Source: Peptococcaceae bacterium (GTDB lineage: Bacteria > Bacillota > DSM-12270 > Thermacetogeniales > Thermacetogeniaceae). From it: 42,016 bases of DNA. A program made the translations under genes and the position numbers. The notes beneath the pieces were generated by a model. It was not told the origin of the DNA. It worked only from the letters and a program-made list of their open reading frames with translations, and made no database searches. The stretch is from NCBI GenBank assembly GCA_023249405.1, contig JAHFCR010000022.1, forward strand, positions 1 through 42,016. The letters run 5' to 3'. This document shows positions 1-42,016 of the stretch, one piece after another (within the stretch, counting starts at the first letter, position 1; every line of letters starts with the position of its first letter).

Positions 1-120
1 TGCCCGGTGGGAGCGATCGCCGGGGAGAAGAAGGAACCGCACAAGATCGATCCGGACAAGTGCATCAAGTGCGGCACCTGCTTCGACAAGTGCAAGTTCG
101 AGGCGATCCTGCGGTCGTAA
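1..120 (+). CDS. NuoF/HydB-like NADH-oxidising subunit, C-terminal end (partial)
   Basis: This is the last 39 codons of a gene that begins left of the window, ending in TAA at 118-120. The reading frame gives a bacterial-ferredoxin tail: a CPxGAI half-motif followed by CIKCGTCFDKCKFEAI, i.e. the end of a 2x[4Fe-4S] domain. Such a tail is typical of NuoF-type flavoprotein subunits of NAD(P)-linked hydrogenases and formate dehydrogenases. It lies 79 bases before the formate dehydrogenase alpha subunit on the same strand, so it is probably the diaphorase partner passing electrons between NAD(P) and that subunit. Only the ferredoxin end is visible. A free-standing ferredoxin or another Fe-S subunit cannot be excluded. 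Confidence 0.7.
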   Translation, partial: CPVGAIAGEKKEPHKIDPDKCIKCGTCFDKCKFEAILRS

Positions 121-199
121 ACCATGCTCACGCCCCGGCTGTGATCATCATTGTAGAGAGAGAATTGCGACATATGAAAATATCTAAGGAGTGACATGT

Positions 200-2884
200 A
201 TGGATCTGGTAAAGCTGAACATTGACGGAAGGGACGTCGAAGTCCCGGCCGGCGCCTCAGTGTTGAATGCCGCAGAGACCATCGGGATTCATATCCCCCG
301 GCTCTGCTACGATCCCTGCCTGAGTTCCGTGGGCGCCTGCCGCATCTGCGTGGTGGAGATCGACGGGATCCGCAACCTGCCGGCATCCTGCGTGACCACG
401 GTCACGCAGGGCATGGTGGTGCGCACCGACACACCGGCGGTCGCAGAAGCCAGAAAAGCTATTCTGGAGCTGCTGATCGCCAACCATCCGCTGGACTGCC
501 TGACCTGCGAAAAGATGGGCGAGTGCAAGCTGGTGGAGTACTGCTACCAGTACGGTGTTTCTGAGAGCCCCTTCCAGGGAGAGCGCCATGCCTACGACCT
601 GGAATTGAACAATCCCTTCATCGTCCGCGACCTGAACAAATGCATCCTCTGCGGCAAATGCGTCCGGGCCTGCGCCGAGTGGCCGGGCAAGGATATCCTG
701 GACTTTTCTTACCGGGGTTTCAACACCAAGGTAACGGCCTTCGGCGATACCTCCTATATCGAATCCGACTGCGTCTTCTGCGGCAGCTGCGTGGCTGTCT
801 GTCCGACCGGCGCCCTGACCGAGAAGCAGATGCGCGGCAAGGGCCGCCGCTGGGATGTCAAGAAGGTCAGAACTACCTGCCCCTTCTGCGGCACCGGTTG
901 CAACTTCGATCTCAACGTCAAAGACGGCAAGGTGATCGGAGTGACCTCCAGCCCGGATGCTATCCCCAATGGACGCGTTCTCTGTGTCAAGGGCCGTTTT
1001 GGATGGGACTTCGTGAACAGCGACAAGCGTCTCAAGACTCCATTGATCAAGAAGAACGGCAAGTTTGAAGAAGCTAGCTGGGATGAGGCCTTCGACCTGA
1101 TCGCCACCCGCTTCCAGGAGATCAAGGAGAAGTACGGGCCGGACTCCTTCGGAGCGCTGGGCTCTGCCCGCTGCACCAACGAGGACAACTACCTGGTTCA
1201 AAAATTCACCAGAGCGGTGATGGGCACCAACAACGTCGACCACTGCGCCCGCACCTGCCACGCTCCGACCGTGGCCGGCCTGGCCATCTCCTTCGGCAGC
1301 GGGGCCATGACCAACCCGATCTGCGATGTCGATGACGCGGAACTGCTATTCCTGACTGGAACGAACACCACCGAGGCCCACCCGATCATCGGGTACAGAA
1401 TCCGGCAGGCGCACCGCCGCGGCGCCAAGCTGATCGTGGTCGACCCGCGACGCACCGAACTGGCCGAAGAGGCGGATTACTGGCTGCAGATCAAGTCCGG
1501 CACGGATATCGGCCTGATCAACGGGCTGAGCCACATCATCATCAAAGAGAACCTGCACGACAAGAAGTTCATCGAGGAAAGATGCGAGAACTTCGAAGAG
1601 TTCGAGAAAACCGTGGCGCAATACACGCCGGAGCGCGTTTCCGAACTGACCGGCGTGCCGGTGGACACTCTATACACCGTCGCCCGGCTCTATGCCACCA
1701 CCGACAAGGCTGGCATCTTCTACACCCTGGGCATCACGGAGCATACCACCGGTACCAGAAACGTGATGAGTTGCGCCAACCTGGCCATGCTGACCGGCCA
1801 CCTGGGCCGTCCCAGCGTCGGGGTCAACCCGATGCGCGGCCAGAACAACGTCCAGGGCGCCTGCGACATGGGCGCCATACCGAACGTCTACCAGGGCTAC
1901 CAGGCCGTGAACAACCCGGCTGCCCGGGAGAAGTTCGAGAAGGCCTGGGGCGTGCCGCTGGACAACAAGGTCGGCCTGATGATCCCGGACATGTTCGACA
2001 AAGCCAATGAGGGTAAGCTTAAGGCAATGTATATCCTGGGCGAGAACCCGGTGCTCACCGATCCGAACAGCAACCACATCCGCAAGGGGCTGGAGAAGCT
2101 GGAATTCCTGGTCGTCCACGAATTGTTCATGACGGAGACCGCCGAGTATGCAGACGTGGTGCTGCCCGCCGCCAGCTTCGTGGAATGCGACGGCACCTTC
2201 ACCAACACCGAGCGCCGGGTGCAGCGGGTGCGCGAGGCGGTGGAGCCCCTGCCCGGCAAGGCCAACTGGGAGACGATCTGCGAGATGGTCACCAGGATGG
2301 GCTATCCGATGAATTACCAGAACCCAGGAGAGATCTGGGCCGAGATGGCTTCCCTGGCCCCATCCTACGCCGGGATCAATTTCGAGCGTCTCGAACAGAG
2401 GGGAGGCCTGCAGTGGCCATGCCCGTCCTGCGATCATCCGGGCACACCCTTCCTGCACGCCCAGAGCTTCACCAGGGGCAAGGGCCTGTTCCAGGGGATC
2501 GAGGACGTCCCGCCGGCAGAACTGCCCGACCGGGACTACCCGTTCCTGCTCAATACCGGGCGCATCCTGCAGCATTATAATGTCACGACCATGTATTCCG
2601 CCGGGCTGATGACCCTGCGTAACGAGGAATACGCCATGGTCAGCCCCGAAGATGCCCTGGAACTAAACCTGAACACCGGCGACCGGATCAAGGTCTTGTC
2701 CCGCCGCGGTGAGGTGGAAACCAAGATCCAGATCACCGAGCGTGTGCCCAAGGGCATGATCTGGATGTCGTTCCATTTCCCCAACACCCAGACCAACGCC
2801 GTGACCAGCGACGCCGTCGATACCATCGCTAAAACTGGCGAGTATAAGGTCTGCGCCGTCAAGATCGAGAAACTGGCGTCCTAG
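200..2884 (+). CDS. fdhA: Formate dehydrogenase alpha subunit, NuoG-like N-terminus, Cys-type active site
   Basis: Catalytic molybdenum/tungsten bis-MGD subunit that interconverts formate and CO2 in the cytoplasm. The start is ATG 200, with AAGGAG at 186-191; an in-frame GTG at 191 lies inside that ribosome site. The 894-residue product has a [2Fe-2S] domain (C36, C47, C50, C64), a NuoG-type H-x3-C-x2-C-x5-C site (H96, C100, C103, C109), two ferredoxin clusters (C148/151/154/158 and C191/194/197/201), and the molybdopterin domain with its own [4Fe-4S] (C227, C230, C234, C262). The active-site motif NVDHCARTCHAPTVAGL has Cys353 (TGC at 1256-1258) where selenocysteine sits in E. coli FdhF, so this is a selenium-independent enzyme. 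The C-terminal MopB dinucleotide-binding domain is present. Together with the upstream NuoF-like gene it suggests an NAD(P)-linked, possibly bifurcating, formate dehydrogenase. Confidence 0.93.
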   Translation: MDLVKLNIDGRDVEVPAGASVLNAAETIGIHIPRLCYDPCLSSVGACRICVVEIDGIRNLPASCVTTVTQGMVVRTDTPAVAEARKAILELLIANHPLDCLTCEKMGECKLVEYCYQYGVSESPFQGERHAYDLELNNPFIVRDLNKCILCGKCVRACAEWPGKDILDFSYRGFNTKVTAFGDTSYIESDCVFCGSCVAVCPTGALTEKQMRGKGRRWDVKKVRTTCPFCGTGCNFDLNVKDGKVIGVTSSPDAIPNGRVLCVKGRFGWDFVNSDKRLKTPLIKKNGKFEEASWDEAFDLIATRFQEIKEKYGPDSFGALGSARCTNEDNYLVQKFTRAVMGTNNVDHCARTCHAPTVAGLAISFGSGAMTNPICDVDDAELLFLTGTNTTEAHPIIGYRIRQAHRRGAKLIVVDPRRTELAEEADYWLQIKSGTDIGLINGLSHIIIKENLHDKKFIEERCENFEEFEKTVAQYTPERVSELTGVPVDTLYTVARLYATTDKAGIFYTLGITEHTTGTRNVMSCANLAMLTGHLGRPSVGVNPMRGQNNVQGACDMGAIPNVYQGYQAVNNPAAREKFEKAWGVPLDNKVGLMIPDMFDKANEGKLKAMYILGENPVLTDPNSNHIRKGLEKLEFLVVHELFMTETAEYADVVLPAASFVECDGTFTNTERRVQRVREAVEPLPGKANWETICEMVTRMGYPMNYQNPGEIWAEMASLAPSYAGINFERLEQRGGLQWPCPSCDHPGTPFLHAQSFTRGKGLFQGIEDVPPAELPDRDYPFLLNTGRILQHYNVTTMYSAGLMTLRNEEYAMVSPEDALELNLNTGDRIKVLSRRGEVETKIQITERVPKGMIWMSFHFPNTQTNAVTSDAVDTIAKTGEYKVCAVKIEKLAS

Positions 2885-2918
2885 AGACTTTCATCGATTC
2901 CCAAGCAATTAGCAAAAG

Positions 2919-2980
2919 AGGTGCGCCCTTCGGGGCGCACCTCCAGGCTGCTGATAAAGAAAATATCAGCAGCCTTTTTT
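2919..2980 (+). terminator. Tandem hairpins after fdhA, the second an intrinsic terminator
   Basis: The first hairpin has ten-base-pair arms (2919-2928 and 2933-2942) around a TTCG tetraloop. The second has 12-base-pair perfect arms, 2945-2956 and 2964-2975, loop AAGAAAA, and the right arm runs into six or more T. The second is a textbook rho-independent terminator for fdhA; the first probably reinforces it. Confidence 0.9.
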
Positions 2981-2984
2981 AATT

Positions 2985-3200
2985 CGTTTATCCGATAGCT
3001 AATCGCCGCTAAGACCCCCGCTTCTTGAAGCGGGAGATAAGCGGCGCTAAGCCGGGTGCCCGGGTACCCGACCCAGAGGGTGCCCCGGTGGGGCGGGATA
3101 ACATCTTCTAAGACACCACGCCGCCCGGCGGCGCCATCAGAGAATGAAAATGAACATTTTCAGAGCAGATTCAGGTGGGGTTTTAACCCCACCTGAATCA
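2985..3200. repeat. Dense cluster of hairpins, possible IS200/IS605-type end or non-coding relic
   Basis: This is non-coding and GC-rich, with several nested inverted repeats. CGCCGCT at 3004-3010 pairs with AGCGGCG at 3040-3046 and encloses CCCGCTTC/GAAGCGGG (3017-3024 and 3027-3034). TGAAAATG at 3144-3151 pairs with 3154-3161. A perfect 15-base-pair hairpin spans 3168-3199 with a two-base loop; it lies just after the SLH relic as read on the minus strand and may be that lost gene's terminator. The inner C-rich hairpin resembles those seen at ends of IS200/IS605 elements from memory, but no transposase or tnpB is present. The identity is uncertain. Confidence 0.4.
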
Positions 3201-3223
3201 AGAATTTGTTTATAAAGGAATTA

Positions 3224-3345
3224 CTTGTTCAATACGCCCATCAGCTTGTAAATCACCGTCGCTGCCCGCGCCCTAGTGGCGTTTGCCTGGGAGTGAGCAT
3301 GCCGGTGGTGATGCCGCTGATGGCTGGTGTGCGCAGCGCCGGGTC
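3224..3345 (-). pseudogene. Relic of the C-terminal end of an S-layer homology (SLH) domain protein
   Basis: On the minus strand, a short frame ending in TAA at 3224-3226 reads QANATRARAATVIYKLM followed by GVLNK. This closely matches the end of an SLH repeat, where the TRAEAA-type segment anchors surface proteins to cell-wall polymers. Just upstream in another frame (about 3300-3345) is AISGITTGM, the preceding piece of an SLH repeat, so at least one frameshift or deletion separates them. No start or upstream body of the gene remains. The region overlaps the 3' end of the MFS gene in a different frame, so the MFS C-terminus is read through foreign sequence. Confidence 0.7.
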
Positions 3346-4571
3346 ATATAGTAGCCAAAGGCGGCAGCTATCAGGCATGCGATCCCGCCCAGAATGATTG
3401 GCGCCCGTCCGCCCATAGCGTCAGCAAGCCATCCCAATAACGGTCCGCCGATGGGTGTCGTGCCAGTGGTAAGCACAGTTTGCAATGCCAGGACTCGTCC
3501 GCGCATTTCAGGTTTGGATTCGATCTGTACCATTGCAGTGGTTGCGGTCATATAGAGTATGCTTGCCATGCCAACGAGAAACGCCACCGGAGCAGCGAAG
3601 CCAACCCCGGGCGCTGACGCAAGCAGGAGCATTGCAAGGCCAAGCGCAATGGCGCCGAAGATGATGTGACGCATACGGACGAGGCCTCTGCGAGCAACAA
3701 TAAGAGCGCTCACAACGGCGCCGAAGCTGAAGATCGAATAGATAATAGTGAATACCTCGCCAGAACGGTGCAAGGTATCAGTCACAAAGAGCGGGAGGGT
3801 GACGTTAAAGTTGTACGACAACGTACCGGTCACAGCAAGCATGGCGAAGCTGATCCACAACAACGGCATAGACATTACGTAACGCAGGCCCTCACGCACC
3901 TCACCTTTAGTTCGCGGTTTGCTTGGCTGGCGGTAGAGCTCGGCCGGTCGCATTATGTAGAGGCAGAGCAGGACGGCTAAATAGGAGATCGCATCCAGCG
4001 TGAAGCACCAGCCGTAACCCAGGGTTACCACCAACAGGCCTGCCAACGCCGGTCCGAATATGCGCGACACATTTACGGTAATGCTATAAAGCACGACTGC
4101 GTTCGAGATATCCCCGGCCGGGACCATCTCGGAAACGAATGAACGCCGGAGTGGGTTGTCGAACGCCAGCAGAATTCCGCCGCCGACGGCTAGGGCGTAC
4201 AGCCCGCCGAGAGGCGGATGCGGCATGAACGCCAGGATAGCCAGACCGATCGATTCGGTCATCTCCAGGCTTTGGGTCAAGAGCAGAAAGCGCCGCTTAT
4301 CCGAACGGTCAGCAACAGCTCCCGCCCAGGCCGTTAAAAAGAGAATCGGACCATACTGGCAGGCGGCAAGGAGACCCACCGCAAAGCCGCTGCCGGTGAT
4401 TTTGAGCACCAGCAAGATCAGGGCGACGTTGGTCAGCCAATTGCCCGTGTTGGAAATCAATTGCCCGACGAAGTACAGCCGGAAATTACGGTTCCTGAGC
4501 GAGAGGAAGGTCTTTCTGAGTATCCGGCCAAGCCGGTTGGCAGAAAGGTTTTCAGTCGAGCCCGGGCTCAT
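3273..4571 (-). CDS. MFS exporter, EntS-like MFS_3 type, with a recombined C-terminus
   Basis: Inner-membrane major facilitator transporter of 432 residues with about 12 hydrophobic segments. The N-terminal FRLYFVGQLISNTGNW and the loop AGAVADRSDKRR fit the MFS_3/enterobactin-exporter-like group, usually drug or metabolite efflux by proton antiport. Start ATG 4571 overlaps the stop of the preceding short frame (ATGA at 4568-4571), implying translational coupling. The final twenty or so residues are Pro/Ser/Arg-rich and are encoded by the SLH relic in another frame, so the native end has been lost by recombination. The MarR gene upstream is a plausible regulator. The substrate cannot be deduced. 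Confidence 0.85.
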   Translation of the reverse strand: MSPGSTENLSANRLGRILRKTFLSLRNRNFRLYFVGQLISNTGNWLTNVALILLVLKITGSGFAVGLLAACQYGPILFLTAWAGAVADRSDKRRFLLLTQSLEMTESIGLAILAFMPHPPLGGLYALAVGGGILLAFDNPLRRSFVSEMVPAGDISNAVVLYSITVNVSRIFGPALAGLLVVTLGYGWCFTLDAISYLAVLLCLYIMRPAELYRQPSKPRTKGEVREGLRYVMSMPLLWISFAMLAVTGTLSYNFNVTLPLFVTDTLHRSGEVFTIIYSIFSFGAVVSALIVARRGLVRMRHIIFGAIALGLAMLLLASAPGVGFAAPVAFLVGMASILYMTATTAMVQIESKPEMRGRVLALQTVLTTGTTPIGGPLLGWLADAMGGRAPIILGGIACLIAAAFGYYMTRRCAHQPSAASPPACSLPGKRH

Positions 4572-4723
4572 CTGGCCTCCAATAGGCCAGACAGATCAGC
4601 GATCGAGATGAGTCGGGCTTGGCGGGGGAAGATCTCGGGCCGGTTATTGAGAATGGCCGGTTGATAGTCCATCACCAGCAGCATTGTGTGATGGGGGTCG
4701 ACAGTTGGGGCGGTCTCGTTCAT
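4568..4723 (-). pseudogene. Truncated isochorismatase-family hydrolase start
   Basis: The frame starts at ATG 4723 behind a good ribosome site (AGGAG with suitable spacing) and encodes 51 residues. The first half, HTMLLVMDYQPAIL, is the characteristic first strand of isochorismatase-like cysteine hydrolases with the catalytic Asp. The remainder (from about residue 27) does not continue the fold, and the family is normally near 180-200 residues, so most of the gene has been deleted. The short frame may survive because its stop overlaps the MFS start and its ribosome site drives translation of that gene. It could alternatively be scored as a small leader ORF. Confidence 0.6.
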
Positions 4724-4794
4724 GATTTCTCCTTTTATAGCGGTTATTGTTTGCGGCCCGTCTGAGGGCGCAACAGTCTGCATTGCTGCAAGTG

Positions 4795-5244
4795 TCAAGG
4801 ATCGGCATCAGCCAGTCGCTCCAGCAGCTCGATGGCCTTAACCAGGGCGGCGCGCTCTCTGGCCTCTATCGTCGAATCGATAGCCCGGGCCAGCCAGGCA
4901 TTGCGGGATGCGATGATCGACTCGTGCAGCCTGTGACCGGCGTCAGTCACGCTGATCAGGGTCTTTCGCGCATCCTGCTGGTCAGGTTCCGACTGAACCA
5001 AGCCGGCTGATTTAAGGGGTGCGACGTTCTGAGCGATCGCCTGCTGGCTGACGTGCTCGACCGCAGCCAACGAGGCAGCCGTCGCCGGACCATTGCGATG
5101 CAACCGCTGAAGGATGGATAGCTGTGAGATCGATAGTCCTGTTGAGCACACGCTCAATTCTTCTTCGCGCAGTCGTGCCCGCAAGCGTTTAAGCGCTAGG
5201 GCCAGTCTGATGGCCACAGTCTCTTTATCGTATACAGTGTTCAT
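4795..5244 (-). CDS. MarR-family transcriptional regulator
   Basis: 149-residue winged-helix regulator. It has the MarR layout: N-terminal dimerisation helix, then LSISQLSILQRLHRNGPATAA, a recognition region around VSQQAIAQNVAPLKSAGLV, the wing DQQDARKTLISVT, and a C-terminal dimerisation helix. These proteins usually repress their own operon until a small aromatic or toxic ligand binds. ATG 5244 lies just downstream of a 17+2+17 base palindrome, its probable operator, so autorepression is likely. It is followed on the same strand by the truncated hydrolase and the MFS exporter, the standard MarR-exporter arrangement. Confidence 0.88.
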   Translation of the reverse strand: MNTVYDKETVAIRLALALKRLRARLREEELSVCSTGLSISQLSILQRLHRNGPATAASLAAVEHVSQQAIAQNVAPLKSAGLVQSEPDQQDARKTLISVTDAGHRLHESIIASRNAWLARAIDSTIEARERAALVKAIELLERLADADP

Positions 5245-5254
5245 GACCCCATTC

Positions 5255-5293
5255 TACTATACACAAGCTACTTGTGCAAGTAGCTTGTGTATA
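5255..5293 (-). promoter_or_regulatory. MarR operator overlapping the promoter
   Basis: TATACACAAGCTACTTG (5258-5274) is followed after two bases by its exact reverse complement (5277-5293). On the minus strand a -10-like TATAGT occupies 5260-5255, inside the palindrome's edge and only 11 bases before the marR ATG (5244). Binding of a MarR dimer would block this promoter directly. The transcript would start at or very near the ATG, suggesting a leaderless message. The operator is seen in the sequence; its link to this MarR is inferred from position. Confidence 0.75.
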
Positions 5294-5429
5294 TTGGGTC
5301 TTCATGTCTAATAATTCTTCTTAAGCAATCTCCGGCGCGATCAAGGCCCGGCGGCCCGGCAACTGCCATCCTGTCTAACTTTTTTTCCTGTCTCCTCTCC
5401 CAATATTCGAAGTGGCGTAAAAATAAACG

Positions 5430-5458
5430 AAACCCCAGAAGCTAAAATTCTGGGGTTT
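5430..5458 (-). terminator. Intrinsic terminator of the CO dehydrogenase operon
   Basis: Perfect 11-base-pair inverted repeat (5430-5440 and 5448-5458, loop of seven). On the minus strand it is followed by a T-rich run, TCGTTTATTTTT. It lies 45 bases past the stop of the nuoG-like gene, so it ends the cooF-cooS-nuoEFG transcript. Confidence 0.8.
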
Positions 5459-5502
5459 GCCGTCAAGCTCAGATGCCCACATCTCTTTTCTGCCTGGCCT
5501 AT

Positions 5503-6246
5503 TCACGGGATCATGCTCAGGGCCACCCTGCTCCCCGCCTGTTTCTTCCGGCACTCGGGGCAGAGCTGCGCACCGGACAGTTCCTGCCCGCTGAGCCGTG
5601 CAATGCGCTCCTGGCAGGGGCGGGATGTGAAAGGCCGGCCACACCCGGCGCAGCGCTCCAGCTCAAACTCCCTGTTCCAGATGGTGTAATGACCCGCAGC
5701 CCTGGACACGCCGATCGCCTTGGTGGGGCAGACCTCGGCGCAGGCGCAGCAGCCGATGCAGTCCGGGGAGGCCTCCCCGTAGGGGGTGTCGATCCGCTTG
5801 TCCGTCCCCCGGTCGACCGCCGTGATGGCGCAGGCCCCCACCGCCTCGCAGGCGTTGACGCACAACCGGCACATGATGCAGCGCTCATCTGGGTCTGGTG
5901 CCGGGACGTTCTCCTGGCAGCCGTACTCCCGGTACAGCTCCTGGATGAACTCGCTGCCGGGCGCCCGCCGGTGCAACAGCATGATGATGTGGCGCCTGAT
6001 CCGTTCGATCTCCGGCGTTGTGGTCCGCACCTCGATCTCCCCGGTCACCGGATAGGTGCAGGATGCCACCAGGCGGGAGACTTCTCCGGCTGTCACCTCG
6101 ACCAGGCACAGGCGGCAGACCCCCTGGCCGCCGAAAGCCTCGTGGTAGCAGAGGGTGGGAATACGGACACCCAGACGCCTGGCCACCTCCAGCAGCATCT
6201 CTCCCGGACTGGCCGCGGTTTCGATCCCGTCGATGACGATCTTCAT
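5503..6246 (-). CDS. NuoG/HoxU-like iron-sulfur subunit with zinc-ribbon-like tail
   Basis: 247-residue Fe-S electron carrier, from ATG 6246 with a GGGGGGTGG site upstream, 13 bases after the nuoF-like stop. Domains in order: [2Fe-2S] ferredoxin (C33, C44, C47, C63), a helical linker, two [4Fe-4S] clusters (C123/126/129/133 and C163/166/169/173), and a C-terminal C-x2-C ... C-x2-C pair (C199, C202, C229, C232), probably a metal-binding ribbon. The NuoG N-terminal H-x3-C-x2-C-x5-C cluster, present in FdhA here, is missing: the segment reads LLHRRAPGSEF with no Cys. There is no molybdopterin or hydrogenase domain, so it is a short wire between another redox enzyme and NuoF. Being last in the CO dehydrogenase operon, CO dehydrogenase via CooF is the likely donor. 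Confidence 0.85.
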   Translation of the reverse strand: MKIVIDGIETAASPGEMLLEVARRLGVRIPTLCYHEAFGGQGVCRLCLVEVTAGEVSRLVASCTYPVTGEIEVRTTTPEIERIRRHIIMLLHRRAPGSEFIQELYREYGCQENVPAPDPDERCIMCRLCVNACEAVGACAITAVDRGTDKRIDTPYGEASPDCIGCCACAEVCPTKAIGVSRAAGHYTIWNREFELERCAGCGRPFTSRPCQERIARLSGQELSGAQLCPECRKKQAGSRVALSMIP

Positions 6247-6259
6247 GTAACCCACCCCC

Positions 6260-8071
6260 CTATCGTATTCTGACGGCCTGAAACCGGCAGTTGTTGATGC
6301 ACTCGCCGCACCTGATGCACCTGGCGGCGTCGATGGCGTGCGGCTGCTTTTTCTCACCGGACACGGCCTCCGCCGGACACTTCCGGCGGCAGAGGCCGCA
6401 ACCGGTGCAGAGACCGGCGTCGATGTAGAACTCGGTCAGTTCCCTGCAGACCCCGGCCGGGCAGCGGTGATCGCAGATATGGGCGAGATATTCGTCACGG
6501 AAGTACTTGAGGGTGGACAGCACCGGGTTGGGAGCCGTCCGCCCCAGGGCGCACAGGGAGGCCGCCCGCACCGTGGCGCTCAGGCTCTCCAGCAGGTCGA
6601 GATCGGCGATGCTGCCGCGGCCCCCGGTGATCCCGGTCAGCGTCTCCAGCAGCAGGCTGATCCCCTCCCGGCAGGGAGTGCACTTGCCGCAGGATTCCCC
6701 GGCCAGGAAATTGACGTAGTAGCGGGCGACCTCCACCATGCAGGTGCGATCGTCCATCACGATCAGGCCGCCGGAGCCCATCATCGAGCCGGCCGCGGCC
6801 AGGGAGTCGAAGTCCACCGCCAGGTCGAGCAGGCTCCCGGGGATACAGCCGCCGGAGGGCCCGCCGGTCTGTACGGCCTTGAAGCTGCGTCCCCTGGGAA
6901 CACCGCCGCCGATGTCGAAGACGATCTCCCGCAGGGTGGCGCCCATCGGCACCTCCACCAGGCCGGTGCTTACCACCTTGCCGACCAGGGAGAAGACCTT
7001 GGTGCCCTTGCTTCCCGCCGTGCCGATCTCCGCAAACCCGGCGGCGCCGCCATCGATGATCACCGGCACGTTGGCCCAGGTCTCCACGTTATTGATCACG
7101 GTGGGCCGGCCCCACAATCCCTTGACGGCGGGGAAGACGTACTTGTCCCGCGGCTCCCCCGGGTGGCCCTCGATGGAGGCGATCAGAGCGGTCTCCTCAC
7201 CGCAGACAAAGGCGCCCCCGCCCCTGACGATCTCGATGTCGAAGCTCAGATCGCTGCCCAGGATGCGGTCGCCCAGGAAGCCGGCAGCCCGGGCGTCCCG
7301 GATCGCCTGGTGGAGGTTGACCACCGCCAGGTCGTACTCGTCGCGGACGTAAATAAAGCCGGAGGAGGCACCGACGGCGTGGGCGCAGATGATCATCCCC
7401 TCCAGCACCGTGTGCGGGTCCCCCTCCATGATGCTGCGATCCATGAAAGCCCCGGGGTCGCCCTCATCGCCGTTGCAGATCACGTAGCGGGGAGCATTGT
7501 CCGCCGCGGCGCAGCTCTGCCACTTGCGGCCGGTGGGGAAGCCCCCGCCGCCGCGGCCGCGCAGGCCGGAGGCCAGCACTTCTCCGATCACCTGGGCCGG
7601 AGTCATGGACAGGGCCGTGCGCAGCGCCCGGTAGCCTCCCCGGTCCAGGTAGTCCCGGATGTCGCCCGGGTCGATCTCGCCGATGTTGCGCAGGGCGATC
7701 TTGTGCTGCTTCTTGTAAAAGCTGGTCTCGCGGTGCGAGCGGTAGCGCTGTCTGGTGACCGGGTCGCGGTACAACAGCCGCTGCACCGGCGTCCCGTCCC
7801 GCAGGCCGTCGACGATATCCGGCACATCCTCTGCGGCCACCTGGCAGTAGGTGATGTCGTCGGGCAGGATCTTGACCAGGGGGCCTTTTTCACACAGTCC
7901 GTTGCAGCCGGTGGACTTGGTCGAGGCCCGGACCGCGGTTCCAGCTTCGCCGGCCAGCAGGCCCCGCAGGGAGGCGAGCACCTCCAGGCTGCCGCTGGCC
8001 TGGCAGCCGGTGCCGCAGCAGACCAGGATCGTTCTGCCATTGCTGGTGTTTTCAGTTGCCAACTGGCTCAT
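6260..8071 (-). CDS. NuoF/HydB-like NAD(P)-binding flavoprotein subunit
   Basis: 603-residue diaphorase subunit carrying FMN and the NAD(P) site. Layout: N-terminal thioredoxin-like [2Fe-2S] domain (VCCGTGCQ, then TGCNGLCEKGP), the NuoF core with the glycine-rich GRGGGGFPTGRKW nucleotide/FMN motif and FVCGEETALIASIEG, an SLBB domain, the N3-type [4Fe-4S] site ESCGKCTPCREG, and a C-terminal double ferredoxin (CTGCGLCRRKCP and CIRCGECINNC). This is the architecture of HydB of bifurcating hydrogenases and of NADP-linked formate dehydrogenases. ATG 8071 overlaps the nuoE-like stop by 20 bases, so the genes are coupled. Here it should exchange electrons between Fe-S partners from CO dehydrogenase and NAD(P). 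Confidence 0.93.
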   Translation of the reverse strand: MSQLATENTSNGRTILVCCGTGCQASGSLEVLASLRGLLAGEAGTAVRASTKSTGCNGLCEKGPLVKILPDDITYCQVAAEDVPDIVDGLRDGTPVQRLLYRDPVTRQRYRSHRETSFYKKQHKIALRNIGEIDPGDIRDYLDRGGYRALRTALSMTPAQVIGEVLASGLRGRGGGGFPTGRKWQSCAAADNAPRYVICNGDEGDPGAFMDRSIMEGDPHTVLEGMIICAHAVGASSGFIYVRDEYDLAVVNLHQAIRDARAAGFLGDRILGSDLSFDIEIVRGGGAFVCGEETALIASIEGHPGEPRDKYVFPAVKGLWGRPTVINNVETWANVPVIIDGGAAGFAEIGTAGSKGTKVFSLVGKVVSTGLVEVPMGATLREIVFDIGGGVPRGRSFKAVQTGGPSGGCIPGSLLDLAVDFDSLAAAGSMMGSGGLIVMDDRTCMVEVARYYVNFLAGESCGKCTPCREGISLLLETLTGITGGRGSIADLDLLESLSATVRAASLCALGRTAPNPVLSTLKYFRDEYLAHICDHRCPAGVCRELTEFYIDAGLCTGCGLCRRKCPAEAVSGEKKQPHAIDAARCIRCGECINNCRFQAVRIR

Positions 8072-8555
8072 CGACCCGCCCCCCGTACGACTTGATGATC
8101 TCCCTGACAGCCGCCGCGGTGACCTTGGCGTGCACCTTGTGGTTGGCTACCAGGACCGGGGCGATGGCGCAGGCGCCCAGGCAGTTCACTGTCTCCAGCG
8201 AGAACTCGCCGTCCGCCGTCGTCTCCCCCGGCTGGATGCCCAGGCACTTGCGGAGTTCGTCGATGATCACCTGAGAGCGCTTGATGTGGCAGGCGGTGCC
8301 GTCGCACGCCCTGAGGCTGACCCGGCCCCTGGGGGTCAGGCTGAAGGCCTTGTAGAAGGTGGCCATGCTGTAGACCTTGCCGAGCGGTACCCGCACATGG
8401 GCCGCGGTCAGGCCCAGGGCCTCCCTGGGCAGGTAGTTGAACTCCTTCTGCAGATCCTGCATGATCGCCAGCAGGTAGCGCTGCTCCGGCGGATACCGCC
8501 GGACGATCTGCTCCATCGGCCGCTGCGCTGCAGCTTGCTGTGGCTCTATGGCCAT
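8052..8555 (-). CDS. NuoE/HydC-like [2Fe-2S] subunit
   Basis: 167-residue thioredoxin-fold [2Fe-2S] protein, the usual partner of NuoF. The cluster ligands are visible as C84 and C89 (CDGTACH) and C125 and C129 (CLGACA); the helical N-terminus with YPPEQRYLLAIMQDLQ is typical. ATG 8555 is chosen because AAGGAG lies 11 bases upstream and the resulting length matches the family (about 160). The frame is open upstream to 8618 without family resemblance. It sits 88 bases after cooS and overlaps the nuoF-like gene. Confidence 0.92.
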   Translation of the reverse strand: MAIEPQQAAAQRPMEQIVRRYPPEQRYLLAIMQDLQKEFNYLPREALGLTAAHVRVPLGKVYSMATFYKAFSLTPRGRVSLRACDGTACHIKRSQVIIDELRKCLGIQPGETTADGEFSLETVNCLGACAIAPVLVANHKVHAKVTAAAVREIIKSYGGRVDEPVGN

Positions 8556-8642
8556 GTACGATTCAACTCCTTCTCCTTTAGTGGAGGGATGACGCACCCG
8601 GCATTGCCCTCCGGCCACCGGCGGCGTGGGTGCTGATGGCTG

Positions 8643-10508
8643 TCAAGCCTCGAGGCCGAGAGCCAGCCGTTTGGCGGCAATGTGCCTGAGGATCAGGGCG
8701 GCCGCCTTTTGGGGGTCCGGCTCTACTGCGAAGACCGCTCCCAGCACTCCCTCGGCGCCATTGGTCAGCAGATCGACCAGGCCCTTGCCGCCGAGGATTG
8801 GCGGCACCGTGCCCAGCACGGTGAATATGCCGGAGCCCACCACGTAGGCCCCGATAGCCACGGCCTTCTCGGACATCCACTCCGGCGCCGCCCCGGCTAC
8901 CGGCAGGTCGCTGATATCCACGCCCAGGGCGTTGGCGATCGCCGACGCTACCACCAGGATGCGGCTGATATCGACGCAGGAGCCCATATGGAAGACCGGC
9001 GGCACTTTCAGCAACTCGCAGACCGCCCGCAGCCCCTGGCCGGCCTCGGCCGCAGCCTCCGGCAGCAATAATCCGCCCTTGGCGCAGGCAATGGCGGCAC
9101 AGCCGGTCTCCACCACCAGCACGTCATTCCTGATCAGTTCCCGGGCCAGGGTCAGATGCCCCTGATCCTGGGTAGTCTTAGGATTATTACAGCCTACAAT
9201 GGCGGCAATGCCTTTGATCTGACCGGCTTTGACGGCATCCAGCAGTGGGTTCAGACTGCCGCCCAGGGCCTGCAGGATCGCCTCCACACTGAGGCCGCCG
9301 ATGAAGCTGATCTGCTGATCGGGTATCTGCACCAGTTCCTGTTTCCGCCGGGGATAGTTCTCGATGGCCATCCGGATGATCTGTTTGGCGGTATCCAGAG
9401 CGGCATGCTCGTCAAAGGGCACGTGCTCCGCTCCCGGGAACTTGGCCTTCGGGGAGGTGGAGATCAGCCTGGTGTGGTAGCACCTGGCCACATTGGCCAG
9501 GGCCGGCATGATACACTGGACGTCGACCACTATGGCCTCCACCGCTCCGGTGATCACCGCCAGCTCCTGCTGCAAAAAATTGCCGGCGATGGGCACTCCG
9601 TGGCGCATCAGCAGCTCATTGCTGGTACAGCACATGCCGCAGACGTTGATACCGCCGGCGCCGGCATCCCGGGCGGCTTTCAGCAACTCTTCATCCCGGG
9701 CGGCCAGCACGATCATCTCGGACAGGGTGGGCTCATGGCCATGGACAATCACGTTCACCTGGTCCGGCTTCAACACCCCGAGGTTGCAGGTGCCCTGCAC
9801 CGGCATCGGCGTTCCAAACAGGACGTCGGAAAACTCGGTGGCAAACATGGAGCCGCCCCAGCCGTCGCTCAAACTGGTCCTCACCCCGTGCAGCACCAGG
9901 TTGACATAATCGTTGTCGACGCCCATGTTGGTGCGGTGCATCGCCTCCACCACCTCGCGGTCAATCCCCCGCGGGGCGATGCCCAGCCGTTCCCAGAGGG
10001 CCTGCCGCTTGGCTGGGGCCCGTTTCAGGAATTGCAGGGCGCCCTTGGACATGCCGAACTCCTCCATCGCCTCCCGGGCCAGGTCTGCCGCCACCTCTTC
10101 CTTGCTCCGGCCTTCCGTGGCGATGCCGAACTCCTCAGCCAACGCCTGCAGCTTGGCCTCATCCTTGATCTGATATCCCTGGGCCGTACCCCTGGCGGTT
10201 GCGAGCAGGGTAGTGACCACATCCCGTCCATGGTCCGAGTGGGCCGCCGCTCCGGCGGCGATCATCCGCACCAGGTTGCGGGCGGCTATGGTGTCCGCCG
10301 TCGCCCCGCAGACTCCTTCTTCGGGTCCGTCACCGAAGGGATCGATCCGGCAGGGTCCCATGTTGCAGTTTCTGCAGCACACGCCCAGCTGTCCGAAACC
10401 ACACTGCGGCTGCTGGCTCTCAAAACGGTCCCAGACCGTTCCGATATTTTCGCGGGCGGCCTTCTTCAACATCTCCAGCGAGGCCCTGTCAACAGTTCGC
10501 TCAGCCAT
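8643..10508 (-). CDS. cooS: Anaerobic Ni-containing CO dehydrogenase catalytic subunit
   Basis: 621-residue homodimeric enzyme oxidising CO to CO2. All cluster ligands are visible. The D-cluster and B-cluster lie in CGFGQLGVCCRNCNMGPC (C36, C44, then C45, C48, C53) with C67. C-cluster segments include the His in IVHGHEP, NVCGMCC, VDVQC, the GCNNPKT Cys, ETGCAAIACAKGG and FHMGSC. The length equals monofunctional CooS proteins, without an acetyl-CoA synthase domain. ATG 10508 has AAGGAGG seven bases upstream. The gene lies between cooF and the nuoEFG-like set, so electrons from CO probably reach NAD(P). No cooC, cooJ or cooT nickel-insertion gene is seen in the window. Confidence 0.97.
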   Translation of the reverse strand: MAERTVDRASLEMLKKAARENIGTVWDRFESQQPQCGFGQLGVCCRNCNMGPCRIDPFGDGPEEGVCGATADTIAARNLVRMIAAGAAAHSDHGRDVVTTLLATARGTAQGYQIKDEAKLQALAEEFGIATEGRSKEEVAADLAREAMEEFGMSKGALQFLKRAPAKRQALWERLGIAPRGIDREVVEAMHRTNMGVDNDYVNLVLHGVRTSLSDGWGGSMFATEFSDVLFGTPMPVQGTCNLGVLKPDQVNVIVHGHEPTLSEMIVLAARDEELLKAARDAGAGGINVCGMCCTSNELLMRHGVPIAGNFLQQELAVITGAVEAIVVDVQCIMPALANVARCYHTRLISTSPKAKFPGAEHVPFDEHAALDTAKQIIRMAIENYPRRKQELVQIPDQQISFIGGLSVEAILQALGGSLNPLLDAVKAGQIKGIAAIVGCNNPKTTQDQGHLTLARELIRNDVLVVETGCAAIACAKGGLLLPEAAAEAGQGLRAVCELLKVPPVFHMGSCVDISRILVVASAIANALGVDISDLPVAGAAPEWMSEKAVAIGAYVVGSGIFTVLGTVPPILGGKGLVDLLTNGAEGVLGAVFAVEPDPQKAAALILRHIAAKRLALGLEA

Positions 10509-10654
10509 AAAAACGCCTCCTTGGCATAATTGTACAAACTCAAACCGGCAACTCTCTTCCCTCTCCCGTCAACGCAGGCATCCTGCAGCCGCGGCGCCTG
10601 CCATATACGGCGCCGGTTCGGCCAGGGGCCAACCGGTGTGGATATTGGAATAGA

Positions 10655-11164
10655 TCATGAAATGACTGTGGAGGCATCCCCTGCTACAAGTTGTTCGGCG
10701 GCTAGCTGGCGCCTCTTCTGCTGGGCTTCCTGAGCAGTGATGAAGAGGAGGGCGCTTGTCGGGCACGCCATGACGCAGGCAGGGGTCGACAGATCCGGGC
10801 ACAGGTCGCACTTGACGACGATCTTGCTTCCCGGGTAGCGGTTGATCACTCCAAACGGACACGACATCTCGCAGAAGCCGCAGCCGATACACCGCCCCCT
10901 GTCGTGGCTGACCAGGCCGGTGACAGCATTCTTCTGCATGGCGCCGGTGGGGCAGACCTTGACGCAACCCGCTTCCTCGCAGTGGCGGCAGCTCACGGGC
11001 ACACTGCGCTGCTCCACTGCCTGCACGTAAATACGCTTGCGCGGAGGCACCGGCTCAAAGACTGCCCCCAGCAGAGACCTGGAGGCCGAATGAGCGGTCG
11101 CGCAGGCAATCTCGCAAGACTTGCAGCCCAAACAGCGGTTCACATTGACGTATACTTCTCTCAT
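10655..11164 (-). CDS. cooF: CooF-type polyferredoxin, electron carrier for CO dehydrogenase
   Basis: 169-residue DMSO-reductase-B-like protein with four [4Fe-4S] sites: CLGCKSCEIACATAH, CRHCEEAGCVKVCPTGA, CIGCGFCEMSCPFGV and CDLCPDLSTPACVMACP. It matches CooF, which takes electrons from CooS and passes them on, in other bacteria to a membrane hydrogenase or FNOR. Start ATG 11164 follows GGAGGTGAG. First gene of the operon, 146 bases before cooS. The promoter upstream carries a consensus CooA site. A generic hydrogenase ferredoxin is the alternative, but its position next to cooS makes CooF most likely. Confidence 0.93.
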   Translation of the reverse strand: MREVYVNVNRCLGCKSCEIACATAHSASRSLLGAVFEPVPPRKRIYVQAVEQRSVPVSCRHCEEAGCVKVCPTGAMQKNAVTGLVSHDRGRCIGCGFCEMSCPFGVINRYPGSKIVVKCDLCPDLSTPACVMACPTSALLFITAQEAQQKRRQLAAEQLVAGDASTVIS

Positions 11165-11320
11165 ATTCTCACCTCCCCCCGAACACCGTCATCCGGCTGG
11201 CATCTCTGCGACCGGCGTTATTGCCGGCGTGGAACCGGCATCCATTCGCAGTTCCGGCCAAGAGCCAGCCCATCGTATTCACCTATTGACGCTAGAATCC
11301 GTTTAAATCCCATCGCGATC

Positions 11321-11364
11321 ATTGTAAAATAAAAAAAGCCGGGGGCTCTGTCAGCCCGCCGACA
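11321..11364 (-). promoter_or_regulatory. CooA-dependent class II promoter of cooF
   Basis: TGTCAGCCCGCCGACA at 11349-11364 matches exactly the Rhodospirillum rubrum CooA consensus, TGTCA-N6-CGACA. On the minus strand a good -10 box, TACAAT, lies at 11326-11321, giving a start near 11314. The operator would be centred about 42 bases upstream of it, the class II position of CRP-family activators overlapping -35. The message would have a leader of about 150 bases before cooF. The match is read directly; binding is inferred from the adjacent CooA-like gene. Confidence 0.8.
11329..11363 (-). terminator. Terminator of the cooA-like gene, overlapping the CooA operator
   Basis: On the minus strand a GC-rich stem of about ten pairs with one bulge (11363-11338), loop GACAG, is followed by seven T and then ATTTT. 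It lies 24 bases after the regulator's stop. The left arm and loop are the same bases as the CooA site, so the two elements share sequence. Confidence 0.7.
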
Positions 11365-11386
11365 TTTTCAGTTTTTTATAACCTTC

Positions 11387-12031
11387 TCAGCCAATTATTT
11401 CAGCCAGTTGCTCCATGTTTTTCACCGTGATGCGCTTCTTTTGCACATCGATGATGCCCGCCTTCTCAAACCGGTTCAAAATTGAAGTGACCGTTTGCCT
11501 GGTGCTGCTGATCATGTTGGCTATCTCCTCATGAGTCAGGCCCGGCTCGAAAACGACCCCCCGGTCGGTGGTGACACCCGTTTTCAGGGCCATTTTCAAC
11601 AGCAGTTTGGCCAGCCTGGAGTTAACCTCTTTAAAAGCGAGATTCAGCAACGCATCATTGGTGTCTCTCAGGATGACACCCAGGATCCTGATCAGGTTGA
11701 CCGCCAGGTTCGGATTCTGCATGACTATTTTCTTGAACTCCTCCAGCCCGATATACCAGATCTCCGCCGCTTCCAAAACAGTGGCGCTGGCCTCCGAATG
11801 CATGCTGTAAATATCCCCGGGCTGCAGAATGGTGACGGTGATCTCCCTGCCCTCGGGCGAAAGATACGAAACCTTCACCCGCCCCGATCTGACCAGGTAG
11901 ATATAATCGCGGGGTGGCCCGGAAAATTCTATATGCTGCTTCTTGGCAAAATGGCACTGCTTAAAATAGGCTGCCAGTCTCTCGCTTTCGTCGGCCGGCA
12001 GGTCTTTGAAAAGTTTAAAATCGTTCAGCAT
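11387..12031 (-). CDS. cooA: CooA-like CO-sensing heme regulator (CRP/FNR family)
   Basis: 214 residues from ATG 12031 (AGGGGTG upstream). The frame is open further up to 12145, but family similarity begins at MLNDFKLF. Domains: cyclic-nucleotide-type beta barrel (about 10-105), long dimer helix (about 108-140), winged helix (about 165-210). The barrel motif GDIYSMHSE places His78 where CooA has its proximal heme ligand (GDIFCMHS, His77 in R. rubrum); the neighbouring redox-switch Cys is Ser here. The recognition helix STRQTVTS matches CooA's SSRQTTST. It stands directly upstream of cooFS and a consensus CooA site. The N-terminal Pro ligand of R. rubrum CooA is absent. A non-heme CRP/FNR protein is the alternative. 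Confidence 0.8.
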   Translation of the reverse strand: MLNDFKLFKDLPADESERLAAYFKQCHFAKKQHIEFSGPPRDYIYLVRSGRVKVSYLSPEGREITVTILQPGDIYSMHSEASATVLEAAEIWYIGLEEFKKIVMQNPNLAVNLIRILGVILRDTNDALLNLAFKEVNSRLAKLLLKMALKTGVTTDRGVVFEPGLTHEEIANMISSTRQTVTSILNRFEKAGIIDVQKKRITVKNMEQLAEIIG

Positions 12032-12075
12032 AAAACACACCCCTGCAACATGGCCTGTCCTTTCGTTATCCAGGC

Positions 12076-12093
12076 GCTGTTCCAAAGAACAGC
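12076..12093. promoter_or_regulatory. Palindrome upstream of the cooA-like gene
   Basis: GCTGTTC-CAAA-GAACAGC is a perfect 7+4+7 inverted repeat 45-62 bases before the regulator's start. Its size fits a dimeric regulator site. It is not the CooA consensus, and the binder is unknown. Apart from this and the short frame at 12191-12286, nothing was recognised between 12032 and 12369. Confidence 0.35.
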
Positions 12094-12190
12094 ATGCCGC
12101 CCCGGAGGCCCGCAAGCTTCTACGGATCTGCCAAAAAGGGGCCATTGATCATCTAGCAAGCATATTCCCCCACACCAGGACAATATCCTG

Positions 12191-12286
12191 CTAGTCGCAG
12201 ATCCACGCTCCCTGATCGCCGCCGGGAATGAGCAGTCCCTCGCGCCTGCGTGCTGTTACCAGCCAGACCTCTTCCCCGCCGCCCAA
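12191..12286 (-). pseudogene. Orphan C-terminal-like coding fragment
   Basis: A minus-strand frame ending in TAG at 12191-12193 reads GGGEEVWLVTARRREG and LLIPGGDQGAWICD, with a composition that looks coding. The first possible start is a TTG at 12286 without a ribosome site, and an in-frame stop lies shortly upstream. It is probably the decayed end of a lost gene, or chance. No family is recognised. Confidence 0.25.
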
Positions 12287-12369
12287 GGTTGTTGTTCGAA
12301 TTGACGTTGTTTAGAGCGCCAGGGGGCGCATAGTTAAGATCGTCCCTGTGCGTTCCTTCAGCAACAGGA

Positions 12370-13476
12370 TCACTGTTCAAGCGAAATACCGCCGGGAATA
12401 CTTTGGCCGGTATCCGCATCAAATAAGTGGGCCTTATCAAGATCGAGTGAAATGATCACCTTTTCTCCACCCACAAAATCGACCTGCGGTTTTGCCTTAA
12501 TTCCGATCCTGCCGCCAGGCGTGTTGACGTAAAGATGGCTTTCAGAACCCAGACGTTCGACCAGATCGACCTCGCCCGCGCACACAGCCATGGATTCTTC
12601 TTCCCCATAGTAGGCATCTTCGGGGCGCAACCCCAAAATCACGGTTTTCCCCACATACTGTTTTAGAAAAGCGTTATCCGGCAGACGCAGAAGATCACCC
12701 CCTGCTTTGAGGGCCACCCGACCGTCTATCTCCAACACTGATGCCGTTATCAAATTCATCTGCGGTGTTCCGATAAACCCCGCCACAAATAAATCCCTTG
12801 GGGCGTCATATATTTTCTGCGGAGAGTCAAACTGGGACAACCTTCCCCCCTTGATCACGGCGATTCTGGTCCCCATTGTCATGGCCTCGGTCTGGTCATG
12901 AGTAACGTAGATAAAAGTAGTATCAATTCTCCTGTGCAGCTTAGCCATCTCGCTTCTCATCTGTATCCTGAGCTGGGAATCCAAGTTTGACAGCGGTTCA
13001 TCCATCAGAAATACTTTCGGATCGCGCACCATGGCCCGTCCTAGAGCCACCCGCTGTCTCTCTCCCCCCGAGAGCTGCCCCGGCTTCCTTCTCAAAAGAT
13101 CTTCAATGCCCAATATCCGGGCGGCATTCATGACTTTCTCCATTATCTCTTCCCGGGGCTTTCTCCTCAGTTTCAAACCGAAAGCCATATTATCAAACAC
13201 TGTCATATGGGGATAGAGGGCATAGTTTTGAAAAACCATGGCGATATCCCGCTCCCCGGGCTCGTCCTCGTTGACTCGTTTTCCATCGATATAGATGTCT
13301 CCGGAGGTCACTTCTTCCAATCCGGCAATCATTCTCAAAATCGTGGACTTGCCGCACCCGGAGGGGCCTACCAGCACCACGAACTCTTTGTCCTCAATTT
13401 CCAGGCTCAAATCAGCGACTGCCTCTACTCTATTTTCATAGACCTTGCTGACATGATCAAGAATCACCTTGGCCAT
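12370..13476 (-). CDS. CUT1-type ABC importer ATPase (MsmX/UgpC/MalK family)
   Basis: 368-residue ATPase powering the adjacent permeases. Visible motifs: Walker A GPSGCGKST (37-45), Q-loop FQNYALYPHM, signature LSGGERQRVALGRAM, Walker B VFLMDEPLSNLD, switch His in YVTHDQ, and a C-terminal TOBE/MalK-type regulatory domain. ATG 13476 follows GGGAG, 19 bases after the second permease stop. Last gene of the corrinoid-ABC operon. Many such ATPases serve several sugar importers; here the position ties it to this one. Confidence 0.93.
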   Translation of the reverse strand: MAKVILDHVSKVYENRVEAVADLSLEIEDKEFVVLVGPSGCGKSTILRMIAGLEEVTSGDIYIDGKRVNEDEPGERDIAMVFQNYALYPHMTVFDNMAFGLKLRRKPREEIMEKVMNAARILGIEDLLRRKPGQLSGGERQRVALGRAMVRDPKVFLMDEPLSNLDSQLRIQMRSEMAKLHRRIDTTFIYVTHDQTEAMTMGTRIAVIKGGRLSQFDSPQKIYDAPRDLFVAGFIGTPQMNLITASVLEIDGRVALKAGGDLLRLPDNAFLKQYVGKTVILGLRPEDAYYGEEESMAVCAGEVDLVERLGSESHLYVNTPGGRIGIKAKPQVDFVGGEKVIISLDLDKAHLFDADTGQSIPGGISLEQ

Positions 13477-13495
13477 TTATCCCGCTCCCATCCAC

Positions 13496-14332
13496 TTACC
13501 TTTTTAGGGCGCCCGTCATCAACCCTGAGACCAGGAATCTGTTAAAAGCCAGCACGACAACCGCCGGAGGGATGATGGCGATCATTCCGGCGGCTGCCAT
13601 CAATCCATAATTAATGGAACTCTTGCCGACAAATTGAGCGATCAGGACTGTCAGGGGCAGTGTTTTTATCGGCGAAAACACCAGGGGAATGACAAACTGG
13701 CTCCACGAGCTTAAAAATGTGATCGCTACTACTGCAATCAGCCCCGGCATGGCTAGGGGCAGGATGGTGAGCATGGCGCCAGGCCTCGTGCATCCATCGA
13801 TCAGGGCGGCTTCTTCAACCTCGATGGGAATCGTATCAAAAGCATTCCTCATCAGCCAAACAGCCAAGGGCGCAAAAGCCGAAGCGTAGATCAGGGTGAT
13901 ACAGGTTTGAGTATCCAGCAGTCCCATGGCGATAATCAGTTTGTACAGAGGAATCAAGACTGCATATGCCGGAATGGCCATAGTGGCCAACACCAACCAG
14001 AATATAACCTTTTTCCCCGGGAAGTTCATCCTGGAAAAAGCGTAGCCTGCCGGCACCGATATTATTATGACCAGCAAGGAGGCCAAACTGCATGATATCA
14101 CACTGTTGATGAAAGCATGGTAAAACTGGCTTCTCAGCAAGACATCCCCGTTATTTAAGCCGAACAACAGCCTGTAGTTATCGGGCCATACAGGGAGAGG
14201 AAGGTATTTAAGCGGTTTGGCAAGTAAATCGTTATTGGTGAGCAGGCTCGTTCGTAAACCCCAATAAATAGGGAATAGCGACCATAAAACAATCAGCATT
14301 ATAAAGATGAGGCGCCCATATCTTCTTCTCAT
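13496..14332 (-). CDS. CUT1 ABC permease, MalG/UgpE type
   Basis: 278-residue inner-membrane permease with about six transmembrane segments. The EAA loop, ATPase contact site, reads EEAALIDGCTRPGAMLTILPLAMPG. ATG 14332 overlaps the stop of the partner permease (ATGA at 14329-14332), and GAGAGCGAGAG lies upstream; a longer frame to 14374 would lack this coupling. Pairs with the upstream MalF-type subunit. Confidence 0.92.
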   Translation of the reverse strand: MRRRYGRLIFIMLIVLWSLFPIYWGLRTSLLTNNDLLAKPLKYLPLPVWPDNYRLLFGLNNGDVLLRSQFYHAFINSVISCSLASLLVIIISVPAGYAFSRMNFPGKKVIFWLVLATMAIPAYAVLIPLYKLIIAMGLLDTQTCITLIYASAFAPLAVWLMRNAFDTIPIEVEEAALIDGCTRPGAMLTILPLAMPGLIAVVAITFLSSWSQFVIPLVFSPIKTLPLTVLIAQFVGKSSINYGLMAAAGMIAIIPPAVVVLAFNRFLVSGLMTGALKR

Positions 14333-15195
14333 GTTCTCTCGCTCTCCTTGCCAAGCAGGATGTATCCCGCGCAAAGGCCTATTGAAACAATAGTGATTAC
14401 CAGAGAAAGAGCCATGCCCGCGCTTAATTTGAGCTGCCGAAAGGCAATCAGGTAATTCTCAAGTAAAATCGATCTGGTGTCCAGGGCGCTGCCCGTAAGA
14501 ACGTAGGCCTCATCAAATAGCTGCAAGGAGTAGATCGTTCCCTGGGCCAGAGCGATGATCAGGGCGGGCTTCAAGAGCGGCAGGGTGATATGCCAAAAAA
14601 CCTGTATTATATTGGCCCCATCAATAATGGCAGCCTCATAAAGCTCGCCGGGTATGGTCAGGAGCTGGGCCAGCATGATCAGGGCAATTAGCGGTATCAT
14701 CTTCCATATATGCACGACAGTGACAAAGGACAGCGATATATTGGGACTTGCCCACCAGATATGCAATTGCTGAATGATTCCCATCTTTAGCAATAGATCG
14801 CTTAACAGGCCGCTGGACGGGTCAAATATCCATTTCCAAATCACACCGTTCACTACCGGCGGCAAAGCCCAGGGCAGTATGATAATGCCCAATAAGACGC
14901 CCCTATACCGGGACTTCTGCCTTAATGCCAAGGCTATAAGCAGGCCGCCCGCGATTTCAGCGGACACAGACAGGATATAGTAGCAAAGACTGTTCCTCAT
15001 GGCGTGCAATACCATGTCATCGGAGAAAAGCAGCTGATAGTTTGCCAACCCGACAAACTTGATATCATCCGGCCTTAGCAGATTGATCGACAAAAAGCTG
15101 TTTTTTAATGCGCTCAGCACGGGGTAAAACACAAATAGCGACATTACCACCGCCAACGGCGCAATCAAAAAATAGGGCAAGAGTTTTCGTTGCAT
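14329..15195 (-). CDS. CUT1 ABC permease, MalF/UgpA type
   Basis: 288-residue permease with about six membrane spans; the EAA loop reads YEAAIIDGANIIQVFWHITLP. Start is ATG 15195, or GTG 15201 two codons earlier; GGGGAAG upstream fits either. Preceded by the duplicated 3'-end fragment of the binding-protein gene and followed by an ATGA overlap with the second permease. Substrate not deducible from the permease; the CUT1 class usually takes oligosaccharides, polyols or glycerol phosphate. Confidence 0.92.
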   Translation of the reverse strand: MQRKLLPYFLIAPLAVVMSLFVFYPVLSALKNSFLSINLLRPDDIKFVGLANYQLLFSDDMVLHAMRNSLCYYILSVSAEIAGGLLIALALRQKSRYRGVLLGIIILPWALPPVVNGVIWKWIFDPSSGLLSDLLLKMGIIQQLHIWWASPNISLSFVTVVHIWKMIPLIALIMLAQLLTIPGELYEAAIIDGANIIQVFWHITLPLLKPALIIALAQGTIYSLQLFDEAYVLTGSALDTRSILLENYLIAFRQLKLSAGMALSLVITIVSIGLCAGYILLGKESERT

Positions 15196-15200
15196 TTTCA

Positions 15201-15436
15201 CGATGCTTCCCCATTTCCCCTGGAAATGCGAAATAACCGAGGCCGCCTCCGAAGAGGCAGCCCCAAGAGCAGGTTATTCTTTTACCGGCAATCTATCTTC
15301 CGCATCTACGCCGGTTTCAATTCCCGCATACCTTTTCGGCGTACCCTACGATGCATCCCCATTTCCCCTGAAAATGCTGAACCGCCAGGGCCGCATCCGG
15401 AGAGTCAGCCTCAAGAGCAGGCTATTCTTTTACCAG
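15201..15436. repeat. Partial duplication of the binding-protein gene's 3' end
   Basis: About 88 bases at 15201-15289 recur at 15349-15436, both beginning CGATGC-TCCCCATTTCCCCTG and ending near TATTCTTTTACC. The second copy contains the true stop of the binding-protein gene. Between the copies (about 15310-15348), GTTTCAATTCCCGCATACC mirrors coding sequence at about 15525-15545. Copy one is therefore an internally deleted extra 3' end of a related binding-protein gene. Confidence 0.75.
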
Positions 15437-16708
15437 CTTTCTCGAGTTGTCGGCAATGTGTTTTATGCCCTGGTCAAGAGTCAGTTCTCCCTTTGCCATC
15501 TGATTCATGGTGGTGGCCACGTCTGTTTCAAATGCCGTATACCATTTCGGCGCTCCCTGGGGGAACAGTGGCTGAATCGTCGGCATCACTTCCAGCATGA
15601 CATCCGGCAACTTTTTTTCTTTAACCAATTCCGAGATCGTACTCTGATGATTGGGGAAGATTCCCAGATCGTTATAGAGTTTTTCTACGACCTCCGGCGT
15701 ATTCAAATATTTGATGAATTCCGCTGCCGCCTCTTTATTCTTGGATGCGGAAGGAATTCCGACGGCCTCCTGCAATCCGTAAGTCCTGCTGTTTCCGTTG
15801 ATCCCGGGAACCTTGATCACCTGAACATTGTCCACAATCTGGGACTCCTTGGGATTACTATAGGTGGAGACGCTTCCGGCCCATCCCGCCAGGTCAATCG
15901 CGCCCTTGCCGACCTTGAAGCGATCTACGATATCTGTTCCTTGATAACCGACGGAAGCGGGGTCGATAACCTTATCGTCCTTCAACCCACTTATGAGGAA
16001 GGCCATGGCCTGGTAGCCCGGTGAATCCTTTGCCTCAAAAAGAGGCTCCCAGTTTTTATCGAACAGCTCTCCGCCATATGATTTGGTCAGCAGAAACCAC
16101 GGCGTGGTCGTCCCCGCAGTGGCCGAGAAAGGAACGGACACAGGGTAATCCACGATCCCCTTTTGCTTAATTATTTTGGCATCCTCCAGTAATTTTTGGG
16201 GCGTGTCAGGAATCTCCGCAATCCCTGCCTGGTCAAAATATTTTTTGTTTATATATGTAACCCGGAAATCATTATAAATGGGGATCGCCAGATAATTCCC
16301 CTGATACTGGAAAATGCTCCTGGTGATGATATCGCTCATGGATTTCTCATCAAAATACTTGTTTAAAGGCTCATACCAGCCTGCCGCACCGAATTTCCCG
16401 ACCCAATCCCAGGAGAACTCGGTAACATCGGCAGGAGCCACTCCGGCAGCGCATGATGTCACGATCTTATCCGTCAACGGATCCCAGTCCATTATTTGAA
16501 GATTGACCTTAATTCCGGTTTTGTTAGTAAAATCACCCAGCATATCCTGCGAGAACTTGTACCACGGGGGCAGCAAGACATTGATCGTCGTTCCGGCAAG
16601 CTTGGCTGCCCCTTGCTTTTCAGCGGACTTCTGACAGCCAGACAAGAACACGGATGCGGACAATACGGCAAGCGCCAGCAAGATAACTAACAGGTTCCTC
16701 TTCTTCAT
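15422..16708 (-). CDS. CUT1 ABC importer substrate-binding lipoprotein
   Basis: 428-residue extracytoplasmic binding protein of the MalE/UgpB family (SBP_bac_1). A lipoprotein signal is clear: basic start, hydrophobic core and LSGC with Cys25. The mature part has the two-lobed family pattern, including YLAIPIYNDFRVTYINKKYF and KNKEAAAEFIKYL. ATG 16708 follows GGAGGT at good spacing; the open frame to 16771 has no such site. It lies between the UroD-type methyltransferase gene and the permeases. This suggests that the ligand carries, or is, a methyl donor for the corrinoid system, though a sugar-like ligand would be the family default. Confidence 0.92.
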   Translation of the reverse strand: MKKRNLLVILLALAVLSASVFLSGCQKSAEKQGAAKLAGTTINVLLPPWYKFSQDMLGDFTNKTGIKVNLQIMDWDPLTDKIVTSCAAGVAPADVTEFSWDWVGKFGAAGWYEPLNKYFDEKSMSDIITRSIFQYQGNYLAIPIYNDFRVTYINKKYFDQAGIAEIPDTPQKLLEDAKIIKQKGIVDYPVSVPFSATAGTTTPWFLLTKSYGGELFDKNWEPLFEAKDSPGYQAMAFLISGLKDDKVIDPASVGYQGTDIVDRFKVGKGAIDLAGWAGSVSTYSNPKESQIVDNVQVIKVPGINGNSRTYGLQEAVGIPSASKNKEAAAEFIKYLNTPEVVEKLYNDLGIFPNHQSTISELVKEKKLPDVMLEVMPTIQPLFPQGAPKWYTAFETDVATTMNQMAKGELTLDQGIKHIADNSRKLVKE

Positions 16709-16774
16709 CTTAAACCTCCAACTAATATTTTTTATTAATAATCGCGATCTAATCCGCTTCCCGAGCCCCAAATA

Positions 16775-17770
16775 TCAGACTAAATCACAATGTATTAAGC
16801 TCTGATGCACTTCTTCCACACAAACTTTAACGTTTTCTGTCGGCGTGTTAATAAGGCAATCACACCCGAAAGAGAACATAAAGTTAGGATAGGCGTCCAT
16901 GCTCCGCAAGATTCTTCTTGCCTCAGTTCTTACTGCTTCCGCAGGCAGGTCAGCCATTACTGTTACCGGGTCGATATTCCCAATAATCACAATATGATCG
17001 GGAACTCCGGGAGCCAATCGCCCTAAGCTCATTATCTGGTCCAGGCTCAATCCTTCAGCATGGCAGTCAAACATCCGGTCTAATATTAAGGAAGTGTCTC
17101 CGCATATGTGCAGGACTTTAAAGGCGTTCAGATCATCAAAGACATCTTGGATCTTCTGCTGCACTAAATTTTCAAATCTTGCTGGAGACAGCATAACCGC
17201 CGAGGGCTCGGACAATTGGATCAGCTTGGCGCCGGCCTTCTCAACTGCCAAAGCGTAATCTCTGACCATCGCTGTGGTAAAGCCCAATAGCTCTGTTACA
17301 AAAACGGGGTCCTTGATAATGCTGCGGCATATATCCGTAGCCCCGGCCAATTCCACGGCCAGGGTGAAGGGGCCGACCAGGGCAACGGCCAACGGCTTGC
17401 TAAAGTTTTCCGCCAGCAAGCTTATGGATTCCAGATATACTGGCATATTGCCGTCTGAATACGGGTCAGGCAATTTCATCGCGGATAGAATCTCGTGACT
17501 TTTTACCGGATTATCAAGCGTGCTGGGGAAATCATAATCGGGCTTGAGCAGGGGCAAACCTAGCGTTTCGACAAATATCACCCCGTAATCCAACGGGTAG
17601 ACAAAATCGAGATCGAAAGAATCATCCAACACTTTTGCCACTTCCAATTGTTTTTGAGGCGAACGGTAGACATCATACATTTTATAGCCCGTAAGCTTCA
17701 ATCCTAACGCCCCCATCTGGGGATAAATCAGGCGACGCTTCTGACCGGCAACATAGTCAAATAATCTCAT
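16775..17770 (-). CDS. UroD-fold corrinoid methyltransferase (MtaA/MtbA type)
   Basis: 331-residue member of the uroporphyrinogen decarboxylase superfamily. Zinc-site residues typical of corrinoid methyltransferases are visible: H221 and C223 in LHICGDT and C303 in FSFGCDC. True UroD lacks this arrangement, so the protein most likely moves a methyl group between a corrinoid protein and a thiol or folate acceptor. Its start overlaps the corrinoid-protein stop by 14 bases, implying coupled production. A substrate-specific methyltransferase (MtxB) is not present, so this protein may itself act on the imported substrate. Confidence 0.87.
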   Translation of the reverse strand: MRLFDYVAGQKRRLIYPQMGALGLKLTGYKMYDVYRSPQKQLEVAKVLDDSFDLDFVYPLDYGVIFVETLGLPLLKPDYDFPSTLDNPVKSHEILSAMKLPDPYSDGNMPVYLESISLLAENFSKPLAVALVGPFTLAVELAGATDICRSIIKDPVFVTELLGFTTAMVRDYALAVEKAGAKLIQLSEPSAVMLSPARFENLVQQKIQDVFDDLNAFKVLHICGDTSLILDRMFDCHAEGLSLDQIMSLGRLAPGVPDHIVIIGNIDPVTVMADLPAEAVRTEARRILRSMDAYPNFMFSFGCDCLINTPTENVKVCVEEVHQSLIHCDLV

Positions 17771-18428
17771 CTTTTATCCTTCGTACCTTATCGGCAATAA
17801 GTTTTTCAGCCACTAAAACCGCGCCCCTGCCGGTAGCCGCATATCCATCCGCGCCGATGGATTGGGCAAACTCCTCTGAAACCGGCGCCCCACCAACCAT
17901 TATGAAAGGTATCTTGCCATGTCTCTTGCTGCGGATATCCTCAATAATTCCTTTCATGCCATCCCTGGTCGTTGTCATCAAAGAACAAACAGCTACGATG
18001 TCCGCACCAGTTTTCGCAGCTGTTTCACCAAATAACTTTAACGGCACGTTTCTCCCCAGATCAACAACCTCGAAGCCAGCCCCCTCTAACATGATAGACA
18101 CGATATTCTTGCCAATATCATGCGTATCCCCTTCCACCACTCCGATCACAATCTTGCCTTTTGTCGGGTATGCGCATCCGGATGTTTCTTTGATAATTCG
18201 ATAGGCAGCATACATTACGTCGGCGCACACCACAACTTCCGGTACGAAATACTCATTTTGATCAAAAAGATCGCTGACCCTTTCCATGCCTTTGGATAAT
18301 CCATCCATCACAATTTCCGACGGCAGGACCCCCAGATCTAAAGCCTCCAGAGTCAGGCGCCCGGCGAGCTCTTCATCCATCTCTACCACAGAATCGGCAA
18401 GGCTTCGGAGAATATCTTCCTTCGACAA
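17757..18428 (-). CDS. Methyltransferase corrinoid-binding protein (MtaC/MtbC/MttC type)
   Basis: 223-residue cobamide-binding methyl carrier. It has the N-terminal helical cap (MSKEDILRSLADSVVEMDEE) and a Rossmann B12 domain with the lower-ligand motif GDTHDIGKN (His103), SLMTTT and MVGGAPV. The start is taken as TTG 18428: AAGGTGG (plus 18437-18443) sits eight bases upstream and the product then begins MSKED, the family norm. The upstream GTG 18440 lies within that ribosome site. First gene of the operon with a UroD-type methyltransferase and an ABC importer. Confidence 0.93.
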   Translation of the reverse strand: MSKEDILRSLADSVVEMDEELAGRLTLEALDLGVLPSEIVMDGLSKGMERVSDLFDQNEYFVPEVVVCADVMYAAYRIIKETSGCAYPTKGKIVIGVVEGDTHDIGKNIVSIMLEGAGFEVVDLGRNVPLKLFGETAAKTGADIVAVCSLMTTTRDGMKGIIEDIRSKRHGKIPFIMVGGAPVSEEFAQSIGADGYAATGRGAVLVAEKLIADKVRRIKDEII

Positions 18429-18524
18429 TATTTTGACCACCTTGATATGCGCTCTAAACTTGAGATGACTTTTTATTAATCTTTCCTTGCCTTATCGCAT
18501 CAAATTGCCTCTCTTCATTTAAAC

Positions 18525-18554
18525 ATCATATAAGCCGCGCATGCCTTCTGTCAA
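18525..18554 (-). promoter_or_regulatory. Sigma-A promoter of the corrinoid-ABC operon
   Basis: On the minus strand a consensus -35 TTGACA (18554-18549) is followed after 18 bases by TATGAT (18530-18525). The start would be near 18518, leaving a leader of about 90 bases. No riboswitch fold was recognised in that leader. Confidence 0.75.
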
Positions 18555-18723
18555 GATATGCCTGGCTATTTGGTTATTTATAATATAACATCTGGGAATC
18601 ATTGGGTCCGCCGGTCCTGATGGTCGCAGACAAACAAAACGCGCACCCTCATTGGCGCGATCTTGCCACCCATGAAATGCATGAATAGCGAGCGGTTTCA
18701 TTGCAGATGTCGCGTCCAGGGGC

Positions 18724-18888
18724 GCCAGAAACCGTCAATTAAAACTGACCGCCAGCGGCCTGGAAATTTTAAATAAAGCGGAACCGTTCTGGATAGGGGC
18801 CCAGAACTTCATGGAGCAATATTTAGGCAAGGACGGCCTGAGTACCCTGACAGCATTGCTATCCAAGATCGAGGCGCTCGTGCCGTGA
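18724..18888 (+). pseudogene. C-terminal relic of a MarR-family regulator
   Basis: The frame ending at TGA 18886-18888 reads ARNRQLKLTASGLEIL and continues with FMEQYLGKDGL and LSKIEALVP. This is the wing (D/R-R-N-R-Q-L-x-LT) and C-terminal dimerisation helix of a MarR protein. No helix-turn-helix or start is present upstream, so about two thirds of the gene is missing. It is unrelated in frame and strand to the neighbours. Confidence 0.65.
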
Positions 18889-18903
18889 TGTTATATCAGG
18901 TAA

Positions 18904-18972
18904 TCCGTCATATTATGTGGGATCGCCCCACTTACACTATGATTAACTTCCGTCATAATGTCCGTCATAATG
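18904..18972. repeat. Tandem 12-base repeats, possible transposon end
   Basis: TCCGTCATAATG occurs twice in direct tandem (18949-18960 and 18961-18972). A third imperfect copy, TCCGTCATATTATG, lies at 18904-18917. Multiple short terminal repeats of this sort occur at ends of some insertion sequences such as IS21. No transposase frame accompanies them here. Confidence 0.45.
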
Positions 18973-19070
18973 TGTTGTATTTTTCCCCCGGAACTGATAA
19001 AATAAATTTTTTTCAAGGAAGTACGTTAACGGTGTTCAGACATCCGACTTCTTGCTTCCGACTTCTGAAA

Positions 19071-19292
19071 TCAGGCGGCAGGAAACCGGCAGGTAAAACA
19101 GTTGCCCTTCTCTAGCTCGCTGGTCACTTCGACCCGGTCGCCGTGTTCGGCAGCGATCCAGCGGGCGATGGCCAGCCCGAGGCCGGAGCCGCCGCCTGGT
19201 CCGGCTTGCAGCCCTGGTAGAAGCGGTTGAAGATGTGCTCCAGGTTGCTCTTGGCGATCCCCCACCTCGTATCGGCAACCTCGATCGCGCTG
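19071..19292 (-). pseudogene. Histidine kinase ATPase-domain relic
   Basis: On the minus strand the first part reads IEVADTRWGIAKSNLEHIF and NRFYQG, the N/G1-F box region of a HATPase_c domain. A frameshift around the run of GGC repeats then leads to GGSGLGLAIARWIAAEHG, the G2 box, and the normal kinase end. The N-terminal sensor and His box are absent. The gene is a dead 3' end. Confidence 0.75.
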
Positions 19293-19427
19293 CCAGCTAT
19301 TCCGGGTAAGAGGCCTAAGCCAACAGTTCAGATGACGGCCCGCTTTACTGGAACGCATTTTATGATGCGGCCAAATCAGCAACCTACAGCAGTAGTGACT
19401 CCCTTCGATTCCGGTGTACCTCATCCA

Positions 19428-19465
19428 ATAAAAAATGCGGTGGTTCCAGGTAGGATCACCGCATT
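19428..19465 (-). terminator. Terminator of the 19486-20001 lipoprotein gene
   Basis: AATGCGGTG at 19434-19442 pairs with CACCGCATT at 19457-19465. On the minus strand the stem is followed by TTTTATT. It lies 21 bases beyond the stop of the lipoprotein gene. Confidence 0.8.
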
Positions 19466-19485
19466 ATAACTGTTACGATTTGTTG

Positions 19486-20001
19486 TTACTTGACGCGCTT
19501 ATTGTAGTCTAATGATGTTCCAAAATTCAGGGTATATTCTTTATTCATTTTTTGACCTTTGTTATTGGCAATGTTGCCACTTAAAGTAACGCTGATTCCA
19601 TTGCCCTGTCCTAAATCGTAATCGGATTCCTTTAGTTTGAACTGAAGCTTTCTTGTATGGGGGTCATAGTGATAATTGAACATATCATTGATCAAGTGGC
19701 CGTGCATTTGTTCGTAAATGGTAATGTTCTTCCAGTTCAAAGTGTTGGCGTCCATGTCTTTAGCAAAAGTAATCACAATATCAGTGTTCAGTGGCATGTC
19801 TGTCTCACCCATGGATGGATAAGTGGATGCAATCCAGCTTGATTCATTTCCAGCCTCTTGCTGGTCAGTGGTTACTGTTGTTCCCTGTACGGTTGCTATA
19901 GGCTGTTGTTTGTTACTTGACTTGCAACCGGAAACGACAAGAAAACATAGCAGCAAGAGTATGCCAAGCAGTAATACTTTATGGCCTTGTAACCAATTCA
20001 A
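19486..20001 (-). CDS. Lipoprotein with an Ig-like (Big_5/SbsA type) domain
   Basis: 171-residue exported lipoprotein. The start is TTG 20001, with AAGGATGTGA upstream. The signal is strong: LLLGILLLLCFLVVSG followed by Cys26 in VSGC. The mature part begins with a Ser/Gln/Thr-rich linker, then STYPSMGETDMPLNTDIVIT and FAKDMDANTLNWKNI. That is the beginning of a bacterial Ig-like Big_5 domain, with hallmark P-x(3-5)-I-x-F-x-x-M-D. It lies 53 bases after the secreted barrel-protein gene on the same strand, possibly in one transcript. Likely an envelope-attached structural or adhesive protein; the exact role is unknown. Confidence 0.75.
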   Translation of the reverse strand: MNWLQGHKVLLLGILLLLCFLVVSGCKSSNKQQPIATVQGTTVTTDQQEAGNESSWIASTYPSMGETDMPLNTDIVITFAKDMDANTLNWKNITIYEQMHGHLINDMFNYHYDPHTRKLQFKLKESDYDLGQGNGISVTLSGNIANNKGQKMNKEYTLNFGTSLDYNKRVK

Positions 20002-20054
20002 GCTCTCACATCCTTGATATATTGCTTTACTGAGCTCCTAGCCGCTTCTTTATA

Positions 20055-21185
20055 CTACAACCAATTATATGTTACTGAAACATTCACATTAGTACCGAGT
20101 GGTATGCCAAGATAATTCAGTACCCCATCTGAAAGATCAATCGATGCTCCATTGTTACGAACACTTGAATGAGTATTGGGATTGGCTTTGGTGTTATGAA
20201 CCTGAGTCCCTGGGTCTGAATCTGATACGTAAGCGGTAACCTGGCCGCTATAGGGGCATGAGCTAGTCCAGCCATTATGAAAGTTATATGTATAGGCATA
20301 CCATTCTTCGCTACTGCCCTGGGGTAAATTGCCGTAACCTGCATATCCCCAGGTGCTTCTCGAGGAGTTTGGATTCCAATAGTCATCGTAAATGTTAAAT
20401 GGGCCGACATCCCAAACCGGAATATTGGTCATTGGCTTGCCATTATAAGTAATATTGACAGTGTAAATGTTATTTTTGTCCGAAGGGCACAAACCTTTGC
20501 CGCTTGGTAAAGCTACAAAAACATCTGTGCTTTTTATTACATGTCCATTTGCTGTTGTCCGGCCTATCAGTCCTTCTCGAGTAGCAAATTCTAAACATGG
20601 TCCCAACGACAATGGCTTTAAGCTACTGTTAAAAGCTTTGATATCTGCCGGGCTAACTCCTTCTAGCTTGAAAGAATTGACCTTGACTGTCGGTGGCGTG
20701 CTAGATGAGGAAATAATTGTAATCCGATACTGCAAAGAATTATATGCGCCGAGGAAGTTTACTACTCCATTGCTGTCGGCCTGTTCCCATTCACTCCATT
20801 TACCATTATCCCCGCTTGCAGCAGCTTCAAGTAGAACCATATCGTCGGAGCTTTTCTGGATCTTTGAATCAAATACGGCAGCTTTAAATTGGCGATCTGA
20901 ATAAACTACTTCCGAGACCACCATGCCATAATGTTTGGCTCCTTCAAAGATATGTGGAACTTCGGTAGAATCGCCCGTAGAAAAAGAGCCATCCGGGAAG
21001 AATTTGATATTGACATTATTAACGTTGGTAGTAAGCGGTTGAGAGGCTACAGAAAACTCTGAGGAAGAAGATGGGTTTGCCGTATTTGCGGCGATTGCCG
21101 GAGCCACAAAGGATATCACAAGTACTGCGATTATTAATACCGTGCCTAATAAAGCGCTAAAGGACTTTCGTGATTTAAGCAACAC
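20055..21185 (-). CDS. Secreted protein with a C-terminal double-psi-beta-barrel-like domain
   Basis: 376-residue exported protein with a Sec signal (KSRKSFSALLGTVLIIAVLV through APAIAA). Start is GTG 21185, or TTG 21182, behind AAAGGGGG. Residues about 50-190 form an all-beta region of the sort seen in surface proteins. The C-terminal half, with ATREGLIGRTTANGHVI, PVWDVGPFN and GASIDLSDGVLNYLGI, recalls RlpA/3D-type double-psi barrels, where conserved Asp residues belong to lytic cell-wall enzymes. Base composition is more AT-rich than the metabolic genes. Its function in peptidoglycan processing is an inference. Confidence 0.6.
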   Translation of the reverse strand: MLLKSRKSFSALLGTVLIIAVLVISFVAPAIAANTANPSSSSEFSVASQPLTTNVNNVNIKFFPDGSFSTGDSTEVPHIFEGAKHYGMVVSEVVYSDRQFKAAVFDSKIQKSSDDMVLLEAAASGDNGKWSEWEQADSNGVVNFLGAYNSLQYRITIISSSSTPPTVKVNSFKLEGVSPADIKAFNSSLKPLSLGPCLEFATREGLIGRTTANGHVIKSTDVFVALPSGKGLCPSDKNNIYTVNITYNGKPMTNIPVWDVGPFNIYDDYWNPNSSRSTWGYAGYGNLPQGSSEEWYAYTYNFHNGWTSSCPYSGQVTAYVSDSDPGTQVHNTKANPNTHSSVRNNGASIDLSDGVLNYLGIPLGTNVNVSVTYNWL

Positions 21186-21263
21186 AGTTTCCCCCTTTGT
21201 AAATATATAATTTTTACTTTTGGTAAAACCCGGTTATGATTCACTTTCTGGTAGGCTGCCTAC

Positions 21264-21690
21264 TTCAACGCAGTCGCTGGCGGCAATGGCTGCGAATGGA
21301 AGTTATCCAGAGTTTCCTGACCACCACTACGCCATATCTCCATGCAGGCTCGTAACCGGACTTCAGGACGAATTTGTCATACGTTCCTGGAGATAGGCTG
21401 GTGATAGCGTACTGCCTGTACTGGTTGGTGAAGGCATACCCGTATCCCAGAGCACTCGCTTCCTGCTCAACCTGTGATATGCTGTCGGAAGTGATCGGTG
21501 CAGGGAAGGGGGATACGGATAAGGCGCCACTCGAAATGTGGGTCCGTTACCCAATGCGCTAATCACCGTGCTGGCGATGGAGTCGGGAGTCGGGATCGGC
21601 AGGGTCGCCGCAAATTTTGCCGGGCGCCGCTAAGGCGGCGCCCGGAACCGCCATCACCAGGATGGCGAAAACCAACCAGGTTATAATTTT
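21264..21690 (-). pseudogene. Decayed secreted protein with a carboxypeptidase-regulatory-like domain
   Basis: On the minus strand a signal-peptide-like stretch WLVFAILVMAVPGAALAA (about 21620-21685) starts the relic. Several frameshifts later another frame reads GYAFTNQYRQYAITSLSPGT then YDKFVLKSGYEPAW, the pattern of CarboxypepD_reg/DUF4198-like beta-sandwich domains. No ATG with a ribosome site is visible. The signal region contains a perfect 11-base-pair hairpin (21620-21630 and 21635-21645, loop TAAG). Confidence 0.6.
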
Positions 21691-21699
21691 CCTGGAATT

Positions 21700-22330
21700 T
21701 TCCTGGGGTGATCTTGAATATTTAGTCGCACATCCTCTCGGACCTTCCTTTACAAGGCCGAGGGATCAGGTTAAAAAAGGCTACCTGAACCTTTGCGCAT
21801 TGCAGAGGAAGGGTACTGTCCCTCGGTAAATGTGGGGTGGCTGCCTTGGTTCACCGGGGGTTGCTTTCTTGGGACAGGTTCTCATGTCTACTCGCATAGA
21901 TCTCTTACTCTTCTTAACCACATCCTTCCACCGTTAGCATAGACAATCCTTCACATGCATTATTATCCTCGATTGGATTGACATAGAGCAAACTTCATTT
22001 TTTGCCATATTATGTTTTATATTCTTGATCTAAGTATTATTTGCAAATTATCTCTCTTTCCCTTTCGCTGAGACTTTGTTAAAGATATTTTCGGATTCGG
22101 CCGAATTACTACCAACATTATTCGACATATAACTACATTTTCCCTTAACTGTTCCAGTTATGTCTAATGTATTAAATGTATGATTTCAATAGATAGATTG
22201 TAACAGGACGTATTTGAGAAGGACTCATTATTATGATGAAATGTTAGAAAATTAGAAGAATGCATCGATTGTTGTCGAATTGTTCTCGGCGGATTGGATA
22301 GTGACAAAGATACCGAAATTAACTTAATCT
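21700..22330. other. Long intergenic stretch without recognised genes
   Basis: No convincing frame, RNA gene or terminator was found. From about 21940 the composition turns clearly AT-rich compared with the flanks, which may reflect foreign or unconstrained DNA between the secreted-protein relic and the ISL3 remnants. Confidence 0.5.
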
Positions 22331-22665
22331 ATGTCATTGAATAACGAATACCAACTATCTCTCTGCATGTCTGCATCTTTCGTACTTGACACACAGCAGG
22401 ATGACCATGACATCCACTTCTTCCCGGAGATGGCCTCCTCGCCGTTTATCTGCTCCTGCTATGGCTCTATTAAGGGTGATTTTGTTGGTTATAGCCGGGA
22501 CCTGCAGCTATTCATGGATATCCCGATGTACGGCAAGGCGTCGGACTGCACATCTACCGCCGACGCATGAAATGCCGTGATTGCAACTCAACCTTCCTGG
22601 AACGACTTCCCGACCAACCGGCCCCGTTGCCGAGGATCGCGATATGTGGACTGGAAATCGAATAA
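22331..22665 (+). pseudogene. ISL3-family transposase, N-terminal remnant 1
   Basis: From ATG 22331 the frame gives MSLNNEYQLSLCMSASF, then FFPEMASSPFICSCYGS and YSRDLQLFMDIPMYGK, the zinc-ribbon start of ISL3 transposases. A one-base loss near 22535 shifts the frame; the continuation reads VGLHIYRRRMKCRDCNSTFL and ERLPD, then stops at 22663-22665. The DDE catalytic part is missing, so the element is dead. Confidence 0.8.
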
Positions 22666-22699
22666 TGACCAGCTTCAGGCTTAGACAGGAAGTAGTCAA

Positions 22700-22985
22700 A
22701 TGAGCGATATTCTGCGGCTCCCATCTCTCAAGGTAATCAGCGTCAAATGCAAAGACAAATTCTACATCAATGCCGAGACAATCAAGAAGCCGTCTCTTTG
22801 CCCGTGCTGCAGCGCCATATCGCCCAGGCTACAGATCCAGGCACACAAACGGCAGATATTCCACGACCTTCGCATTCACGGCAAGATGGTGGGCATCCTG
22901 GTTGATCGCAAACGCTACTTGTGCGTGGAATGCGGCAAGACATTTATGGAGCCGCTGCCCGATCTGGATGAGAAACGGAGTCTAG
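22700..22985 (+). pseudogene. ISL3-family transposase, N-terminal remnant 2
   Basis: From ATG 22700 the product has the paired CPCC and CVEC zinc-ribbon of ISL3 transposases, with RKRYLCVECGKTFMEPLPDL. Homology stops at about 22985, at the same LPD(L)D point where remnant 1 breaks off. The frame then continues meaninglessly to 23059 and overlaps the alcohol dehydrogenase start. It is a different lineage from remnant 1, not a tandem copy. Confidence 0.75.
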
Positions 22986-23051
22986 GGTTTATAGTAAAAT
23001 CAAAACGGTGGGAGAAAATAAGATTTATTCAATCGAGGAGGAATGCATTCC

Positions 23052-24212
23052 GTGAATAATTTTTTCTATCAAATCCCCACGGAGATTTATTTCGGAAAAG
23101 GACAAATCAAGCAGTTGGGCGCGGCGATCAAAAAATATGGCCACAACGTATTGCTGATTTACGGCGGAGGCAGTATCAAGCGCAACGGGCTTTATCAGTC
23201 GATCCAGAATATACTCGAACAAAATGCCATGGAAGCTGTCGAGCTTTCCGGCGTGGAACCCAACCCCCGGATTGAAACCGTGCGCAAGGGTGTTGCCTTA
23301 TGTCGGCAGCACAACGTGGATGTTATCCTCGCCGCGGGCGGAGGGAGCACCATCGACTGTGCCAAAGTTATCTCTGCGGGCGCCAGATATAAGGGAGACG
23401 CATGGGACCTGGTTGTCAATTCGAACCTGATCACAGACGCCATACCGATCCTGACAGTTTTAACACTTGCCGCGACCGGCTCGGAAATGGACCGTTTTGC
23501 CGTGATCTCCAATATGGATACCAACGATAAAGTCGGCGCCTTCAGTCCGCTGTTTTACCCCCGGGTCTCCATTCTGGATCCGGAATATACCTTTACCGTG
23601 CCTAAAAATCAAACGGCGGCCGGGGTTGCCGACATCATGTCCCATATATTCGAACATTATTTTCATCAGGTAAAGGGGGCATATATTCAGGATCGGCTTT
23701 CGGAAGGCCTGCTCAAAACATGCATCCATTACGGGCCTGTTGCTTACGACCAGCCGGATAATTATGAAGCGAGGGCCAATCTCATGTGGGCTTCAAGCCT
23801 GGCCATTGACGGGATCACCTGGAGGGGAAACGAGGTCCCTCCGTCAGTTCACCCGATGGAGCATCAATTGAGTGCCTATTACGATATCACGCATGGGGCC
23901 GGCCTGGCTATTTTAACGCCACACTGGATGCAATATGTCCTGAACGATCAGGCGGTGGGCAAGTTTGCGGAGTATGGCATCAATGTCTGGGAGATCGATG
24001 CAAAACTAAACCCATACGAGATCGCCAATCAAGCCATCCAAAAAACCGCCGATTTCTTTGTTTCGCTTAATCTCCCAGCCACGTTGCGGGAGGTCGGAAT
24101 CGGCGATGAATACTTCCAAGTCATGGCTGAAAAGGCGTCAAAGGGGCTCGAAAATGCGTTTTACCCGCTGACCGCCAAGGATATATCGGCAATCTATAAT
24201 GCTTCTTTATAA
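23052..24212 (+). CDS. Iron-containing alcohol dehydrogenase, butanol dehydrogenase type
   Basis: 386-residue group III alcohol dehydrogenase reducing aldehydes with NAD(P)H. Visible: N-terminal YFGKGQIKQLG, the dinucleotide motif AAGGGSTIDCAK, LTLAATGSEM, and metal-binding segments VADIMSHIFEHYF, HPMEHQLSAYYDITHGAGLA. GTG 23052 is chosen because AGGAGG (23036-23041) is ten bases upstream. ATG 23043 would leave only one base after it. It stands alone between transposase relics and RND pseudogenes. Its close kin are BdhA/YqdH-like enzymes; the physiological aldehyde is unknown. Confidence 0.9.
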   Translation: MNNFFYQIPTEIYFGKGQIKQLGAAIKKYGHNVLLIYGGGSIKRNGLYQSIQNILEQNAMEAVELSGVEPNPRIETVRKGVALCRQHNVDVILAAGGGSTIDCAKVISAGARYKGDAWDLVVNSNLITDAIPILTVLTLAATGSEMDRFAVISNMDTNDKVGAFSPLFYPRVSILDPEYTFTVPKNQTAAGVADIMSHIFEHYFHQVKGAYIQDRLSEGLLKTCIHYGPVAYDQPDNYEARANLMWASSLAIDGITWRGNEVPPSVHPMEHQLSAYYDITHGAGLAILTPHWMQYVLNDQAVGKFAEYGINVWEIDAKLNPYEIANQAIQKTADFFVSLNLPATLREVGIGDEYFQVMAEKASKGLENAFYPLTAKDISAIYNASL

Positions 24213-24260
24213 AACGAATATTTTCGGGGCAGCAAGTCAGTGTGGGTGCTAATCAGCAAT

Positions 24261-24407
24261 TCAGCCTGTCCTCCTGTGCGGTATTAGCTCACAGCCATCT
24301 CCATCCAGGGAGCATAGCCATATCACCAGGTCCGTAACGTCATGAGGCATCAGGTTCTCGTGTGCTTGCATCTTCCCGCAGCACTCTATGATGCCATGGT
24401 TTAGCAT
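24261..24407 (-). CDS. Possible 48-residue small protein
   Basis: ATG 24407 overlaps the stop of the RND relic (ATGCTAA), and the frame runs to TGA 24261-24263. The product MLNHGIIECCGKMQAHENLM continues with PHDVTDLVIWLC. It is Cys/His-rich with a coding-like composition. The only ribosome-like site, GGAGA, is about 13 bases away. It may be a true small gene coupled to the lost pump, or the remnant of a larger one. No family recognised. Confidence 0.3.
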   Translation of the reverse strand: MLNHGIIECCGKMQAHENLMPHDVTDLVIWLCSLDGDGCELIPHRRTG

Positions 24408-24578
24408 TCATTATTGATTATCTCCGCATCCGACCCGACCTTAAACCAGGCTGCATACATGGTGGGCAAGACCAGCAGCGTTAAAACCGTTGCCGCCAAA
24501 AGTCCTCCGGCAATAGCGATGGCCATGGGGCCCCACAGGGAATCCGTGACTAAGGGCATCATCCCCAGAATGGCAGAC
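24401..24578 (-). pseudogene. RND efflux pump (AcrB/HAE1 type), C-terminal remnant
   Basis: On the minus strand the frame reads ILGMMPLVTDSLWGPMAIAI, then AGGLLAATVLTLLVLPTMYA, the last two membrane helices of an RND pump, ending at TAA 24401-24403. The other thousand or so residues are gone. It is joined directly to the end of a membrane-fusion-protein fragment, showing one large deletion. Confidence 0.85.
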
Positions 24579-24845
24579 CCGTTCCGACCTGAGCCTGATT
24601 GCCGTCGAAGCTGACAATTTTAATATTTCTCAGGTGCGCCCTATCGCCTTGGACAACCCACACCGATGGTGTATCCCCTGTCTGATAGATGGCGGTCAGG
24701 GAGATTTCCGCCACCCGCTGCTGCCCCCCGAGACCGCTCACCATCACCGTGGATGTCATTCCCAATTCAGTCCCGGCGGCGGGTTTGACAAGCTGATGCG
24801 CACCTTGAAGGTGTTGGCGACGGGATCGGCAGATGACGCCATCTA
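24575..24845 (-). pseudogene. RND membrane-fusion protein, C-terminal remnant
   Basis: Minus-strand fragment: DPVANTFKVRISLSNPPPG in one frame and, after a frameshift, ELGMTSTVMVSGL, RVAEISLTAIYQTGDTPSVW and LRNIKIVSFDGNQAQV. This is the beta-barrel and membrane-proximal part of an HlyD/AcrA-type adaptor. The 5' part is replaced by the TetR relic in the opposite orientation. Confidence 0.85.
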
Positions 24846-25280
24846 CCTGTATTTTAAAAGCAAGGAGGACCTGGTTGAAAATGTATTGGATTCCTTCCTC
24901 TCCGATACTCTCTTGAGGGTTGACCAATTTGCCAATCAGCCCAATCTGTTAGATAACTTTTCCAGGACCGTTAACACCATTTTGCACGAAGGCTCCTTTC
25001 TTCTGAATATCCAATCCTTAAAAGATATACAAACCTATTATCCGGAAATATGGAAAAGATGGGATGATTATCATCTTTAGCTGATAGCATCCGTTCTGAG
25101 CGTTATTCTTAACACAACAAAGAAAAGGTGGGTCATGGAAATGGACCCGGCTTGATCAAAGAGGCGATCCTGGCCATTGACCGCCGCTTTATATCACCTG
25201 AATTCGCCTTGGAAATGGGCCTTAGCATGGAAGAAGTGGCATTAAACTTTGCAAAATTAGTTATCTATCCTTATCTCTGA
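24830..25280 (+). pseudogene. TetR-family regulator remnant
   Basis: IYLYFKSKEDLVENVLDSFL is the end of the TetR helix-turn-helix and start of helix 4. The frame stops at 25078-25080. After a gap, a second frame reads LIKEAILAIDRRFISPEFAL, then MGLSMEEVALNFAKL, ending TGA 25278-25280. The DNA-binding N-terminus is missing. It was presumably the divergent repressor of the deleted RND efflux operon. Confidence 0.75.
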
Positions 25281-25430
25281 AATTCGTTGCTCCACCAAGG
25301 CGCCGATTCCTGCTCATGAGGCTAGCAAGCTGCTTCATTCGCCAACCGGGGCGGTACTCGGTTGACAAAGTCCCCTGCTGTTTTATACTGACCTTAGAGT
25401 CGATAATAATCCAGGCCGGAGGTAGTGATA

Positions 25431-25979
25431 ATGCGGGCGATCGGTTTTGTGGGAAGTCCGAGAGAGAATGGCAATACCGCTGCATTAGTCAGGCAGATCC
25501 TTGCAGGCGCGGCTTCATCAGGAGCAGACACCCGGGTGTTTTTCCTGAACAACTTGAATATCAGGGGCTGCCAGGCGTGCATGTACTGTAAATCGCACGA
25601 CGGTTGCAGGCAACAGGATGACATGCTCCAGTTGATCGAAGAGATCAAAAAGGCCGACCGTCTTGTGATCGGTTCCCCGATCTATATAGGAAATATAACC
25701 GGACAGACAAAGGTATTTCTGGATCGCTTTTACGTCTTCGGCACAGGCCCCAATCTGCCCAGCAAGATGCCCGCCGGCAAGAAAGCGGCCCTGGCCTTCT
25801 CTCAGGGTAATCCTTTTGAGAACGCCTTCAGCCCGTACGTCGAACCCATTTCCCGCTTCCTGGGCATGCTGGGAGTGGAAACTACCGGCTCACTATTCGC
25901 GGCCGGCGTCCCCAAGGCTGAGGATGACAATGTTCTGATGCAAAAAGCTTTTCAAATCGGGGTCGATCTGGTCAAATAG
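25431..25979 (+). CDS. Iron-sulfur flavoprotein (NADPH-dependent FMN reductase fold)
   Basis: 182-residue flavodoxin-fold protein. The phosphate loop for FMN is GSPRENGNTAALV (9-21). The compact C47-x2-C50-x2-C53-x5-C59 motif, CQACMYCKSHDGC, is the [4Fe-4S] signature of archaeal/clostridial iron-sulfur flavoproteins. IGSPIYIGNITGQTKVFLDR is the second flavin-contact segment. ATG 25431 follows GGAGGT by seven bases; GTG 25425 is too close to that site. Such proteins transfer electrons from ferredoxin to O2, peroxide or other acceptors; the partner is unknown here. Confidence 0.9.
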   Translation: MRAIGFVGSPRENGNTAALVRQILAGAASSGADTRVFFLNNLNIRGCQACMYCKSHDGCRQQDDMLQLIEEIKKADRLVIGSPIYIGNITGQTKVFLDRFYVFGTGPNLPSKMPAGKKAALAFSQGNPFENAFSPYVEPISRFLGMLGVETTGSLFAAGVPKAEDDNVLMQKAFQIGVDLVK

Positions 25980-25991
25980 GCGCTACGCTAT

Positions 25992-26471
25992 TTACTCTTT
26001 CCAGCCGGTGCACCCTTCCAATTTCAGCAGCCTGGCCTTGGTCTCCAGACCGCCGCCGTAGCCCACCAGCCTGCCGTTTGTTCCAATAATGCGATGGCAG
26101 GGAATAATGATGCAGATCGGGTTGCTATGGTTGGCCATGCCTACGGCGCGAGCGCCCCGGGGACTGCCCACATCTTTGGCGACATCCCCATAGCTGACAG
26201 TTTGGCCGTAGGGTACTTTGCATAAACTCTGCCATACTTTTTGCTGGAATGGGGTGCCCTCAGGCGCCAGGGGCAGATCAAATTCTTGCAGCTCTCCAGT
26301 AAAATAGCGCTCCAACTGCCTTCTGGCTTCTTGCAACAGCGAGGTCTCCCGCACCTCCGCCGCGGCATAACCCGGCAACTCATGCTCAAAGCACACGGCA
26401 ATGAGAGCGCCGTCTTTCTCGACCAGACCCAGCTTGCCAACAGGAGAATCGTAGATAATTTTTGCGCTCAT
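25992..26471 (-). CDS. ogt: Methylated-DNA--protein-cysteine methyltransferase
   Basis: 159-residue suicide DNA-repair protein removing alkyl groups from O6 of guanine. The active-site IIIPCHRIIG has Cys125 as acceptor. GTPFQQKVWQSLCKVPYGQT, SYGDVAKDVGSPRGARAVG and LVGYGGGLETKARLL complete the Ogt/MGMT signature, and the N-terminal ferredoxin-like domain is present. ATG 26471 has GGAGG upstream; ATG 26486 lies in that site. Converges on the iron-sulfur flavoprotein gene with only 12 bases between. Confidence 0.95.
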   Translation of the reverse strand: MSAKIIYDSPVGKLGLVEKDGALIAVCFEHELPGYAAAEVRETSLLQEARRQLERYFTGELQEFDLPLAPEGTPFQQKVWQSLCKVPYGQTVSYGDVAKDVGSPRGARAVGMANHSNPICIIIPCHRIIGTNGRLVGYGGGLETKARLLKLEGCTGWKE

Positions 26472-26712
26472 GGGGCGCCTCCTCATCTAGATAGTTGAAT
26501 TTCTGTTGCGTCTTCAAAGGAAATAGGCCACGCTCATCGAATGTAAGGGTAACTTCATCTTCCTCTTTCTGCTCGGAATTGGTCGGGTTTAGTCACCTTA
26601 TTAATTCGGTGAAATAGGAGTGAAGCCTTTATTTTAGGTCTTAAAATCTTGAATCAATTAGGATTTCGCATATGAAATCACTCGGAAAGGGATCTTCAAA
26701 ATATCCGGACAG

Positions 26713-27888
26713 ATGACCCGAGATCAGAATCGCAGAATTCCGTTAAGTAAATCTTTAGTCCTGATCATGGCGATAGCAGGCGGAATAACCGTCGCCAATT
26801 TATACTATATTCAGCCTTTACTGGCGGAAATAGCCCGGTCTTTTCACGTGACCCAGGTGAATGTCGGCTTTGCGGCAACGCTCACGCAGATCGGCTATGC
26901 CCTGGGCATGCTGATCATCTTGCCCCTGGCGGATATCAGGGAAAAGCGGCTTCTGATTCTGATCATGCTCTGCTGCTCGGCCTGCTCGCTGCTGCTAATG
27001 GCCTCTTCCTACAGCATAGTACTCCTGTCCATCGCCTCTTTCGCGGTCGGTTTCACCTCCGTGGTGCCCCAGCTGCTCGTTCCCCTGGCGGCGCAATTGG
27101 CCGATCCCCGGGAGAGGGGCCGGATCATCGGGACCGTCATGAGCGGGCTGCTGATCGGGATACTGGTCTCCCGTACCTTCAGCGGATTTGTGGGACAGTA
27201 TTTCGGATGGCAAGCCGTGTATCTGATTGCGGCCGTTCTGATGATTCTGCTGGCGATTGCCTTAAAAAGATATCTGCCGTTGTGCCCGCCAAGCTCCCAG
27301 ATGAGATACGCCGAACTGTTCAAATCCATGGGGTCTCTGGTAAGAGCGCTTCCGGTGCTGCGGGAGGCATCCGTGAACGGCGCCATGATGTTCGGGGCCT
27401 TCAGCGCCTTCTGGACGTCGCTCTCTTTTCTTCTGGCCAGTCCCCATTATCACCTGGGGGCAGATGTGGCCGGTTTATTCGGGCTGGTAGGCGTTGCCGG
27501 CGCATCAGCCGCCCCTATCGTAGGAAGAATAGCGGATAGAAGAAGCCCGAAGCTCACCGTCGGGATCGGCATGATCGTTGTCATACTGTCCTATCTCTGT
27601 TTTTTGGCCTTTGGATTTACATTATGGGGACTGATTACCGGCGTCATCTTGCTCGATTTGGGGGTCCAGTCCTGTCAGATCTCCAATCAGGCCAGAATCC
27701 ATGCTATAAGCGACGAGGCCCGCAATCGCATCAATACTGTGTACATGGTGGCATATTTTATGGGCGGGGCGATGGGCTCTTTTCTGGGCTCATATAGCTA
27801 TGCCCATTTTGGGTGGTACGGAGTTTGCGCTGTCGGACTCTTAACCCAGTTGGTTGCCGTCGTGGTCCATACGACAGGCACAAAATGA
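26713..27888 (+). CDS. MFS exporter, YnfM/AraJ-like
   Basis: 391-residue major facilitator with about 12 membrane spans. GGITVANLYYIQPLLAEIAR at the start, the A-motif loop LADIREKRLL and the repeat-two motif IADRRSPKLT fit the YnfM/arabinose-efflux-permease-like group of small-molecule exporters. ATG 26713 has only a weak GGAAAGGGA site about 20 bases up. Followed by an Old Yellow Enzyme gene on the same strand, 102 bases away. Substrate unknown. Confidence 0.88.
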   Translation: MTRDQNRRIPLSKSLVLIMAIAGGITVANLYYIQPLLAEIARSFHVTQVNVGFAATLTQIGYALGMLIILPLADIREKRLLILIMLCCSACSLLLMASSYSIVLLSIASFAVGFTSVVPQLLVPLAAQLADPRERGRIIGTVMSGLLIGILVSRTFSGFVGQYFGWQAVYLIAAVLMILLAIALKRYLPLCPPSSQMRYAELFKSMGSLVRALPVLREASVNGAMMFGAFSAFWTSLSFLLASPHYHLGADVAGLFGLVGVAGASAAPIVGRIADRRSPKLTVGIGMIVVILSYLCFLAFGFTLWGLITGVILLDLGVQSCQISNQARIHAISDEARNRINTVYMVAYFMGGAMGSFLGSYSYAHFGWYGVCAVGLLTQLVAVVVHTTGTK

Positions 27889-27990
27889 AGTTCTCCATTG
27901 TTATAGGCGGTATATAGCTAGAATAAAATCAAAACTTTTTAATGCGCGGGTCGCCAAGAATGTAAAAATAATTCGCCGAGGAGGAATACG

Positions 27991-28995
27991 ATGTTATATT
28001 TGCAGGAACCGCTTACATCCGGCAAGCTGGCATTAAAGAACAGGCTGGTCATGCCGCCCATGGCAACGGCAAAAGCAGAGGCGGACGGAAGAGCCAATCA
28101 AGATTTGATCAGCTATTATGATGAAAAGTCCAAGGGCGGGTACCTCTCCCTCGTGATCATCGAACACAGCTATGTCTCCCGACAGGGCAAGGCCAGGTAC
28201 AGGCAGCTTTCCATTGCCGAAGACAGCCTGGTGGATGATCTGAAAAAGCTGGCTGATACAATCCACGGCAACGGCCCCAAAACAGTCATGCAGATCAACC
28301 ACGCCGGAAGTGCGGCTGAAAGGGAAGTAACAGGCTCAGATCCGGTGGGGCCCTCTCCCGTGGTCAACCCCTCGAAAGACAATTCAGCAACACCCAGGGA
28401 ATTGGGTAAAACGGAGATCGAGACGATTGTCGATGATTTTAAAAAAGCGGCGATCAGGGTAAAAAATGCCGGCTTTGACGGGGTGGAAATCCATTCCGCC
28501 CATGGCTATCTGCTCAATCAGTTTTTATCACCAATTACCAACCAGAGAACCGATGAATACGGCGGAGATGTTGCAGGCAGAATTCGCATCCACCTCGAAA
28601 TTATCAGGTCCGTGCGTCAAGCGGTCGGCGAAGAGTTTCCCATCCTGTTGCGCTTGGGCGCTGCAGATTTCATGGAGGGCGGCCTGACGATCGAAGACAG
28701 CAAAGCTGCCGCGCAGGCGTTTGAAAAGGCCGGCATCGACATGCTGGATATCTCGGGAGGGATGTGCCGGTACACGATTCCGGGCGTCAACGAGCCGGGC
28801 TATTTTTCGCCGCTATCCAAGGCTATTAAGGAAGTCGTGTCCGTTCCGGTCATCGTAACCGGAGGGATCGCCAAGGCGGATGAGGCGGAGGCCGTTCTCC
28901 GCCAGAAAAGAGCGGACTTAATCGGTGTGGGCAGGGCTATCTTAAAGGACTCCGATTGGGCAAAGAACGCCATGGATTATCTGAAAGATCAATAG
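27991..28995 (+). CDS. Old Yellow Enzyme family NADH:flavin oxidoreductase
   Basis: 334-residue TIM-barrel FMN oxidoreductase. Visible: substrate/FMN segments KNRLVMPPMAT, MQINHAGSAAE, FDGVEIHSAHGYLLNQFLSP with NQRTDEYGG, LRLGAADFMEGG, and the FMN phosphate site TGGIAKADEAE and GVGRAIL. It reduces activated C=C bonds with NAD(P)H. There is no C-terminal Fe-S/FAD extension as in 2,4-dienoyl-CoA reductase. ATG 27991 has GAGGAGG upstream at good spacing. A second, distinct member occurs at 35479-36459. Confidence 0.93.
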   Translation: MLYLQEPLTSGKLALKNRLVMPPMATAKAEADGRANQDLISYYDEKSKGGYLSLVIIEHSYVSRQGKARYRQLSIAEDSLVDDLKKLADTIHGNGPKTVMQINHAGSAAEREVTGSDPVGPSPVVNPSKDNSATPRELGKTEIETIVDDFKKAAIRVKNAGFDGVEIHSAHGYLLNQFLSPITNQRTDEYGGDVAGRIRIHLEIIRSVRQAVGEEFPILLRLGAADFMEGGLTIEDSKAAAQAFEKAGIDMLDISGGMCRYTIPGVNEPGYFSPLSKAIKEVVSVPVIVTGGIAKADEAEAVLRQKRADLIGVGRAILKDSDWAKNAMDYLKDQ

Positions 28996-29148
28996 AAGCC
29001 GGGTCCATTAGGTCCAGCAGATCCAGTTCCACGTTTTCCAGCGCCAGTTCCTCCCGGCCAAATATGGGGGCATTGAGATCCTTGTCAGGCGCATGCAGCT
29101 ATGCCATTTCGGATGATACGTGCATCTTTTTTACTAAAAGAAAGGGAT

Positions 29149-29180
29149 GACACCCGCTGAACAAAGATTCAGCGGGTGTC
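29149..29180 (-). terminator. Hairpin downstream of the ABC binding-protein gene
   Basis: GACACCCGCTGAA (29149-29161) pairs perfectly with 29168-29180 around a six-base loop. On the minus strand it is followed by TCATCCCTTTCTTTT, a loose T-rich tail. It probably ends the radical SAM-importer operon and may also serve the OYE gene on the plus strand. Confidence 0.6.
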
Positions 29181-29226
29181 TTGGCAGAACAGACACTTTA
29201 TTTTGCAAATTTGATGGTTTTAGACG

Positions 29227-30300
29227 TTACAGTTGCGTACAGACTTGATTGATTTGCTGGTCTGTGATTTGCCTGTTGAAGAATAATGGATAGTAGGCTT
29301 TCATTTCTTGGGCGAGATACGCCTTCGATGCTGCGTCGTTGTTATGCAGAAGCAGGCCCTGCGTCCAGACCAGCCCCAGGATGGATTGAACGCTATCCAG
29401 ATCACCGTACTGCGGAGGAACATAGACCTTGCCCTCTTTGACCGCCGTGAGGTTCTTCCAGCGCGGGTCATTCATGATTTGTTGTTTTCCGCCCTCAGTG
29501 GCCACAATAATGATGTCAGGATTCCATGCCAAAATCTGCTCCATGGATACAGTGGCGCTTTCATTTCCGGTGTCGCTCAACTGATCGCCTAAATTGATGC
29601 CGCCCGCCATATCGATAACCGAGCCCATGATTGTATTCTTGCCCACCGTTGTCAGAACGTTTCCGAGCTTACCGGTGTAGAAAACTTTTAACTTTTTGGA
29701 ATCAGGCACTTTGGCGGTTTCCGCCTGAGCCGTTTTGAGCGTTTTATCCCAGAAATCGGCCAGCTTGTCTGCTTCCTGTCCGTTGCCGACGATCTTTCCC
29801 ACCATACGGAAGGTATCTTCATAACCGCTCAAGGGTTCCTTCCCAACGGCGACCACCGGAATTTTGGCCTGTTGTTGCAGTTTATCCACATTGATATCGC
29901 TATCGAGGGTGATGATCACATCGGGTTTTAACGAGATCACCTGTTCTGTATTCATTTTCGCAAAGAAGGTTCCTGTCACCGGCAATTTGCTTAATTTCGC
30001 GATATCGGCATCGCTGAGGTATTTGGTGCTGGTCGACTGGAGATACATCCACTGAAAAACCCAATCCACGCTGATCAGTTTATCCGGAGCCAGCCGCCAA
30101 ATAGCATAGGTGGATACGGGATGAAGACCAAGCACTCGGTTAACCTGGGCAGGCATCGTCACAGTCCTCTGGTCAAAATCCGTGATCGAGTTGCTGGAAC
30201 TGTTGGCCTTTCCAATTTTTTGACAGCCGGATAGCATCACAAGCGCCATCACAACTGCCAGACAAACAACAGAAACTTTTAATGCACGTAACTTTTGCAA
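29227..30300 (-). CDS. Fe/cobalamin-type ABC importer binding lipoprotein
   Basis: 357-residue cluster A-II (FepB/BtuF, Peripla_BP_2) binding protein. Start TTG 30300 follows GAGGAGGAGAAG. Lipoprotein signal LVMLSGC, Cys26. The mature part has RVLGLHPVSTYAIWRLAP, SLKPDVIITLDSD and EQILAWNPDIIIVAT, the two half-domains joined by a long helix. Last gene of the operon with FecCD-type permease, FecE-type ATPase, radical SAM enzyme and DFVTNSSS protein. Iron chelates, cobalamin, heme or molybdate are all possible ligands. Confidence 0.92.
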   Translation of the reverse strand: MQKLRALKVSVVCLAVVMALVMLSGCQKIGKANSSSNSITDFDQRTVTMPAQVNRVLGLHPVSTYAIWRLAPDKLISVDWVFQWMYLQSTSTKYLSDADIAKLSKLPVTGTFFAKMNTEQVISLKPDVIITLDSDINVDKLQQQAKIPVVAVGKEPLSGYEDTFRMVGKIVGNGQEADKLADFWDKTLKTAQAETAKVPDSKKLKVFYTGKLGNVLTTVGKNTIMGSVIDMAGGINLGDQLSDTGNESATVSMEQILAWNPDIIIVATEGGKQQIMNDPRWKNLTAVKEGKVYVPPQYGDLDSVQSILGLVWTQGLLLHNNDAASKAYLAQEMKAYYPLFFNRQITDQQINQVCTQL

Positions 30301-30431
30301 CGCTTCTCCTCCTCATTTTTGGTATTGCCATAGTCGGGTTTTACAGACACTGCTTTTGAATACTCATCTCCTTCCGGTTAATAACGCATGAGTGATCCCC
30401 AAAAATTTCACGATCCGGATCAATTGGCTGT

Positions 30432-31214
30432 TCAGGTAGTGCGGGGCACGCATACCTTGAAGGGACGCTCGCCATCGACATCGGCATTGACAACCCTGAT
30501 GCCGACGCCGTAAAGATCCCGCAGGCTAGCTTCGGTCACTGTCTCATCCGGCAATCCCTGACTGTACACGCACCCGTCTTTCAGCATCAGTACCCTGGTG
30601 GAATACAGGAAGGCATGATCCGGAAAGTGTGAGGCCATTACTATGGCCAGGTCCATCTTTGCCAGTTGTCTCACTTTGCTCAACACCAGTAGCTGGTTGC
30701 CAAAATCCAGACTGGCGGTGGGTTCGTCCATCACCAGGAACCGGGGCTGCTGGGCCAGAGCCCTGGCAATCAGCACCAGTTGTTTTTCACCGCCGCTGAT
30801 TTCGGTGTAGACCCTGTCAGCCAGATATTCGATATGCAGCATGGACATAGCATTCCTGGCTATGGCCAGATCCTGGGATGATGGCGAGGCGAGAGGCCCC
30901 AGATAAGCAGTCCGGCCCATAACCACGACATCCAGTACTTGAAACGGTACGGTGGAGTGCTGGGCCTGCGGGATGTAGCCTATCAGCCTGGCAATCTGCG
31001 CCCGCGGCCAGTTGCGAATGTCGGCGCCGTCGATCAGCACCCGGCCCGTCTGCAGCCTCAACAACCCGAGTATGGCCTTGAACAGAGTGGTCTTCCCCGC
31101 GCCGTTGGGAGCCAACAGGCAGAGCACCTCTCCGGACTGCAGCGTGAGTGAGATGTCCCTGAGCACGGTTCTACCGCCGTAGCCGCAGGATACTCCCTTT
31201 AGCTCCAATTTCAT
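30432..31214 (-). CDS. Fe/cobalamin-type ABC importer ATPase (FecE/BtuD type)
   Basis: 260-residue ATPase: Walker A APNGAGKTT, Q-loop YIPQAQ, signature ISGGEKQLVLIARALAQ, Walker B FLVMDEPTASLD, and switch His in MASHFPDHA. ATG 31214 is preferred because GGAGGGG sits six bases upstream; ATG 31220 is too close to it. It overlaps the permease stop (31211) by four bases, so translation is coupled. 131 bases separate it from the binding-protein gene. Confidence 0.93.
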   Translation of the reverse strand: MKLELKGVSCGYGGRTVLRDISLTLQSGEVLCLLAPNGAGKTTLFKAILGLLRLQTGRVLIDGADIRNWPRAQIARLIGYIPQAQHSTVPFQVLDVVVMGRTAYLGPLASPSSQDLAIARNAMSMLHIEYLADRVYTEISGGEKQLVLIARALAQQPRFLVMDEPTASLDFGNQLLVLSKVRQLAKMDLAIVMASHFPDHAFLYSTRVLMLKDGCVYSQGLPDETVTEASLRDLYGVGIRVVNADVDGERPFKVCVPRTT

Positions 31215-32248
31215 TCCCATCCCCTCCCGCCTTTAAGCAACAGGTACAGGAACAGGGGCGCGCCGACAACGGCGGTGACAATACCAAGCGGCACCTCCAG
31301 GTTGGACATGGTCCTGCACAAATCGTCCACCAACAGCAAATAGGTAGCACCGAGCATAATAGAGGCCGGCAGCAACATCTTGTAATTGGGGCCTACGATC
31401 ATCCGGGCCAGGTGGGGAATGATCAGGCCTACCCAGCCAACCAGGCCACTGATGGAAACGGCTGCCGAGGTCATCAGGGTGGAACAGAAAATGACGATAT
31501 TCTGCAGCTTACGGGTGTTCAGCCCTAGCGCCGCGGCTTCCTCTTCGCCCAGAGTCAGTACATTGATACGCCACCGCAGCAGGTAGATAGGGACAGTGCC
31601 GAGAAAAATCGGTATAAAGGCGGACATGGCTGAATTGCTGTCGACTGAAGCCAGGCTGCCCATCAGCCAGAACTCGATCGCCGGCAGGACGTTGTTCGGG
31701 TCGGCCACATACTTGAGCAGGGAGGTCGCTGCGCTAAACAGCGCCCCCACAATGAAGCCCGTCAGCACCAGGGTCAGTGACTTGTCCCGGCGGATTCTGC
31801 CGCTGATGGACATCACCAGCAGCACCGCCGCCAATCCGAAACAAAAAGACACGGCTTGAATCCCGACCGTGTTCAAGGAGAAGTAGATAGCCAGCGCCGC
31901 TCCAAAACCGGCTCCGGATGAGACCCCCAGGATATCGCCCGAGATCAGCGGGTTTTTGAACATCCCCTGGTAGCTGGCCCCCGCAGCCGACAGCGCCGCC
32001 CCGACCAACATAGCCGCCAGGATGCGGGGCAGCCGCACCTGATAAATTACCGTGTCGATCGTGGGAGACCAGGTATGTTTGATCGGCAATACTTGGCTGG
32101 CCAGCGACAGCAACAGTTGGCGGATACCGACCGGGTACCTCCCCAGCGCGAACGAGACCACGAATACCAACAGCAGACAGGCAATCAAGGACAATTCGCA
32201 CCAACGAGCTCCGGTTCTGTTCTGGAATGAGCTTCCACTATGGGACAT
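31211..32248 (-). CDS. Fe/cobalamin-type ABC permease (FecCD family)
   Basis: 345-residue permease with about ten membrane spans. Family motifs: RLPRILAAMLVGAALSAAGA, MFKNPLISGDILGVSSGAGFG, GLVGWVGLIIPHLARMIVGP and LEVPLGIVTAVVGAP near the end. ATG 32248 has GGAG at good spacing; the upstream ATG 32269 lacks this. It lies 30 bases after the radical SAM gene, so both belong to one transcript. Confidence 0.94.
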   Translation of the reverse strand: MSHSGSSFQNRTGARWCELSLIACLLLVFVVSFALGRYPVGIRQLLLSLASQVLPIKHTWSPTIDTVIYQVRLPRILAAMLVGAALSAAGASYQGMFKNPLISGDILGVSSGAGFGAALAIYFSLNTVGIQAVSFCFGLAAVLLVMSISGRIRRDKSLTLVLTGFIVGALFSAATSLLKYVADPNNVLPAIEFWLMGSLASVDSNSAMSAFIPIFLGTVPIYLLRWRINVLTLGEEEAAALGLNTRKLQNIVIFCSTLMTSAAVSISGLVGWVGLIIPHLARMIVGPNYKMLLPASIMLGATYLLLVDDLCRTMSNLEVPLGIVTAVVGAPLFLYLLLKGGRGWE

Positions 32249-32278
32249 TTGTGTTTCTCCTCGAATCATCAGGGCCGA

Positions 32279-33370
32279 TTATGCTGATTGACCATGATGG
32301 AAAGGGAGCGACGATGGTTGAGTGATTAAGTCGCACAGGAACAGTTCCGGAAACAGCAGGCATCTTCCTCTGCAGTCAGAGGTTTTGCTGCAGCCGGCGC
32401 ACCCTGACTGGCCAGTAGTTCCGACCTGTTTTCTATAGTCCGACAGCTTATCGTGCCATATTTCCTCGAAACTGAACTGCCTCAGGTTGAAACTGAATTT
32501 ATCATTATTGCAGAAGGAGCATGGCATCACGTCCAGACTCTCGTTGATATAAATCGAAAAAAAGCCGCACTCGCAACTGTCTATGAGGTCGTGATCCACG
32601 TTGGTGGCTTTCAGCAAGCTCGGGACGAAACAGGCGTCAAAGCCGATCTTCAGCACCGTGGCCGGGTGTTCGACGCTAGCCAGGAATGTTTGCAGCAGAC
32701 TGGATGATCTGATGTTGTCACTCCCGTCAGCCCTGCCTGCTGGTTTGTAGGTCAGGAAGATCACAGAGTTGAATTGCCCGATGTACGCATCATACTCACC
32801 TCTCAAGACTGCAGTGGCGTGCGCAAGGGTTGTTTCCGACATTACGTAATGGATATTGGTTCTAATCCCCTCGTCCTTCAGGTATGAACCCAGGCGGGAG
32901 AGTTCCTGCAAAGGCATGCTGTCCCGGTAGGGGTCCCAAGAAATTGCTATGGCTCCGCAGTAGGCCCTGGTGGCCTCAATGTTTTTATGGTTGAAAAATT
33001 TGCCGCAGGTAGTGTAGTTGGGGACGATCCCGCGCTCCTCTCGCGTCAGTTGCAACAAGTCAGTAAACTCGGGGTGTAGGAGCGGTTCACCTCCACCGAG
33101 GGCGACCTGAAATATGCTGCCATACGCTGTGCTTGTCAACTGGTCGAGGGCGAACCGGTAATCTTGCAACGACATGCATTGGCCGTCCGGGTTGCTCGAC
33201 CGGTAACAGTACCGGCATCCGTTGGTGCAATAATTGGATATGGAGATGTCTGCCAATTCCGGCCAGGGAGCCAGATCGGGGTTGTCAGCAAAGGTATCCC
33301 CCCATCTGAAGGTGGTCCCTGTGGCAGGGTTGCCTACGAAGTTGTACCCAGGAATATGCCGTCTCAGCAT
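32279..33370 (-). CDS. Radical SAM/SPASM enzyme, putative peptide or protein modifier
   Basis: 363-residue radical SAM protein. The SAM cluster is C48-x3-C52-x2-C55 (CTNGCRYCY), with GGGEP at 92-96. A SPASM-type C-terminal region holds Cys at 266, 268, 284, 287, 324, 327, 333, 337 and 346, enough for one or two auxiliary [4Fe-4S] clusters. SPASM enzymes commonly modify ribosomal peptides (anSME, PqqE, thioether synthases). ATG 33370 overlaps the stop of the preceding DFVTNSSS gene by seven bases, so the two are made together, and that protein is the natural candidate substrate or partner. Followed by an Fe/B12-type importer. Confidence 0.88.
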   Translation of the reverse strand: MLRRHIPGYNFVGNPATGTTFRWGDTFADNPDLAPWPELADISISNYCTNGCRYCYRSSNPDGQCMSLQDYRFALDQLTSTAYGSIFQVALGGGEPLLHPEFTDLLQLTREERGIVPNYTTCGKFFNHKNIEATRAYCGAIAISWDPYRDSMPLQELSRLGSYLKDEGIRTNIHYVMSETTLAHATAVLRGEYDAYIGQFNSVIFLTYKPAGRADGSDNIRSSSLLQTFLASVEHPATVLKIGFDACFVPSLLKATNVDHDLIDSCECGFFSIYINESLDVMPCSFCNNDKFSFNLRQFSFEEIWHDKLSDYRKQVGTTGQSGCAGCSKTSDCRGRCLLFPELFLCDLITQPSSLPFHHGQSA

Positions 33371-33792
33371 TTAACAGTACGGGGATCTACTTCACAGTTG
33401 CAAGGCGCAATGCCGACAACTGTTGCGCCTAGACAGTTGAGATCGCTGCTCCTGCCCTTGACGACGATCCAGTTGAGCAGGTTCCACATCTGATCATCCG
33501 TTAGCTGGCTGAGGTCGGTGGTGGTAATCTGTTCCGGGTTGAGATCGGCATCCAGAAGCAGTGATTTGCCGAGGTTGAATGTTTTGATGGTATAATGGCA
33601 TTCGATGCCATCAATCTCTGTTTTATGGCCATCCTGTTTCAGTTTATCCCTGACAAAAGAGAGCAGTTGCGCCGATCCGGTCTCTGCATGCTTTTTATAC
33701 AATTCGATATAACTGTTGGCGATGTCATCCTTTAGCATCAGGATAAAACTCGCCGAGCTGCTGTTTGTTACAAAATCTGCTCTGATTTTCAA
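33364..33792 (-). CDS. DFVTNSSS-motif protein, candidate radical SAM substrate
   Basis: 142 residues from TTG 33792, preceded by GGGGGA. The start is set by the conserved opening MKIRADFVTNSSSASFIL; similar 'DFVTNSSSSSF' openings are known to me on many unrelated bacterial hypothetical proteins, with no assigned function. An ATG at 33807 adds five residues but lies within the ribosome site. The middle (20-115) is helical and charged. The tail is Cys-rich: C120, then C131, C133 and C142 as the last residue (PCNCEVDPRTVKC). Uniform N-terminal motif plus Cys-rich end plus overlapping radical SAM/SPASM gene recalls leader-core organisation of modified peptides. A folded scaffold or accessory protein is the alternative. 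Confidence 0.65.
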   Translation of the reverse strand: MKIRADFVTNSSSASFILMLKDDIANSYIELYKKHAETGSAQLLSFVRDKLKQDGHKTEIDGIECHYTIKTFNLGKSLLLDADLNPEQITTTDLSQLTDDQMWNLLNWIVVKGRSSDLNCLGATVVGIAPCNCEVDPRTVKC

Positions 33793-34051
33793 TCCAAATC
33801 CCCCCATATTTGTGATACCGTAGCGTCATTTTAAAAAGTTTTTGATATAGCCGCCATTTTACAAAAGCAGCACCTGCCTAACATTGATTTAAAACATGCG
33901 ACCGACCATGATTACCTTGCTGTTTCCCAGTCATAGCCTCCTGACAATGAAAATTGCTGTTCAAATGGCTATTTGGCAGAAAATGGGGCGCACAATGAGC
34001 TAGCTTAATTCATTCATAATGATATAAGAACTAACATAACAAAACATGATT
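33793..34051 (-). other. Long 5' leader of the radical SAM-importer operon
   Basis: About 250 transcribed bases precede the first gene if the promoter at 34052-34080 is used. A tiny frame behind AGGAGG (MTGKQQGNHGRSHVL, minus strand, about 33950) may be a leader peptide. No cobalamin, Moco or other known riboswitch signature was recognised by eye. Confidence 0.35.
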
Positions 34052-34080
34052 ATTATAACAATTTAGCTTAAATTCATCAA
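34052..34080 (-). promoter_or_regulatory. Sigma-A promoter of the radical SAM-importer operon
   Basis: Minus strand: TTGATG (34080-34075), 17-base spacer, perfect TATAAT (34057-34052). Start expected near 34045. The surrounding DNA is AT-rich. No other gene on this strand lies between it and the DFVTNSSS gene. Confidence 0.75.
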
Positions 34081-34270
34081 CGTATGAGTGATGCTCCTAT
34101 AGCTTTGCCCTTCAGTACTTACCGGCACCAAACGTCAGGAAACGGCGCCGGAGCTGATAGCATAAATTATCTTAAATTTATTTATGTCCACTGATGCTAG
34201 TTTTTTTTAGAAAAAACAAATATACTTGATTGGATGGCGCTGCTATTTTTACTGATTGGAGGTGTCTTCC

Positions 34271-34414
34271 GTGAACAAAACCAAAAAGGTATTGCTGTCA
34301 GTGTTGGTTGTAATTGTAGCGTTAACGATAGCGTTAGGCGCCGCTGGGTGTGCAAAAAAGTCAAATAGCCCAAAGCCTGGCCCACCCCCCGGCCTTACTA
34401 ACGGAGGGTGGTAA
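34271..34414 (+). CDS. Small lipoprotein, 47 residues
   Basis: GTG 34271 follows GGAGGT (34258-34263) at seven bases. The product begins MNKTKKVLLSVLVVIVALTI, with a lipobox-like GAAGC (Cys27), and ends in a Pro-rich SPKPGPPPGLTNGGW tail. A basic start, hydrophobic core and Cys make export and lipidation likely; the mature peptide would be only 21 residues. It is divergent from the radical SAM operon and closed by its own terminator at 34484-34531. Function unknown; a small surface or lysis-type lipoprotein is possible. Confidence 0.7.
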   Translation: MNKTKKVLLSVLVVIVALTIALGAAGCAKKSNSPKPGPPPGLTNGGW

Positions 34415-34483
34415 CGGAGAGGCGTCGGGCATAATACGATCTATAGCCAGATCGCTGGGGATTCAAATGATAATCATCGGAAT

Positions 34484-34531
34484 AAACTGGTGCCCACTTG
34501 CCGAATTGCTAGCAGCGGGCACCAGTTTTTT
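34484..34531 (+). terminator. Intrinsic terminator after the small lipoprotein gene
   Basis: AAACTGGTGCCC (34484-34495) pairs with GGGCACCAGTTT (34517-34528), followed by further T. The loop is long (21 bases) with an internal GCTAGC. Nothing else was recognised from 34532 to 34792. Confidence 0.75.
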
Positions 34532-34792
34532 AGGTAATACCAAAAAACAACGAGGTTATAATAGCGTGAAACATCCATGCCGGCGGCTGGCGCACAGAAC
34601 ATTGAAAATGGAGTAGAGAGCTGGCTGCTCGTGTAATACCGTGCGATATTGTTGTAAGGCCGATGCCCCAGGAAATTCTGTTGAAGCTCGGTCAAACTGC
34701 CGCTGGTGGCAAGGAGATCCTCCGGGGAATCCAAATTTTGGGCTTAAAAAACATGTTATAATCTAATCAAAGCACGATAAGGGGATGATGTG

Positions 34793-35296
34793 ATGGTTGA
34801 CGATCTGGCCAGATTTATTGACAAAGCAAAAGAGTTCGGAGCACTCGACGCCAAATTGATTAAAGCAGACACTATCAAGACAGGCGCCTGGGTGAGAATG
34901 AAATGTCATTTTGGCTGTGGCCACTATAATACAAGCTTCAGTTGCCCTCCCCACACTCCAGCACCCAGAGAGACGCAGGAGGTGATCGACTGCTACGGCA
35001 CCGCCCTGCTTGTGCACTGCCAGCAAATTGGAGACCCCACCGAAGTGGTCATCAAGCTGGAGCGGGAGATCTTCCTGGCGGGATACTACAAGGCATTGGC
35101 GTATGGGGCGGGACCCTGCCGGATATGTGAGGAATGCAACGTCCAGCAGTGCAATCATCCGCGGCAAAGCAGGCCCTCCATGGAATCCTGCGGCATTGAC
35201 GTATACGCTACCGTAAGGGCAAACGGTTTTCCAATCGCAGTGGTGAAGGACAGGGCGTCCGAACAGAACTATTACGGGCTGGTTCTGATCGAATAG
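34793..35296 (+). CDS. DUF2284 predicted metal-binding protein
   Basis: 167-residue cytoplasmic protein of the DUF2284 family. Cys-rich motifs: CHFGCGHYNTSFSCPP near residue 40, and ICEECNVQQCNHP followed by SMESCGIDVYATV in the second half; these probably hold an Fe-S cluster or other metal. Start ATG 34793 with AAGGGG eight bases upstream; GTG 34790 is in the same frame but closer. The family is common in methanogens and acetogens, with no firm biochemical role. It stands alone here. Confidence 0.85.
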   Translation: MVDDLARFIDKAKEFGALDAKLIKADTIKTGAWVRMKCHFGCGHYNTSFSCPPHTPAPRETQEVIDCYGTALLVHCQQIGDPTEVVIKLEREIFLAGYYKALAYGAGPCRICEECNVQQCNHPRQSRPSMESCGIDVYATVRANGFPIAVVKDRASEQNYYGLVLIE

Positions 35297-35478
35297 CCAA
35301 ACCCTACTGATTGTGTCCAATAACAGGGGGCTGCCGCACCATCATGCGGATAGCTTGCCCTATTTGATGATCGTTACCGTATTGGCCTTTCTATCCTTGG
35401 CAGCCGGCATTTCCCCATCCGGGTATCCCAGGCAGACAGATCCGCAAACTCTGTGATTGGCCGGAATCCCCAGCCCAG

Positions 35479-36459
35479 TCAGGAAGCGGGACATTGAGTA
35501 TGGTCATCGAACCAGAGGCATCCCCTGCTATTATCGCCGCAGTGGCGGCACTGATTGACAGGCTCATCCGCCAGGACCTCGTTGGCCCATTTCTCATCGG
35601 CGAGCATGCCCCTCCCCACAGCGACCAAATCCAGGCAGCCATTTTCGATCAGGAATTTTGCCTGTTCGGCAGTAGTAATTTCCCCCACGCCAATGACCGG
35701 AATGTGGACCTGTTTCTTGACCTCGCTGCCGTTGTAGGCGATAGCACTGCCGTTGAAACCAGCGGGTACAGCATTTGCAGGCATGTTCATACCAAAAGAG
35801 ATGTGCAGCAGGTCAATGCCGGCTTTTTCTAGAGCCTTGGCCACCTCGGCCGCCCCTGCCACATCCGGAATATTGCCTCCCATGCGAACGCTGATGATAA
35901 AGCCTTCGCCAACCGCTCCCCGAATTTGCGGTATGATTTCCGTGATCACGCGGACCCTGTTTTGTAAGGCTCCGCCGTAGCTATCCGCCCTCTTGTTGAA
36001 CTCCGGGTCTAAAAATTTACATAAGGTAAATCCATGAGCAAAATGATATTCAACACCGTCGAAGCCTGCCTGCTTGGCGCTGGCAGCAGCGGCGATGCAG
36101 TCTGCCTGCATTCTGTGTATCTGTTCCACCGCCAGTTCATTGATGTCCACATTGCCGCAAGAGAGCTGCACCATTGCCACGGAACCATAGCCGTGGCAGT
36201 TTCGGGCGATGGCTTCCAGCGGCTCCCCTTGCCCGCTGCTCCAGACGCCCAGCTGTTCCACCGCCCCTAACACAGGAGTTGATTGCACGATGATCAGGCC
36301 GGCGCCGCCTCGCGCTCTTCTGGTGTAGTGGTCGACATGCTGCTCGCCGTACATGCCGCCATGATCGCCCTTAAAGGAAAAACAGACCATCGGCGGCATG
36401 ACAATTCTGTTCTTTATCTTCTTGCCCCTAATGATCACCGGATCGGACAACTTAGGCAT
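35479..36459 (-). CDS. Old Yellow Enzyme family oxidoreductase, short form
   Basis: 326-residue TIM-barrel flavoenzyme. Motifs: KNRIVMPPMVCFSF, FDGVEYHFAHGFTLCKFLDP, NKRADSYGGALQNRVRV, GVGEITTAEQA and VAVGRGMLADEKW. The C-terminus CRHCGDNSRGCLWF resembles the cluster-binding tail preceding the FAD domain in dienoyl-CoA reductases, but the protein ends there, so no FAD/NAD domain follows. It lacks the classic MQ-NHAG segment of the other OYE here (MVQLSCG instead). Substrate unknown. Confidence 0.88.
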   Translation of the reverse strand: MPKLSDPVIIRGKKIKNRIVMPPMVCFSFKGDHGGMYGEQHVDHYTRRARGGAGLIIVQSTPVLGAVEQLGVWSSGQGEPLEAIARNCHGYGSVAMVQLSCGNVDINELAVEQIHRMQADCIAAAASAKQAGFDGVEYHFAHGFTLCKFLDPEFNKRADSYGGALQNRVRVITEIIPQIRGAVGEGFIISVRMGGNIPDVAGAAEVAKALEKAGIDLLHISFGMNMPANAVPAGFNGSAIAYNGSEVKKQVHIPVIGVGEITTAEQAKFLIENGCLDLVAVGRGMLADEKWANEVLADEPVNQCRHCGDNSRGCLWFDDHTQCPAS

Positions 36460-36522
36460 ACATCCATACCCCCTTCTTTAATAGTATTGCCCGGCGTTCG
36501 ATCCCGCATCGCTGCCCGGCCA

Positions 36523-36909
36523 TTATAATTGAACCAGCTCAATCTTTTCTCCGGAGGGCCCCCTGAAGAAGAAAATGTAACGATAGGTAGGCTCGAACGG
36601 CACCGGTTCCGGTGTGACCAACTCCAGGCCCTGATTCTTCACCACCGCAACTGCGGTAAAAATATCAGAGACGCGGATGGTGAAATGTTCAATCACGCCG
36701 TCTTGATACGAGACCCCCGCACCCGCCTCGCTCAACTCAACCGTAACTCCGCCAAGGGTGAGAAACACCAATTTAATCGAGCCCGCCTGGACGCGGTTGA
36801 CCAGGGTGAACCCCAGCACCTCAGAATAAAACTGCACCGATTGCTCCAGATCTCTGGTTTGCACATTAATATGGTCGAGGTCTAAAAACAGGTTTCCTAT
36901 TGCAGACAC
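36523..36909 (-). CDS. VOC-family (glyoxalase/dioxygenase fold) protein
   Basis: 128-residue VOC protein with the paired beta-alpha-beta-beta-beta units: LDHINVQTRDLEQSVQFYSE, VLGFTLV, then IEHFTIRVSDI and FRGPSGEKIELVQL. Metal-site candidates are the His in LDHINV, E in VTVELSE, H in IEHFTI and E in KIELV, the arrangement of glyoxalase I and fosfomycin-resistance proteins. GTG 36909 is used, though its ribosome site GGGG is very close; a longer frame to 37038 has no family resemblance. Substrate unknown. Confidence 0.8.
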   Translation of the reverse strand: MSAIGNLFLDLDHINVQTRDLEQSVQFYSEVLGFTLVNRVQAGSIKLVFLTLGGVTVELSEAGAGVSYQDGVIEHFTIRVSDIFTAVAVVKNQGLELVTPEPVPFEPTYRYIFFFRGPSGEKIELVQL

Positions 36910-37151
36910 CCCCTGGCTGCTTTTCCTAATATTATACACTTTAGCATCTAAACTACCCCGCCTGAAGCATAATTCCCTTAAAAAACAACTTGGAAAGAAC
37001 GCGCAGCACATGCGCGCTATCAGCCATAGCATAAACACCTGTATTACCCATCGATGGCTACAGCAGCCAGCCCCCGCAGGCCTTATTAACGGTCATTCCC
37101 ATGGTGCCGGACGAACTGTCGATGCCCCTAATTGCCGGCACCAATTTTTCT

Positions 37152-37170
37152 ATGGAGCTGATGGCTCCAT
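37152..37170 (-). terminator. Small hairpin downstream of the AraC-type gene
   Basis: ATGGAGC (37152-37158) pairs with GCTCCAT (37164-37170). On the minus strand it is followed by AGAAAAATTGG rather than T, so it is at best a weak terminator. It is the only structure noticed in 36910-37210. Confidence 0.3.
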
Positions 37171-37210
37171 GTTAATTAAATTTTGTTGTGGAAGAGGGGG
37201 TATTTTTCAT

Positions 37211-38089
37211 TCAAAGGAAATAGCGCCTGTCGTTTTGCCGATAGGCTGCCGGCGATTGTTTCATATATTTCTTAAACACCCGACAAAAATAGTTGGTGTC
37301 GTCAAACCCCACGGATAGGGCGGCCTCCGTCACATTGCAAAGACCTTGATTGAGCAGCATGACCGATTTCTCGATCCGAATGCGGTTAATGTAGTCGATC
37401 AGGGTTCTGCCGGTGGTTTGTTTGAACAGGCGGCAAAAGTATCCTTCCGACATATGGGACATTTCCGACACTTTTGTGAGGGAAATCGGATTGTCGTAGC
37501 TGTTTTCTATATAGTCGATTATATGCTGAAAGCGCTTAGTTTTCTTTGCCAGAATCTCCGCATCTCTCTGTGACCAGGATTTCACCACGTGATTCCTGAA
37601 TAGTTCAAAGAGCAAAGCAAATGTGCCGGATACCAGTTTCAGCTCATACCCTTCCTGCATTTGCCCACATTCCGCAATCATGGTTGTAAGAATAGCGGTG
37701 ACTGCTTCACTTTTGATGCGGTTTTCAAATATGACAAGATTGTTTTTTAACGGCTCTATGTATTTCTGACAGCATGCGGGAATGCCATAGGAACAGAGCA
37801 GATCGAGATCAATTCTGAAAATGTAAAAACGCAGTTCATCAGACAAATTGTTCCCATAATGCAGTTCGCCGTTATTGACCAATAGAAGGTCCGCCGGCCC
37901 GACGCGGCAGGGCTTTCTATTGCAATAAATCACGGCATCTCCTTTGATAAAAAAGAAAAATTGCAGATGATGCCCATGCAGATGTCCATCAAATACCGGG
38001 CCATGCATTGTTTTACAGTGCTCAATGATGGCTACGGGGAAAGTAAGATCGGCAAGTTTTAAAAGCTCTCCTTCCATCCCATGACCCAC
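37211..38089 (-). CDS. AraC-family transcriptional regulator
   Basis: 292-residue activator with an N-terminal cupin-like sensor (HGHHLQFFFFIKGDAVIYCN) and two C-terminal helix-turn-helix motifs: ISLTKVSEMSHMSEGYFCRL and NVTEAALSVGFDDTNYFCRV, followed by FKKYMKQSPAAYRQ. ATG 38089 follows GGGGTGGG. Divergent from the Fsr-like transporter, with 122 bases between, so it probably controls that gene and its ligand may be the exported compound. Confidence 0.92.
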   Translation of the reverse strand: MGHGMEGELLKLADLTFPVAIIEHCKTMHGPVFDGHLHGHHLQFFFFIKGDAVIYCNRKPCRVGPADLLLVNNGELHYGNNLSDELRFYIFRIDLDLLCSYGIPACCQKYIEPLKNNLVIFENRIKSEAVTAILTTMIAECGQMQEGYELKLVSGTFALLFELFRNHVVKSWSQRDAEILAKKTKRFQHIIDYIENSYDNPISLTKVSEMSHMSEGYFCRLFKQTTGRTLIDYINRIRIEKSVMLLNQGLCNVTEAALSVGFDDTNYFCRVFKKYMKQSPAAYRQNDRRYFL

Positions 38090-38211
38090 CCCATGTCAAT
38101 ATTATGCTATTCCAATCGAATATGGTTCATGCGTCAAGCATCTTTGGAAGCCATAATGATTGTATAACATGGTGCTCTTGTGATCAATAAAAAGGCTGGG
38201 GGGATAGTTAT

Positions 38212-39372
38212 ATGCAAAACCAAATTTCTGCGGTGAAGAAACTGCTGATCCTTTCGTTTGCGCATATGGTAAATGACTGGTATATGAATTTTATCCAGTC
38301 CATGCTGCCGATTCTGGTGGCCGCCGGGCTCAGCGTTACCAAGAGCGGATTTCTCGTTTCCATCTTTACCATCACATCATCGCTCATGCAGCCGATCATC
38401 GGCTATGTTGTGGACAGAAAAAATCAAAAATGGTTCGTCTATGCCGGAACGCTGTTTATGGCCGTGCTGCTCAGTCTTTTCGGTCTGATTAAAAGCTACC
38501 CATTGCTAATGATCGTAGTAGGCATCGCGGGTTTTGGAACAGCGGCATTTCATCCACAGGCATCGGCAATGACTGCGGCACTAAGCAGCCCAGAAAAGCG
38601 CGGGACAAACCAGGCGTTTTTCATAGCCGCGGGGAATATCGGATGGGCGCTAACTCCTTTGATCGCGGTGCCTATTGTCGTGAAATATGGGCTATCGGTG
38701 ACGCCGGTGTTTATTCTGCCGGGTCTTGCAGCGTTTATCCTGTTGCTTTTTGCGTCCTCAAAATCTACTTCTAACCTGAAAAAAGAACACGCTCCTTTGT
38801 GGCCGACTCTTCGCAGCTCCTGGAAGGAACTGACGAAAATCATGTTCGTCGTCGCTTTCCGTTCGTTTACCTATTTCGGTATGGTCTCTTATCTGTCGCT
38901 GTACCTCAAACACAGAAGCGTTTCGCTGATCCTTGCGAGCAGATTGCTCTTTCTGATGTTGTTCGCAGGGGCACTAGGCGGTTTCGTCGGCGGGGTTCTC
39001 TCAGATAAGTTCGGCAGAAAACCAGTTCTTATGATCTCACTGTTTTCCGCAAGTGTTTTTTTCTGGCTCTTTCTTTCGACATCTGGTGCGTTCAGCTACA
39101 TCATGCTTGGACTTGCAGGCGCATCGCTGCTTGCATCATTCTCCATAACAGTCGTGCTTGCGCAAAGCCTCATTAGCAAAAATGCCGCTATGGCTTCGGG
39201 TCTCATGCTTGGCTTTGGCACAGGCGTGGGAGGTCTTGGAGTCGGTTTGATCGGACTTCTGATTGATACCAAAGGCATAACCGCCGCAATACTCTTGCTG
39301 ACATGCATGCCTGCCGTTGCAGGGCTTTTGAGTCTTAATATTTGTGAAAAAGAAGATATTAGCATAGCATAA
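38212..39372 (+). CDS. MFS exporter, fosmidomycin-resistance (Fsr) type
   Basis: 386-residue major facilitator with about 12 spans. The opening SFAHMVNDWYMNFIQSMLPI is the hallmark of the Fsr family, and GFGTAAFHPQASAMTA and LSDKFGRKPVLMIS support it. Such pumps export fosmidomycin-like or other small anionic compounds. ATG 38212 has GGGGGGAT upstream, with a possible -10 TATAAC near 38163. The AraC-type regulator diverges from it. Confidence 0.9.
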   Translation: MQNQISAVKKLLILSFAHMVNDWYMNFIQSMLPILVAAGLSVTKSGFLVSIFTITSSLMQPIIGYVVDRKNQKWFVYAGTLFMAVLLSLFGLIKSYPLLMIVVGIAGFGTAAFHPQASAMTAALSSPEKRGTNQAFFIAAGNIGWALTPLIAVPIVVKYGLSVTPVFILPGLAAFILLLFASSKSTSNLKKEHAPLWPTLRSSWKELTKIMFVVAFRSFTYFGMVSYLSLYLKHRSVSLILASRLLFLMLFAGALGGFVGGVLSDKFGRKPVLMISLFSASVFFWLFLSTSGAFSYIMLGLAGASLLASFSITVVLAQSLISKNAAMASGLMLGFGTGVGGLGVGLIGLLIDTKGITAAILLLTCMPAVAGLLSLNICEKEDISIA

Positions 39373-39428
39373 TCAGCTTATATCTTCTCCAATCAGGAGC
39401 AACTGTTCCCTGACTGTCAACGGTAGGT

Positions 39429-39507
39429 GATGATGCAGATAGCACGTCAGACCGCTGGAACTAGGCGATATGGATACCGGATACGGAAATAACCTATCTG
39501 CATCATC
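39429..39507. repeat. 79-base element bounded by perfect 14-base inverted repeats
   Basis: GATGATGCAGATAG (39429-39442) is exactly reverse-complementary to CTATCTGCATCATC (39494-39507), with 51 bases between that can fold further. It lies between the Fsr-like and nitroreductase genes. It has no T-run directly after the arm, so it looks more like a miniature mobile element or structured RNA than a simple terminator. Confidence 0.6.
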
Positions 39508-39594
39508 TCACTCGAATTTGGCGCCTGTTCCTAGCCCGGCAAATGAGTTAGAATAATGAAGCAGTATGCCGGAATATATGGAAGGTGCATGCAT

Positions 39595-40473
39595 ATGGGC
39601 GGTTATGGCAGGCAGCTATTTGCCAAACCGATCACCGAGATTATCAGAGCACGCTCTTCGGTTAGAACGTACAACAATCAGCCGCTGCCTACGCTCATCA
39701 AGGAGCAGATCGGGCAGTATGCCTCGGCATTGGAAAACCAACCCGGTATCAAAGTCCGGTTTCAAGCCATCGATTCCGATATTGCTCTAAAAGAATCAGG
39801 AGCGAGACTGGGAACCTATGGCATGATCAAGGGCGCCTCTTCTTTCGTGGCGGCAGCGGTTGCTAAAGACAACAGCAGCAATAACATCGAAAAGTTGGGA
39901 TATCTATTTGAAAAATTGGTTCTGTTCGCTACTTCCATCGGGCTGGGAACGTGCTGGGTGGCGGGAACTCTCAACAGAGAAGGGTTTGCCAGGGCGATCG
40001 ATCTCAACGATGATGAGCTGCTCCCGGTCATAACCCCGGTGGGATATGCCAATAAAAGCATGCGGCTGCAAGACAGAATGGTGAAGCTAATTGCCGGATC
40101 GAGCAAGAGAAAGGGTTGGGAGGAGCTTTTTTATAGCGTTGATTTTCAGAACGGCCTCAGCCCATCTGAAGCCGGGAGCTATTCAGTGCCCCTGGAAATG
40201 GTGAGGATCGCCCCGTCTGCATCAAATCACCAACCCTGGCGAATAGTAAGAGATGGAGACACATTCCATTTTTATTTGAGCCGCACCAAAGGCTACAAGA
40301 ATCGTTACGGCTTTGACATCCAAAAGATCGATCTGGGAATTGCCATGTGCCATTTCGAACTGACAGCGGTTGAGATGGGACTGACAGGCGACTGGACTGT
40401 GCGGAGACCGGATGTCCAAGAGATTCCAGACGATACGGAGTATATCGCAAGCTGGGTGGCAACCGGGATTTAA
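39595..40473 (+). CDS. Nitroreductase-family protein (TM1586 type)
   Basis: 292-residue putative nitroreductase with two fused half-domains. ARSSVRTYNNQPLP (FMN phosphate contact) occurs at about 20-33 and APSASNHQPWRIVRDG in the second half; LVLFATSIGLGTCWVAGTLN is the dimer/flavin helix. This is the single-chain TM1586-like group, usually reducing quinones or nitro compounds. ATG 39595 has GAAGGTG seven bases upstream; ATG 39556 has no ribosome site. Ends about 90 bases before the last transporter. Confidence 0.85.
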   Translation: MGGYGRQLFAKPITEIIRARSSVRTYNNQPLPTLIKEQIGQYASALENQPGIKVRFQAIDSDIALKESGARLGTYGMIKGASSFVAAAVAKDNSSNNIEKLGYLFEKLVLFATSIGLGTCWVAGTLNREGFARAIDLNDDELLPVITPVGYANKSMRLQDRMVKLIAGSSKRKGWEELFYSVDFQNGLSPSEAGSYSVPLEMVRIAPSASNHQPWRIVRDGDTFHFYLSRTKGYKNRYGFDIQKIDLGIAMCHFELTAVEMGLTGDWTVRRPDVQEIPDDTEYIASWVATGI

Positions 40474-40563
40474 ATCGTTGCGCATCGAAGACACGGCCGC
40501 GGCCAGTGACCCGACGCGTAAGCGGTCATTCACCAATGGGATGAGGATGGTGTAGAATTGCCA

Positions 40564-42016
40564 ATGTCACAGGGAAAAACATCGCATGAGGCAGGGAATC
40601 GCAGAAAAATCGAGTACAAATGGATCGTGCTGTCGGTAGTCACTCTGGGAGCGTTGCTGTCGGCTATCGATTCCAGCATCGTCATTCTGGCCCTGCCCAG
40701 CATCATGAAAGACCTGGCCACCAATATGGTCACCGCCATGTGGGTGCTCATGGGCTACATCCTCATGAACACGATCTTCCTGATCATCTTCGGGCGTCTG
40801 GCCGACCTTTTTGGACGGGTACGAATGTACAACCTGGGCTTTGTGGCTTTCACCGCGGGCTCGGTGCTCTGCGCCTTTGCCGTCACCGGTCCGGAGCTGG
40901 TGATCTTTCGCCTGTTGCAGGGTATCGGCGGCGCCATGCTGATGGCCAACGGCATGGCCCTCATCACCGAGGTCTTTCCCCCGGATGAACGGGGGCGGGC
41001 GATGGGGATCAATGCGATCACCTGGGCACTGGGCAACATCATCGGACCGGTGCTGGGAGGGCTGATCCTGAGTGTGGCCAGCTGGCGTCTGATCTTTCTG
41101 ATCAATCTGCCGATAGGAGTGGTTGCCACTATCTGGGCGTATCTGGCGCTGCACGAGATAGCCAAACCCACCCTGCAAGAGAAAGTGGATCTGCCGGGAG
41201 TGATCCTCTTCTCCCTGTCCATAACAGCACTGCTGGTGATCCTGACCCTTAATATGGAGTGGGGATGGTTGTCCGCGCCCATTCTCTCGCTGATCGCCCT
41301 ATGTCTGGTGACGGCAGCGTCCTTCTGGTTCTGGGAAAGGCGCACGCCCCATCCGGTGATGGACCCGGCACTCTTTCAAAACCGGGTTTTCAGCCTGGGC
41401 ACCTTTGCAGCCGTACTGCAGAGCCTGGCCATGTTCAGCGTCCTTTATCTGATGGTTTTTTACCTGCAGGGTGTCCGTGGAGAAACCCCCATCAGGGCCG
41501 CCATTCTGATCCTGCCGATGGCAGTCGTGCAATCGGTGCTGAGCCCGCTGGGGGGCATCTTTGCCGACCGGAACGGAGCGAGGCTGCCGGCCACAGCAGG
41601 TCTTCTGCTGCAAGGAGCAGCCACCCTGATTCTATCCTACCTGAGGCCGGATTCCTCTTACACCATCCTTTTCTTTGGACTGGCGATCATGGGCGTCGGG
41701 GGTTCCTTGTTCTGGTCCCCCAATACCAGGGCCGTGATGAGCGCCGCCCCCAGGCACCGCCTGGGAGTGGCTTCGGCCACGCTGGCCACCCTGCGCCAGT
41801 GCGGGATGGTGATGAGCTTTGCCGTGGCTATGGCGGCGGCGGCAGCCAGCATGCCGTCGGATCTCATGACCAAAATATTTCTGGGAACGGCTGAAAAGCT
41901 GAACAGCGTCATGGCCGCAGCCTTTAACCAGGGCCTGAGCCAGGCCCTGCGCGTTTCCACCTTCATTGTGATCCTGGCCGCAGTTTGTACCTGGCTGGCC
42001 AATGATCGCTCGGAAG
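40564..42016 (+). CDS. DHA2-type MFS multidrug exporter (EmrB/QacA family), partial
   Basis: Runs off the right edge with 484 codons visible and no stop. Motifs: SAIDSSIVILALPSIMKDLA in helix 1, GRLADLFGRVRMYNLG as the A-loop, RLLQGIGGAMLMANGMALIT (motif B/C region), ALGNIIGPVLGGLIL and WRLIFLINLPIG. About 14 hydrophobic segments are expected, typical of DHA2 proton-driven drug exporters. ATG 40564 is preceded by a loose GAGGATGG. It follows the nitroreductase gene on the same strand and may share a transcript. Confidence 0.9.
   Translation, partial: MSQGKTSHEAGNRRKIEYKWIVLSVVTLGALLSAIDSSIVILALPSIMKDLATNMVTAMWVLMGYILMNTIFLIIFGRLADLFGRVRMYNLGFVAFTAGSVLCAFAVTGPELVIFRLLQGIGGAMLMANGMALITEVFPPDERGRAMGINAITWALGNIIGPVLGGLILSVASWRLIFLINLPIGVVATIWAYLALHEIAKPTLQEKVDLPGVILFSLSITALLVILTLNMEWGWLSAPILSLIALCLVTAASFWFWERRTPHPVMDPALFQNRVFSLGTFAAVLQSLAMFSVLYLMVFYLQGVRGETPIRAAILILPMAVVQSVLSPLGGIFADRNGARLPATAGLLLQGAATLILSYLRPDSSYTILFFGLAIMGVGGSLFWSPNTRAVMSAAPRHRLGVASATLATLRQCGMVMSFAVAMAAAAASMPSDLMTKIFLGTAEKLNSVMAAAFNQGLSQALRVSTFIVILAAVCTWLANDRSE

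Follow-up and report, generated by a model that had tools for sequence, protein, structure and literature searches.

Radical SAM enzymes are known for the making of peptides and cofactors; cases in which they modify a protein family, as with the sulfatases, are rare. The closest described relatives of the system reported here are the radical SAM/SPASM maturases of RiPPs (sactipeptide, ranthipeptide, WgkB, mycofactocin and GeoRSP), which share its architecture and whose gene likewise adjoins that of the likely substrate; an RRE (PqqD-like) domain is common, though not universal, in RiPP systems. Among enzymes that work on folded proteins, anSME is a SPASM radical SAM enzyme that modifies one protein family at a short motif. 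For VMAP ternary conflict systems, Kaur et al. 2020 (PMC7159879) describe a radical SAM enzyme whose target is a C-terminal FxSxx peptide.

Here we analyse a 42,016-nucleotide stretch of Peptococcaceae bacterium DNA (assembly GCA_023249405.1, contig JAHFCR010000022.1), which as a whole we call the window, where the gene of a small protein with a conserved N-terminal motif overlaps that of a radical SAM/SPASM enzyme. We consider it likely that the two belong to a two-part protein-marking system, in which a dedicated radical SAM/SPASM enzyme recognizes an N-terminal tag and most probably modifies it. A search of the open-access literature found no paper on the tag or on the tag-enzyme pair.

The tagged protein of the window

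The tagged gene and its parts are as follows.

33364..33792, minus strand: tagged protein gene, 142 aa, TTG start, body family 'group 5' (ORF and translation)
33800..33805, minus strand: Shine-Dalgarno-like GGGGGG run ahead of the TTG start (sequence)
33745..33792, minus strand: N-terminal tag, residues 1-16, (M/L)KIRADFVTNSSSASF (tag conservation and AlphaFold model)
33415..33756, minus strand: folded alpha/beta body, residues 13-126, conserved in group 5 (..DDELWxYIxGEYxxxGRL..GFGxTQV; alignment A2 and model)
33367..33414, minus strand: C-terminal Cys-bearing tail (Cys131, 133, 142), predicted to be disordered (model and group-5 alignment)

Translation from the TTG at 33792 gives LKIRADFVTNSSSASF... 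(142 residues, the first being Met in vivo). The GGGGGG run ends 7 nt before this TTG, and an alternative in-frame ATG is present five codons upstream; in relatives, the start codon immediately precedes the K of the tag. The gene shares its last 7 bases, stop included, with the radical SAM gene (33370 to 32279), which begins there with ATG, just as the first-pass annotation of this DNA had it. Searched against NCBIfam, the protein matches no family, and against Pfam nothing rises over the cutoff; used as a query, it has no match in the plasmid or phage collections. Homologues 47-48% identical to it occur in two genomes, with a third at Syntrophomonas wolfei locus L187, and group 5 as a whole is a family of 24 members. 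Two loci (L205 and L210) encode group-5 proteins with a tandem copy of the body in which the second tag is absent. The window's own genome also has the decayed remnant of a second tag and enzyme pair on contig C90 around 23.2 kb (L002 1489-1785), in which fragments of the radical SAM gene and of the C-terminal part of the tagged protein are fused.

The same annotation had proposed that the C-terminal cysteines form a modified core. Its positions for Cys120, 131, 133 and 142 are right on the minus strand, with Cys65 to be added to them. Four C-terminal cysteines, three of them within the disordered tail, do invite the reading of a thioether-modified core, and homologues at L004, L179, L188 and L211 also have Cys-bearing tails. 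However, the tail is missing from many group-5 homologues in the alignment, and homologues from Bacteroidota and Bacillota that have the same body and an adjacent partner enzyme end in ...GFGVTQVEQY or similar, with no Cys tail, which is just the observation that the annotation had named as refuting its proposal. More widely, the last 25 residues are free of Cys in 305 of 512 tagged proteins, 88 of the 512 lack Cys everywhere outside the tag, and across the tagged proteins no Cys is conserved. We therefore rejected the Cys core, which on the homologues that keep the enzyme and lack the tail is very improbable.

The partner radical SAM/SPASM enzyme

The gene that overlaps the tagged one encodes the tag's partner.

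32279..33370, minus strand: radical SAM/SPASM enzyme, 363 aa, of the tag's partner family (Pfam Radical_SAM 1.8e-12; family HMM and alignment A1)
33206..33229, minus strand: CX3CX2C radical SAM cluster motif, Cys48, 52 and 55 (sequence and alignment)
32333..32632, minus strand: SPASM region with candidate auxiliary-cluster cysteines (Pfam and alignment)

Judged by its Pfam domain and cluster cysteines, the window enzyme is clearly assigned as a radical SAM protein. Its C-terminal cysteines are conserved, the candidates for SPASM cluster binding being Cys247, 266, 268, 284, 287, 324, 327, 333, 337 and 346. Radical_SAM, SPASM and Fer4_12 are its only Pfam matches, with an RRE (PqqD-like) recognition domain absent from that search, and it scores far under every NCBIfam family cutoff (47.2 bits for GeoRSP, TIGR04303, against a cutoff of 400 bits). 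By sequence, the nearest solved structures are the radical SAM entry 5v1q (5.6e-14) and then SkfB (6efn), and there is weak similarity to anSME (4k36/4k37, 1.9e-4). Used alone as a viral query the window enzyme gives no matches, and only two routes reached the rest of the system, the motif pattern and alignment A1 of 13 sequences; the phage members of the family correspond to phrog_7293 in PHROGs. Across the family the cluster spacing is CX3CX2C in 74 members, CX7CX6C in 67 and of other kinds in 9, so that about half is non-canonical. The spacings CX7CX6C, CxCx3Cx3C and CX7CX2C are found within this one enzyme family, for example at L016, L118 and L256. A further oddity is a phage radical SAM gene (L089, 3783-6131) with an in-frame intein-like insert directly ahead of the conserved CALGG segment.

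One N-terminal tag on many unrelated proteins

The tag has a 16-residue consensus, MK-I-[RK]-x-DFVTNSSSx[SC][FY], strictly at the protein N-terminus, and in nearly all tagged proteins it begins at the start codon. Since its DNA pattern occurs once in the window's own 3.57-Mb genome, the motif seen here is not a chance occurrence. A degenerate DNA pattern matched 9 of 399 genomes of the phylum, eight of the matches being real and one a chance match with an in-frame stop, and the reversed pattern, used as a control, matched 1 of the 399. All eight real matches adjoin a related radical SAM/SPASM gene, and their carrier proteins are of three unrelated kinds. A tighter pattern found at least 120 stretches in IMG/VR and at least 118 in GTDB contigs. 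The suggestion that the motif recurs on otherwise unrelated proteins is borne out: taken together, the loci collected yield at least 523 different tagged proteins, which profile merging places in 68 body families. Their carriers are large phages, phages of the T4-like kind (RB43, RB16, KP15), and both bacteria and archaea. These bodies include BspA-type LRR repeats, BRCT domains, coiled-coil proteins (~480 aa), a Cys-rich family resembling zinc ribbons and many without known domains, with no sulfatase domain in the bodies scanned; the median length is 136 aa and the maximum 717 aa.

The DNA patterns preset several tag positions, and we therefore re-measured conservation in loci retrieved via the enzyme only, scoring each start codon with a weight matrix so that the motif played no part in retrieval; no shuffled sequence rose above the matrix threshold. 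In these enzyme-anchored loci the core is close to invariant (T9 207/209, N10 209/209, S11 209/209, S12 208/209, S13 207/209) and position 4 is K or R in 209/209, with change tolerated at positions 6, 7, 8, 14 and 15, the residue at position 7 being F, Y or H.

A single phage stretch can hold up to ten tagged genes in tandem, as would be expected if the shared start were a DNA-level feature, that is a recombination site or a recently copied cassette, and not a protein signal. However, where ten or seven tagged genes lie within single phages, the residues of the tag are fixed and its invariant positions are encoded by codons that differ from copy to copy, with TCN/AGY exchange at serines, which shows selection at the protein level. 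A DNA-level feature would also leave the link to the enzyme without explanation. On the scrambled codons we rejected the copying of a DNA cassette, and regard a DNA-level origin as exceedingly improbable.

Genomic settings of the tag

On bacterial and archaeal chromosomes the tag recurs in three settings, namely operons with an Avs2-like NTPase, the importer setting of the window's own family, and Clostridia arrays or long bodies. In the window, the tagged gene is followed on the same strand by the radical SAM/SPASM gene and then, in this order, by the genes of an ABC importer.

31211..32269, minus strand: FecCD/BtuC-type ABC importer permease, same operon direction (Pfam FecCD 8.1e-84)
30432..31220, minus strand: ABC importer ATPase, FecE/BtuD type (NCBIfam/Pfam search)
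29227..30300, minus strand: substrate-binding lipoprotein, Peripla_BP_2, iron-siderophore/B12 type (Pfam 2e-34)

FecCD genes are found only beside group-5 tags (6 of 21 loci vs 0 of 253, plus L187 from Syntrophomonas), and an ABC ATPase adjoins group-5 tags in 7 of 21 loci. Rfam finds no RNA family in the window, and hence there is no riboswitch hint to the importer's substrate. Next to the operon, on the plus strand (34790-35296), lies the gene of a DUF2284 metal-binding protein, related to domains of selenoproteins such as MbdU. Among the recurrent neighbours of the tag, which are partly annotated, no protease family is prominent, and the ABC genes of the window are of importer type.

At ~20 loci, an Avs2-like STAND NTPase, an untagged paralogue, a tagged protein and the enzyme form a tight operon, in hosts that include Sporomusa, Methanosarcina, Methanoculleus, Sulfurimonas and Arenibacter. 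The four NTPases tested matched the PADLOC Avs2 models (1.6e-18 to 5.5e-82), and the NTPase N-termini vary, one example being trypsin-like. Upstream of the tagged gene in these operons lies one whose product is a distant paralogue of the tagged body (hhalign probability 96.7%) but has no tag, and this suggests that the tag is an add-on. The four-gene set itself (L200 1374-6046 and ~20 other loci) is a candidate defence operon of bacteria and methanogens.

Among T4-like enterobacterial phages (coliphages RB43, RB16 and Lw1 included), the enzyme was found in 180 records, a count that includes eight weak Microcystis phage matches, and the tagged phrog_7397 protein in 175. The Microcystis phage proteins, Fe-S oxidoreductases, were set aside at 24% identity as probably a different radical SAM family. 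KP15_102 matches the phrog_7397 HMM over its full length (5.9e-116), and other phage bodies match it weakly, some in the tag region only. In phage KP15 a large VWA-domain protein is encoded between the two tagged genes of T4-like phages (L258 6844-9057).

The tag and the enzyme family are genetically tied

Radical SAM genes had been expected to be enriched beside the motif, and they strongly are. In genome loci the enzyme lay inside the fetched stretch in 66 of 80 and was cut at the locus edge in one more; 10 of the remaining 13 have it elsewhere in the genome, bringing the total to 77 of 80, and the three tag-bearing genomes in which it was not detected may be incomplete assemblies. For phage loci the enzyme was within the stretch in 46 of 80, and 17 of 32 remaining phage records, a set in which fragments are frequent, carry it at another place on the contig. 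Viewed from the enzyme side, 80 phage loci gave a strict tag within 6 kb in 57 and a variant tag in 12, and for 4 of the other 11 the tag lies farther away on the contig. Of the 399 genomes in the phylum sample, 9 have the enzyme (E<=1e-30), and it is these 9 that have the tag if one variant, MKIKADYITNSSSTSF, is counted (hypergeometric 1.6e-18). Tag and enzyme lie on one strand in 368 of 369 pairs. Tag and enzyme family are, on these counts, genetically tied.

The two also covary. Enzymes with an extended Cys loop pair with R4 tags (190/195) and S14 tags (179/195), and canonical CX3CX2C enzymes with K4 tags (96/134) and non-S14 tags (103/134), counts that are uncorrected for the shared ancestry of phage lineages, a confounder. 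The R/K4 split persists inside body groups 0 and 1, and therefore does not stem from the body.

N-terminal sorting signals exist in phages, many phage copies of the tag lie beside tail sheath and tube genes, and the settings of the tag are varied (importer, Avs2-like NTPase), all of which could fit a sorting, packaging or partner-binding signal, with the enzyme acting on another molecule or using the tagged protein as a partner. We nevertheless find this improbable, for the tag and the enzyme are linked even where no other gene is common, tag residues covary with the enzyme subtype, and in the T4-like phages the link is kept although ~20 kb separate the two genes, whose counts for each host genus are nearly the same.

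The tag as a predicted free tail

We modelled two unrelated bodies with AlphaFold, on alignments of 20 and 44 sequences (two rows from annotated phage records were left out of the phage alignment), and in these models low pLDDT is no more than a suggestion of flexibility. The window protein has a pLDDT of 75.6, with ~40 at residues 1-10, a first strand at residues 13-21 and values <50 at 129-136 and 139-142; the phage body reaches 92.1. Foldseek finds no fold match in the PDB for either body. Because residues 1-12 are left unstructured in both models and strand 1 begins at residue 13, the tag appears to be a fixed-length, free tail attached to a folded domain.

The first-pass annotation had seen in the motif the recognition leader of a precursor peptide, and half of this view stands, as the shared N-terminal motif is indeed tied to the enzyme. 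The other half does not, since a leader with a core peptide does not fit bodies that are folded domains of up to ~700 aa and not short hypervariable cores. A related possibility is that the tag is a docking leader from which the enzyme reaches a different site in each body. RiPP leaders are N-terminal and conserved, their maturases are adjacent, and the residues common to all substrates lie in the tag here, as docking predicts. However, the folded bodies of 68 families offer no common candidate residue or core, the invariance falls on small polar TNSSS residues and not on a helical docking motif, and Pfam gives the window enzyme radical SAM and SPASM-type domains only, with no domain for recognition. 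Docking of this kind is unlikely in our judgement.

Discussion

We propose that the system has two parts. The first would be the 16-residue tag (MKIRxDFVTNSSSxSF), which in many unrelated folded proteins runs straight into the first strand, and the second a single dedicated radical SAM/SPASM family that recognizes it. The enzyme would most likely bind the free 12-residue tail and introduce an oxidative modification within the T9-N10-S11-S12-S13 core, or at the adjacent aromatic F7. Possible chemistries include a side-chain cross-link from F7 to T9/N10 or an oxidation of Ser, each of which would change the mass by ~-2 Da; a short cross-link or a serine oxidation would both suit a SPASM enzyme. 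That the enzyme acts on the tag, and at which site and by which chemistry, we infer from the invariance of the core, the accessibility of the tail and the covariation of tag and enzyme. The mark would remain on the folded protein, with no released peptide being matured, and the role of the marked proteins would differ with context, from phage accessory proteins to Avs2-like immune operons and the iron/B12-type importer operon of the window. In its broadest form, which we favour with some reserve, the proposal is a categorically new system of protein marking, in which a portable tag of 12-16 residues would direct an enzyme found across phages, bacteria and archaea to place a single defined modification on the free tail of whichever folded protein bears it, and which phages would use on arrays of accessory proteins and hosts in Avs2-like immune and metal/cofactor importer operons.

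If this is true, one enzyme family that serves 68 unrelated families of folded proteins by way of a single fixed N-terminal tag, in phages and in two domains of life, would represent a general route of protein marking that annotation has missed. It would supply a likely substrate for an orphan phage enzyme (180 phage records, the weak Microcystis matches included), turn a simple string into a rule for finding hundreds of further substrates, and connect radical chemistry with Avs2-like immunity in a way open to experiment. Directed protein modification might also make use of the tag as a portable label.

How does this compare with systems already described? Like RiPP precursors and their maturases, tag and enzyme genes are adjacent, with the 7-base overlap in the window and same-strand adjacency across loci. 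However, in place of a short precursor with a variable core we find proteins of median 136 aa with folded LRR, BRCT and other bodies, and the thioether-forming core Cys of sactipeptides and ranthipeptides is lacking. The substrates are folded, come from 68 families, bear a fixed N-terminal tag and have no Cys requirement, and the enzyme scores far under the NCBIfam cutoffs, with about half of its family having non-canonical cluster spacing. Whereas anSME serves one substrate family through a C/S-x-P/A-x-R motif, the motif here is an N-terminal TNSSS on unrelated bodies. The FxSxx-COOH systems likewise place a radical SAM/SPASM gene beside that of a short-motif protein in an immune-like operon, but there the motif is C-terminal and the partners are VMAP and vWA-MoxR, whereas the present motif is N-terminal, and on chromosomes its partner is either an Avs2-like STAND NTPase or an importer. 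Compared with AVAST type 2 (Avs2) the NTPase is alike, and most operons here also encode the radical SAM enzyme and two paralogues, one tagged and one untagged. In PHROGs, phrog_7293 covers the phage enzyme and phrog_7397 one tagged protein, both filed under unknown function, with the tag and the link undescribed there. The enzyme class is already known; to judge from the open-access literature, the substrate logic is new.
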